A stretch of DNA of 44,813 bases, from NCBI GenBank assembly GCA_017987895.1, contig JAGNSU010000018.1, forward strand, positions 1-44,813, read 5' to 3'. Positions 1 through 44,813 of this stretch are shown here, piece by piece. The notes below the pieces were generated by a model. That model searched no databases and was not told the origin of the DNA. It was given only the letters and a program-made list of their open reading frames with translations. Numbering within the stretch: the first letter of the stretch is position 1; every line of letters begins with the position of its first letter. This stretch comes from Flavobacteriales bacterium (lineage in GTDB: Bacteria > Bacteroidota > Bacteroidia > Flavobacteriales_F > PHOS-HE28). Made by a program: the position numbers and the translations under genes.

Positions 1-4
1 GCCC

Positions 5-26
5 GGCACCGAGGCTACTCGGGGCC
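5..26 (+). terminator. possible terminator hairpin of an upstream gene
   Basis: A nine-pair stem with one mismatch and a four-base loop (GCTA) is followed by a short CTTTCC run. It lies at the window edge, upstream of the exosortase unit, and could end a gene outside the window. The weak T tract keeps this uncertain. Confidence 0.3.
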
Positions 27-96
27 TTTCCGGACGGGTAAGTCGATCGTTGACAAACACCTAAAGATCTTCTTTCCCTCCGCACAGGGATATTTC

Positions 97-104
97 TATT
101 TTTG
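97..104 (+). promoter_or_regulatory. Bacteroidetes-type -7 box of the exosortase unit
   Basis: TATTTTTG is an exact match to the Bacteroidetes primary-sigma -7 element TAnnTTTG. It ends 19 bases before the TTG chosen as start of the PID-CTERM gene. No clear -33 TTG was found at the expected spacing. Confidence 0.55.
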
Positions 105-123
105 CCGCTCAAGCCTTCGCGTC

Positions 124-348
124 TTGCGCATTCCCCTTCTGCTCCGCCTTCTCTTGGTTGTCGCCTTGCTCGCTTTCCCGATCGCCGGGGGGGTGTGGGC
201 ACAACCTCCGGTCGGAGGCCCGCCGCCATGTTGGCCGCCACCCTGTATCCCCATCGATGGTGGAGTAGGACTGCTGATCGCTGCTGGTGCTCTGCTGGGA
301 GGTCGCACCGCATGGGGTGTCCGTCGAGCTCGCAAGTCCTCAATCTGA
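124..348 (+). CDS. small PID-CTERM exosortase substrate (74 aa)
   Basis: This is a tiny exported protein that looks like a substrate of the exosortase encoded directly downstream. Residues 1-26 form a signal peptide ending near WAQ. Residues 27-42 are a short Pro/Cys-rich stretch with Cys36 and Cys41. From residue 43 come the PIDGG motif, a hydrophobic helix (about 48-60) and an Arg/Lys-rich tail, which is the tripartite layout of exosortase sorting signals. After removal of both ends only about 18 residues would remain. The start is a TTG: the frame is open to the window edge without an ATG, and the -7 box at 97-104 supports a start here. The stop lies five bases before the exosortase ATG, so the two are probably co-transcribed. 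The PID-CTERM name rests on memory of that NCBI family; the function of these peptides is unknown to me. Confidence 0.75.
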   Translation: MRIPLLLRLLLVVALLAFPIAGGVWAQPPVGGPPPCWPPPCIPIDGGVGLLIAAGALLGGRTAWGVRRARKSSI

Positions 349-353
349 GGCGC

Positions 354-920
354 ATGGCCTCCCTGTCCGCTCCGCAGGCGGCATGGCGCGATCCTTTGGT
401 CCGCTTTTTCGCTTTCGCAGGCTCGCTTTATCTGGGTTGGTATCTGCTCTACGACTTGGTGATACACCCCTGGGGTGTGCTGGACCGGGCCTTGATCGAC
501 CAATTGATCCGGCTGAGCGGGGCGATCTTAAAAGGCCTTGGAGAGACCTTGATCCCCGAACCGGCCAATGCCGAGATGATCCGGACCATCGGCGTGGAGG
601 GCGGGCACTTGCTTTGGATCGGGGACCCGTGCAACGGCTTGAGCATTTTCGCGGTGTATTTGATCTTCCTTGCGGCCTACCCCGGCCCCCGCGTCCACAA
701 AACGTGGTTCGCGCTCATCGGTCTGCTGAGCATCCATATGATCAACGCCCTACGCATCGTGGTTCTCTGTCTGGTGGTGAAAGTGGATTATGAGCTTCTC
801 AACTTCAACCATGACTACACCTTCTATGTGATCGTGTACGGCTGGGTCTTTTTGCTCTGGTACTTGTGGGTGAAGCGTTTCGCCAACCGCGCTGTGCCCC
901 CGGTCCCCGCATCGGCATGA
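354..920 (+). CDS. xrtF: exosortase family protein, XrtF type
   Basis: This is a multi-pass inner-membrane cysteine transpeptidase-like enzyme (188 aa) predicted to cleave C-terminal sorting signals. The three expected catalytic residues are visible: Cys93 in DPCNGLS, Arg134 in NALR and His153 in NHD, each at or next to a membrane helix. Hydrophobic segments lie at about 18-37, 97-110, 117-142 and 156-173. The ATG at 354 is chosen because upstream residues in this frame overlap the PID-CTERM gene and look non-coding. The flanking PID-CTERM substrate and XrtF-associated membrane protein identify the subtype. Exosortase activity is inferred from family membership; no cleavage site is directly shown. 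Confidence 0.87.
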   Translation: MASLSAPQAAWRDPLVRFFAFAGSLYLGWYLLYDLVIHPWGVLDRALIDQLIRLSGAILKGLGETLIPEPANAEMIRTIGVEGGHLLWIGDPCNGLSIFAVYLIFLAAYPGPRVHKTWFALIGLLSIHMINALRIVVLCLVVKVDYELLNFNHDYTFYVIVYGWVFLLWYLWVKRFANRAVPPVPASA

Positions 921-1351
921 ACCGTCGCGGGGGCATCGCGTTGCTGGTCGCCGTGGCCGTTGTGCTGGGGGCTTTGCGGGAGTTCCTCTTCGTGAACTTG
1001 AACTACCAATTGGACCATGTGGCCCGCGGCACCCCCTTCTCTTATGCGCATTCGCTCTTTCAAGGATGGACCCAAGGCCTCGGGGTCGCTGGGCTCACCG
1101 CGCTCAAATGGGCCGCCGCGTTCTTCTTCGTCCTGCTGATGACAGGCCTCTCCGTTCTTGCCGCCCGACTGCTCTTCGGCGATCATCGCTACCTACGCCT
1201 CATCGCCGTCGCGGTGGGTTGCACGGCCCTGCTGGCCCTGCTGCTGCATGTTCTTTCATTGGAGATGGCCGCCGTGAAGCTGCTCCACGCGCTCCAATAC
1301 CCGGTTATGCTTCTGGCCTTGGTGCTGATCCGTCCCTTGGCACCACCGTGA
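917..1351 (+). CDS. exosortase F system-associated membrane protein
   Basis: This 144-residue protein has about four hydrophobic segments (roughly residues 6-20, 54-76, 90-110 and 115-138). It starts with an ATGA overlap on the xrtF stop, so translation is probably coupled. Small membrane proteins of this type sit beside xrtF in Flavobacteria and are named only by that association. The N-terminal pattern of one helix, then LREFLFVNLNYQLD, then a polar loop fits my memory of that family. Its role could be assembly or substrate presentation to the exosortase. No catalytic motif is visible. Confidence 0.75.
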   Translation: MNRRGGIALLVAVAVVLGALREFLFVNLNYQLDHVARGTPFSYAHSLFQGWTQGLGVAGLTALKWAAAFFFVLLMTGLSVLAARLLFGDHRYLRLIAVAVGCTALLALLLHVLSLEMAAVKLLHALQYPVMLLALVLIRPLAPP

Positions 1352-1374
1352 CCTTGGACGTACCACGTCCCGTC

Positions 1375-1382
1375 TACCTTGC
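1375..1382 (+). promoter_or_regulatory. -7 box upstream of the sulfotransferase
   Basis: TACCTTGC, a variant of the recurrent TAnnTTnG box, ends six bases before the ATG at 1389. This spacing implies a leaderless or nearly leaderless transcript. Confidence 0.4.
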
Positions 1383-1388
1383 GCATCC

Positions 1389-2186
1389 ATGTTCATCACG
1401 GATCGGTTCGTCCTTCTGAACTTTCCGAAAACGGGCAGCACCTTCGCCCGCAATGTGTTGGCCGAGTTGCATCGACCTACCGCCCTGCGCGCTCTGTTCG
1501 TCAAGCTCGGCCTTGCCAAACCCCTCTACCAGGACCTGATCTTGCCGCGCTATGTGGTCGATCCATCGGTCCCGGTGCGGACCACGCAGCATCTGGTGTA
1601 TGCGCAGGTACCCGAAGTGGATCGCCACAAGCTCCTGCTCAGCGTAGTGCGAGACCCTTTCAGCCGACTGATCTCGGCCTTTGAATACCGCGATTGGGCG
1701 CGCTTCCCCATGGCACCCATCGAAGAACTGCACCATTCCTGGCCAACCTTTCCCGAACTGACGTTCCAGGAGTTCCTCGAAATGAACTACCTGCTCGGCC
1801 CCAAACAACTCATCGGCGACCTACCGCTACCCGTGGATGTGGGGCCGCTGACCCTTCAGTTCATCCGCTTCTATGCGCGCGACCCACGGAGGTACATTCT
1901 CGACCTGAGGCCGGGATCGGACCTATTGACCGATCAAGATCGGCATTTCCCATCCATCCGGTTCCTCCATACCGAACATCTCAACAAGGAACTCCACGAT
2001 CTGCTGCTCGAATTGGGTTATGCGCGCGAACGCATTGACTTCATCCTGGAGCGTGGCAAGGTGAACAGCACGGAACGTTCGCGCACGGAGTACTTCACCC
2101 CGACCTTGCGCGCGTTGGTCCTGCGAAAAGAACGCCTCTTCTTCCAACGCTTTCCCGAGTACCTACCCTCCCCTTCCGTGAGCTAG
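1389..2186 (+). CDS. sulfotransferase family protein
   Basis: This 265-residue soluble protein is predicted to transfer sulfate from PAPS to an unknown acceptor such as a glycan or lipid. The PAPS 5'-phosphosulfate loop is FPKTGSTFARNVL at about residues 13-25. The 3'-phosphate site is SVVRDPFSRLIS at about residues 83-94, with the Arg-Asp-Pro and Ser spacing of the family. The rest, rich in aromatic and charged residues, fits the substrate-binding part of Sulfotransfer_2-type proteins. It has no signal peptide. It lies between the exosortase unit and glyA with its own promoter-like box, so a link to cell-surface decoration is possible but only inferred. Confidence 0.8.
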   Translation: MFITDRFVLLNFPKTGSTFARNVLAELHRPTALRALFVKLGLAKPLYQDLILPRYVVDPSVPVRTTQHLVYAQVPEVDRHKLLLSVVRDPFSRLISAFEYRDWARFPMAPIEELHHSWPTFPELTFQEFLEMNYLLGPKQLIGDLPLPVDVGPLTLQFIRFYARDPRRYILDLRPGSDLLTDQDRHFPSIRFLHTEHLNKELHDLLLELGYARERIDFILERGKVNSTERSRTEYFTPTLRALVLRKERLFFQRFPEYLPSPSVS

Positions 2187-2194
2187 GCAGCCGC

Positions 2195-2202
2195 TATCTT
2201 CA
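2195..2202 (+). promoter_or_regulatory. -7 box upstream of glyA
   Basis: TATCTTCA ends five bases before the glyA ATG at 2208. It belongs to the TAnnTT(C/T)G group seen throughout the window. Confidence 0.5.
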
Positions 2203-2207
2203 CCCCC

Positions 2208-3494
2208 ATGTCCACTACAATCCTTCAACGCGACCAACTGGTCTTCGACATCATCGAAAAGGAACGCTGGCGTCAGACCAAGGGCCTGGAGTTGATAGCC
2301 AGCGAGAACTACGTGAGCCCCCAAGTGATGGAGGCGATGGGATCGGTGCTCACCAACAAATACGCGGAAGGGCTGCCGGGCAAACGCTATTACGGTGGCT
2401 GCGAACATGTGGACGAGGTGGAGGAATTGGCGATAACCAGGGTAAAGCAACTCTTCGGTGCGGTATGGGCGAACGTGCAGCCCCATAGCGGCGCACAGGC
2501 GAACGCGGCCGTAATGCTCGGTTGCCTGAAGCCCGGCGACACGATGCTCGGGTTCGACCTCAGCCACGGCGGGCATCTCACGCATGGCAGTCCGGTGAAT
2601 TTCAGCGGCAAGCTGTACCGTGCCACGTTCTACGGAGTGGAGCAGGCGACCGGCCGGGTAGATATGGACAATGTGGCGGCCACGGCCCGAAAGGAGAAGC
2701 CCAAGCTGATCATCTGCGGAGCCAGTGCCTACAGCCGGGATTGGGACTATGCCGCCTTCCGAGCCATCGCCGACGAGGTAGGCGCCCTGCTCATGGCCGA
2801 TGTGAGCCATCCCGCTGGATTGATCGCCGCCCGTTTGCTCAATGATCCCCTGCCTCATTGCCATGTGGTGACCACCACCACGCACAAAACCCTTCGGGGT
2901 CCACGCGGTGGACTGATCATGATGGGCAAGGACTTCGAGAACCCATGGGCGCTGAAGACCCCTAAGGGCGAAACACGCATGATGAGCGCCGTGATGGACG
3001 GCGCCGTATTCCCCGGCACCCAAGGCGGGCCGTTGGAACATGTGATCGCAGCAAAAGCGATCGCGTTCGGCGAAGCGCTCGACCCCACCTTCCAGGACTA
3101 TGGCCGCCAGGTGATCGCCAATGCACAGGCCGTTGCCAACTCCTTGGTGGAAAAAGGGTACGATCTGGTGAGCAGTGGCACGGACAACCATTGCATGCTG
3201 ATCGATCTGCGCAACAAGAACATCACCGGCAAGGAAGCGGAACGCGTGCTCGGGCTGGCGGATATCACCGTGAACAAGAACATGGTACCGTTCGACACGC
3301 AAAGCCCCTTCGTCACCAGCGGCGTGCGCATCGGCACCGCTGCGGTCACCACGCGCGGATTGAAGGAGGCGGAATGCCAGCAGATCGCGCAGTTGATCGA
3401 TGCGGCGATAACCCACCCCGATGACGAAGGGGAACTCAAACGCATCCGTTTCCAGGTGAACGGGATGATGCGTTTGCGTCCACTCTACGCCTGA
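2208..3494 (+). CDS. glyA: serine hydroxymethyltransferase
   Basis: This PLP enzyme interconverts serine and glycine and charges tetrahydrofolate with a one-carbon unit in the cytosol. The 428-residue length is normal. The N-terminal signature [20 protein letters not shown] (residues 27-46) and the [14 protein letters not shown] segment (51-64) are typical. The PLP-binding lysine is Lys227 in [14 protein letters not shown], and His201 in ADVSHPAGL stacks on the cofactor in the family. A promoter-like box sits five bases upstream of the ATG. The gene is followed after five bases by an exported SGNH-like protein, so the two may share a transcript without an obvious functional link. Confidence 0.97.
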
Positions 3495-3499
3495 GCGGG

Positions 3500-4780
3500 A
3501 TGGCCCGACGCCGTCAACGGAACCGGCCCAGACCCCTGCGCAATGCGTTGATCGTGCTGCTGGTCAGCATCGCGACAGCTGAACTGAGCCCCTATGCGCT
3601 TGGCCGGTTCCTCGGTTATGGTGCTTTTGATCGGGATGACGTCCAGGCGTCGCTCGGCACGGCCCTCTCAGTCGATACCGTGCGTACCGAGCGCCCGGCG
3701 GAAGAGTATCTGGGCGACCACTTCCTACATCCGTACCTGGGTTATGTGAGCGTGCCTTTGAACGATCGGAACCGCTTTGGACTTCCTGGCGCCGATCCCG
3801 TGATGCATGCTTCACCGGACACGGTGAACATGGCGCTGCTTGGCGGTTCCGTGGCCATGGGTCTGCACACCTTCAGCGAGCAACGCTTGATAAAAGGCTT
3901 GCAACGCATCCCCCGGTTCAAGGGCAAGCCCTTCCGCGTCACGGTCTTCGCACTGGGCGGGTTCAAGCAACCACAACCGCTGCTCGCCCTCAACTACTTC
4001 CTCGCGCAGGGGGCGCACTACGATGTGATCCTCACGCTCGACGGGTTCAACGACATCGTGCTCCCGTTCTGCGACAACGTGGGGTTCGGCGTGTTCCCCT
4101 CCTTCCCCAGGCATTGGAACATGTATTCACGGAAACGGCTCGATCCCCGCGCCGAGCGCGTGTTGGCGGAGCGTTTGTTCCTGGCGGAACAACGCGAACA
4201 GCGCCGTTCGGAGATGGCCGCTTCCATCTGGCGTCACAGCAACCTGGCGCTGCTGCTATGGAACGCGCGCGATCGGCGCGACGCGAACGAACTGGCCGAA
4301 CTGGAGGACCGGCTACGCAGCGCGCTTGCCTCGCAAGACAAGGATCTCCAGGTCACCGGTCCGCCCGAGCCCTTCTCGGACACCGCCGCCTTCTTCTCCG
4401 CGCAAGCGGATATGTGGATGCGAAGCTCCTTGCAAGTGGCCGCGCTGGCCAAGGACCACGGTGCGTTGTACGCGCACTTCCTCCAACCCAACCAATACGT
4501 GCCGGGATCCAAACCCATTGGCCCGAAGGAGGCTGCCGTGGCCCTCGTGGAAGGTCCGTTCTGTTATGGCGATGCGGTGAAAAGAGGATACCCGATGCTC
4601 ATCGATCGAGGCAAGCGCATGACAGAAGCGGGCGTGCTCTTCGAGGATCTGACCATGATCTACAGCGAACTACGACGCCCGGTGTACAACGACAATTGCT
4701 GCCACGTGGAACCGTTCGGGTACGACCGTATCGCGGACCGGATGTCGGAGCGTCTTCTACGGGCAGAAGGTGATCGGTGA
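3500..4780 (+). CDS. membrane-anchored SGNH/GDSL hydrolase-like protein
   Basis: This 426-residue protein has a basic N terminus and one hydrophobic segment (about residues 16-32), so it is probably anchored with its body in the periplasm. SGNH-type blocks are visible: LLGGSVAMG at about residue 113 (nucleophile Ser in a GGS variant of GDS), a Gly block in ALGGFKQPQ, an Asn block in DGFNDIVL, and CCHVEPFGYDRIADRM near the C terminus in place of the DxxH block. Family members remove acyl or acetyl groups from lipids or glycans; the substrate here is unknown. The ATG lies five bases after glyA and fits a shared transcript. Catalytic competence is inferred, because the first block is not the canonical GDS. 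Confidence 0.6.
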   Translation: MARRRQRNRPRPLRNALIVLLVSIATAELSPYALGRFLGYGAFDRDDVQASLGTALSVDTVRTERPAEEYLGDHFLHPYLGYVSVPLNDRNRFGLPGADPVMHASPDTVNMALLGGSVAMGLHTFSEQRLIKGLQRIPRFKGKPFRVTVFALGGFKQPQPLLALNYFLAQGAHYDVILTLDGFNDIVLPFCDNVGFGVFPSFPRHWNMYSRKRLDPRAERVLAERLFLAEQREQRRSEMAASIWRHSNLALLLWNARDRRDANELAELEDRLRSALASQDKDLQVTGPPEPFSDTAAFFSAQADMWMRSSLQVAALAKDHGALYAHFLQPNQYVPGSKPIGPKEAAVALVEGPFCYGDAVKRGYPMLIDRGKRMTEAGVLFEDLTMIYSELRRPVYNDNCCHVEPFGYDRIADRMSERLLRAEGDR

Positions 4781-4796
4781 TGTTCCACCAGAACGT

Positions 4797-5510
4797 TCAG
4801 CGCATGGTCCCCTCTGGAACACCGCCCTGCGCGTTCTCGGCGCGTGCGCGGTCCCAATCCAGATGCGCGCCACTGGTGCCAAGGAACCGTTTGAAGAACC
4901 CTTCGCGTTCCTTGATCGAAACGAACCCAGGCACGAAGGCCGACGAGGGGTCGATGGACGGGGTCGAGAGGTTCGCCACGTTCAATTCGGTGAACACCAC
5001 GGGCACCGGATCGATATCGGCGTGGAGTTCCCGCTCCATGCGCTTGGCAAGGCTGCGCAGAAGGGCTGTTTGGAACGGATCGGAAGCGAAGCCGATGCGG
5101 CCCCTAAGACCCCTGTCGCGGGCCACCTCGAACCCGTTGAACAAGTTCTCGGTGCTGTGTTCGGCCTGCGTCTCGAGCAGGATGTTCGCACGCGGTACCC
5201 CGAGTTGTTCGGCATAGAGGGCCATGATCTTGGCCTCCACATAGGGGCTATACACAGCCGCACCGGAAAAGACGAGGTTCTTGGCGAGCCCTTGTTGGTA
5301 TAGATGCACCGCCCAATGGACGCGCATCTGCATCACATAAGACCATTGCCCACCCTCAAAAGGCACCCCTGGAACGATCACGGCCTCGAAGGGCGCTCGT
5401 TTCGCACGCTCATAATACTTCGCCTGGCCCTTGCTGGAGATGTAGCATCCCGGAAGGAGCAGCAAAAGCATCAGGCCGAGCAGGAAGTTGGGGAGGGTGC
5501 GATGAACCAT
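4797..5510 (-). CDS. YdcF/SanA-like DUF218 lipoprotein
   Basis: This 237-residue protein has a lipoprotein signal (hydrophobic run LLGLMLLLLLPGC, lipobox Cys22) followed by a DUF218-type domain. The domain shows the opening AVIVPGVPFEG, the LVFSG strand, and the E-A--M-----LGVP----LLE pattern around residues 92-113, with HSTENL after it. DUF218 proteins such as SanA and ElyC act in envelope integrity in other bacteria; the chemistry is not settled. The start at 5510 is chosen because it gives a proper signal peptide. The frame is open further upstream, but those residues lie antisense inside the HTTM gene. It is convergent with the SGNH-like gene, 16 bases apart. Confidence 0.75.
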   Translation of the reverse strand: MVHRTLPNFLLGLMLLLLLPGCYISSKGQAKYYERAKRAPFEAVIVPGVPFEGGQWSYVMQMRVHWAVHLYQQGLAKNLVFSGAAVYSPYVEAKIMALYAEQLGVPRANILLETQAEHSTENLFNGFEVARDRGLRGRIGFASDPFQTALLRSLAKRMERELHADIDPVPVVFTELNVANLSTPSIDPSSAFVPGFVSIKEREGFFKRFLGTSGAHLDWDRARAENAQGGVPEGTMR

Positions 5511-5587
5511 GCGTGGATGAGTTGGCGGAGACCTGAACAAAGAACGCCCTGAGAAGGTTCGAATATTGTCCGAGCTGCCCCGTTGGA

Positions 5588-6388
5588 TCATGTAGTGTTC
5601 GCGGTACGCCGTATCCTGAGCGATCGCATCATCCATGCCACTCCCTCTTCGGGTAGCCAAAGCAGGTAGAACACGAGGAAGGCGAACGCCATGTCGACGA
5701 TGCCCAACCAAAACGCAGTGCCCAGGTGGAACACGACGCCGGTGGCCAACCAGACCATGCGCGTCGGTCCCCACCACACAGCCAACGGAAAAGTGAGTTG
5801 GAAAAGCAGCACCGCCCAAGTGAGACCCGGCGTGACCGGGATGAGCGAAGGACCGTACGTAGGATCCGAGGCGATGATCCCCAGCGCGGTGCCGTCCGTC
5901 CAAGTGCTGCCTTGCAGCTTCTGAAGGCCTGTGATCGCATACGCCAACAACAGTTGTAGCCGAAGGATCCAGAACGACACAAGGGACAGCGCGGTCGGCT
6001 CCTTGGAAGGAGCAACGCACAAAAAGATCGCCCAGAAGAACGCATTGCGCATCAGCCATGTACCACCGTTGTTGGCGAGCCAGGCACGGTCCGTTAGCGC
6101 ACAGAAGAAAAGCCAGGTGAGCGCTCCCATCCACCAAGGTCGCCTCCTGAAAGCCCCGAACACCGCGAACAAGAGCAATGCTATCGCAACGGGCACAGCG
6201 GCACCGGACGGCATCCACACGCCGAAACCATGCAACAAGCCGGAAACGATGCCGGAGTCCCCGAGGTCCGGTGACACCGGATGCTCCCACAGCCATTCAG
6301 CCGCAGGAAGCGCGGTGAGCGCCCATACCAGTAGCCAAACGTGCAACGCACGTTGGAACCACATGACCCGGATATCCTGTGCCTTCAT
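5588..6388 (-). CDS. HTTM domain membrane protein (VKD carboxylase-like)
   Basis: This is a 266-residue polytopic inner-membrane protein. The block LLAYAITGLQKLQGSTWTDG at about residues 149-168 is typical of HTTM (horizontally transferred transmembrane) proteins, which are related to the membrane part of vitamin K-dependent gamma-carboxylase. At least six hydrophobic segments are visible. The lumenal carboxylase half of the animal enzyme is absent, so carboxylase activity is not implied. The start codon overlaps the stop of the small upstream gene by four bases (ATGA), giving a coupled two-gene unit. Confidence 0.75.
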   Translation of the reverse strand: MKAQDIRVMWFQRALHVWLLVWALTALPAAEWLWEHPVSPDLGDSGIVSGLLHGFGVWMPSGAAVPVAIALLLFAVFGAFRRRPWWMGALTWLFFCALTDRAWLANNGGTWLMRNAFFWAIFLCVAPSKEPTALSLVSFWILRLQLLLAYAITGLQKLQGSTWTDGTALGIIASDPTYGPSLIPVTPGLTWAVLLFQLTFPLAVWWGPTRMVWLATGVVFHLGTAFWLGIVDMAFAFLVFYLLWLPEEGVAWMMRSLRIRRTANTT

Positions 6389-6873
6389 GGTGACCTGAAC
6401 CGGATGGGAACGATCCGCCCCGTGCGGTGATCGGGACGCGCAATGTCATCCACACACGCCTGCACCGCTTGGAAGCGAAGGGTCGGCACGTCACGTCCGA
6501 TGTCCCGGACCAACCCTCGTATCGCGTGCTCCATGCGTGGCTCGACCAGAAGCGTATCGGGCAACGGTCGCGTACCACCCAGATACTGGCCGATCTGCAG
6601 CGCCATACGCCGGACCAAGAAGTGGCCCTGGGCATTGGATAAGGAACGGCTATCCGAAAAACCCAGCACCACCTGCAATTCACACGAACAAAGCGGTGGG
6701 TCCGGCGCGAAGAGGCCCCAGGTCTGATGGAAGAAAGGACGCACGTACGCTTGCGACCAGAACCGCAACCGCGCGGGCACCCATTCCCGAGGGGCCGTGC
6801 AGGCAGCGAGCATCGCTATATGCAGGGCCACAGCGAACACCACATACCAATTCCTTCCAGGGCGCGACCGCAT
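6385..6873 (-). CDS. small HTTM-partner protein with PFFHQTWGLFAP motif
   Basis: This 162-residue protein has one N-terminal membrane segment (residues 10-25) and an extracytoplasmic body. The strongest feature is the motif PFFHQTWGLFAPDPP at about residues 46-60. The same kind of W-x-L/M-F-A-P motif is, from memory, common in small genes next to HTTM genes of Bacteroidetes. The gene directly precedes the HTTM gene with a four-base overlap, so the two products probably form a complex. The ATG at 6873 is preferred over in-frame starts further out because those lie inside the divergent fumarylacetoacetase gene. Function unknown. Confidence 0.7.
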   Translation of the reverse strand: MRSRPGRNWYVVFAVALHIAMLAACTAPREWVPARLRFWSQAYVRPFFHQTWGLFAPDPPLCSCELQVVLGFSDSRSLSNAQGHFLVRRMALQIGQYLGGTRPLPDTLLVEPRMEHAIRGLVRDIGRDVPTLRFQAVQACVDDIARPDHRTGRIVPIRFRSP

Positions 6874-6955
6874 AGGTCCGTGAAGATGGCACCTTACCAC
6901 CGCATATCGCTCTTCGCCCGATCCGCACCTTTGCACCTTTATCACCGGAACTTCC

Positions 6956-8233
6956 ATGCACATTCCCGCCAACGACCCCGCACTACGCTCCTGGGTCCCC
7001 GTTCCACTGAACAGCGACTTTCCGATCCAGAACCTGCCGTTCGGCATGGGCCGATGGAACGGCGAGGAACCAGCGCCCATGACACGCATCGGTGACCGCT
7101 GCGTGGACCTGGGTGTGCTTGCGGAAGCGGGACTTCTGGACGGGCTTGGGATGGTCGCTTCGGACTTCGAGCTCCCCGTGTTGAACGGGATCTTGGCGCA
7201 TGGCAAACCTGCGCTCCGCGCTCTTCGCCAACGGCTATCCGACCTTTTGCGCGAAGGCGGGGACCCCGCGCTCCGGAACAACAACGACCTGCGCGAGGAG
7301 GCTCTCCTCCCGGTCGACATGGTGCGCATGCGAATGCCGATCGCCATCGGTGACTACACCGACTTCTACAGCAGCCGCGAGCATGCCACCAATGTGGGCA
7401 CCATGTTCCGCGATCCGGCGAACGCGCTCCTGCCGAACTGGCTCCACCTGCCCGTGGGCTACCACGGGCGCTCCAGCAGCATCATCATCAGCGGGGAGCC
7501 CATCCATCGACCGATGGGCCAAACGCGACCCGACCCCAATGCCCCCCCCGTATTCGGCCCCACCAAGCAGTTGGATCTCGAACTTGAGGTGGCCTTTGTC
7601 ACTTTCGCGGGAAAACCGCTGGGCCAGCGGATCAGCACCGCGGAAGCGGAGGACCACATCGCCGGCCTGCTGCTGTTCAATGATTGGAGCGCGCGTGATA
7701 TCCAATCCTGGGAATACGTTCCCCTCGGCCCGTTCCTCTCCAAGAATTTCGCGAGCAGCGTCAGCCCCTGGCTCGTGACACTTGACGCGTTCGCACCATT
7801 TCGCGTACCGGGTCCCGTGCAGGATCCTCAGCCGCTCCCCTACCTGCTCTTCGAAGGCGACCGCAATATCGACCTGCGTCTGGAAGTGGCCATCGCCCCT
7901 GAGGGGGGAGGGGAAACCGTGGTATGTCGAAGCAATCATCGTCATCTGTATTGGAACATCGCCCAACAGCTCGCGCACCATACGGTGAACGGCTGCAACA
8001 TCCGTTGTGGCGACCTGATGGCGAGCGGCACGATCAGCGGCCCCGATCCGACCAGTTATGGCAGCATGCTTGAACTCACCTGGCGCGGCACCAAGCCGCT
8101 CCTCTTGAGCGATGGCAGTACGCGCAAGTTCATCGAGGATGGCGATACAGTGGTCCTGCGCGGCCACTGCGAAGCGAGCGGGGTGCGGATCGGTTTCGGT
8201 GCTCTCGAGACCAAAGTGCTACCTACGGTGTAG
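6956..8233 (+). CDS. fahA: fumarylacetoacetase
   Basis: This enzyme performs the last step of tyrosine and phenylalanine catabolism, hydrolysing fumarylacetoacetate to fumarate and acetoacetate. The 425-residue length matches the bacterial and animal enzymes. Visible signatures are the N-terminal FPIQNLPFG segment, YTDFYSSREHATNVGTMFR around 138-156, the catalytic-loop region LPVGYHGRSSS around 165-175, and NDWSARDIQSWEY around 242-254, with the metal-binding acidic residues in these blocks. There is no signal peptide, so it is cytosolic. No other homogentisate-pathway gene is in the window. It is divergent from the HTTM pair, with 82 bases between the starts. Confidence 0.95.
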   Translation: MHIPANDPALRSWVPVPLNSDFPIQNLPFGMGRWNGEEPAPMTRIGDRCVDLGVLAEAGLLDGLGMVASDFELPVLNGILAHGKPALRALRQRLSDLLREGGDPALRNNNDLREEALLPVDMVRMRMPIAIGDYTDFYSSREHATNVGTMFRDPANALLPNWLHLPVGYHGRSSSIIISGEPIHRPMGQTRPDPNAPPVFGPTKQLDLELEVAFVTFAGKPLGQRISTAEAEDHIAGLLLFNDWSARDIQSWEYVPLGPFLSKNFASSVSPWLVTLDAFAPFRVPGPVQDPQPLPYLLFEGDRNIDLRLEVAIAPEGGGETVVCRSNHRHLYWNIAQQLAHHTVNGCNIRCGDLMASGTISGPDPTSYGSMLELTWRGTKPLLLSDGSTRKFIEDGDTVVLRGHCEASGVRIGFGALETKVLPTV

Positions 8234-8247
8234 CTCACGCCCCTGCT

Positions 8248-8274
8248 GTGCGTGCATACTTTTACAGCACGCAC
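8248..8274 (+). terminator. hairpin between fahA and the rel gene
   Basis: GTGCGTGC and GCACGCAC form a perfect eight-pair stem with an 11-base loop that holds a T run. It starts 15 bases after the fahA stop and could end that transcript or sit in the rel leader. The 3' side is not T-rich, so terminator function is uncertain. Confidence 0.35.
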
Positions 8275-8310
8275 TACCGGACAAAGACGTTGAGCAGTTC
8301 CTAGGCAGCC

Positions 8311-10572
8311 ATGGACAAAGGCCCCAACATCCCGCCCGTGGTGGAACAGGTGCATGATGCGCCGCGACAGCCGCACATCGATGTGGCCAAAGAACGGGGC
8401 GAGATCCTGCTGCGTTACCGCGGTCTATTGCGGACGATCAAAGGGCACCGCACGCCCGATGATACCCGCCTTATCCGGAAGGCGTTCAACATCGCACTGG
8501 AAGCACACAAGGACCAACGCCGCAAGAGCGGCGAACCGTACATCTACCACCCGCTCGCCGTCGCCCGCATTTGCTCCGAAGAGATCGGCCTGGGCACCAC
8601 CAGCGTGGTGTGCGCTTTACTGCACGACACCGTCGAGGACACCGACCTGACATTGGAGGATGTGCGCGACCTCTTCGGCCCCACGGTGGCCAATATCATC
8701 GATGGCCTCACCAAGATCAGCGGTCTACAGTTCGGGACCGACAGCATCCAGGCGGAGAACTTCCGCAAGGTGCTGCTTACCCTCGCGCAAGATGTGCGCG
8801 TTATCCTGATCAAACTCGCCGATCGGCTGCACAACATGCGCACGTTGGACAGCATGGTGCGGGACAAGCAGCTGAAGATCGGCAGTGAAACGCTCTTCCT
8901 CTATGCCCCGCTCGCCCATCGACTTGGTCTGTACAGCATCAAGAGCGAACTGGAGGACCTCGCCCTGAAGTTCAAGGAACCAGCGGTCTACCAGGACATC
9001 GAACAGAAACTGAAAAAAGGCGAAGCGGTGCGCAAACGGTTCATCAGCCGCTTCACGTTGCCCATCCGCGAGTCTCTGGACAAGGAGGGTTTCACTTACG
9101 AGATCAAAGGGAGACCGAAGAGCATCCATAGCATCTACAACAAGATGCTGAAGAAGAACGTGAGCTTCGAAGAGGTGTACGACGTGTTCGCCCTCCGCAT
9201 CATCATCGATACCAAGCAGGAACTGGAAAAGGCCGATTGTTGGCGGGTCTACTCGGTGGTGACGGACTATTACCAACCGAACCCGGACCGGCTGCGCGAC
9301 TGGATCAGCACGCCAAAGGCCAATGGCTACGAGAGCCTGCACACCACGGTGATGAGCCCCGGCGGTCGCTGGGTCGAGGTGCAGATCCGCAGCAAGCGCA
9401 TGGACGAGATCGCCGAGATGGGCCTCGCCGCGCACTACCGCTACAAGGATGATGAAGAGCATGCCTCCGCTCTGGACGATTGGCTGGGTCGCGTGCGCGA
9501 AGTGCTCGAGGACCCGAGCAGCAACGCCATCGATTTCGTCAACGACTTCAAGCTGAACCTCTTCAGTGACGAGATCGTGGTCTTCACCCCGAAAGGCGAT
9601 ATGCGCAACCTACCGTCCGGTGCCACCGCCTTGGATTTCGCCTTCGACATCCACAGCCATGTGGGCCGCCAGTGCATCGGGGCCAAGGTGAACCACACCC
9701 TGGTGCCATTGAGCCATAAGCTGCGCAGCGGCGACCAGATCGAGATCATCACCAGCAAAAAGCAACAACCGAAAGAGGAGTGGCTCAACTATGTGGTGAC
9801 CGCCCGTGCGCGACACAAGGTCAAGCAGGCCCTGCGCGAGCAGAAACGCAAGCTGGCCGTCGTGGGTCGCGAGGCCGCCCAACGCAAGCTCCGCAGCTGG
9901 GGTGCCAAAGTGGACGAGCGCAACATGGCGGTGTTGGTGGAGCACCACCGCGCCACATCGTCCACCGACCTATTCTACCGCATCGCACGTGGACGCGTCG
10001 ATCTGGACACATTGGGCACCCCGCCGGTGCGGAACGGGCGTTTGGCCCTGCCGAAGATGGTGGTGCTCGAAGAAGAAAAACCGTTGGAGGATGTCGTCTC
10101 CGGGATCCGGGGAGAAGCTTCCGGTGCCTTGGTCATCGGTGACGAGCTGCAAAAGCTGGAGTACCAGCTCAGCACTTGCTGCAATCCCATTCCGGGTGAT
10201 GACGTGTTCGGGTTCATCACACAGGGCGAAGGGATCCGCATCCACCGGGTGAACTGTCCGAACGCGGTACAGTTGATGAGCAACTTCGCCTACCGCATCG
10301 TAAAGGCCCGGTGGAAGGGCAAGGACAGCATGGAGTTCCTCGCAGGACTGCGTTTCTCCGGGATCGACGAAGTGGGATTGGTGAACAAGATCACTTCGAT
10401 CATCAGCCACCAGCACAACGTGAATATGCGTTCCATCAGCTTCGAGAGCAACGCTGGCATTTTCGAGGGTAGGGTGATGGCCTTCGTGCAGGACACCGAT
10501 CACCTCAGCTCATTGATCGAAAAATTGCGCCGGGTGCATGGTGTGCGTTCCGTGGAGCGCATCGACAACTGA
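8311..10572 (+). CDS. rel: bifunctional (p)ppGpp synthetase/hydrolase (Rel/SpoT type)
   Basis: This 753-residue cytosolic enzyme makes and degrades the stringent-response alarmone (p)ppGpp. The N-terminal HD hydrolase keeps its metal ligands (His80, His105-Asp106 in LLHDTVED, Asp171 in [10 protein letters not shown]), so hydrolysis should be active. The synthetase domain (about 240-390) has [22 protein letters not shown] and [25 protein letters not shown] domain follows at about 418-480, then a helical and zinc-finger-like region with [13 protein letters not shown], and an ACT domain at about 675-753. Both catalytic halves look intact. It lies upstream of a Fur-family regulator that has its own promoter-like box. 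Confidence 0.96.
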
Positions 10573-10606
10573 CCGCTTCGGGCACCGGCGTACCCTTTGG
10601 GCCGCG

Positions 10607-10614
10607 TACCTTCG
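10607..10614 (+). promoter_or_regulatory. -7 box upstream of the Fur-family gene
   Basis: TACCTTCG ends seven bases before the ATG at 10622, the same geometry as at glyA and the siaC-like gene. It marks the likely start of the regulator-STAS-purA transcript. Confidence 0.5.
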
Positions 10615-10621
10615 CCGCGCG

Positions 10622-11083
10622 ATGGTGAGTCCCGAACAAAAGGATCGCGTGCGGGCGCTTTTCACGGAATTCCTGGAACGCCGGGGGCATCGGAAGACCC
10701 CGGAGCGTTTCGCCATCCTCAGCGAGATCTACGAGCAGGAAGGCCACTTCGACATCGAGCGCCTCTATGCACGCATGAAGCAGAAGCGGTACCGCGTGAG
10801 CCGGGCCACGCTCTACAACACCATGGACCTGCTGCTGGAAAGCGATCTGGTGAGAAAGCACCGCTTCACAGGTGCCCCGGCCCAGTTCGAGCGGAGCCAT
10901 TCCTTCCGTCAGCACGACCATCTTATCTGCCGTGTATGTGGCGCGGTCACGGAATTCTGCGACCCCCGCATCCAAAACATCCGATCCACCGCAGCGGAGG
11001 CCACCGGTTTCATGGTGGAGCATCATGCGTTGCATCTTTACGGCGTCTGCCGAACCTGCCGCTCCAAGAACGAACGATCATGA
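10622..11083 (+). CDS. Fur-family metal/peroxide-responsive repressor
   Basis: This is a 153-residue winged-helix DNA-binding repressor. The recognition-helix region [21 protein letters not shown] lies at about residues 57-77. Regulatory metal ligands follow in HSFRQHDH (93-100). Two CxxC pairs at 103-106 and 143-146 would hold the structural zinc. The start at 10622 is preferred over an earlier in-frame codon because the region before it lies inside the rel gene and a -7 box precedes this ATG. Whether it senses iron, zinc, manganese or peroxide cannot be decided here. It overlaps the STAS gene by four bases (ATGA). Confidence 0.9.
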
Positions 11084-11439
11084 CCGAACGCCCCACTTTC
11101 GACCTCGAGGTAGAAACCACCCCTGCGGGACCCGTCTTCAAACTGCACGGACGCCTTATGGACCAACAGCAGGCGGACAAGCTCATGAGCGCGCTGGAAG
11201 AAGGATTGTCCCAGGGACGCAAGAACGTGGTGCTGGATATGAGCCAGCTCCAGTACATGAACAGCACCGGCTTGAACATCCTGATCAACGTGCTGACCCG
11301 TGCGCGCAATGCGGGTGGCGATGCCATCATATCGGGTCTTTCCCCGAGCGTGCGGCAACTCTTCGTGGTCACCAAGCTCGACTCGGTCTTCACCATCACC
11401 AGTGGTGTGGACGAGGCCCTGGCCAAGCTCCAGGCCTGA
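11080..11439 (+). CDS. STAS-domain anti-sigma factor antagonist
   Basis: This is a 119-residue single STAS domain protein of the SpoIIAA/RsbV type. These bind an anti-sigma kinase and are switched off by phosphorylation of a serine. The phospho-site region [16 protein letters not shown] (about residues 56-71) has Ser62 at the expected place before the Thr-Gly-Leu turn. No kinase, phosphatase or sigma factor gene is adjacent, so its partner is encoded elsewhere. Its start overlaps the Fur-family gene (ATGA), and its stop overlaps the purA start (TGATG), which suggests one polycistronic unit. Confidence 0.88.
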
Positions 11440-12710
11440 TGCCAGCGCGCATGGACGTGCTGCTCGGCGCCCAATGGGGCGATGAGGGCAAGGGCAAGGT
11501 GGTGGATGTCGTGGCGCCATCCTATCAGGTCATCGCCCGGTTCCAAGGGGGACCGAACGCGGGACACACCCTCTGGATCGAAGGCCGCAAGCACGTATTG
11601 CATACCATTCCAAGTGGCGTCTTCCACGAAGGGGCGACCAACCTCGTGGGCAATGGGGTCGTGATCGATCCAGTGACGTTCCTGGAGGAGTTGGATGGGA
11701 TCGCGGCCGCTGGCGTGGACCTCAAAGACCGCCTCCTGATCTCACGTCGCGCTCACCTCATCCTGCCCACCCATCGTGCGTTGGACGCAGCGAGCGAAGC
11801 GGAGAAGGGCGGGGAACGGATCGGAAGCACCTTGAAGGGGATCGGCCCCACATACATGGACAAGACCGGGCGCAATGGGTTGCGGGTCGGCGACCTTGAA
11901 CGACCCGACCTGATGGACCGGTATCGCGCACTGGTCCGCAAGCACGAGCGCCTCCTGGGCCTTTACGGCAGCTACACGCCGGACAAAGAGGGCGAACAGC
12001 GCTGGCTCCAAGCCCTGGAACGCATGCGTTCCATTCCCTTGGTGGACAGCGAGCACTATCTGGACGAAGCGTTCGGTACAGGCAAGGCCGTTCTCGCGGA
12101 GGGTGCGCAAGGCACCTTGCTCGATATCGATTTCGGCACCTATCCCTACGTCACCTCTTCCAACACGGTTTGTGCGGGCGCTTGCACAGGCCTGGGGGTC
12201 CCCCCTTCGCGCATCGGCAAGGTGATCGGCATCTTCAAGGCCTATTGCACCCGCGTCGGTAGCGGCCCGTTCCCCACGGAACTGTTGGACGATACCGGCG
12301 AAAGGATCCGCATAGCGGGGAACGAATTCGGCAGCACCACCGGACGGCCCCGTCGCTGCGGGTGGCTCGATCTCCCAGCGCTGCGCTACGCGGTGATGGT
12401 CAATGGTATCACGGAGTTGGCCATGATGAAGAGCGACGTGCTCTCTGGAATGGACCCCGTGCGACTTTGCACGAACTACCGGGTGAACGGGCGCACGATC
12501 GACCGGCTCCCTTACGATATCGCCGACGCCGAACCCATATACCAAGACCTACCGGGTTGGGGAGCGCTCGACGGCGATACGATCCCCGACGCCCTCGAAC
12601 GCTACATCCGGCATATCGAAGAAGCCGTGAGGGTGCCGATCCGGCTCGTATCCACTGGCCCGGACCGGCGCCAGACGCTGGAACGACGGAGCCCTGTGGC
12701 TGCCATTTGA
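11439..12710 (+). CDS. purA: adenylosuccinate synthetase
   Basis: This enzyme condenses IMP and aspartate with GTP to adenylosuccinate, the first committed step to AMP. The phosphate loop and catalytic Asp lie in GAQWGDEGKGKVVDV near the N terminus. Other signatures are GGPNAGHT, the IGSTLKGIGPTYMDK region, EGAQGTLLDIDFGTYPYVTS, and GSTTGRPRRCGWLD near the IMP site. The 423-residue length from the ATG at 11439 is normal. That ATG overlaps the STAS stop as TGATG and fits coupled translation. A second ATG at 11451 would remove only four residues and cannot be excluded. Confidence 0.96.
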   Translation: MPARMDVLLGAQWGDEGKGKVVDVVAPSYQVIARFQGGPNAGHTLWIEGRKHVLHTIPSGVFHEGATNLVGNGVVIDPVTFLEELDGIAAAGVDLKDRLLISRRAHLILPTHRALDAASEAEKGGERIGSTLKGIGPTYMDKTGRNGLRVGDLERPDLMDRYRALVRKHERLLGLYGSYTPDKEGEQRWLQALERMRSIPLVDSEHYLDEAFGTGKAVLAEGAQGTLLDIDFGTYPYVTSSNTVCAGACTGLGVPPSRIGKVIGIFKAYCTRVGSGPFPTELLDDTGERIRIAGNEFGSTTGRPRRCGWLDLPALRYAVMVNGITELAMMKSDVLSGMDPVRLCTNYRVNGRTIDRLPYDIADAEPIYQDLPGWGALDGDTIPDALERYIRHIEEAVRVPIRLVSTGPDRRQTLERRSPVAAI

Positions 12711-12713
12711 TCG

Positions 12714-14060
12714 ATGGCCAGGCGTCGGCCCGCGAAAAAAAAGCGCCCCGAAAAGGGCGCCGTTCCACTCCCCCCGGCCTTCGTAGCGCGGATGAACGCG
12801 ACGTTGGGGGATCACGACGCCGCCCTGTTGTGCGAGGCCCTCGATGCGGCGCCGCCGTGCAGCGTGCGGGCGAACCCGGCGCGTCATCATGTTCCTGATG
12901 GGGAGCGTGTGCCTTGGTGCGAACACGGACGCTATCTGGACAAGCGCCCCGTGTTCACCCTCGATCCCTTCTTCCACGCGGGTGCCTACTACGTGCAGGA
13001 GGCGTCCAGCATGATGGTCGAACAGGCCTTCAAAGCGACGGATCTCGCGGACAAGGAAATACTCGCGTTGGACCTATGCGCGGCCCCAGGTGGAAAGAGC
13101 GGGCATTTGCGGAACCTTCTCCATTCCTCCTCGCTATTGATCAGCAACGAGGTGATCCCTGCACGTGCCGCGGTGCTCGCCCAGAACCTCTGGAAGCAAG
13201 GGGCGGAGAACACCCTTATCACACAGCAGCAAGCCACGTTCTTCGGCCGCTGGCGGGAACGTTTCGATCTGGTGCTGCTGGATGCGCCCTGTTCAGGTGA
13301 AGGCCTGATGCGAAAAGACCACTTCGCTCGCCGGCAATGGTCCCCAGGGTTGGTGACGCAATGCGCCAACGTGCAACGCGAACTCTTGGGAGAGGCATGG
13401 AACGCGCTTCGGCCGGGTGGATCCCTCCTATACAGTACGTGCACCTGGAGCCCGGAAGAGAACGGGATCCAGATCGCCTCTTTCTGCGAACGCGAGAAAG
13501 CGGAAGTGGTCGCGGTGCCCGTTCAACCTTCCTGGCATATCCGGACAGGGGACCTCGGACTGCACTGCTACCCTCACGAAAGCCGGGGCGAGGGCTTCTT
13601 TCTTTCGCTGCTTCGGAAACCCGGGGACCGCGGTCAGCACCCAAAAGAAAGGGATGGTGGTGGCGCGGATCTGTTGGAAAGGAACGGCATAGTGTATTCG
13701 CTCTCCCGGCAGTGGCAGCGCCTCGCACTGGAAATGTGGGAGGCCGATAGCCGTTCCGTTCCGGGACTCCCGATCGCCGTTTCGGAAGAGGACCGTTGGA
13801 CGCCCCACCCGGCGGCGGCATACTCCGCGCGGGTCCAGGGGCTCCTGGCCCCGTTCGTGCCCTTCAACGTCTTGGACCTCGATCATGGCCAAGCTCTGAC
13901 GGTCCTCCGGGGGGAAAGCTTGCGCACAGGCGATGCGCATGGATGGGCACTGGCGCGGTATGAAGGAGCGGGCCTGGCCTGGATGAAGGGTGCGGGCGGG
14001 CGGTGGAACAACCATTTGCCCAAGGCCTTGCGGATCCGCATGCGTCCGCATGGCGTATAA
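12714..14060 (+). CDS. NOL1/NOP2/Sun-family RNA cytosine-5 methyltransferase (RsmF-like)
   Basis: This 448-residue enzyme is predicted to methylate C5 of a cytosine in rRNA or tRNA using SAM. The SAM motif LDLCAAPGGKSGH is at about residues 119-131. The two catalytic cysteines are Cys193 in DAPCSGEG and Cys243 in STCTWSPEENG. The conserved opening LPPAFVARM around residues 19-27 supports the ATG at 12714, preceded by a Lys/Arg-rich tail. The C-terminal 150 residues resemble the RsmF RNA-binding extension, ending in a PUA-like part. It starts three bases after purA. An antisense-facing terminator-like hairpin is embedded in its first codons. Confidence 0.88.
   Translation: MARRRPAKKKRPEKGAVPLPPAFVARMNATLGDHDAALLCEALDAAPPCSVRANPARHHVPDGERVPWCEHGRYLDKRPVFTLDPFFHAGAYYVQEASSMMVEQAFKATDLADKEILALDLCAAPGGKSGHLRNLLHSSSLLISNEVIPARAAVLAQNLWKQGAENTLITQQQATFFGRWRERFDLVLLDAPCSGEGLMRKDHFARRQWSPGLVTQCANVQRELLGEAWNALRPGGSLLYSTCTWSPEENGIQIASFCEREKAEVVAVPVQPSWHIRTGDLGLHCYPHESRGEGFFLSLLRKPGDRGQHPKERDGGGADLLERNGIVYSLSRQWQRLALEMWEADSRSVPGLPIAVSEEDRWTPHPAAAYSARVQGLLAPFVPFNVLDLDHGQALTVLRGESLRTGDAHGWALARYEGAGLAWMKGAGGRWNNHLPKALRIRMRPHGV
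12735..12760 (-). terminator. minus-strand intrinsic terminator inside the methyltransferase start
   Basis: Read on the minus strand, a six-pair GC stem (GCGCCC/GGGCGC, six-base loop) at 12743-12760 is followed directly by eight T residues at 12742-12735. That is a textbook intrinsic terminator, but no minus-strand gene ends here. It could stop antisense RNA or arise by chance from a Lys-rich coding stretch. Confidence 0.4.
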
Positions 14061-14065
14061 CTTGC
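14058..14065 (+). promoter_or_regulatory. -7 box upstream of the TonB-like gene
   Basis: TAACTTGC overlaps the stop of the methyltransferase gene and ends four bases before the GTG at 14070. The geometry supports that GTG as the start. Confidence 0.4.
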
Positions 14066-14069
14066 CGCA

Positions 14070-14831
14070 GTGAACGCGAGCACCTCTCTGTTCGATCTTG
14101 TTCTCGAACGTTTCGAGCGCCACAAGTTCGGCGTCATCGGCACCCTTGTGCTCCACACGATGATCATGTTCGGGTTGGCCATCACGCAGATCCAACGGCC
14201 TGCCCAAGAGGAGACCCCGAAGGAATTGCAGGTCGATGTGATGGAGCCGCAGGAGGCCGAACGACTCGTACAGGCCTTGGAGACCGGCCAACCCCTTGAG
14301 TCACCTCAGCAGGTCACGAACGCCATCAGTGATCTGAACGCACGGATCCAAGAAATGCGCCCTCAATTGAGCAGTGGTGCCCAAGAACGCATGGAACAGG
14401 ACCTGAAAGCGTTGGAGCAGAGCGAATTCGATCGGCTCGCCCAAGAACGCAAGGACGCTGGCCAGGAAGTGACGGTGCCGCCACTGGACCCCACCAAATG
14501 GGACAAGCGCAACTACTTGAAAGAAACACCGCCGCCAACCAAAGTGGAAGGGACGGCCACAGTATCCTTTCAACTGAAGGACAGACGACTGGAGGATCTC
14601 GACATTCCCGCCTACTTATGCACCGGTCAAGGGCAGGTGACCATCCTGATCTCCGTGGATCGTAGTGGCGCGGTGCGTAAAGCGACAGTGGACAAGGCGA
14701 ATACCCGGGTAAGTGAGGAGTGCATGAGCGAATACGCACTGCTTCGGGCCCAAGAAGCCCGCTTCGACCGGTCCGCTACCGCGCCGGAGGTACAGGAAGG
14801 CACGATCACGTTCGTTTTCGTACGTCAATAA
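14070..14831 (+). CDS. TonB-like membrane-anchored protein
   Basis: This 253-residue protein begins with GTG. It has one membrane helix at about residues 22-42, then a periplasmic region rich in Gln and Glu (about 60-170) that is probably helical. The C-terminal domain (about 175-253) has the strand pattern GQVTILISVDRSGAVRKATV of TonB/TolA C-terminal domains. The Cys pair at about 189 and 217 may form a disulfide. It could act in envelope energy transduction, but no ExbB/ExbD or receptor genes are adjacent. A structural or Tol-like role is equally possible. Confidence 0.55.
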   Translation: MNASTSLFDLVLERFERHKFGVIGTLVLHTMIMFGLAITQIQRPAQEETPKELQVDVMEPQEAERLVQALETGQPLESPQQVTNAISDLNARIQEMRPQLSSGAQERMEQDLKALEQSEFDRLAQERKDAGQEVTVPPLDPTKWDKRNYLKETPPPTKVEGTATVSFQLKDRRLEDLDIPAYLCTGQGQVTILISVDRSGAVRKATVDKANTRVSEECMSEYALLRAQEARFDRSATAPEVQEGTITFVFVRQ

Positions 14832-14833
14832 GC

Positions 14834-14872
14834 CATAATGGCATAAGTCGTTGTGCTATTTCGGCCATTATG
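14834..14872. repeat. AT-rich inverted repeat before the Hsp20 gene
   Basis: CATAATGGC and GCCATTATG form a nine-base perfect inverted repeat separated by 21 bases. It lies three bases after the TonB-like stop and 80 bases before the Hsp20 start. It is AT-rich against a GC-rich background, so it could be an operator for the heat-shock gene or a terminator. Confidence 0.4.
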
Positions 14873-14952
14873 ACTTCGTTTTGCGGTCGGCATTTTCATT
14901 GACCGGGGCTGGCGTCGGCTTAGTCCGATCCCAACCTGAAAAATAAAGCGCC

Positions 14953-15396
14953 ATGACCCTTTTGAAGTACCGCACCCAGCCTCCAGTTACCCACACCTTC
15001 GGTGACCTCTTGAACACCTTCTTCGGAGGTGACATCTCCCAAGCCCTTGGATCGGACGATCTGTTCCGTCGACCGGCCCATGTGAACATCGTGGAACGGG
15101 AGAACGACTTTCAGTTGGAGTTGCTCGCACCCGGGTTCTCCAAGGAAGACCTTACGGTGAAGATGGACAAGAACGTGCTCACGATCAGCGCTGAGAAGAA
15201 GACCGACGCCCTGAAGGAGAACGAACGCTATACGCGCCGTGAGTTCAGCCTGAGCAGCTTCGAACGCAGTTTCCGACTGCCGGAGGGGATCGATGTGGAG
15301 AAGATCGCCGCCCAGCATTCGGATGGCGTCCTGCGCCTCAGCATTCCGAAAGCCGTGGAGGCAAAACCTTTGGTGAAGCGGATCAGCATCGTCTGA
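14953..15396 (+). CDS. Hsp20/alpha-crystallin small heat-shock protein
   Basis: This 147-residue ATP-independent holdase chaperone acts in the cytosol. The alpha-crystallin domain covers about residues 36-140. It begins at AHVNIVERENDFQLELLAPG and ends with the signature SDGVLRLSIPK. The C-terminal IxI-type anchor is present as ISIV. The ATG at 14953 is the first in frame. A 12-bp terminator stem follows 16 bases after the stop, so the gene is probably transcribed alone. The inverted repeat upstream may take part in stress control. Confidence 0.94.
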   Translation: MTLLKYRTQPPVTHTFGDLLNTFFGGDISQALGSDDLFRRPAHVNIVERENDFQLELLAPGFSKEDLTVKMDKNVLTISAEKKTDALKENERYTRREFSLSSFERSFRLPEGIDVEKIAAQHSDGVLRLSIPKAVEAKPLVKRISIV

Positions 15397-15412
15397 CCCG
15401 GTTTGGTAGGAA

Positions 15413-15441
15413 CGGGAAGGCCGCTCATCGCGGCCTTCCCG
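15413..15441 (+). terminator. terminator of the Hsp20 gene
   Basis: CGGGAAGGCCGC and GCGGCCTTCCCG form a perfect 12-pair stem with a five-base loop (TCATC), 16 bases after the Hsp20 stop. The following CATTTGGG has only a short T run. Confidence 0.75.
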
Positions 15442-15515
15442 CATTTGGGCCGGGAGGCGTAACCAGACCGAGCAGAAGAGCGTTCACAGTGGACACCGCT
15501 TTGCGACCACCCGAA

Positions 15516-15734
15516 ATGAAAAAGAACAAGGACCTTCTCACCTACTACCGCGAAGTGCTCGACAAGATCAGTACCGCCGATGCGCGCACCTTCCGCAAGG
15601 AGCTTCGGAAGGCTTTCCGTGCGTTGCTCCCGGAGGAGCGCAAGGCCCTGAAAGAGTGGTACCGCTCCTCCTGCGCATGTCGTGTGGAGAGCGTGGTAGC
15701 GGTGCGCGTGCAGCGTCCGGGGCACTTCAGTTGA
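15516..15734 (+). CDS. small hypothetical protein (72 aa)
   Basis: This is a short charged protein with a helical centre rich in Arg, Lys and Glu and a C-terminal part with two cysteines (CAC). Codon use matches neighbouring genes, with mostly G or C in third positions, which supports it as real. The ATG at 15516 is preferred; a GTG at 15489 would add nine residues. No domain was recognised. It stands between the Hsp20 terminator and a non-coding stretch. Confidence 0.5.
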   Translation: MKKNKDLLTYYREVLDKISTADARTFRKELRKAFRALLPEERKALKEWYRSSCACRVESVVAVRVQRPGHFS

Positions 15735-15909
15735 GGGGGCCGCTGCGACAAGCTACGCTACTGTACCGGCCACCCGGGGAGGACCAGGTCCTCCCCTGCT
15801 CCGATCCTGCTATCGTCTCGATGTGGACGTTCCGGGAACTCAATATCGCTGCACACGGGATGGCATCGCGGCTGTCCTCTTCCTGAAGCCAAACATGGAC
15901 CTGTTCCAT
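15727..15909 (-). other. doubtful short reading frame or gene remnant
   Basis: Between the 72-residue gene and the DUF1883-like gene (15735-16009) no confident gene is seen. On the minus strand the frame from 16000 down to 15727 reads like protein in its first half (charged, amphipathic, for example DKLFDLRKKNDGLERILIG) but lacks a good start codon there. The first ATG is at 15909, and the tail looks random. It may be a broken gene or chance. Confidence 0.2.
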
Positions 15910-16009
15910 GAATTTCTCCTCACCAATCAGGATCCGTTCCAGCCCGTCGTTCTTCTTACGAAGGTCAAAGAGCTTATCGATGTTCGCAGCACCCCCTCCT
16001 TCCGTCGGT

Positions 16010-16408
16010 TCAATTGCGCTCGCTCTCTTCCTGGTCCTGCACCGGGGCTTCCGCGCTGTCCATGAGGATCTGTGCCTGTTCCTCCGCTTCGCGCACATGG
16101 GCCGGCGCATCAAGCGCGACAGAGGAGAGCACCTGGCGGTCCGGCGGCAGCACCCGGCACTGCGCGTTCATATCCATGGGCTTGTAGTGGGTCCCCTTCT
16201 CCACCACCACATGCCACACCGAATCGTAGGGTAGCACGAAGCGCACCAAGGAACCCTCGAATGTGCCCCCGAAAAAATTGAACGAACGGCCGTTCTTGTA
16301 CCGCTTGAAGTCCACGGCGGTCATGAACCGCACCTTCGTGGGCCGATCGATCCGCACTTCAACGATCTCCTTCTTCTTGGCCTGGAACTTCTTGTACAGG
16401 AACTTCAT
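16010..16408 (-). CDS. DUF1883-like protein
   Basis: This 132-residue protein has an N-terminal domain matching the DUF1883 pattern: MKFLYKKF at the start, a valine-rich strand, FKRYKNGRSFNFFGG at about residues 34-48, and a WHVVVEKG strand near residues 65-72. The C-terminal 45 residues are acidic, rich in Gln and Glu, and probably disordered. It has no signal peptide. The family is found in stress-related and phage-defence-adjacent settings but has no settled function. A -7-like box (TATCTTTC at 16431-16438) lies 22 bases upstream. Confidence 0.7.
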   Translation of the reverse strand: MKFLYKKFQAKKKEIVEVRIDRPTKVRFMTAVDFKRYKNGRSFNFFGGTFEGSLVRFVLPYDSVWHVVVEKGTHYKPMDMNAQCRVLPPDRQVLSSVALDAPAHVREAEEQAQILMDSAEAPVQDQEESERN

Positions 16409-16457
16409 GCGCGATCGGTCATTTCAGGGTGAAAGATAAACGGTCCTACGATCCTGG

Positions 16458-17252
16458 TCAGAGCTTCACGCTCAGGACCGGGAAGGTGGTGTGGTTCACG
16501 ATGTCCTCCGTGAGACTGCCGTTCACAACGTGGAAGAACCCCGTGCGTCCGTGGGTGGCCATCGCGATCAGATCCGCATCAATGGAACGTGCGAAGTTGA
16601 GGATGCCCTCTTCGATGCTCAGGTCATTGTATATGGTCGCGGTGAACTTCGTGAGTTCATGCCGTTGCAGGAAAGCGTCGATCGCCCGGTTGGTGTCATC
16701 GCTGCGCTCGAAGTTCTTCGGGGTGTTGATCTTCACCAGGTGCACCTTGGGGTCGAAGAGTTTCAGCATAGGCAGCAAGGCCTCGAACTTGACGTTATCG
16801 GCCTCGCCGAAGTTGGACGCATACACCACATCGCGCATCTCGAAGTCCTCCACGTGATGCTTGATCACCAGTACCGGCATGGGAGCGATACGCACTATCC
16901 GCTGGGTGTTGGAGCCCACCAGGCCCCGTATGCCCCGTGCCCCATGGGAACCCATCACCACGAGGTCCACATGCGCCAACCGGTCGTTCTTGAACATCTC
17001 ATTGATGCTCATCTGCCGTAACATGAACTTCTTCAGCTCTATCCCCGCCAGGAAGGGCAGCGTAGGCAACCGTTCCAACCGCGCCTCGATGTCCTCCCTG
17101 ATCTTCTGGTTCTCCGTATGAAAATCCGTCATCTGCTCGTACACATGAACGATGTCGATGCAGGCACCGGACATGCGGGCGATCTTGGAGGCCACGCGCA
17201 AGGCATCGGTGGCGCAATCCGAGAAGTCGTAGGGTACGAGAATGGTGTTCAT
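16458..17252 (-). CDS. tandem universal stress protein
   Basis: This 264-residue cytosolic protein has two UspA domains (about 1-142 and 147-264). The first begins MNTILVPYDFSD and ends in a nucleotide loop GSHGARGIRGLVGSNTQRI, one residue shorter than the usual G-2x-G-9x-G(S/T) pattern. The second ends in MATHGRTGFFHVVNGS, which has the normal nine-residue spacing, so ATP binding is most likely there. The ATG at 17252 is supported by the standard Usp N terminus. The gene is divergent from the siaC-like gene. A -7-like box (TACCTTTT, 17281-17288) lies upstream. Confidence 0.9.
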   Translation of the reverse strand: MNTILVPYDFSDCATDALRVASKIARMSGACIDIVHVYEQMTDFHTENQKIREDIEARLERLPTLPFLAGIELKKFMLRQMSINEMFKNDRLAHVDLVVMGSHGARGIRGLVGSNTQRIVRIAPMPVLVIKHHVEDFEMRDVVYASNFGEADNVKFEALLPMLKLFDPKVHLVKINTPKNFERSDDTNRAIDAFLQRHELTKFTATIYNDLSIEEGILNFARSIDADLIAMATHGRTGFFHVVNGSLTEDIVNHTTFPVLSVKL

Positions 17253-17340
17253 GGGCGTAACGGTTGGTCGGAGCGCGCTGAAAAGGTAAGACGCGAAAAC
17301 GTTCCATGGATCATCGGGCACGCGACCCGGACCGCTTGTC

Positions 17341-17348
17341 TACTTTCG
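17341..17348 (+). promoter_or_regulatory. -7 box upstream of the SiaC-like gene
   Basis: TACTTTCG ends six bases before the ATG at 17355, within the divergent control region shared with the universal stress gene. Confidence 0.5.
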
Positions 17349-17354
17349 CCGCGC

Positions 17355-17738
17355 ATGGACCGATTCGAATTGCCGGCCACGGACAAGACGCCCCATGTAG
17401 TGCTGGACCCCGCCACTGGCCGTTTCGAGATAAGTGGCTCCTCCATACACGAGAACGCCGACCGGTTCTACGCTCCCATTTTCGACCGGCTCAAAGAATA
17501 TCTCGCGCGGCCCTTCCGCACCACCACGGTGCGGGTGTCCCTGATCTACTTCAATTCCAGCTCAGCGAAATACCTCCTGGACCTCTTGATGCTGCTGGAT
17601 GATCAACACGCCGCAGGCACCACTAAGGTGGTCCTTGAGTGGTGCTTCGCCGAGGATGATCTGGACATGCGCGAAGCTGGCCAGGATTACCAGGGGTTGC
17701 TCGATATGCCCGTAAAGCTGGTGCCCAGACCTGTCTGA
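17355..17738 (+). CDS. SiaC family (DUF1987) regulatory phosphoprotein
   Basis: This 127-residue protein belongs to the DUF1987/SiaC family. In Pseudomonas, SiaC is phosphorylated on a threonine by SiaB and, when unphosphorylated, activates a diguanylate cyclase. The family core FEISGSSIHENADRFYAP lies at about residues 24-41. The phospho-site region YFNSSSAKYLLDLL lies at about 65-78, with serines at the position of the known phosphorylated residue. No siaA, siaB or siaD homologue is adjacent, so the partner proteins must be elsewhere. Its start is fixed by the -7 box and the family N terminus. Confidence 0.82.
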   Translation: MDRFELPATDKTPHVVLDPATGRFEISGSSIHENADRFYAPIFDRLKEYLARPFRTTTVRVSLIYFNSSSAKYLLDLLMLLDDQHAAGTTKVVLEWCFAEDDLDMREAGQDYQGLLDMPVKLVPRPV

Positions 17739-17746
17739 CCGCGAGG

Positions 17747-18598
17747 TCATCGGTCACCGAACCGTTCGGTCCAGACCCGCTCGTGGATGGAAAGGCCGTC
17801 AAGGAAGTAGAATGTTCTCCCCCACGAATGATCCACCTTGCGATACACCTGGACCAGGTGGCCCGAACGACAAGTGCGCTGTAGTACGATCGCTTGACCT
17901 TCCTTGAACTGTTCTTCCTGTACGCCGTCCCGAAGGACCGCCTCCGCTATTCCCGCGTGTTCGATCGCCTGTCCTGGGGGAACCGGGACCGCTTTCCTGA
18001 CCACCTGCGCTCGTGGGGCCGCGGTCTGGCCAACGCTGATCGTCGCTGACCTTTCGGCGGATGGTGTTCCGCTCGCTGTGTGTTCTGGCACTGCCTCCTC
18101 CACGGCGGAAGCGACAGGGGTGGTTAGGACCTCGGGGACCTCATTCATCGGAGCGCCTCTGCCAGACCCTGGAACGGGATCGGGGATCGGAGCGGAGGAC
18201 GTCGGTCCGGATGGGACCAGTGTCGCCTCACGTGCCGCTTCCGCCTCCTTCAGCGCGGCGTCGCGCTTGGAGATCAGTACCCGTAGGTCGTCGATCTTCA
18301 CTTTCGGATACACGTTCAACGGCCGGCGCTCGCGGGCCTTTTCGAAGACCGCCATGGCGTCATCGAACCGCTGGGCCTGGAAATGGCGCTCGGCGCTCTC
18401 CATAAGCGCGAGATACTCGACGTCCTGGTTCGCCTCATTCTCCTCCTGCTTGGCCATACGGGTGCGTTCTTTGGCGCTCAACTGCGCGAACGACCCGGCC
18501 GGATCATCGTCCCGCCGTTCCTGACACCAGCCCAGCGATCCCCACAAGCAGCCCACGGCCACCAGTCCTATCCGTACGATCATAGCGGGGCGGTCCAT
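17747..18598 (-). CDS. exported hypothetical protein with Pro/Ala-rich linker
   Basis: This 283-residue protein has a signal peptide (about residues 1-25, ending near GWCQ). A charged helical region at about 26-125 includes one TPR-like pair around SAERHFQAQRFDDAMAVFEKA. A low-complexity Pro/Ser/Ala linker spans about 140-215. A compact C-terminal domain ends with RTFYFLDGLSIHERVW. The ATG at 18598 is chosen for its signal peptide and an AGGAGG-like run just upstream; MIV at 18583 is an alternative. No family was recognised. It is convergent with the SiaC-like gene, eight bases apart. Confidence 0.6.
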   Translation of the reverse strand: MDRPAMIVRIGLVAVGCLWGSLGWCQERRDDDPAGSFAQLSAKERTRMAKQEENEANQDVEYLALMESAERHFQAQRFDDAMAVFEKARERRPLNVYPKVKIDDLRVLISKRDAALKEAEAAREATLVPSGPTSSAPIPDPVPGSGRGAPMNEVPEVLTTPVASAVEEAVPEHTASGTPSAERSATISVGQTAAPRAQVVRKAVPVPPGQAIEHAGIAEAVLRDGVQEEQFKEGQAIVLQRTCRSGHLVQVYRKVDHSWGRTFYFLDGLSIHERVWTERFGDR

Positions 18599-18756
18599 AC
18601 AGGAGGGCAACGATACGTAGCTGGGGGATCCCACGAAGGAGCACGACGCACCAGTGATCAACATGCACTGGTGGGCGGCCTTCGAGCGGTCCATCCCCTT
18701 TCAACGCGCTTCCTGCGTTCCGGTTGCGGAACATCCGCTCGGGCTTGCCCCCCACT

Positions 18757-18764
18757 TACCTTCG
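18757..18764 (+). promoter_or_regulatory. -7 box upstream of the coiled-coil lipoprotein
   Basis: TACCTTCG ends 20 bases before the ATG at 18785. Confidence 0.5.
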
Positions 18765-18784
18765 AGGCCTATCACCAACCGCCC

Positions 18785-19624
18785 ATGAAGCATTTCCTCC
18801 CCATTACCGCGCTCGCACTGCTCTTTGGAGCCTGCGAACAAGACCCGACCCAGAGCGAACAGTATAAAGGCCTTGCGGATCAGAAGTTCCAAACCGAAGT
18901 GGCCCTGGCCGCCAAGGACAGTTCGCTCAATGCCATGTTCGAATCCTTCAACAGGATCAATGAGAACATGCGCACCATCAAGGAGAAGCAAGGGATGCTG
19001 GACGATACCACGCCGGGAGCCGAGCCCAGCGATGACATGGAGCAACGCATGGCCAGCGATCTCGCCCGGATCGACGAACTACTGGCCCAGAACCGGGATC
19101 TGATCTCCAAGCTGCGCAAGGATGCCAAGGCCAATACCGGTGCCATCGCTGCCTTGCAAAAAACCCTGGATGAACTTGAACGCACCGTGGCCGAAAAGGA
19201 CAGCGAGATCACCGGTTTGAAGGAGCAACTGCTCAGCGCCAACAGTTCGCTGGCCACCTTGATGGAGATGTACCGCGACAAGGAGCAACAAGCCGCCATG
19301 CAGCGCGACGAGCTCAACAAGGCCTTCTACGTGATCGGCACCGCCAAGGAACTCACGGAGAAAGGGATCTTGACAAAAGAAGGCGGCGTGGTGGGTATCG
19401 GGGCGGTGAAGAAGCTGAACACCGCAGGCTTGAGCACCGAACTCTTCAAGCAGGTGGACATCACCCAGACCCTTGAGATACCTCTGATGGTGAAAAAGGC
19501 CAAGCTGGTGAGCACCCATCCCAATGGAAGCTACAAACTGGAGGGCGAGGTGGACAAGTTGGTGATCAGCGACCCCAACGCGTTCTGGAGCGCCTCGAAA
19601 TACCTGGTGATCGTGGTCGATTGA
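18785..19624 (+). CDS. coiled-coil lipoprotein
   Basis: This 279-residue protein has a lipoprotein signal (lipobox LFGAC, Cys17). A long helical region at about 35-185 carries heptad-like Leu/Ile/Ala spacing and many Lys and Glu, which predicts a coiled coil. The C-terminal part (about 195-279) is a compact domain with a KLV-STHPNGSYKLEG strand pair. Proteins of this build are frequent and unnamed in Bacteroidetes. It probably sits on the periplasmic side of a membrane as a spacer or scaffold. A 22-bp terminator stem begins six bases after its stop. Confidence 0.7.
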   Translation: MKHFLPITALALLFGACEQDPTQSEQYKGLADQKFQTEVALAAKDSSLNAMFESFNRINENMRTIKEKQGMLDDTTPGAEPSDDMEQRMASDLARIDELLAQNRDLISKLRKDAKANTGAIAALQKTLDELERTVAEKDSEITGLKEQLLSANSSLATLMEMYRDKEQQAAMQRDELNKAFYVIGTAKELTEKGILTKEGGVVGIGAVKKLNTAGLSTELFKQVDITQTLEIPLMVKKAKLVSTHPNGSYKLEGEVDKLVISDPNAFWSASKYLVIVVD

Positions 19625-19630
19625 TCTCCT

Positions 19631-19679
19631 CGGGACCAAAGAGAAAGGCCGGATCGACCGGCCTTTCTCTTTGGTCCCG
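19631..19679. terminator. 22-bp perfect bidirectional terminator stem
   Basis: Positions 19631-19652 and 19658-19679 are perfectly complementary (22 pairs) around a five-base loop ATCGA. The stem contains AAAGAGAAAGG on one side and CCTTTCTCTTT on the other. It lies between convergent genes (lipoprotein and dienoyl-CoA reductase), so it can serve both. Confidence 0.85.
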
Positions 19680-19757
19680 ATAGGCGCGATCAGTGGATCG
19701 TTGTCCGGTCTACCCTCTGTGATCGGGGAAGCGAACGCGCAACAGCGGTTCTCACGG

Positions 19758-20639
19758 TCAGCTACCGCGTGTGCCCCGCACCATCTGTTCGATCGCGTCC
19801 CACATACCGGGTTCCACCTCCTCCAGCATATTGAACTGCCCCGCGCCCTTCAGCCATTCCCCACCGTCGATGGTCACGACCTCTCCGTTCACATACCCCG
19901 AATAGGCAGAAATGAGATAGGCGGCCAGATCCGCTAACTCCTGATGCTCTCCCACACGGCCGAGCGGAACACGTTTGGCCAGATCGAACCGCTCCATCAT
20001 TTCTCCGGGCAGTAGCCTGCTCCACGCCCCCTTCGTGGGGAAGGGCCCCGGGGCGATCGCGTTGGTCCGAATGCCGTACCGTGCCCATTCCACCGCGAGC
20101 GAGCGTGTGAGTGCGAGCACACCCGCCTTCGCGCAGGCGCTTGGCACCACGTATCCGCTGCCGGTCCACGCATAGGTGGTGGTGATGTTCAGTACCGCCT
20201 TATCGCGCTCCTTGCGGGCGATCCACTCCTTGCCGAAAGCCAACGTGCAGTTCACACTACCCATCAGCACGATGTCGATGATCACCTCGAACGCTTTGCT
20301 GCTGAGGCGCTCCGTAGGGCTGATGAAATTGCCCGCCGCATTGTTCACCAACCCGTCCACCCGGCCGAAGCGGGCATGGACCGCTTGTACCAGTTGTTCC
20401 ACTTCGAGGTACTTGCGCACATCGCACGCCACCGCGAGCACTTCGCCCTTGGTCTGTTCGCGCAACTCGGCCGCAGCCTTCTCCAGCACCTCCTGTTTCC
20501 GACTGGTGATACAGACATGCGCGCCCAGTTCCAGGAAATAGGCGGCCATACTTCGCCCAAGACCAGTGCCACCTCCGGTCACTACGATCACCTGTCCCTT
20601 CAGCGCGTTCTCGCGCAACATGCCTTTGCGTTGTTCCAT
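19758..20639 (-). CDS. SDR family 2,4-dienoyl-CoA reductase
   Basis: This 293-residue NADPH-dependent short-chain dehydrogenase/reductase is predicted to reduce 2,4-dienoyl-CoA during breakdown of unsaturated fatty acids. The cofactor loop TGGGTGLG is at residues 21-28 and NNAAGNF follows at about 99-105. The segment TTYAWTGSGYVVPSACAKAG replaces the common SDR Ser-Tyr-Lys layout. The C-terminal DGGEWL...GQFN...WDAIEQMVRGTRGS region fits my memory of the mitochondrial DECR1 enzyme closely, which favours this over a general FabG-like role. The gene begins five bases after the TPR gene stop, so they form one operon. Confidence 0.82.
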   Translation of the reverse strand: MEQRKGMLRENALKGQVIVVTGGGTGLGRSMAAYFLELGAHVCITSRKQEVLEKAAAELREQTKGEVLAVACDVRKYLEVEQLVQAVHARFGRVDGLVNNAAGNFISPTERLSSKAFEVIIDIVLMGSVNCTLAFGKEWIARKERDKAVLNITTTYAWTGSGYVVPSACAKAGVLALTRSLAVEWARYGIRTNAIAPGPFPTKGAWSRLLPGEMMERFDLAKRVPLGRVGEHQELADLAAYLISAYSGYVNGEVVTIDGGEWLKGAGQFNMLEEVEPGMWDAIEQMVRGTRGS

Positions 20640-20644
20640 GCGGT

Positions 20645-21643
20645 CTACGGTGCGTTGCTCCCGCCCGGCGCATTGCGCTGTGGTCGCGGTAGGCCCGGTC
20701 CATCCTTGGGGAGGTCCTGGGGTACCGGCACGGTCGGGCAATCCTTCAACAGTTCGCTGAGTTCGTTCCCATAGAGCGGCGTGCCACCCATCGCCATCGC
20801 TTCACGGAAGTGGGCGCAGGCTTCCTTCGTCGCACCTTTTTTGCTGGCCAACATTCCCAAATTCCGTTGTACGTAAGGATTGCTGTTGTTCTTGCGGCCC
20901 GCCAGCTCGATGTCCCGTTCGGCTTTGCGCAGCTCATCGAGCTGCAACCAACTGTAGCCGCGGTTGTTCAATGCGAAGCTGTAGTTCGGGTTGAACTTGA
21001 TGGCCTGATCGTAGTCCGCGATCGCCCGCTTGTGGTCGCCGAAGGCGGCCCAGCGGTGGAACCCGCGGCTGTTCCAGTTCACCGGATCGCGCGGCGCGAG
21101 CGCAATGGCCTGATCGAGGTCCATACGGGCGTTCGCCGAATCACCGAGCTGGGCGTAGCACGCCCCACGCTCCCTCAGCGTGTTCGGAGCGGGGGCCTTG
21201 GTGATCAACATGGTGAGCAATGGGAGCGCCTCGGTGCAGCGGTGGGCCATGCCGTAAGCCATGGCCAAACGCAGGTCGCGTTCGGGACCTGCGGGGAGGG
21301 AATGGAATCGCACGATGGCGCTATCGGCCTGGTTCATGCCCAAGAACGCGATGCCGGACTGCATCACGGTCGCCGCGTTCCCGGGGTCCAGCGCCAAAGC
21401 CTCTGCCGCATCGCTGCGGGCGGCGGCATATTCACCCAGTTTGTTGTACGCCTCCGCGCGCAGTGGGATGAAGACGGCGCGATCCCCTCCACGAGCGAGA
21501 AAGGTCCCGCACTTGCGGAGCGCCACCAACGCCTTGCCCCGATCCAGAGCCGAGCGCACCTGGGCGGCGCCTTTGCTTCCCTGCGCCTGGGCAGGGCCCA
21601 TGGACCACAAGGACCAAACGACCACGAACACGAACGCACGCAT
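20645..21643 (-). CDS. exported TPR-repeat protein
   Basis: This 332-residue protein has a signal peptide (about residues 1-20, ending AQAQG) and six or more tetratricopeptide repeats. The clearest are AYNKLGEYAAARSDAAEALALDPGN, ACYAQLGDSANARMDLDQAIALAP, and SFALNNRGYSWLQLDELRKAERDIELA. The C terminus is Pro-rich. Such proteins scaffold other envelope proteins; no partner can be named. The ATG at 21643 gives the signal peptide and lies four bases downstream of a TACCTTCG box, so the mRNA may be leaderless. Confidence 0.8.
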   Translation of the reverse strand: MRAFVFVVVWSLWSMGPAQAQGSKGAAQVRSALDRGKALVALRKCGTFLARGGDRAVFIPLRAEAYNKLGEYAAARSDAAEALALDPGNAATVMQSGIAFLGMNQADSAIVRFHSLPAGPERDLRLAMAYGMAHRCTEALPLLTMLITKAPAPNTLRERGACYAQLGDSANARMDLDQAIALAPRDPVNWNSRGFHRWAAFGDHKRAIADYDQAIKFNPNYSFALNNRGYSWLQLDELRKAERDIELAGRKNNSNPYVQRNLGMLASKKGATKEACAHFREAMAMGGTPLYGNELSELLKDCPTVPVPQDLPKDGPGLPRPQRNAPGGSNAP

Positions 21644-21647
21644 GGGC

Positions 21648-21655
21648 CGAAGGTA
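21648..21655 (-). promoter_or_regulatory. -7 box of the TPR gene
   Basis: On the minus strand TACCTTCG ends four bases before the ATG at 21643. A transcription start a few bases beyond the box would fall on or next to the start codon. Confidence 0.5.
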
Positions 21656-21687
21656 TCCACGATACCATGCCGCCGCCGCAGCCGTTG

Positions 21688-21695
21688 TAGCTTTG
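21688..21695 (+). promoter_or_regulatory. -7 box of the 25-residue-repeat gene
   Basis: TAGCTTTG, an exact TAnnTTTG match, ends 14 bases before the ATG at 21710. It is divergent to the box at 21648-21655. Confidence 0.55.
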
Positions 21696-21709
21696 TTCGA
21701 CACGGTACC

Positions 21710-22123
21710 ATGCGCAGTGAATACCCCGCCAAAGTGCTGCTCGCCTGGGGTGAGGCCATCGGTGGTCATGCACCCTTGCGCGACTGGCTGATGGGCCATG
21801 GTTACCCGGAACTGGGCATCTTCACCTTCGCGTTGCGCAACAAAGAGGACGCGCGCAAATGGTTGATGACGAACGGACATCCCCATCTGATGGCGCTGAT
21901 CACCGGCATCGAAGGGGATACGAAAGCGCTCGACTGGTTGGAGCGCAACGGGTTCAACGTGTTGAAACAAGTGGCGCTTACCGGCGATGGCGACAAGGAG
22001 GCCTTCGAGTGGCTGCTTCGGCACGGACATCGCGAGCTGGCGATGATCGGCACGCGCATGCACCGCGTGAAATCCGACATGGATGATGCCTACGGAGATA
22101 TCCACAGGTTCGCACAGGAATAG
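21710..22123 (+). CDS. conserved-looking protein of four 25-residue repeats
   Basis: This 137-residue cytosolic protein has no recognised domain name. It consists mainly of four consecutive units of exactly 25 residues (23-47, 48-72, 73-97, 98-122). Each has the pattern WL-x3-G-(Y/H/F)-x2-L followed by a hydrophobic helix and a charged turn. A degenerate unit seems to precede residue 23. The units are probably helical pairs that stack as a small solenoid, distinct from TPR (34) and ankyrin (33). The Trp-Leu and Gly positions are invariant within the protein. It is divergent from the TPR gene. Confidence 0.7.
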   Translation: MRSEYPAKVLLAWGEAIGGHAPLRDWLMGHGYPELGIFTFALRNKEDARKWLMTNGHPHLMALITGIEGDTKALDWLERNGFNVLKQVALTGDGDKEAFEWLLRHGHRELAMIGTRMHRVKSDMDDAYGDIHRFAQE

Positions 22124-22131
22124 GCTGCGGA

Positions 22132-22725
22132 TCATTCATCAACAGGTGATCCATGCCGGTTCAGCCGGTGTAAGAGGACCACATCGAAAAGAACATGTGC
22201 TATCACGGCAGGCAATAAGCCGAGGTGCTGCGCCACCAACCCATACACGAACATGCATAGCACCAGATAGCTGCCGTACACCGAAACGCGGGCATCACGC
22301 GGGTTCAAGTAGCCGTGCAACGCTACGAAAGCGATGGCGGTGAGCGGGATCCCCAGCCAATACTGCAGCGCACCACGGAAGAGCAGCTCCTCTCCCACGC
22401 CCGCGCTGAAGGAGATCATCCACCGATCGCGCCGGTCACCGGTCCAAGGCCGCAACAATCGCGTGTAGCGTTCGGTGACGGGCACCAGATAGGGGCGTTG
22501 CAACAACCACCAAGCGCCTGCCGCTGTGATCGCCCCGAGCGTAAGTCCGATCACCACCAGGACGTACCAAGGGTCGTTCCCGATGATCACCGGAACGATG
22601 GCGCGCCCTTGGACAGGACCGATGAGCACCAAACCAAGGCCACCCATGCCCACAAGGGTAAGCGCGGCCAGCAGCCGCAAGACCGAGCGGCCGGGTCCTT
22701 CCGTTTCAGCGGTCGGATGATCCAT
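22132..22725 (-). CDS. CPBP family intramembrane protease (CAAX protease-like)
   Basis: This is a 197-residue polytopic membrane protein of the CPBP/Rce1-like group. The signature motifs are Glu112-Glu113 with Arg117 in GVGEELLFRG, His137 in VALHGYLN, and His177 with Asp181 in AHVLFDV. These form the glutamate/histidine active site of the family. About five membrane segments are visible. Substrates are unknown. The start overlaps the end of the AAA+ ATPase gene by 20 bases, so it is the third gene of a likely VWA-ATPase-protease transcript. Confidence 0.82.
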   Translation of the reverse strand: MDHPTAETEGPGRSVLRLLAALTLVGMGGLGLVLIGPVQGRAIVPVIIGNDPWYVLVVIGLTLGAITAAGAWWLLQRPYLVPVTERYTRLLRPWTGDRRDRWMISFSAGVGEELLFRGALQYWLGIPLTAIAFVALHGYLNPRDARVSVYGSYLVLCMFVYGLVAQHLGLLPAVIAHVLFDVVLLHRLNRHGSPVDE

Positions 22726-24223
22726 CCTCAGGATCGTCGTCCGGGCCTTTGTGCGAGAGCACGCTGTTGAACAGGTCGGTGAAGGTGACCTTCCCCACCA
22801 ACATGCTCCGGCCCACCCGGCTATGCTCCGCGAGCCCGTGCAATACGAACTCGCTCCATACGGCCACCTCCCATTGTTCCAGATACGCGTGTTGCTTCCG
22901 CACCAGATCATAAAGCCCGGGCACGTTCCCGAGCACCTCACCATAGGCATCGTTCGGGGCATCGCTCATCAGATCGGCCTGTGATCCATCAAAGTGCGCG
23001 ATGATCCCCACATACGGATCGGGACGTTGTTTCTGTGGCGACTTATCCGGTCCTGCACGTTTGCGCGCCTTCGCCGGGTCGGGAAAAAGCTCACTGAACA
23101 CATTGCGGATGGCAAGGCCCAGCAAGTGGTGAGCCACCTTTTCCGGACCTTCCTGTTCCCCTTCGTAGACCAGCTCGATCTTTCCGGTGATGGCCGGCAC
23201 CACAGCCTGTAGATCGCCGATACGCACCACCGTGCGTTCCTCGCCATTGCGCAGGGCCCGGCGTTCGGCCGCGCTGATCACGCTCTCCAACGCACTTATC
23301 GTAAGACGCGCACTGACACCGCTCCTGCGGTCCACGAACTCGCTCGCACGGGCTTCCAGCGCGATCCGTTCAATGAGCACGCGGATCAGTTCCGGAACGC
23401 GGACGCGCGTGGCCTGCTCCTTCGGGGTGCGCACTTCCTGCTGCGTGATCCGCATGCCCAGTTCGATGGAGGGTGGATAGTGCGTGAGGATCTGGCTCTG
23501 GATCCGGTCCTTCAACGGCGTGATGATGGCGCCGCGATTGGTGTAGTCCTCCGGGTTGGCGGTGAACACGAATTGGATGTCCAGCGGCAGCCGCAACTTG
23601 AACCCGCGGATCTGTACGTCGCCTTCCTGCAGAATGTTGAACAGCGCCACCTGGATGCGCGGCTGAAGGTCCGGGAGTTCGTTGATCACGAAGATGCCCC
23701 GATGTGACCGCGGGATCAAGCCGAAATGGATCACGCGTTCGTCGCTGTAGTCCAGTTTCAGATTGGCGGCCTTGATCGGATCGCTATCGCCGATCAGGTC
23801 GGCCACGGTGACGTCCGGCGTGGCCAGCTTCTCCGCGTAGCGTTGATCGCGGTGCAGCCAGGTGATCGGGGTCGCATCCCCTTTTGCCGCGATAAGGTCT
23901 TTGGCGAAGCGCGAGATGGGTGCGAGCGGATCATCGTTGATCTCGCTGCCCTCCACGATAGGGATCCATTCATCCAGCAGTTGCACCAGCGAACGCGCCA
24001 TACGCGTCTTCGCCTGGCCACGCAGACCGAGCAGGTTGATACTGTGCCCCGCGAGTATGGCCCGCTCCAACGCGGGGACCACGGTGTCCTCGTACCCATG
24101 GATGCCATCGAACAACGGCTTCTTCGCCTGGATGCGCGCGATGAGGTTGGCGCGTAGCTCCTCCTTCACGGTGCGGCTGCGGTAGCCGCTTTGCTTGAGT
24201 TCGCCTAGGGTGATCGCTTTCAT
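22706..24223 (-). CDS. MoxR/magnesium-chelatase-type AAA+ ATPase
   Basis: This 505-residue cytosolic AAA+ ATPase resembles the ChlI/MoxR branch. Walker A is GLRGQAKT (66-73), Walker B is GIFVINEL (176-183), sensor 1 is in FTANPEDY (about 220-227), and an Arg-finger candidate is Arg240 in LKDR. A C-terminal region of about 170 residues after the AAA+ core is not assigned. Such ATPases work with VWA-domain partners to mature or remodel client proteins. The partner is encoded 53 bases upstream. Chlorophyll or cobalamin metal chelation is not implied, because no large chelatase subunit is present. Confidence 0.85.
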   Translation of the reverse strand: MKAITLGELKQSGYRSRTVKEELRANLIARIQAKKPLFDGIHGYEDTVVPALERAILAGHSINLLGLRGQAKTRMARSLVQLLDEWIPIVEGSEINDDPLAPISRFAKDLIAAKGDATPITWLHRDQRYAEKLATPDVTVADLIGDSDPIKAANLKLDYSDERVIHFGLIPRSHRGIFVINELPDLQPRIQVALFNILQEGDVQIRGFKLRLPLDIQFVFTANPEDYTNRGAIITPLKDRIQSQILTHYPPSIELGMRITQQEVRTPKEQATRVRVPELIRVLIERIALEARASEFVDRRSGVSARLTISALESVISAAERRALRNGEERTVVRIGDLQAVVPAITGKIELVYEGEQEGPEKVAHHLLGLAIRNVFSELFPDPAKARKRAGPDKSPQKQRPDPYVGIIAHFDGSQADLMSDAPNDAYGEVLGNVPGLYDLVRKQHAYLEQWEVAVWSEFVLHGLAEHSRVGRSMLVGKVTFTDLFNSVLSHKGPDDDPEDGSSDR

Positions 24224-24276
24224 AGTATCGGGGAGGGAAATTTCCCACCCGTGCGGCGGGATAGGGATGCTTGGGG

Positions 24277-25368
24277 CTAAGAAGCTTTGCGGCTTGATGC
24301 GTGATCGCGGAACACCATGTCCGCGAGGCCTTGCAGCCCGGTGTAGAACGCACGGCCCTGGTTCACTTCGGTGAATTTCTCGATGAAACGTTGCAGGTAG
24401 TTGTCCCGCGCGATCATGAACGTGGTGATCGGAATGCCCGCCTTACGAGCGCGTATGGCGGCATCCAATGTGCGTGCTACGATGAAGTCGTCCAAGCCGA
24501 AGCTGTTCATGTAGTACTCGCCGTCGCGCTTGATACAGCTCGGTTTTCCGTCCGTGATCATCACGATGCGACGGTTCTTCAGCTTGCGGCGGCGGAGAAT
24601 ATCCATGGCGAGTTCCAGCCCTGCCACCGTGTTGGTATGGAACGGGCCCACTTGCAAATAGGGCAGGTCCTTCAAGCTTACCTGCCAGGCATCGTTGCCG
24701 AAGACCACGATATCCAGCGTATCCTTCGGATAACGTCGCTCGATCAATTCCGCCAGCGCCATGGCCACCTTCTTGGCCGGGGTGATGCGGTCCTCGCCGT
24801 ATAGGATCATACTGTGGCTGATGTCCAGCATGAGCACCGTGGCGCAAGCGCTCTGGTGTTCGGTCTCGATCACTTCCAGGTCATCCTCGCTCAGCCGCAG
24901 ATCATCGATGCCACGTTGCTGCGCGTTGCGGATGCTGTCGCTCATGGCCACTTGCTCGATGGGATCGCCGAAGCGGAACGAGCGTCGATCGCTCGTGGGC
25001 TCATCGCCAGGTCCCGTGCGACGTAGCGCATGGTTGCCACGATCGCTTTTCTGCAACTTACCGAACACCTGGTCCAACGCCCGCTCGCGGATGAGCTTCT
25101 CTCCTTTGGCCGTGAGCCCGGGCCCTTTGCCTTTGCCCGGACGATCGCCGATGACCCCGTGTTTGCGCAAGTCGGCCTTGAAGTCCTCCAGCGTATACTT
25201 CTCGTTGAAGAACCCATGCTCCTTGTCCAACTCCTTCATCCAGTTCAGCGCCTCCTCCACATCACCGCTGGTATGGGTGAGCAACTCCAGAAAAAGCGGC
25301 AACAGCTTCTCGAACGGAGAGCGGTCGTCCTTCGGCGGAACGTACTTCGCGAAACGGTGGCCGAGCAT
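24277..25368 (-). CDS. VWA-domain protein, partner of the AAA+ ATPase
   Basis: This 363-residue cytosolic protein has a helical N-terminal half and a von Willebrand A domain from about residue 175. The metal-ion-dependent adhesion site DISHS lies at 182-186, and the later MIDAS residues are in the TVAGLEL and MITDGKPS segments. VWA proteins of this layout pair with MoxR-type ATPases as BchD pairs with BchI. A TACCTTTC box (minus strand) ends four bases before the ATG. The gene leads the likely VWA-ATPase-CPBP transcript. Confidence 0.85.
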   Translation of the reverse strand: MLGHRFAKYVPPKDDRSPFEKLLPLFLELLTHTSGDVEEALNWMKELDKEHGFFNEKYTLEDFKADLRKHGVIGDRPGKGKGPGLTAKGEKLIRERALDQVFGKLQKSDRGNHALRRTGPGDEPTSDRRSFRFGDPIEQVAMSDSIRNAQQRGIDDLRLSEDDLEVIETEHQSACATVLMLDISHSMILYGEDRITPAKKVAMALAELIERRYPKDTLDIVVFGNDAWQVSLKDLPYLQVGPFHTNTVAGLELAMDILRRRKLKNRRIVMITDGKPSCIKRDGEYYMNSFGLDDFIVARTLDAAIRARKAGIPITTFMIARDNYLQRFIEKFTEVNQGRAFYTGLQGLADMVFRDHASSRKAS

Positions 25369-25372
25369 GGGA

Positions 25373-25380
25373 GAAAGGTA
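25373..25380 (-). promoter_or_regulatory. -7 box of the VWA gene
   Basis: On the minus strand TACCTTTC ends four bases before the ATG at 25368. Confidence 0.45.
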
Positions 25381-25428
25381 ACGCCGCTGCTGGCCGATGG
25401 TTCGTTCCGAATACCGCTGGAATGAAGA

Positions 25429-25450
25429 AGCCCCCGCCGAAGCGAGGGCT
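25429..25450 (-). terminator. terminator of the T9SS cargo gene
   Basis: On the minus strand AGCCCTCGC-TTCG-GCGGGGGCT forms a nine-pair stem (one G-U pair) with a stable TTCG tetraloop, followed by TCTTCATT. It lies 21 bases after the stop at 25472. Confidence 0.8.
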
Positions 25451-25471
25451 CCACATGCGTTGTTCGCGCCA

Positions 25472-26485
25472 CTATTGTTTCACCAGACGCTGTGTGCGGA
25501 CAGAACCACCTGCGGTTGTTACACGCACCAAGTAGATCCCCGGAAGGCATCCCGCCACATCCAGGTCCATGCGCAGGCTGTTCAGCGCGGGCCGGGGCAC
25601 CGGCACGGCACGACCATGTACGTCGATCAGCTCCACACCGGTCATCGGTACTGCGCTCGTCAAGGTCACCCGATCGGAGGCGGGCTGCGGGAACATGCCG
25701 AAGCTGAGCGCGGCCATTTCCGCAACGGCCACATCGGATGAGTCCATCCACTCCGTGGTAATGGTGTTGAGGGAAGCGGGCGGCAGGGTGATGCTCAAAG
25801 AATCGAAGGTGATACGCACCACCGGATGCTCCATGAAACGCGTGTAGAAGGAGTAGATGTCCTTCTTGCGGGTCGCCGTGGTCAATGTGGACGCATTGCT
25901 CTCCTCCGAATGGAAATGCAAGCGGAGGACTTCCATGTTCTGACTGGTGCCCGGGAGCTGAAGACCACCCCAGCCATCGACCATGGCCATATAGCTGCCG
26001 GTGCGAACGAAATTGCCCACTCCGTCAATGTCGAACGTGGCGGAAATAGGTCCGTTCCAGGAGTCGTTCAATTCCAATGGCCATTGCACCACCGTGGGTC
26101 CATCGGTGAGCGCGGCGGCATAACCGAAGGAAAGCAACGCCGCGTCCTCCCCGACCAGTTCCATGCCGCTTCCGGTCGCATTGTAGAACAAGGTGTCGTT
26201 CACGCCATCGGTCAATGCGATGTTGGACCCCGCACTGATGGTGGGATCGGCGTAGACCGAAGGATTGATGTACTGGTAGGTGCGGGTCCCGGCACTCACC
26301 AGGCCACTGAAGTCGTAGGTCACACCGGCGCCCGCAGGTCCAGGGTTCGCCACCAGCGCGTAGTTCACCAGGAACTGATCGCCGATCTCCGGCTCGTTCT
26401 CACTGGCCACGATCGTGGGCTGGGCGTAGGTGGCCGCACCGGCCAATAGACAGAAAAGGAGACAGAGGGTCGAAGTACGGTTCAT
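25472..26485 (-). CDS. secreted protein with T9SS type A sorting domain
   Basis: This 337-residue protein has a signal peptide (about residues 1-21, ending TYAQ). The beta-rich body at about 22-255 has no named domain. The C-terminal domain of about 75 residues begins at LSFGMFPQPASDRVTL, with the VELIDVHGR and GIYLVRV strands of T9SS type A sorting domains. It should be exported through Sec and then through T9SS to the cell surface or medium. Function unknown. It has its own promoter-like box and a strong terminator, so it is monocistronic. Confidence 0.85.
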   Translation of the reverse strand: MNRTSTLCLLFCLLAGAATYAQPTIVASENEPEIGDQFLVNYALVANPGPAGAGVTYDFSGLVSAGTRTYQYINPSVYADPTISAGSNIALTDGVNDTLFYNATGSGMELVGEDAALLSFGYAAALTDGPTVVQWPLELNDSWNGPISATFDIDGVGNFVRTGSYMAMVDGWGGLQLPGTSQNMEVLRLHFHSEESNASTLTTATRKKDIYSFYTRFMEHPVVRITFDSLSITLPPASLNTITTEWMDSSDVAVAEMAALSFGMFPQPASDRVTLTSAVPMTGVELIDVHGRAVPVPRPALNSLRMDLDVAGCLPGIYLVRVTTAGGSVRTQRLVKQ

Positions 26486-26503
26486 GGGCTTTGGTTGAGT
26501 TGA

Positions 26504-26511
26504 CGAAGGTA
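26504..26511 (-). promoter_or_regulatory. -7 box of the T9SS cargo gene at 25472
   Basis: On the minus strand TACCTTCG ends 18 bases before the ATG at 26485. Confidence 0.5.
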
Positions 26512-26526
26512 AGATGCACCTGCGGG

Positions 26527-26534
26527 TACATTCG
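26527..26534 (+). promoter_or_regulatory. -7 box of the nitroreductase gene
   Basis: TACATTCG fits TAnnTTCG and lies 39 bases before the ATG at 26574. It is back-to-back with the box at 26504-26511. Confidence 0.4.
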
Positions 26535-26573
26535 CTGCCCACAGGCCATTCATCCCTGGTCCGAGCCACCCCG

Positions 26574-27161
26574 ATGCGACATAGCGTAAGCGACCTGAGC
26601 GACCTGATCCGCGACCGGCGCACCGTTCAACCGAAGGACTTCACCGACCGCGTGGTGCAGCGGGATGTGGTGGAACGTGTGCTGGGCAACGGCACCTGGG
26701 CCCCCACCCACGGCATGACCCAGCCCTGGCGCTTCAAGGTCTTCGCTGGTGAAGCACGGCAACGCCTCTCCACCTTCATGGGCGAGGAATACACACGGCT
26801 CACCGCACCGGAGAAGTTCCTACCCCGCAAGTTCGAGAACGTTACACAACGCCCGTTGCAAAGCAGTGTGGTAGTGGCCCTCGGCATGGCAAGGGACCCG
26901 AAAGGAAAGATCAGCGACCTGGAGGAACAACTGGCCATGGCTTGCGCGGTGCAGAACATGTACCTCACGTGTACGGCCTACGGCCTGGGGGCCTTTTGGG
27001 GCACCGGCGCTGCGGCCACGGGCGAAGGCATGCGGCGCTTCCTGGGGCTGGCCGAAGGCGACCGCTGCATGGGCCTGTTCTTCATGGGCTACCCCGCTGT
27101 GGAATGGCCCAAGGGCTACCGCAAGCCCCTGCCCGATGTAATGGAGTGGTTCGATCGGTAG
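26574..27161 (+). CDS. nitroreductase family FMN-dependent oxidoreductase
   Basis: This 195-residue cytosolic flavoprotein has the FMN-binding opening LIRDRRTVQPKDF (about residues 11-23), the APTHGMTQPWRFKVF segment (about 43-57), and the C-terminal AFWGTGA and LFFMGYPA strands typical of nitroreductases. It is closest in layout to the YdjA-like group. It would reduce nitro, quinone or enone compounds with NAD(P)H. The start at 26574 is preferred over an earlier in-frame ATG at 26514 because the promoter-like box lies between them. A 12-bp inverted repeat overlaps its stop codon. Confidence 0.88.
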   Translation: MRHSVSDLSDLIRDRRTVQPKDFTDRVVQRDVVERVLGNGTWAPTHGMTQPWRFKVFAGEARQRLSTFMGEEYTRLTAPEKFLPRKFENVTQRPLQSSVVVALGMARDPKGKISDLEEQLAMACAVQNMYLTCTAYGLGAFWGTGAAATGEGMRRFLGLAEGDRCMGLFFMGYPAVEWPKGYRKPLPDVMEWFDR

Positions 27162-27214
27162 GAAGATCTTCACCCCAAGGTTCGCACACCTTCGTCGATC
27201 ATTTCCTACCGATC
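27153..27214 (+). terminator. long stem overlapping the nitroreductase stop
   Basis: GATCGGTAGGAA (27153-27164) and TTCCTACCGATC (27203-27214) are perfectly complementary. Further GATC pairing inside extends the stem. The left arm contains the TAG stop codon. It may end the transcript or protect its 3' end. Confidence 0.5.
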
Positions 27215-27247
27215 ACCTGATCGGGCTTGCCCAGACCGGCCTGCGGA

Positions 27248-27255
27248 TATCTTCA
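27248..27255 (+). promoter_or_regulatory. -7 box of the M23 peptidase gene
   Basis: TATCTTCA lies 28 bases before the ATG at 27284. Confidence 0.45.
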
Positions 27256-27283
27256 CCCGCCCTTTTCGCGTACACATCCGCGC

Positions 27284-28426
27284 ATGCGTGCCCTAACGGC
27301 CTCCATATCGACCCTGGTGATCGGGCTTTGCCTGCTCTTGTGGTGCTCGCCTGCGCTGGCGCAATCGGGGGGCATGGGTTTCCGCGGCGACACTGTGACC
27401 GCCTTGGTGATGTACGGCGATGAAACCCTCAGTGAGGGAGAGAGCCTCTCCTCGGACCGCCTGGACGCCATGCTCGATTCGCTCTGCGCCCTGCCCGATC
27501 CACCCGCCGATCTTCTGCGCGACCTGGCCTTGTACAAGCGGATCCACACCATGAACGAGGAACAGCTCGTGGCGTTGATCGACTCGCTCTTCGAATTGGA
27601 TGTGGTGCCCTATGCCCTGGTGAACGAGATCAACCTCTACACCGCGCAAATGCCCACGCAAGCGGATGTGGACGGCAGCGAGCTGCTGGCCTGGTCCTCG
27701 GATCCGCGTGCCACCACCTGCGGGCCCTATGCCGATTGGAACACCTTGCAGGTCCATTCCGCCGTGCCGGCGAACTCCGCCACGGACAGCTTGCTCATGG
27801 TGCGCCTGGTACACCCCGAACAATTCTGTGGCTTCCAGATGCCGGTGAAAGGGGTGCTCACTTCGCGTTTCGGCTGGCGCGATGGCCGGCCGCACAACGG
27901 TGTGGACCTGGACCTGCAGGTTTGGGATCCAGTGACCTCCGCTTTTCCCGGCGTGGTGCGCTTCGCGGGCGTTCAAGGTGGCTATGGACGTGTGGTGGCC
28001 GTGCGCCATTACAACGGTTTGGAGACCTACTACGCGCACCTGCACCGTTTGAAAGTGAAGAGCGGCGATGTGGTGGACGCAGGCGATGTGATCGGGCTCG
28101 GCGGTAGCTCTGGCCATTCCTCCGGAAGCCATTTGCACTTCGAGGTGCGCTACCGGGGCGTGCCGATGGATCCCGCACGATTGATCGATCTGAGCAATGG
28201 TACACTGCATACGGACACGCTGGTCCTGAAGCGCACGCGGGCCAGTTATGCGGCCTACCCGAAAGGCACACGCTTCCACACCGTGACGAAAGGTGACCAT
28301 CTTTACGCCATTGCCGACCAGTACGGCATCAGTGTGCAGGCTCTTTGCGACCTCAACGGCATATCACGACGTTCCATCCTGAAGGTAGGGCAGCAACTGC
28401 TCGTCGCCGACCTGGGCCGTCACTGA
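27284..28426 (+). CDS. M23 family metallopeptidase with LysM domain
   Basis: This 380-residue exported protein (signal peptide about 1-26, ending ALAQ) is predicted to cut peptidoglycan cross-bridges or to activate an amidase. The M23 domain (about 185-295) keeps all zinc and catalytic residues: His204 and Asp208 in HNGVDLD, His252 in YAHLH, and His283/His285 in GSHLHFEV. A C-terminal LysM domain (about 332-376), TRFHTVTKGDHLYAIADQY onward, binds peptidoglycan glycan. The region 30-180 is unassigned and helical. The order catalytic domain then LysM is less common than the reverse. It overlaps the next gene. Confidence 0.92.
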   Translation: MRALTASISTLVIGLCLLLWCSPALAQSGGMGFRGDTVTALVMYGDETLSEGESLSSDRLDAMLDSLCALPDPPADLLRDLALYKRIHTMNEEQLVALIDSLFELDVVPYALVNEINLYTAQMPTQADVDGSELLAWSSDPRATTCGPYADWNTLQVHSAVPANSATDSLLMVRLVHPEQFCGFQMPVKGVLTSRFGWRDGRPHNGVDLDLQVWDPVTSAFPGVVRFAGVQGGYGRVVAVRHYNGLETYYAHLHRLKVKSGDVVDAGDVIGLGGSSGHSSGSHLHFEVRYRGVPMDPARLIDLSNGTLHTDTLVLKRTRASYAAYPKGTRFHTVTKGDHLYAIADQYGISVQALCDLNGISRRSILKVGQQLLVADLGRH

Positions 28427-29127
28427 TCCTTCTCTTCTTTCTTGCATGGGCCGTGCCGCTCCGGGCGCAGCTCGGCGTTACCACCTTCGGCATCCAGGTG
28501 AAGCCGGTGATCCCCCTGGAGTTCTTCGATCCACGGGTGGAATTCCAAGAGGGCGCACTGAAAGGGAGTGCGGAACTCACCGGGGGCTTCGCGTTCGGGA
28601 TGCTGATGCGCTTCGGGTTCACGAAGTTCCTTTCCATGGAGGTCGGCATCAACCAGGTGCGCCGCAACTACGCCTTCAGCTTGATGAACGATACCGCAGG
28701 GTTCGAGGCCAACGACCGGATCCGCTATGTGGGCTATGAGATACCCGTGCTCTTGCTGGCCTATGTGCGGCTCACCGAAACGCTGTGGATGAACGGGGCG
28801 CTCGGCCCTTCGGTGGACTTCTACCCTTCCGATGCCGTGCGCGATGTGCTGGACGCGCGTGCCTACGTCACGCGACAAGAATGGGCCCAGCTGGGCGCGG
28901 TGGGCAATATCGGCATGGAGCTGCGCACTCGGAAGGCCGGCTATTTCTACTTCGGCGCCACCTACCACCGTGCCTTCGGGGCCATGGCCCGGGCGAACCT
29001 CACCTATTACTCGCCCACCGGCGTGCCCACCACCATCGCCGACGACCTCAGCGGCAGCTACCTCACTGTGGACCTCCGCTATTTCTTCCATGAGGATCCC
29101 GATCGCTTGAAGCGTCCGCGCAATTGA
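28345..29127 (+). CDS. outer-membrane beta-barrel protein with unusual start
   Basis: This is a beta-rich protein of up to 260 residues. Alternating hydrophobic strands from about residue 45 (for example GGFAFGMLMRFGFTKFLSMEVGI) and a terminal aromatic residue group YLTVDLRYFF fit an outer-membrane barrel. A hydrophobic signal segment LILLFFLAWAVPLRAQ precedes it. No ATG or GTG starts the frame. The candidates are TTG at 28345 (used here), which overlaps the M23 gene by 82 bases and gives a basic n-region, or CTG at 28423, which overlaps the M23 stop as CTGA. Function unknown; it is probably translated together with the M23-LysM peptidase. Confidence 0.65.
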   Translation: MRPQRHITTFHPEGRAATARRRPGPSLILLFFLAWAVPLRAQLGVTTFGIQVKPVIPLEFFDPRVEFQEGALKGSAELTGGFAFGMLMRFGFTKFLSMEVGINQVRRNYAFSLMNDTAGFEANDRIRYVGYEIPVLLLAYVRLTETLWMNGALGPSVDFYPSDAVRDVLDARAYVTRQEWAQLGAVGNIGMELRTRKAGYFYFGATYHRAFGAMARANLTYYSPTGVPTTIADDLSGSYLTVDLRYFFHEDPDRLKRPRN

Positions 29128-29142
29128 AGTGGAACAAGCGGA

Positions 29143-29150
29143 TACCTTTC
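29143..29150 (+). promoter_or_regulatory. -7 box of the 816-residue T9SS gene
   Basis: TACCTTTC ends 19 bases before the ATG at 29170. Confidence 0.45.
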
Positions 29151-29169
29151 CCCCTTCATTGACCCGCGC

Positions 29170-31620
29170 ATGAACCTTCGCTACGCTTTCGCCCTTGCTC
29201 TCCCCTTGTTCTCCACCGCGCTGTCCGCCCAAGGCGAACTTTGCACCACCGCGGTGCTCATCACCCCCGGCCTATACACCGCCGATGGCCCCAGCAGCGG
29301 CGCCGGTGCCAGTGCTGGCGATGCCACCAACGCGGATTGGTACGCCTTCGATCCGGTGCAAGCGGGCTACATCACGGTGAACTCCTGCGTGGACGGCGAC
29401 ATCGATTCGCGAGTGCGCGTTCACAGCGGCACCTGCACCAATTTGCTGTTGCTGGGGCAGGATGATGATGGCTGCCCCACCGGCTACCCGCCGGGCAACT
29501 CGCTGCTCGCCGGTGTTCCGGTCACGCCCGGTGGCACCATCTATATCGAGTGGGACGATCGCTGGAGCGGCGATGCTTTCGATTGGGAACTCACTTTCCA
29601 CGACTGCCCTGGTCCACTGCCGCCGAGCCTTACTGCGACCGATACCACGGTGACGGTGAGTTGGGCCGCCCAACCGGTGGCTTCGGGTTTCACCGTGGAG
29701 ATAGGGCCTTCGGGTTTCACGCCCGGCACCGGCACCGTGTTGAGCGGCACAATGGGCATTGACGGGCCACCTGTCACTTTCGATGGCCTTGCGGAAGGAA
29801 CGGACTACGAGGTCTACATCACCTTGGATTGCGGCGCCGGTCCGGTGATCGGTGGGTGGCCGATCCACACCCTGGGCAATCCGTTGGTGGACAATGAGGA
29901 CTGCTTCGATGCGCTCCCCTTGCTTTGCGGCGATACGGTGCAAGGCAGCACCACGCTGGCCTTTTTCGATCAAGTGCCCAACTGCGGCACGGACATCGAA
30001 GCGGCAGGCATCTGGTACGACTTCACCGGCATCGATGGCAGCGCTACGCTGAGCACGTGCAACAGCGCGAGCTACGATACGCGCATCAATGTGTTCGCGG
30101 GTGCGTGCGACTCGCTCATTTGCATCGGTGGCAATGATGATGCGCTGGGCTGCGATCTCACCTCACAGGCAACGGTGCTCACAACCGCGGGCACCGTGTA
30201 CCACGTGCTCGTGCAGGGGTATGATGGCGAGGTCGGGGATTTCAGCATGAGCCTTTCTTGCAATACATGCGTGGCCCCGTCGGGTCTGTTGGTAAGCCCT
30301 TCCGATGTGTTGGCCAGCGTCTACTGGACCAGCGCCAACGGTGCGGGTACGTACACCTTGGAGTTCGGTCCTGTGGGATTCACGCCGGGCACCGGCACGG
30401 TGATCACCGGCACCCTCGGTATCGATGGTCCTCCCGTGCTGATCAATGGCCTCACCGCCGCCACCGAGTATGACATTTACCTGCAAGAGGATTGCGGCAG
30501 CGGCGACCTTAGCCCGACGATCGGACCCGTGCCTTTTACCACCACGCTGGATCCGCTACCGGCCAACGCCTTCTGCAACCAGGCGCAGGCCATCGCCTGC
30601 GGCGACACCATCACCGGCAACACCAACGATGGCCTGCTCTCCCCCGGACCCGAATGCGCGGCCGCCTTCATCACCGCGCCCGGTCTTTGGTACATCTTCA
30701 TCGGTTCCGATGAGGATATCACCGTGACCACCTGCGGGCAGGCGAGCTACGATACCAAGATCAGTGTGTACACCGGCTCGTGCGGTTCGCTGCAATGCGC
30801 GGCTGGCACCGATGATGCCGTGGGCTGCGCGGCCAATAGCAGCAGCGTGACCTTCTTCGCCGTCAACGGCACGGAATACCTCGTGCTCGTACACGGCTAC
30901 GATCAACAGACCGGCAGCTTCGACCTCAGCCTCGCCTGTGCTCCACAATGCGCCACGGTCCCGCCGAACGATGCGTGCGCCAACGCCGCGACCTTGATCC
31001 CGCAGCCGCTGAACGGATGCACTACACCCGTGCTCGGCACCAACGAATGTGCTTACGGATCACCGCTGCCCAATCCGCCGTGCGATCCCTATGCGAACAT
31101 CAACGACGTGTGGTACACCTTCAACACGGGCACCGAAGCGAGCCACACCATTACGCTGGAAGAGGTGACCGCCGAAGTGCTGAACGCAGCGGTGTACCTC
31201 GCCTGTGGCGATCCGCAATACGTGGACTGCTTCACGGAAGTGGCCGCACCGATCGCGCTCACCGGGCTGCCGCTCAACACCGATGTGCTGGTGCGCGTGT
31301 GGAACGGTGGTTACGCGGATGCGGGCACCTTCTCCATCTGCGACCAGGCCGCGATCCCCGATGCCATAGCGGAGTACGGCACGGCCGGAGCCAGCGTATG
31401 GCCGATCCCCGCAAGCGACCAACTCTTCGTGCGCGGTATACCAAGCGGCACCAAGCGCACCGAGGTGATCGATCTGCAAGGACGCACGGTGCTCGTCCTT
31501 CCGTTGGATGGGCATAGCACGAACGCTTCGGTGGATGTTTCCGCGCTTGGCACGGGTACGTACTTGCTCCGTTTCATTGGAAGCGAGCAGCGGCCGGTGA
31601 GGTTCGTGGTGGAGCGCTGA
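29170..31620 (+). CDS. large T9SS cargo with fibronectin III and Cys-rich beta repeats
   Basis: This 816-residue secreted protein has a signal peptide (about residues 1-20, ending SAQ). Its plan alternates Cys-rich beta-sandwich units of about 120 residues (starts near 24, 238, 466 and 600) with fibronectin type III-like domains (about 153-232 and 370-455). The two FN3 units share GFTPGTGTV...GTxGIDGPPV, so they are recent duplicates. The Cys-rich units share a WY(D/I)F...YDT(R/K)I(N/S)V(F/Y)-G-C pattern. The C-terminal 75 residues form a T9SS type A sorting domain (VWPIPASDQLFV, VIDLQGRTVLV, GTYLLRF). It is likely a surface adhesin or scaffold without a visible active site. Confidence 0.85.
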   Translation: MNLRYAFALALPLFSTALSAQGELCTTAVLITPGLYTADGPSSGAGASAGDATNADWYAFDPVQAGYITVNSCVDGDIDSRVRVHSGTCTNLLLLGQDDDGCPTGYPPGNSLLAGVPVTPGGTIYIEWDDRWSGDAFDWELTFHDCPGPLPPSLTATDTTVTVSWAAQPVASGFTVEIGPSGFTPGTGTVLSGTMGIDGPPVTFDGLAEGTDYEVYITLDCGAGPVIGGWPIHTLGNPLVDNEDCFDALPLLCGDTVQGSTTLAFFDQVPNCGTDIEAAGIWYDFTGIDGSATLSTCNSASYDTRINVFAGACDSLICIGGNDDALGCDLTSQATVLTTAGTVYHVLVQGYDGEVGDFSMSLSCNTCVAPSGLLVSPSDVLASVYWTSANGAGTYTLEFGPVGFTPGTGTVITGTLGIDGPPVLINGLTAATEYDIYLQEDCGSGDLSPTIGPVPFTTTLDPLPANAFCNQAQAIACGDTITGNTNDGLLSPGPECAAAFITAPGLWYIFIGSDEDITVTTCGQASYDTKISVYTGSCGSLQCAAGTDDAVGCAANSSSVTFFAVNGTEYLVLVHGYDQQTGSFDLSLACAPQCATVPPNDACANAATLIPQPLNGCTTPVLGTNECAYGSPLPNPPCDPYANINDVWYTFNTGTEASHTITLEEVTAEVLNAAVYLACGDPQYVDCFTEVAAPIALTGLPLNTDVLVRVWNGGYADAGTFSICDQAAIPDAIAEYGTAGASVWPIPASDQLFVRGIPSGTKRTEVIDLQGRTVLVLPLDGHSTNASVDVSALGTGTYLLRFIGSEQRPVRFVVER

Positions 31621-31956
31621 ACGAGAGGCGAAGTGGAGCAGCCCGGTCACCTGCGCGCCAGGAACTCCATCAAGGTGATGGAGCACCAACGAAGCCTTAC
31701 TTCCCACTGTACCAAGGTGTGAGCATCCCTTGTTGAGCGCAGTAGAGGCAAGCAATGGCGGGATCACAGAGCTTGGGCGGACTTCGCTGGCATCGCCGAA
31801 TAGATCACGTGCGGCACAGGTGGCCCCGAGCGAACCCGGATCCGCGGAACACCTACGCCAATAGAACGGCACTGCCCACTACTGGTGAATTTCGCATGAT
31901 TGATGCGCCGGGTAGGCATGCGTGTCCTTAATTTTCAGGCAAGCGAAGCCACACGC
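31621..31956. other. intergenic stretch without recognisable gene
   Basis: These 336 bases between two T9SS cargo genes hold no convincing reading frame. No strong terminator stem was found after the stop at 31620. The only signal is the -7-like box at 31929-31936. An in-frame ATG at 31900 could extend the downstream gene but would precede that box. Confidence 0.4.
31929..31936 (+). promoter_or_regulatory. -7-like box of the propeller-like T9SS gene
   Basis: TAATTTTC ends 20 bases before the ATG at 31957, which supports that start over the ATG codons further upstream. Confidence 0.4.
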
Positions 31957-33504
31957 ATGAGCATCCGACCTCTCCTTTTTCCGTTCCTCCTTTTCACCAC
32001 GGTGTTCATGCGCGCGCAGAGCCCGCCCGGGATCCAATGGCAAACGAGCATCGGCGGTTCTGGCTTCGAGCGGGCTTGGGCCATTGAGCCGACCAGCGAT
32101 GGGGGCTACATCACCGCAGGCATGACCGAGAGCAACGATGGCGATGTGACCGGACACCACGGTAGCGCCGACTACTGGGTGGCGAAGCTCGATGCCACAG
32201 GCGCGATCCAATGGCAAAGGGCGTTGGGGGGCATCGGTATTGAGTGGGGAAAGGACGTGGTGGAAGCCAGCGATGGAGGCTATATCGTTGTGGGCTATGC
32301 GGAGACCGTCAACGGGGATGTGCAATCGACCCATGGCTTCTGCGACTATTGGGTGGTGAAGCTGGATATGAACGGCGGCATTGCTTGGAAGCGTTCGTTC
32401 GGTGGATCGTACGACGAGCAGCCGGAGAGCATCGCGGTGGCGAGCGACGGTGGTTACCTCATCGTAGGGAACACCCATTCGGATGACGGCGACGTGACCA
32501 TGAACCATGGCGCCACCGACCTCTGGGCGGTGAAGATGGACGTGAACGGCTTCATCCAATGGCAGCGTAGCTATGGCGGCACCAATGGAGAGAACGCCTA
32601 CGCTGCGCAGCCTATGAGCGATGGCGGTTGGATGGTGGCGGGCAGCACCTACTCCAACGATGGCGATGTAAGCGGCCAACATGGGTCCATGGACGCCTGG
32701 GTGCTCCGGCTCGATAGCCTCGGCACCTTGTTGTGGCAGCGCACCCTGGGCGGCACCGACGTGGATGTAGCCTATGGGATACTGGTGTGCAGCGGAGGTG
32801 GAACTCTCATGGTAGGCGAGAGCAGGAGCGACGACGGGGACCTGACCGCGAACCAGGGCGGGAGCGACTATTGGGTGGTGAAACTGGACGATGGAGGCGC
32901 CCTAGAATGGCAACGGTCGCTGGGCGGGAGCCAGCATGATTGGGCGAACGCCGTGCAGGAGAATGCTCTCGGCGGTTACCTCGTAGTGGGTACGGTGACC
33001 TCGGTGGACGGTAACATCAGCGCCCCCTATAGTCCTGCTGACAAGTGGTTGGTGGCGTTGGACGCGAGCGGTGCCACCATTTGGGAGCGCTGCGTCGGCG
33101 GTTCCGGCATGGATCAATCGCACTCCATGCGTAGCACCAGCGATGGCGGTTTCGTCCTGGCCGGCGGGAGCGGTTCTACGGATGGGGACGCCACCGCGAA
33201 TCACGGGGATGCCGATCTCTGGATCGTGAAGTTCGCAGGATCTACGGAAGGGCTTATGGAGGAGCACGAAAGCGAGTGGTGCCTCTTTCCTGTGCCCTCT
33301 TCCGGGTCGGTGTCCATAACGATGGAACACCAGCACCCGAACGCGTTGCTGACCTTGAGCTCCGCGCACGGCCAAGTGCTGCTGCGCGAGCCATTGCGAT
33401 CGCCAACACACACGCTCGACCTACAGAGCCTGCCGAAGGGTCTTTACCACTTGTCATTGTTCACACAACACGGCGTTCGCACCGAAAGATTGGTGCTGGA
33501 GTAG
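31957..33504 (+). CDS. T9SS cargo with seven 58-residue repeats (beta-propeller-like)
   Basis: This 515-residue secreted protein has a signal peptide (about residues 1-20, ending MRAQ). From Trp28 it carries seven consecutive repeats of about 58 residues. Each begins W-(Q/K/E)-x4-GG, continues through S(D)GGY-x3-G, then a S-x-DGD loop, and ends (D)YWV-x-K-LD-x-x-G. Seven units of this size suggest a seven-bladed propeller; the DGD loops could bind calcium. A T9SS type A sorting domain follows (LFPVPSSGSVSI, LSSAHGQVLL, KGLYHLSLF). No enzymatic motif is seen, so binding or adhesion is more likely than catalysis. Confidence 0.82.
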   Translation: MSIRPLLFPFLLFTTVFMRAQSPPGIQWQTSIGGSGFERAWAIEPTSDGGYITAGMTESNDGDVTGHHGSADYWVAKLDATGAIQWQRALGGIGIEWGKDVVEASDGGYIVVGYAETVNGDVQSTHGFCDYWVVKLDMNGGIAWKRSFGGSYDEQPESIAVASDGGYLIVGNTHSDDGDVTMNHGATDLWAVKMDVNGFIQWQRSYGGTNGENAYAAQPMSDGGWMVAGSTYSNDGDVSGQHGSMDAWVLRLDSLGTLLWQRTLGGTDVDVAYGILVCSGGGTLMVGESRSDDGDLTANQGGSDYWVVKLDDGGALEWQRSLGGSQHDWANAVQENALGGYLVVGTVTSVDGNISAPYSPADKWLVALDASGATIWERCVGGSGMDQSHSMRSTSDGGFVLAGGSGSTDGDATANHGDADLWIVKFAGSTEGLMEEHESEWCLFPVPSSGSVSITMEHQHPNALLTLSSAHGQVLLREPLRSPTHTLDLQSLPKGLYHLSLFTQHGVRTERLVLE

Positions 33505-33679
33505 ATCACCTGGCTGGCGCAGGTCTTCCGCGTGCGAAGGCTTGCGTGGGGGCAAGCGGGAGACCTGTGCCTCTTCCATGGATAATGGGTCATAGCTCAA
33601 AGTTCGTGGAAGGCTCCTGACGTCCGAGCGCATCTTCGTTCGCGACTGTGAGCAAAGCGGCGTGGAACCCACCCCCTAA

Positions 33680-33724
33680 CCCCTCCCTATGCACAGCGAT
33701 CGAGTGATCGATCGCCAGGAGGGG
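33680..33724. terminator. compound hairpin between convergent genes
   Basis: An outer stem CCCCTCC/GGAGGGG (33680-33686 with 33718-33724) encloses an inner stem GCGATCG/CGATCGC (33696-33702 with 33709-33715). It lies between the propeller gene and the DUF922 gene and may serve both. Confidence 0.5.
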
Positions 33725-33735
33725 AGTTGATCACG

Positions 33736-34245
33736 CTACCGCAACCGCTCCACGATCCGCGCCACCCACTTGCCCTGCACGCCTTCGTTGCGCCCATGGT
33801 CGGTCTCCTGGTCGTAACGCTGTTGCTCCTCGTTCAGCGCCTTCATCATGCGGTCATGCACCGCTTTGAAAGCGCGTTCGGGATCGCTTCCATTCACCAG
33901 TGCGGGTAGGTCCTCGCGGAACGCGCGGGCATGGAGTTCGGCGATGTCGAAGTGCAGGCGTTCGTGCATGAGCAGCAAGGCGCTGTGCTTCGCCTCGGGG
34001 CGCACCCAGCTTTTGTCCGGCAGGAATACACATTCCACGTTCGCCTTCACCACCCCTTGTGCATCCTGCTCCCAACTGGCTTGTATGCCATAGTAGGTGT
34101 AGGCATCGCGGTCGGTGCCCGCGGGCACCTTCGCTTTGAAATCGCTCCATTCCAACGCGCGATCGGCGCTCCAATGGATCGGGTCCTGAGCCGATGTCGC
34201 TTCGGCGATCAGGAGAACGTACGCAAGGGTCCAGGTCCACTTCAT
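33736..34245 (-). CDS. exported DUF922-type zinc protease-like protein
   Basis: This 169-residue protein has a signal peptide (about residues 1-20, ending SAQ). A DUF922-like domain carries an HExxH zinc motif: His94-Glu95-x-x-His98 in LLLMHERLHFDIAELHAR. The N-terminal half shows a WSDFKAKVP strand and a VECVF strand as in the family. It should act in the periplasm or outside the cell. The substrate is unknown. The ATG at 34245 gives the signal peptide. Upstream of it lies a block of tandem hairpins. Confidence 0.75.
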   Translation of the reverse strand: MKWTWTLAYVLLIAEATSAQDPIHWSADRALEWSDFKAKVPAGTDRDAYTYYGIQASWEQDAQGVVKANVECVFLPDKSWVRPEAKHSALLLMHERLHFDIAELHARAFREDLPALVNGSDPERAFKAVHDRMMKALNEEQQRYDQETDHGRNEGVQGKWVARIVERLR

Positions 34246-34306
34246 GCCCGCAGAACGCAACGACCGCGCCGATCCGTGCGCAATGGTTGGAGGAACTCGA
34301 AAGCAT

Positions 34307-34345
34307 GGATCTTCGCGACCCCGGCTCGAGGCCGGGGTGAGATCC
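34307..34345. repeat. palindromic repeat, hairpin 1
   Basis: An inner stem ACCCCGGC/GCCGGGGT (34318-34325 with 34331-34338) is enclosed by an outer stem GGATC/GATCC. It is the first of three hairpins in a 117-base block. Confidence 0.65.
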
Positions 34346-34351
34346 GTGAGG

Positions 34352-34390
34352 AAATGGCTGGGATCCGCGACGCGCGGATCCCAGCCATTT
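34352..34390. repeat. palindromic repeat, hairpin 2 (18-bp perfect stem)
   Basis: Positions 34352-34369 and 34373-34390 are perfectly complementary around a three-base loop ACG. The arms hold ATGGCTGGGATCCGCG and its complement. It is too GC-rich and lacks a T tract, so it reads more like a mobile palindromic element than a terminator. Confidence 0.7.
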
Positions 34391-34402
34391 CGAAGGAGCT
34401 TA

Positions 34403-34423
34403 ATGCCGGGCTTGACCCGGCAT
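34403..34423. repeat. palindromic repeat, hairpin 3
   Basis: ATGCCGGG and CCCGGCAT pair perfectly around a CTTGA loop. It follows hairpin 2 after 12 bases. Confidence 0.6.
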
Positions 34424-34488
34424 CGCGGCAAGAAGCGTTGCAAAGGCTGGATCGAATTTCCGATCAAGGACCGAAAGCCTAGACCTCC

Positions 34489-36270
34489 CTAGCGCTTCAA
34501 TAGGGCATGCGTGCTCCGGCCCGCCGCCGTGCGCACTTCCACCTGGTAGACGCCGGTGCGCAACGCGGACATATCCGCGAAGAGGCGGCCGTCCGAAGGC
34601 AAGCTGCCCGCATGCAGCTCCATCACCACGCGGCCGGTGGCATCCAGGATGCGCACTTCCGCCTGGCCGGACCCTTGCGATAAGGCGATCACCACCAACG
34701 CGTTCGCCGGGTTCGGGTACACCTCGGTGATGATCGGTAGGGCGCCTTCGCCCACGCCGGTGTTCGGATCGAGGATGCGGAAGCTCCACCAACCCTCGGG
34801 CGCTACAATGGGACGCACCTGCACCTTGCCGCTGTTCGCATTGCCTTCCACGTAGTAGAAGATCCGGGTGTTCGCGGGCTGCGCGGGGATCGCAGCGCTC
34901 CAGTTGTTCCCACCTTGATCGGCCATGGCCACCTGGTTCCAGGCTTGCGCGGTGTCCGTGGTCCAGTAGAGCTGCGCGGAGGCGATGCCGCTCTTATGCC
35001 GCATGTAGGCGGTTACTCCGTATGGGATGACGGTCTCGTAGGTATCGTTGAGCGCCTGGTGTTTGATGAGCAGTGGATCGCTCACGCCGATGCCTTTGGT
35101 GATGCAGTGGATGGCACCGCTCGCGCTGATGATGTTCATGCCGGAGTTGTCGCAATCGATCGGCAGCACGTTGTAGCCGGGCATGCTTTCGCGCAGAATG
35201 CGCAGACCGACGGTGTCGTACTCCTCGCGATAGGTGGGCACCAGCACGGTGCCGTTCACGAACACATTGTTCGCATAGGTGCGGTAGCTGGCATCCGGCG
35301 GATAGTTGCCCCCGGTGCTCGAAGGCATGGGCACGCGGATCACTTCGTAGGGCGTGCCGAAGGTGGAGTTCCAGTTGCTGGTGACGTAGTCGATGTTGCT
35401 CTCCAACTGCGGGCCGTCGCTCAGGCCGAGGGGGAATTCTCCGATAAGCAGACGCTCCTCATCGATCAGCTTCATGTGCATGTCGATGTGGTGGATGCCA
35501 TCGTAGGGCAAAGTGGGCATAAGGACATAACGACCTTGCTGGATCCCCATCCAGGTTTCCATCATGGCCTCTACGCCGGCCTGGGTGCGCACCGTTTGGT
35601 TGAACTGGCCATTGGGTCCGTTCTCGTCCAATACCAGCTCGCTGCTGAAGGCGGTGCCGAAGCCATCGGCCATGAAGTTGCCGCCGGTATGCACTAGGTC
35701 GTTCGGTGCGGTACTGGTGTTGTAGACACCAATGCCTTTGTAGGCCCCCACCACGTCAGGCGTCACATCATCCTCCGGCCGTGGGCGGTTGTAGATCCAG
35801 TCCAGCAGGTAGAGCGAATCCACCTCGTTGGTGTAGATGCACTCGGCCCCGAAGTCGCGCGTCCACACACTGTTGAACGGCGCCTCGATGAAGGTCACGT
35901 TGTTCAGGTTGTTGAGCGGCCCGCCGAACTGGGTGTTGTTCAAGTAGGTGGTCACATCCACCTCGCTGTCGCAAATGATGATCACTTCGCATTCCTCCTT
36001 GGCATAGCGCACGATCTGCTTGAGGATGCCCTCGTACTGCGCCCAGGTGATCACCAAACTCTGGATCTCCTCCCATTCCGCCATGGTGCGCACGGGTTCC
36101 GTAGGCGGGGTGGTGATGTCGCGGTCCAGGCCCGCACGGCTGTCGCGATAGGCGCGCACCAAGGCATGCTCATGCGGGGCCATGCCGATGGGAAGCGGGG
36201 TCTTCTGCTGGGCGAAGGAGGCCGTGGAAAGCGAAAGAAGGAAGGATGCAACGAGTACAGTGCGCAACAT
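34489..36270 (-). CDS. secreted peptidylarginine/agmatine deiminase-family enzyme with T9SS sorting domain
   Basis: This 593-residue secreted enzyme belongs to the agmatine deiminase/Porphyromonas-type peptidylarginine deiminase family, which turns arginine guanidino groups into citrulline and ammonia. It has a signal peptide (about 1-21). Active-site candidates are Asp139 in SVWTRDFG, His261 and Asp263 in HHIDMHMK, an Asn in NNVFVNG, and the nucleophile Cys389 in GAIHCITKG. An Ig-like domain (about 405-510) and a T9SS type A sorting domain (last 75 residues, EVYPNPANALVVIA onward) follow. This layout parallels the PPAD of Porphyromonas gingivalis. Whether it acts on protein arginine or free agmatine cannot be decided from the sequence. 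Confidence 0.86.
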   Translation of the reverse strand: MLRTVLVASFLLSLSTASFAQQKTPLPIGMAPHEHALVRAYRDSRAGLDRDITTPPTEPVRTMAEWEEIQSLVITWAQYEGILKQIVRYAKEECEVIIICDSEVDVTTYLNNTQFGGPLNNLNNVTFIEAPFNSVWTRDFGAECIYTNEVDSLYLLDWIYNRPRPEDDVTPDVVGAYKGIGVYNTSTAPNDLVHTGGNFMADGFGTAFSSELVLDENGPNGQFNQTVRTQAGVEAMMETWMGIQQGRYVLMPTLPYDGIHHIDMHMKLIDEERLLIGEFPLGLSDGPQLESNIDYVTSNWNSTFGTPYEVIRVPMPSSTGGNYPPDASYRTYANNVFVNGTVLVPTYREEYDTVGLRILRESMPGYNVLPIDCDNSGMNIISASGAIHCITKGIGVSDPLLIKHQALNDTYETVIPYGVTAYMRHKSGIASAQLYWTTDTAQAWNQVAMADQGGNNWSAAIPAQPANTRIFYYVEGNANSGKVQVRPIVAPEGWWSFRILDPNTGVGEGALPIITEVYPNPANALVVIALSQGSGQAEVRILDATGRVVMELHAGSLPSDGRLFADMSALRTGVYQVEVRTAAGRSTHALLKR

Positions 36271-36287
36271 GGGGGTCAGGTTGTGGG

Positions 36288-36295
36288 CCAAGTTA
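36288..36295 (-). promoter_or_regulatory. -7-like box of the deiminase gene
   Basis: On the minus strand TAACTTGG ends 17 bases before the ATG at 36270. Confidence 0.35.
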
Positions 36296-36353
36296 GGAGG
36301 TCACCGTCCATCCCGCGCTTATGATACAGCGGGATCCTTGGAAAGCGGAAATT

Positions 36354-39338
36354 CTACGGCAGTTGTTGCGCCCGCGTCGCTGTCGGCACGGTCCCTCCGA
36401 TGGTCTGGAGAATGACGTCGCGATCGTTCGCTCCTCCCGCGTACTTCACCTGGCCATCGAGGTTCACATCTTCCGCACGGTATTGCCCGGAAAGGGTCGC
36501 CGTGGGCACCGCACCGCCGATGGCGATGAGGATCGGATCGCGGTCGTTCGATCCACCGGCGTACTTCACCTGGCCGTTGCGGGTGACATCCCCCGTCCAT
36601 AGGGTCATGCGCGTCCCCACCTGCCGTTGGGCCGCAATGCCATAGGTACTCGTTCCCGGACTGGTGAAGTCGACCACGGCAGGTACCGCGGAGAGCGCGA
36701 TCGGGGTACCGGTCATCACACCCAGGTGGTTGCGGTGGCGGATGGCGATGGAATAGTTCGACGCGATGGCATCGAACGCCACGGGTGATGCACCATCCAT
36801 GCCCACCACATCGCCGTCCCGTTGCAGCAATGCGGTGCGCGTAGCGAGAACCACATAGGGAGCGGCCGGTGCGCGCAATTCCACCACCACCCAATCCGTG
36901 ATGGCATTGTTGCCGATGAAAGCCGAGACGCCCGCGGACATCGCCGTACCCGCACCTCCTGCGACCAGCGGATACGCGAGACCGGAATACGGCTCGATGT
37001 TCGGGATCAGACTTGCATTGCGCAGCGCGTCGCTCATCAATTGGTTCGCCTGCACATAGGGACCGTCCAGGAACACCTTCGGGGCAACCGTGATGCGCGG
37101 CGCGCAGGGGGTTCCGGAGACATACATCCTTTCGATCTCGCCCGCGCTCAACTCGCGGTTATGCACCGTCAGATCATCGAGCGAGCCGTGCAGGAAGAAG
37201 ATCGGCGCGCCGTTGCCTCCGATGCACAAGGTGCGGTTCAGGTCGACCAACGCACCCGCGTGCGGCTCGGCGTCGATCAGCACGCCGTTCCGGTAGGTCT
37301 TCATGGAATTGGAGATCGCGCTGGAGGTGACCACGTAGTGCTCCCATTCCACCCGGAACGGATAGCCCGTGAGATAGCAACGTCCGGTGGTGGCCAGGTT
37401 CCCGAAGGTCCAGGAGAAGTCGTTGGAACCGGTATGTGCGAAGTTCGGGTTCACGAGCAGGCGATCGCTCCCGTTGTCGGGCCACGCCCAGAGCACAGCG
37501 TTTCCCTTCGTCTCCAGCGTCTTCACCCAGAAGCCGATGCTGATCTCGTCGCTGATCGGCCAGGTGTTCAGATCGGTCACGTCGATGCGGTCGTCCACCC
37601 CATCGAACGCATAGGCGGCGTTCGCAACGCCGTAGCGATCGGCGATCGGTTGTGGGCCGAAGAGCACGCCGTGGTGCCCGTTCCCCGATCCGTCATTGGG
37701 CGATGCATTGAACGGGTAACACGCCACCAACCCGTCGCTCAAGCTGCCCGCTGCGGTGGTGAAGCCCGCCAGGGGTGCATACGCGGAGGTGTCCGTTGCG
37801 CAATTGGTCCTCACTTGGAATTGATAGCTCGTCCATGGCGAAAGTCCTGATAGCGCATAGGTCGTGCCGACTATGGCCGGTACGGTGTTCCACGTCGGTG
37901 AGGTCATGGGCTTCCACTGGAGCTTGTAGGAGTTCGCGTCCGCGTTCGGCAACCAGTTCAGTTGCGCCGTGGTGGTGGTGATAGTGGTGGCCACCTCACC
38001 GAACACCGTTCCACAGCTCACCGCAGCGCAATTGACCAGGCAGAGAGCCGAGGACACGGAATTGGTGATCACCGCCAGCGGCTGTGGGCCGAAGCCATTG
38101 AGGAAGTTGATGCCGACCGGGTTCAAGTGGCAATAACTCATAATGGTGCCACCGCTGGGCGGTATCGGTCCCGTGGCACAGGTGTTCCCTTCGGTGTAGC
38201 CCGCGGTGGGTCCACAGCCATCGATCTGCGTGTTGTTGCCGTTCCACGCGCAGGCGTGCGTGTGGTTGGAGCCGAGCAAATGGCCCACTTCATGTGTCAC
38301 TACGAACACGCTGCCGGAATACGTGGGCACGTTGGAGAAACTCGTCGTAATGCCGCTGTAGCACATCGCATTGTCATTGTCCGGAGCGCACAGCCCATTG
38401 AGGCTGGCCGCGCGACCACCTCCGCCCGCCAGGCCCACCAGGTGCGCCAGGTCCCCGTTGAAGCCGCTGCGTGTGTTCTGGAACAGGGTGAGCTGCTCCA
38501 GGATGGTCGTGCCCGTGTACGGTGATACCACATCCCACACGAACACTTCGTTCAGCGTGATGCTGATGCCATCGTTCATGTAAAGCACAGCGCTCTGGTT
38601 GAAAAGCGCCGTGACATAATTCACAGTGTTCACCACGCTGCCCTTGGCCAGGAATACGTCGTAGTTCACTTCCCAATAGAAGCGCACGCACTTCACCGAG
38701 CGCTCGCCCTCGCCCGCTTCGGGGACGTCATGCACATGATCGATCGATCCCTCCTCGGTCCCACATGCGAACGACATGGGAAGAGGGAGATCCTCGCGCG
38801 CATAGTAGATGTGCGCATCGCCGTGTTCAATCGGTCCGAGCTCGTGATCGCCGTGGCCATCGTTCACGATGCCCATCACCTCATCGGGGAAGATGCTGAT
38901 GGCGGCGAGCGTGTTCGGATCGTCGTTCACGATGCCGGCATAGTGCAGGCCATGCGGTGCTTCCTCCACCTGGCCACCGCTCGCGAGCACCACTTGGAAC
39001 TCATCGGTCAGGCGATGCGAAGCCACGAGGTGGAGGCGTAGCTCCCCTTGCCTGGTGGGCAGTACCAGCTCGAGAACTTCCGGGGCCGTTCGCATCAGTT
39101 CCTCCAACACCGCTGTATCCACTGAGAAAAGAGAGGCTTCCGGCAACAGCCGTTCCGTAACCGCGTCCAAGGTTTTCGTGGTGAAGGGGCGGTAGGTGCG
39201 CCACGCCGGCTTCCCGGCCTCTGCCGCTACCAGCGAGGCCACCCCATGCGGCGCGGAGGACTGGGCGCTCACTTGGAAGGCGAGGCCGACACCGATCCAG
39301 AGGAAAACAAGAGATATCGAAATGGTCCGGTTCACCAT
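36354..39338 (-). CDS. secreted metzincin metalloprotease with FN3, LamG and dockerin-like C-terminal module
   Basis: This 994-residue secreted protease has a signal peptide (about residues 1-26) and a propeptide to about 210, with a possible cysteine switch at Cys192. The reprolysin-like catalytic domain (about 215-440) carries HEVGHLLGSNH (349-359, zinc ligands His349, His353, His359, base Glu350) and the Met-turn TIMSYCH (Met400). Then follow an FN3 domain (about 445-530), a LamG-like domain (about 540-720), and a C-terminal module of about 240 residues ending in two repeats of the form GDVxxxGxVKYxGGxNDRDxIL and a QQLP terminus. No T9SS type A or B domain is seen. The same module ends the neighbouring gene. 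Confidence 0.87.
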   Translation of the reverse strand: MVNRTISISLVFLWIGVGLAFQVSAQSSAPHGVASLVAAEAGKPAWRTYRPFTTKTLDAVTERLLPEASLFSVDTAVLEELMRTAPEVLELVLPTRQGELRLHLVASHRLTDEFQVVLASGGQVEEAPHGLHYAGIVNDDPNTLAAISIFPDEVMGIVNDGHGDHELGPIEHGDAHIYYAREDLPLPMSFACGTEEGSIDHVHDVPEAGEGERSVKCVRFYWEVNYDVFLAKGSVVNTVNYVTALFNQSAVLYMNDGISITLNEVFVWDVVSPYTGTTILEQLTLFQNTRSGFNGDLAHLVGLAGGGGRAASLNGLCAPDNDNAMCYSGITTSFSNVPTYSGSVFVVTHEVGHLLGSNHTHACAWNGNNTQIDGCGPTAGYTEGNTCATGPIPPSGGTIMSYCHLNPVGINFLNGFGPQPLAVITNSVSSALCLVNCAAVSCGTVFGEVATTITTTTAQLNWLPNADANSYKLQWKPMTSPTWNTVPAIVGTTYALSGLSPWTSYQFQVRTNCATDTSAYAPLAGFTTAAGSLSDGLVACYPFNASPNDGSGNGHHGVLFGPQPIADRYGVANAAYAFDGVDDRIDVTDLNTWPISDEISIGFWVKTLETKGNAVLWAWPDNGSDRLLVNPNFAHTGSNDFSWTFGNLATTGRCYLTGYPFRVEWEHYVVTSSAISNSMKTYRNGVLIDAEPHAGALVDLNRTLCIGGNGAPIFFLHGSLDDLTVHNRELSAGEIERMYVSGTPCAPRITVAPKVFLDGPYVQANQLMSDALRNASLIPNIEPYSGLAYPLVAGGAGTAMSAGVSAFIGNNAITDWVVVELRAPAAPYVVLATRTALLQRDGDVVGMDGASPVAFDAIASNYSIAIRHRNHLGVMTGTPIALSAVPAVVDFTSPGTSTYGIAAQRQVGTRMTLWTGDVTRNGQVKYAGGSNDRDPILIAIGGAVPTATLSGQYRAEDVNLDGQVKYAGGANDRDVILQTIGGTVPTATRAQQLP

Positions 39339-39438
39339 GCTCACAGGGAACGCATGCTTCCAAGGCCCGCTGGTTCAGCGAGCCGGGCCACGCACCATTC
39401 CCTAGACGGCCCCGGTCCAAAAGGTTGTTCGGCCGCGG

Positions 39439-40896
39439 TCAGGGTAGCTGCTGCGTGCGCGTCGCGGTAGGCACCGATCCCCCGATGTTCTGTAGAATGA
39501 TGTCCCGGTCGTTCGCGCTACCGGCGTACTTCACTTGTCCATCCAGGTTCACGTCCTCTGCGCGGTACTGTCCAGTAATGGTCGCTGTGGGTACGGCACC
39601 CCCGATGGCGGTGAGGATCGGATCGCGATCGTTCCCACCACCCGCGTATTTCACCGTGCCATCGCCGGTAGCATCACCCGCCCAAAGGCATTGCACGCTG
39701 CCTACCAGTTTGCGCGCATTGGTGCCATAAGTGCCCGTGGTGGAAAGCCGCAGGTCGATCGGTGTACGGCATGGATCGATGCCCAGCGCGTAGGCCGCTC
39801 CCGTCATTACGCCCAAATGGTTGCGGTGGCGCACCGCCACGCGGTAGTTCCCAGACGCCATGGGAAAGGCGATGTAAGGATCACCGTCCCGGTCCACCAC
39901 ATCGCCATCGCGTTGCAAGAGCGCAGGACGAGAGGAAACCACCGCATACGGTGCGGCCGCATTGCGCAGTTCCACCACCACCCAATCCACGATCGCGTTG
40001 TTCCCGTTGATCGCGAGCACAGGGGCCGTGGTGCTGGCTCCCGGTGCGATGCCCACGTACGCGTATCCCAACGCGGAGTACGGCTCCGCCAGGGGCACCA
40101 AGCCACCTGTTCGCAACGCATCCTGCATCACGGTCCCGGACGGCAACGCTCCTTGCAAGGCCATGCGCACCGCCACCTGGGTCTGGCAATCGTTCGCCAT
40201 GGGCACGCAGAAAGGGAAGAAGTCATAGCGCGGACAGTACAGGGTGTTCTGGCCGGTGCCGTTGGTCGTGTTCACCTCCAGCACGTAGCTGCCGCCCGTC
40301 AATCCGGGGAAGACCAACCGCGAAGGATTGGACTGGTACACGGTGCTCAACGCGCCGGAGGATTGCGTCGCGCCGTTCTTCGTGAGGGCGTAGGTATAAC
40401 CTGTGAGCGGTTGTGCGAAAATGTCGCCCTGGTGCTGCTGATCGTGCGTACAGGTGGCGGTGAAAAGACCGGCCGCGCAATTCGTCGCCGTGAGATCGAT
40501 CGTGAACATGCCAATGAGCTCGTCGACGATGTCCGTGCCGTTCAGGTTCTCGACCATGCCCGCACCGTCGCAGCCGAAACCATCTTCCACGAACACCTGC
40601 ACGTTCGTGAGGTCCGTGTATCCGCCCACCATCACCTGGAAGTAGTAGGGCGAGCCGCTCACGTTGTACTCATTGTGGTTGAAGGAACCGAAGAAGGACA
40701 CATGGAACGGCCCGGTTCCCCCTGTCCAGCGGATGGCTCCGATCGCCTGCCCGCCACCGAACTGGTCGCACCCGCCCGCGATGAACGACTGGTTCGGATC
40801 ACTGTTCACCATGATGCACTGACCCATGCCCGGGCGTGTCAGCAGTAGAACGACCAGGATAGCGAAGGAACGCGGTGCGGAGCGGATCGATATCAT
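39439..40896 (-). CDS. secreted protein sharing the dockerin-like C-terminal module
   Basis: This 485-residue protein has a signal peptide (about residues 1-26, ending GMGQ). The N-terminal half (about 27-255) is beta-rich with several cysteines and resembles the PKD/HYR-like sheets of surface proteins. The C-terminal 225 residues match the end of the metzincin, including DWVVVELR, RHRNHLGVMTG, two VKYAG-x2-NDRD-IL repeats and the QQLP terminus, at roughly 80 percent by eye at the DNA level in the last 220 bases. No enzyme motif is visible. It lies upstream of the metzincin on the same strand, so they may be co-expressed. Confidence 0.75.
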   Translation of the reverse strand: MISIRSAPRSFAILVVLLLTRPGMGQCIMVNSDPNQSFIAGGCDQFGGGQAIGAIRWTGGTGPFHVSFFGSFNHNEYNVSGSPYYFQVMVGGYTDLTNVQVFVEDGFGCDGAGMVENLNGTDIVDELIGMFTIDLTATNCAAGLFTATCTHDQQHQGDIFAQPLTGYTYALTKNGATQSSGALSTVYQSNPSRLVFPGLTGGSYVLEVNTTNGTGQNTLYCPRYDFFPFCVPMANDCQTQVAVRMALQGALPSGTVMQDALRTGGLVPLAEPYSALGYAYVGIAPGASTTAPVLAINGNNAIVDWVVVELRNAAAPYAVVSSRPALLQRDGDVVDRDGDPYIAFPMASGNYRVAVRHRNHLGVMTGAAYALGIDPCRTPIDLRLSTTGTYGTNARKLVGSVQCLWAGDATGDGTVKYAGGGNDRDPILTAIGGAVPTATITGQYRAEDVNLDGQVKYAGSANDRDIILQNIGGSVPTATRTQQLP

Positions 40897-40953
40897 AGCC
40901 TCTTGACGAAGTTCGCAGGAACAGGTTGCCGGACCGCCGAGAGGTCCCCGCGC

Positions 40954-42345
40954 TCACCTCCCCTTTCTGAACTGTGCGTACAGACCCAGCACTTCGCGCA
41001 CGTACATAAAGGTCTGGTCGCCTTTGCACCGGCCACTGCTCATACCCGGCCGCGAATAGTAGATCGGGAAGGCGAGCAGGGTGATGGCACGTTCCACATG
41101 GCCCATCCATTTGCGGCGGTCCAGTCCCATGCGTTCCGCCAGACGTTGTGCGTCCTGCACGTGGCCCGGCCCCGCGTTGTAGGCGGCGAGCACGAAGTGC
41201 AATCGCTCATCGGCATCGGGGATGGTGCGGCGCCAGATGCTATCGAGCATGGCCAGGTAGATCGCCGCCGCATGCACCTGCCCTTCCACCAGGTGCACGC
41301 TGTCCACGCCGAGCCGCTCGGCCGTGTTGGGCATCATCTGCATCATGCCCTGCGCACCCCTTCCACTTTCCGCCGACGTGTCGAAGCGCGATTCCTTGAA
41401 GGCGATGGCCGCGAGCAGCTCCCATTCCCAGTGCATCAGCTCCGCCTTTTCCTGGAACAGACTGTCGAACGGCGATATGGGATCACCGGACACGAGGGTC
41501 TTGCGGGCCCTTCCGAGCGCTTTCCGCTTGGGCAAGCGTTCCCCATAGCTGCCCATGATCAGGGCGCGTGCTTCGGTCTCCTTCTCCTCGGCGAGCCAGC
41601 GGTCCAAGGCTTCGCGCAAACGCGTCGCATTGCGCCGCAACGCGAAACGAAGGCCGATGCGTTCACCGCCGGCCTCTTCGGCCACCAATTGCGGAAGGTG
41701 CGTGAGGTGGTAGCGCGCTTCCCCGTCCGTGACCAGCGCTGCGCGGATCGCACCCAGCGCCACCCGCTCGATCAGTTCCGAACCCGTGGCGATATCCATC
41801 GCGAAGCCGCGCGGACCGTGGAGATGCAACGCGGTATCCGCCATCCATGGCGAGGTGCGCGGCATCCAAACCGTGTCCTGTGGCGATGGCGTCAGGTCCA
41901 GCAGCTGATCCTCCCGCAAACGCACCAACACCGGCGAAGCATGCCAGTAGGGCGCGGAGGTGGCCACGGCTGTGCCGAAGCGGCTCTCATGCACCTGCGC
42001 GGCGATCAGATCCCCGCTGCCCCGTTGCAACAAGGGCAACAGGCTGTCCTCTACGACAGGCACCGCGCGCAGCGGCAGGCCCATGTGCTTTGCGAATCGC
42101 TCCAGCAGCTCGAACTCCGCACCGCGCGTGCCGCCGGGGAACTCCTCGTAGGTGAGCGGATGCACCACCACCAATACGCGCAACGTGTCCTTGCCGATGC
42201 GGTCCAGGTCACGGTCCACCAACGGAGCGGACCACGGCGCGGCGGGTTCCGCCCCCAGGGGCCGTGAGCGGTACAGCACTGTGATCGCCAGACCGAGCAC
42301 GAGCAGCAGGGCTCCCAACAGCATCGGGCGTTTCGTCCGGTTCAT
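40954..42345 (-). CDS. mltF: MltF-like membrane-bound lytic transglycosylase
   Basis: This 463-residue protein has an N-terminal membrane anchor (about residues 8-25). A periplasmic solute-binding-protein-like domain (SBP_bac_3, about 53-262) is followed by a lysozyme-like SLT domain (about 300-450). The catalytic glutamate is Glu318 in IAFKESRFDTSAES, followed by GAQGMMQMMPNTAERLG and the AAYNAGPGHV motif of family-1 lytic transglycosylases. It cleaves the glycan strand of peptidoglycan with 1,6-anhydro product formation. Its start overlaps the stop of the upstream gene by four bases (ATGA). Promoter control is probably shared with that gene. Confidence 0.9.
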   Translation of the reverse strand: MNRTKRPMLLGALLLVLGLAITVLYRSRPLGAEPAAPWSAPLVDRDLDRIGKDTLRVLVVVHPLTYEEFPGGTRGAEFELLERFAKHMGLPLRAVPVVEDSLLPLLQRGSGDLIAAQVHESRFGTAVATSAPYWHASPVLVRLREDQLLDLTPSPQDTVWMPRTSPWMADTALHLHGPRGFAMDIATGSELIERVALGAIRAALVTDGEARYHLTHLPQLVAEEAGGERIGLRFALRRNATRLREALDRWLAEEKETEARALIMGSYGERLPKRKALGRARKTLVSGDPISPFDSLFQEKAELMHWEWELLAAIAFKESRFDTSAESGRGAQGMMQMMPNTAERLGVDSVHLVEGQVHAAAIYLAMLDSIWRRTIPDADERLHFVLAAYNAGPGHVQDAQRLAERMGLDRRKWMGHVERAITLLAFPIYYSRPGMSSGRCKGDQTFMYVREVLGLYAQFRKGR

Positions 42346-42917
42346 CGGAGCGGTGCGGTCTCGGTTTCCACGTCGCGAAGAAAACGGAGGAACTCGTCGC
42401 GGTAGGCAGCGTAGTGCTCACCCAGCACGGTTTCCGCACCCGCCATCACATGCCCCTCGGGCGCCCGGCGCGAGAGGCCGCGCAAGGCATCGCCGATCCC
42501 CTCCAGCGTCGCGTAGGCGCTCAACCAATCACCGGAGATCATATGCGGCAGCATGCGGGCGGGCCGTCCTTCCATCAATGCGGCGTGCTCGGAGAGGATG
42601 GCGTACATGCGTACGGCGAACGCATCCAGAGGTTCCGTGCGCACTTCGCTCCAATGGGCGGCGAGCAAATGGTCATAGAAAAGGTCCATCACCACACCGG
42701 CATAACGGCCCGCATGCGCACGCACCCGCTCCCTCCCCGCGCGCGGCAGTGGATGGTTGTCCGTGTAGTGATCGATGGCCCGGTGCAGCCGGATCCCCTG
42801 GCGCACCTCCTCCGGAAAGCGCTCCAGATCGCGGCCCTTCACCGCGTCGGCCATGAAGTTGCCCACGATCACCAACGGCCGGTCGCCGCTCAGGTGCAGA
42901 TGGGCGAGGAAGTTCAT
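42342..42917 (-). CDS. ACP phosphodiesterase family protein (AcpH-like)
   Basis: This 191-residue cytosolic protein matches the AcpH/DUF479 layout. It has the opening MNFLAHLHLSG, NFMADAVKG at about 19-27, the GIRLHRAIDHYTDNHP block at about 41-56, and VVMDLFYDHLLA at about 74-85, with the His and Asp residues of the HD-like metal site. AcpH removes the 4'-phosphopantetheine group from acyl carrier protein in Escherichia coli. In other phyla the substrate has not been tested as far as I know. The ATG at 42917 matches the conserved N terminus. A -7-like box lies nine bases upstream. Confidence 0.87.
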   Translation of the reverse strand: MNFLAHLHLSGDRPLVIVGNFMADAVKGRDLERFPEEVRQGIRLHRAIDHYTDNHPLPRAGRERVRAHAGRYAGVVMDLFYDHLLAAHWSEVRTEPLDAFAVRMYAILSEHAALMEGRPARMLPHMISGDWLSAYATLEGIGDALRGLSRRAPEGHVMAGAETVLGEHYAAYRDEFLRFLRDVETETAPLR

Positions 42918-42926
42918 GCGGAGGGA

Positions 42927-42934
42927 GCAAGGTA
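42927..42934 (-). promoter_or_regulatory. -7-like box of the AcpH-mltF transcript
   Basis: On the minus strand TACCTTGC ends nine bases before the ATG at 42917. Confidence 0.4.
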
Positions 42935-42967
42935 AGCGCCCCTCCTCCGGCGCACCCACCTGAGAGG

Positions 42968-43086
42968 AACCACGGATGGACGCGGATCAACACGGAAAGT
43001 TCCCTCGCGGATACACCGCTGGCCCATGCGAAGAAAGCCCCACGCATCGCACGCCTATCCGCGTCCCTCCGCGTCCATCCGTGGTT
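42968..43086. repeat. 119-bp element bounded by a 19-bp perfect inverted repeat
   Basis: The arms 42968-42986 (AACCACGGATGGACGCGGA) and 43068-43086 (its exact complement) enclose 81 bases. A second copy of TCCGCGTCC directly precedes the right arm. It fills most of the 308-base gap between the AcpH-like and histidine kinase genes, which holds no credible coding region. The arm resembles a GATGGACxCGGAT-type intergenic repeat that I recall from several environmental bacterial genomes; it could be a non-autonomous mobile element. Confidence 0.65.
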
Positions 43087-43208
43087 GGTATGATCCGGCC
43101 GAGATCAATGACCGCGCTCCACGCCAGAAGAACAACCCGATCGCCCCGCCCTTCAACCGGCACCTCCGCCGCTCGTGTATCGCCATCGCACCACCGCGCG
43201 GCTCCGGA

Positions 43209-43216
43209 TATCTTCG
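43209..43216 (+). promoter_or_regulatory. -7 box of the histidine kinase operon
   Basis: TATCTTCG ends nine bases before the ATG at 43226. Confidence 0.5.
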
Positions 43217-43225
43217 TCCGCATCC

Positions 43226-44317
43226 ATGGATCCGCGCCGCCGCTACATGCTTTACTGGACCACCCAGCTGGTGGCCTGGGCCGTGTACGTCGGCTCCAGC
43301 GTGTGGTGGAACTACCTGCTGGACAATGTGCGGCCGGACCTGCTGCAGGTCATGGTGACGATCTACGCCATCGGCGTTCTTTCCAGCCATGCGTTGCGCC
43401 ACACCATCGTTCGCCTGCGCTGGTTGGAACTGCCCTTGGGCACATTGGTACCGCGGTTGGTGCTGGGCACGGCGGTACTTGGTCTGTGCGCCGCGTTGGC
43501 GGAAGGCCTCTGTGTGCAGCTCTTCCTCCCCTCCTACCAGTCGCTCTTCGTCGACTTCCTCACCTTCTTCGAACACTGGGTGAACTGGACGGCGCTCCTG
43601 CTGTTGTGGTCGTTGAGCTACCTCATCTACCACTACTTCGCCAAGAACCGGTTGGAGGAGATCCGCAACCTGCGTCTGCGTTCGGCCGACCGCGACAACC
43701 AGCTGAACAACCTGCGCAGCCAGCTCAACCCGCACTTCATGTTCAACGCGCTGAACGGCATCCGCGCATTGATCGATGAGGACCCCGCCCAGGCCAAGCG
43801 CGCCATCACGCAACTCAGCGCCATTCTGCGCAATGCGATGAGCACCGTGAAGCGCACCACCGTGCCGCTCGGCGAAGAGGTCGATATCGTAAAGGCCTAC
43901 CTCGCGCTTGAAGCCATGCGCTTCGAGGAACGGTTGCGCGTACAATTCTCCATCCCACCCGAACTGGAGCGCGAGCCTGTGCCCCCCATGCTCCTGCAAA
44001 CGCTGGTGGAGAACGCCGTGCGCCATGGCATCGCCAAACTCACCCAGGGCGGCGATCTCCACATCGAAGTGCGTGCAGAGAAGGAAGGCCTCCGCCTCAT
44101 TGTGCGCAACAGCGGCCACTACGAGCCCGGTACGAGCGAGGGCAGCGGCATCGGCCTGCGCAATACCCAGCACCGCCTCGATCTGATCTACGGCCGCCAC
44201 GCCGACCTGCGCATCGTGAACCGCGATGGCATGGTGGTCACTGAAGTGCTCCTGCCGAAGGGATCCACGGAAACGTTGAGCACCGCCCATAACGCACCCC
44301 AGCCCGAAGCCCTATGA
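43226..44317 (+). CDS. LytS/YehU-type sensor histidine kinase
   Basis: This 363-residue membrane sensor kinase has four hydrophobic segments in residues 8-137. A short coiled linker is followed by a His_kinase domain with the phospho-acceptor His170 in LRSQLNPHFMFNALNGIR. The HATPase_c domain has LVENAVRHGIAK (N box) and SGIGLRNTQHRL (G box). It lacks a large ligand domain, so the stimulus is probably sensed in the membrane. Its stop overlaps the start of the LytTR response regulator gene by four bases (ATGA). In Bacteroidetes such pairs regulate envelope or surface functions. Confidence 0.92.
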   Translation: MDPRRRYMLYWTTQLVAWAVYVGSSVWWNYLLDNVRPDLLQVMVTIYAIGVLSSHALRHTIVRLRWLELPLGTLVPRLVLGTAVLGLCAALAEGLCVQLFLPSYQSLFVDFLTFFEHWVNWTALLLLWSLSYLIYHYFAKNRLEEIRNLRLRSADRDNQLNNLRSQLNPHFMFNALNGIRALIDEDPAQAKRAITQLSAILRNAMSTVKRTTVPLGEEVDIVKAYLALEAMRFEERLRVQFSIPPELEREPVPPMLLQTLVENAVRHGIAKLTQGGDLHIEVRAEKEGLRLIVRNSGHYEPGTSEGSGIGLRNTQHRLDLIYGRHADLRIVNRDGMVVTEVLLPKGSTETLSTAHNAPQPEAL

Positions 44318-44813
44318 AAGCCCTGATCATCGATGATGAACGTCTCGCCCGCAAGGAGCTGATCTCCCTGCTCGAGAAACACGAGGACATTGAAGTGGTG
44401 GGCGAGGCCGCCAACGCCGATGAGGCCGAGGCGCTCATCGCCGAGAAGAAGCCCGACCTGCTCTTCCTCGATATCAACATGCCCGGCCGCGATGGCTTCC
44501 AACTGCTCAACGCGCTGGACCATGCGCCCCACGTCATCTTCGTCACCGCGTACGATGAACATGCCATCCACGCCTTCCAGGTGAACGCGCTGGACTACGT
44601 GCTCAAGCCCATCGACCCCGCGCGTCTCGAAGCCGCCCTGGCCAAGGTGCCGCAGACCAGCAGCGAGGACATGCCGCAGCGCGACATGCTGCACGAGCAG
44701 GACCAGATCTTCCTGAAGGACGGCGAGAAGTGCTGGTTCGTCACCTTGAAGGATGTGCGCGTGTTCGAGAGCGAAGGCAATTACATCCGCGTGCGCTTCA
44801 GCGATCAGAAGCC
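44314..44813 (+). CDS. LytTR family response regulator (partial)
   Basis: This is the N-terminal 166 residues of a response regulator cut by the window end. The receiver domain (about 1-118) has Asp7-Asp8, the phospho-acceptor Asp53 in LLFLDINMPG, Thr in VIFVTAYDE, and Lys in YVLKPID. A LytTR DNA-binding domain begins at about 130 (QIFLKDGEKCWFVTLKDV). It is the cognate partner of the overlapping histidine kinase. The C-terminal half of the DNA-binding domain lies outside the window. Confidence 0.93.
   Translation, partial: MKALIIDDERLARKELISLLEKHEDIEVVGEAANADEAEALIAEKKPDLLFLDINMPGRDGFQLLNALDHAPHVIFVTAYDEHAIHAFQVNALDYVLKPIDPARLEAALAKVPQTSSEDMPQRDMLHEQDQIFLKDGEKCWFVTLKDVRVFESEGNYIRVRFSDQK

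Follow-up and report, generated by a model that had tools for sequence, protein, structure and literature searches.

A candidate single-substrate exosortase X unit that would release a short proline-rich peptide in a lineage of Flavobacteriales

Exosortases have been linked to the attachment and retention of exopolysaccharide (PMC12188702, PMC9850573). In the classic PEP-CTERM/exosortase systems (EpsH, CrtB), substrates combine a signal peptide, a short motif, a helix and a basic tail, and there is a link to polysaccharide genes. These features recur at the locus described here, but the classic systems differ from it in having many substrates, sizeable passengers and the motif PEP instead of PID; Nostoc punctiforme has 35 PEP-CTERM proteins (PMC12188702). 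A two-gene enzyme/partner unit like the one reported here is formed in Bacteroidota by exosortase F (XrtF) and the Exosortase F-associated protein (Fjoh_1448/1449), and PMC10936215 describes both as required for biofilm in F. johnsoniae and gives the system a role in biofilm and surface colonisation. The targets of XrtF were reported to be unknown (PMC12188702). One sorting enzyme beside one substrate is found in MrtJ and its single JDVT-CTERM protein (PMC11980579), although MrtJ is a CPBP-family protease unrelated to exosortases. NCBIfam holds a set of models for exosortase X (XrtX), PID-CTERM proteins and the XrtX-associated protein (NF046081, NF046080 and NF046082, respectively), in which, as at our locus, the enzyme is followed by the partner and the passengers are short and Pro-rich. 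The terms PID-CTERM and exosortase X were not found in the open-licence literature searched, and in two open-licence papers naming both exosortases and type IX secretion, the passages on exosortases describe no such link between the two. The exosortase substrates of Bacteroidota are poorly known, and a comparison of genomes yields concrete candidates.

The stretch of DNA analysed here as a whole, hereafter the window, comprises 44,813 nucleotides from a Flavobacteriales bacterium. Its exosortase locus has the following features:

97 to 104, forward strand: match to the Bacteroidota-type promoter element TAnnTTTG, TATTTTTG
124 to 348, forward strand: gene of the PID-CTERM microprotein, 74 aa, TTG start, presumed exosortase substrate
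124 to 201, forward strand: predicted N-terminal signal peptide, M1-A26, variable in sequence and called by eye
202 to 258, forward strand: predicted mature peptide, QPPVGGPPPCWPPPCIPID, Q27-D45, 19 aa, between putative cleavage sites
259 to 345, forward strand: remainder of the PID-CTERM region, made up of GG, a short hydrophobic helix and a tail rich in Arg/Lys; XrtX is presumed to remove it
354 to 920, forward strand: exosortase gene of the XrtX type, 188 aa (NF046081, E 4e-48; Cys93, Arg134, His153)
917 to 1351, forward strand: gene of the XrtX-associated membrane protein, 144 aa (NF046082, E 1e-8, below the cut-off)

A preliminary description of this DNA had given the same coordinates, a 74-residue protein with Cys36 and Cys41, a 5-nt gap before the enzyme and the Cys93-Arg134-His153 set, all of which the sequence bears out. 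The microprotein stop (348) is separated by 5 nt from the xrtX ATG (354), and xrtX shares its last 4 nt with the partner gene.

The best models for all three proteins were those of the NCBIfam XrtX set, with scores at or below the curated cut-offs. For the enzyme, NF046081 gave 163.4 bits, the best of all models, against a cut-off of 170, which 27 of 40 matching lineage genomes reached. The XrtF model (TIGR04128) gave 60.6 bits, which is 103 bits lower and short of its cut-off of 90. We therefore replaced the XrtF label of the preliminary description by an XrtX-type assignment. The third gene, previously taken for an XrtF-associated protein, also had the XrtX-associated model NF046082 as its best match (34.9 bits, cut-off 75), and its position after xrtX was kept in all 40 lineage loci, including the locus truncated by a contig end. 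The enzyme scored 43.7 bits with the exosortase/archaeosortase superfamily model (TIGR04178, cut-off 23) and has the Cys-Arg-His residues and the multi-helix membrane character of that superfamily. Cys93, Arg134 and His153 were invariant in 46 of 46 XrtX proteins from the lineage and six further Bacteroidota families. No PDB sequence match was found at E up to 1; a structure model of moderate confidence (mean pLDDT 74) was helical, and a fold search with it returned common helical-bundle matches only, none of them significant.

The reading frame of the microprotein (124–348) has no in-frame ATG and starts with TTG. It bears the PID-CTERM hallmarks, namely P-I/V-D-G-G, a short helix and a basic C-terminal tail, and NF046080 aligned to residues 43–61 with 25.7 bits in the protein scan (cut-off 26) and with 27.5 bits, over the cut-off, in the genome search. 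No further PID-CTERM protein of the window genome exceeded the cut-off in the genome search, where the other matches were weak (E 0.05 or worse). The signal region is a hydrophobic stretch that closes in AQ in nearly all orthologues; the signal-peptide and exosortase cut sites were placed by eye. TAnnTTTG was present 15–60 nt 5' of the start in 35 of 38 orthologous genes, compared with a mean of 0.45 and a maximum of 4 of 38 in shuffles, so that the microprotein gene probably heads the transcript.

The conservation of the trio was followed in 45 genomes, mostly metagenome-assembled, of one genus-level group of the window's order. XrtX was present in 40 of them and a good PID-CTERM match in 39, with the NF046080 cut-off exceeded in 37; both were absent from the remaining five genomes. 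In all 39 intact loci, a single good PID-CTERM gene per genome lay directly 5' of xrtX, the arrangement that the preliminary description had proposed to look for in relatives, with xrtX in the place of xrtF. In the 40th genome (G011), xrtX lies at the contig start and the upstream gene falls outside the assembled sequence. Conservation in 39 of 39 loci and codon-level selection rule out a chance open reading frame and support the proposed enzyme–substrate pairing. The preliminary description would have dropped its substrate call had the frame not been conserved in relatives or had purifying selection been absent, and the call withstood both checks. In most lineage loci glyA lies downstream of the trio. 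A sulfotransferase-like gene (1389–2186; PF03567, 23.4 bits) lies between the exosortase unit and glyA in the window; among lineage loci it was found only there and in G037, and it was rejected as a member of the unit. A mobile or plasmid origin was likewise rejected, with no plasmid match and no PHROGs match.

Selection was concentrated in the predicted mature peptide. Across 38 complete orthologues, pooled pN/pS by Nei-Gojobori counting, not tree-based, was 0.146 for the mature part, which includes the PID recognition residues, 0.43 for the GG-helix section, 0.69 for the signal peptide and 0.86 for the tail. The mature peptide is thus the most constrained section, and selection keeps the peptide, not the tag, in support of this side of the earlier interpretation. 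It was 18–22 residues long and always had two Cys, and CWPPPC and P[IV]DGG were invariant in the 38 orthologues, while synonymous positions varied freely; the Pro/Cys stretch, singled out in the preliminary description for comparison among relatives, is therefore conserved. CWPPPC was not found in the PID-CTERM proteins of the other XrtX genomes sampled. It therefore does not serve as a general recognition motif, and it more likely belongs to the function of the product than to enzyme recognition, although it could be the means by which the XrtX of this lineage in particular recognises its substrate. We inspected off-locus matches to the 18-base pattern, two of them in the window genome and the rest in G004 and G006; these were out of frame with longer covering ORFs and were rejected as CWPPPC peptides. 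None of the pattern matches in 25 other genomes of the phylum coincided with any of the PID-CTERM positions listed for the phylum.

In G089, G166 and members of family f2, a Cys pair lies right before P[IVL]D with a spacing that differs from the window lineage. Such variation in spacing is easier to reconcile with a disulfide than with a metal site of fixed geometry, and the Cys pair of the mature peptide probably forms disulfides. As a separate observation, a Cys pair with its second Cys 0–4 residues before P[IVL]D and with variable spacing was seen in several lineages (L180 of G089, L119 of G166, L230, L235 and L245).

The genome search yielded 37 lineage loci that extend at least 0.6 kb upstream of the trio, and each of them has a divergent gene for a Wzc-like chain-length regulator/kinase there. 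In the one locus scanned, its Pfam domains were Wzz, GNVR and AAA_31, and an ABC-2 transporter permease lay beyond it. Because the contig ends where the window starts, the window's own Wzc gene would fall outside the sequence. G089, which belongs to another family of the class, showed the same divergent Wzc-like layout together with a Cys-pair peptide (CGPPFGPPC-PIDGG). This neighbour, together with earlier papers that connect exosortases with the retention of polysaccharide (PMC12188702, PMC9850573), favours a polysaccharide-related role. The conserved block has no genes beyond the trio, which is flanked by Wzc on its upstream side and in most loci by glyA on the other, and a RiPP or cyclisation enzyme at the locus was accordingly rejected.

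PID-CTERM matches (E up to 0.01) were collected from 395 genomes of the phylum and were present in 73, with up to nine per genome. Nearly all sampled proteins were short, with passengers of about 10–25 Pro-rich residues, e.g. QPGLPSAPSQAPIDGG, and with a few longer exceptions (G159, family f37). The preliminary description was right that the substrate has almost no passenger, the predicted mature peptide being 19 aa, but proteins with little besides the sorting signal are the rule in the PID-CTERM family, and this locus does not stand out in that respect. What sets the window lineage apart from the NCBIfam set is one PID-CTERM gene per genome, fixed before xrtX, with an invariant CWPPPC; outside the lineage, PID-CTERM genes mostly lay away from xrtX, and most PID-CTERM proteins of XrtX genomes contained no Cys.

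Elsewhere, the PID-CTERM gene had a different neighbour. A first batch of loci (L093–L131) drew attention to genes with a type IX secretion system (T9SS) type A sorting domain. In a second batch (L182–L221), hand-picked from strong matches and mostly from family f25, such a gene lay immediately upstream in 35 of 40 loci. The binomial probability of this count at an expectation of 2.5% is about 1e-50, a value inflated because most loci come from that one family. The pattern was also seen in f2, f3, f10, f44 and f52, and it was absent from the loci sampled in f23, f37 and the window's lineage. With either Wzc genes or T9SS cargo genes as neighbours, the locus context suggests that these microproteins function where surface polysaccharide and type IX secretion meet. 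Some PID-CTERM genes without a T9SS neighbour followed fumarase/aspartase-like or metK genes, each arrangement occurring twice (L110/L213 of f23; L208/L221 of f25, g96).

We consider it fairly probable, from the sequence comparisons, that the trio is a dedicated single-substrate exosortase X module and that the peptide itself is the product, passed to an acceptor in the envelope. Dozens of relatives have kept the trio intact and next to the gene of a regulator of polysaccharide chains, and for this reason the peptide is the likely product. The microprotein would be exported by Sec and lose its signal peptide, and its C-terminal helix would hold it in the inner membrane. XrtX, with Cys93 as the putative nucleophile and Arg134 and His153, would then cut at or beside PID-GG and join the C-terminus thus created, on a peptide of about 19 residues, to the acceptor, most likely either a lipid or the polysaccharide of the neighbouring Wzc-type cluster. 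What results would be a short Pro-rich peptide with two Cys that the cell displays on its surface or couples to it.

The same strict one-to-one linkage with the enzyme, the near absence of a passenger and the fact that the genome has no second PID-CTERM protein above the cut-off would also suit a microprotein that acts as partner or regulator of XrtX (an activator, placeholder or pilot substrate), with the real substrates bearing a different, unrecognised tag elsewhere. The pilot or marker role raised in the preliminary description would look much the same in these comparisons. We regard this as unlikely, since other Bacteroidota pair the same enzyme type with one to nine PID-CTERM genes scattered over the genome, as fits substrates and not a subunit, and since selection is strongest on the very portion that would be released. 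It is less likely again that the peptide docks or bridges type IX secretion cargo instead of polysaccharide, with one peptide serving many cargos in this lineage. The window genome has at least 150 T9SS type A sorting domains, and the cargo neighbour found in 35 of 40 loci elsewhere stands out against only 61–79 such domains per genome (four of the sampled Bacteroidota); yet the lineage gene is never beside T9SS cargo and always beside Wzc and xrtX, and families f23 and f37 also have PID-CTERM genes free of this neighbour.

Lipidation of the second Cys, with XrtX merely trimming the tail to leave a surface lipopeptide, as proposed for MYXO-CTERM and myxosortase, appears improbable. An invariant Cys does lie shortly before GG, and MYXO-CTERM cleavage requires conserved Cys residues before the helix (PMC11980579). 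However, the scarcity of Cys among the PID-CTERM proteins of XrtX genomes does not fit this reading, exosortases are unrelated to the CPBP protease myxosortase, and one lipid would leave two invariant Cys unexplained.

XrtF-type enzymes are found together with short Pro-rich LPID proteins. We took such proteins from ten Flavobacteriaceae that have XrtF-type scores, built a model from them and searched 80 further genomes with it; exosortase presence in these genomes was defined by a loose NF046081 match, and f5 scores of about 96–120 bits were read as XrtF. The model matched 27 of the 80 genomes, that is, 27 of 44 with an exosortase match and none of 36 without (Fisher p 8e-10, relatedness uncorrected); within the Flavobacteriaceae-like family f5, the counts were 18 of 18 and 0 of 10 (p 8e-8, likewise uncorrected). 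This co-occurrence makes the short LPID proteins candidates for the targets of XrtF. The loci concerned (L222–L250 and L133–L155, from genomes of the class, mostly f5) encode short Pro-rich LPIDxx proteins, whose co-occurrence with an XrtF-type exosortase match is perfect across these 28 f5 genomes, 18 having both and 10 neither.

The comparison predicts that XrtX and XrtF both act on microproteins that release a short Pro-rich peptide. A wider proposal, which we offer as doubtful, is that PID-type exosortases (XrtX and, by extension, XrtF) mainly conjugate Pro-rich peptides of about 10–25 residues to surface lipid or polysaccharide rather than sort proteins. Such peptides would be adaptors that hold polysaccharide (the Wzc-linked CWPPPC type of the window lineage) or individual T9SS cargo (most other Bacteroidota sampled) at the cell surface. 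The number of T9SS type A sorting domains itself differed among genomes, with 136 in G005 and at least 150 in G000 and G041, versus 61–79 in four other Bacteroidota.
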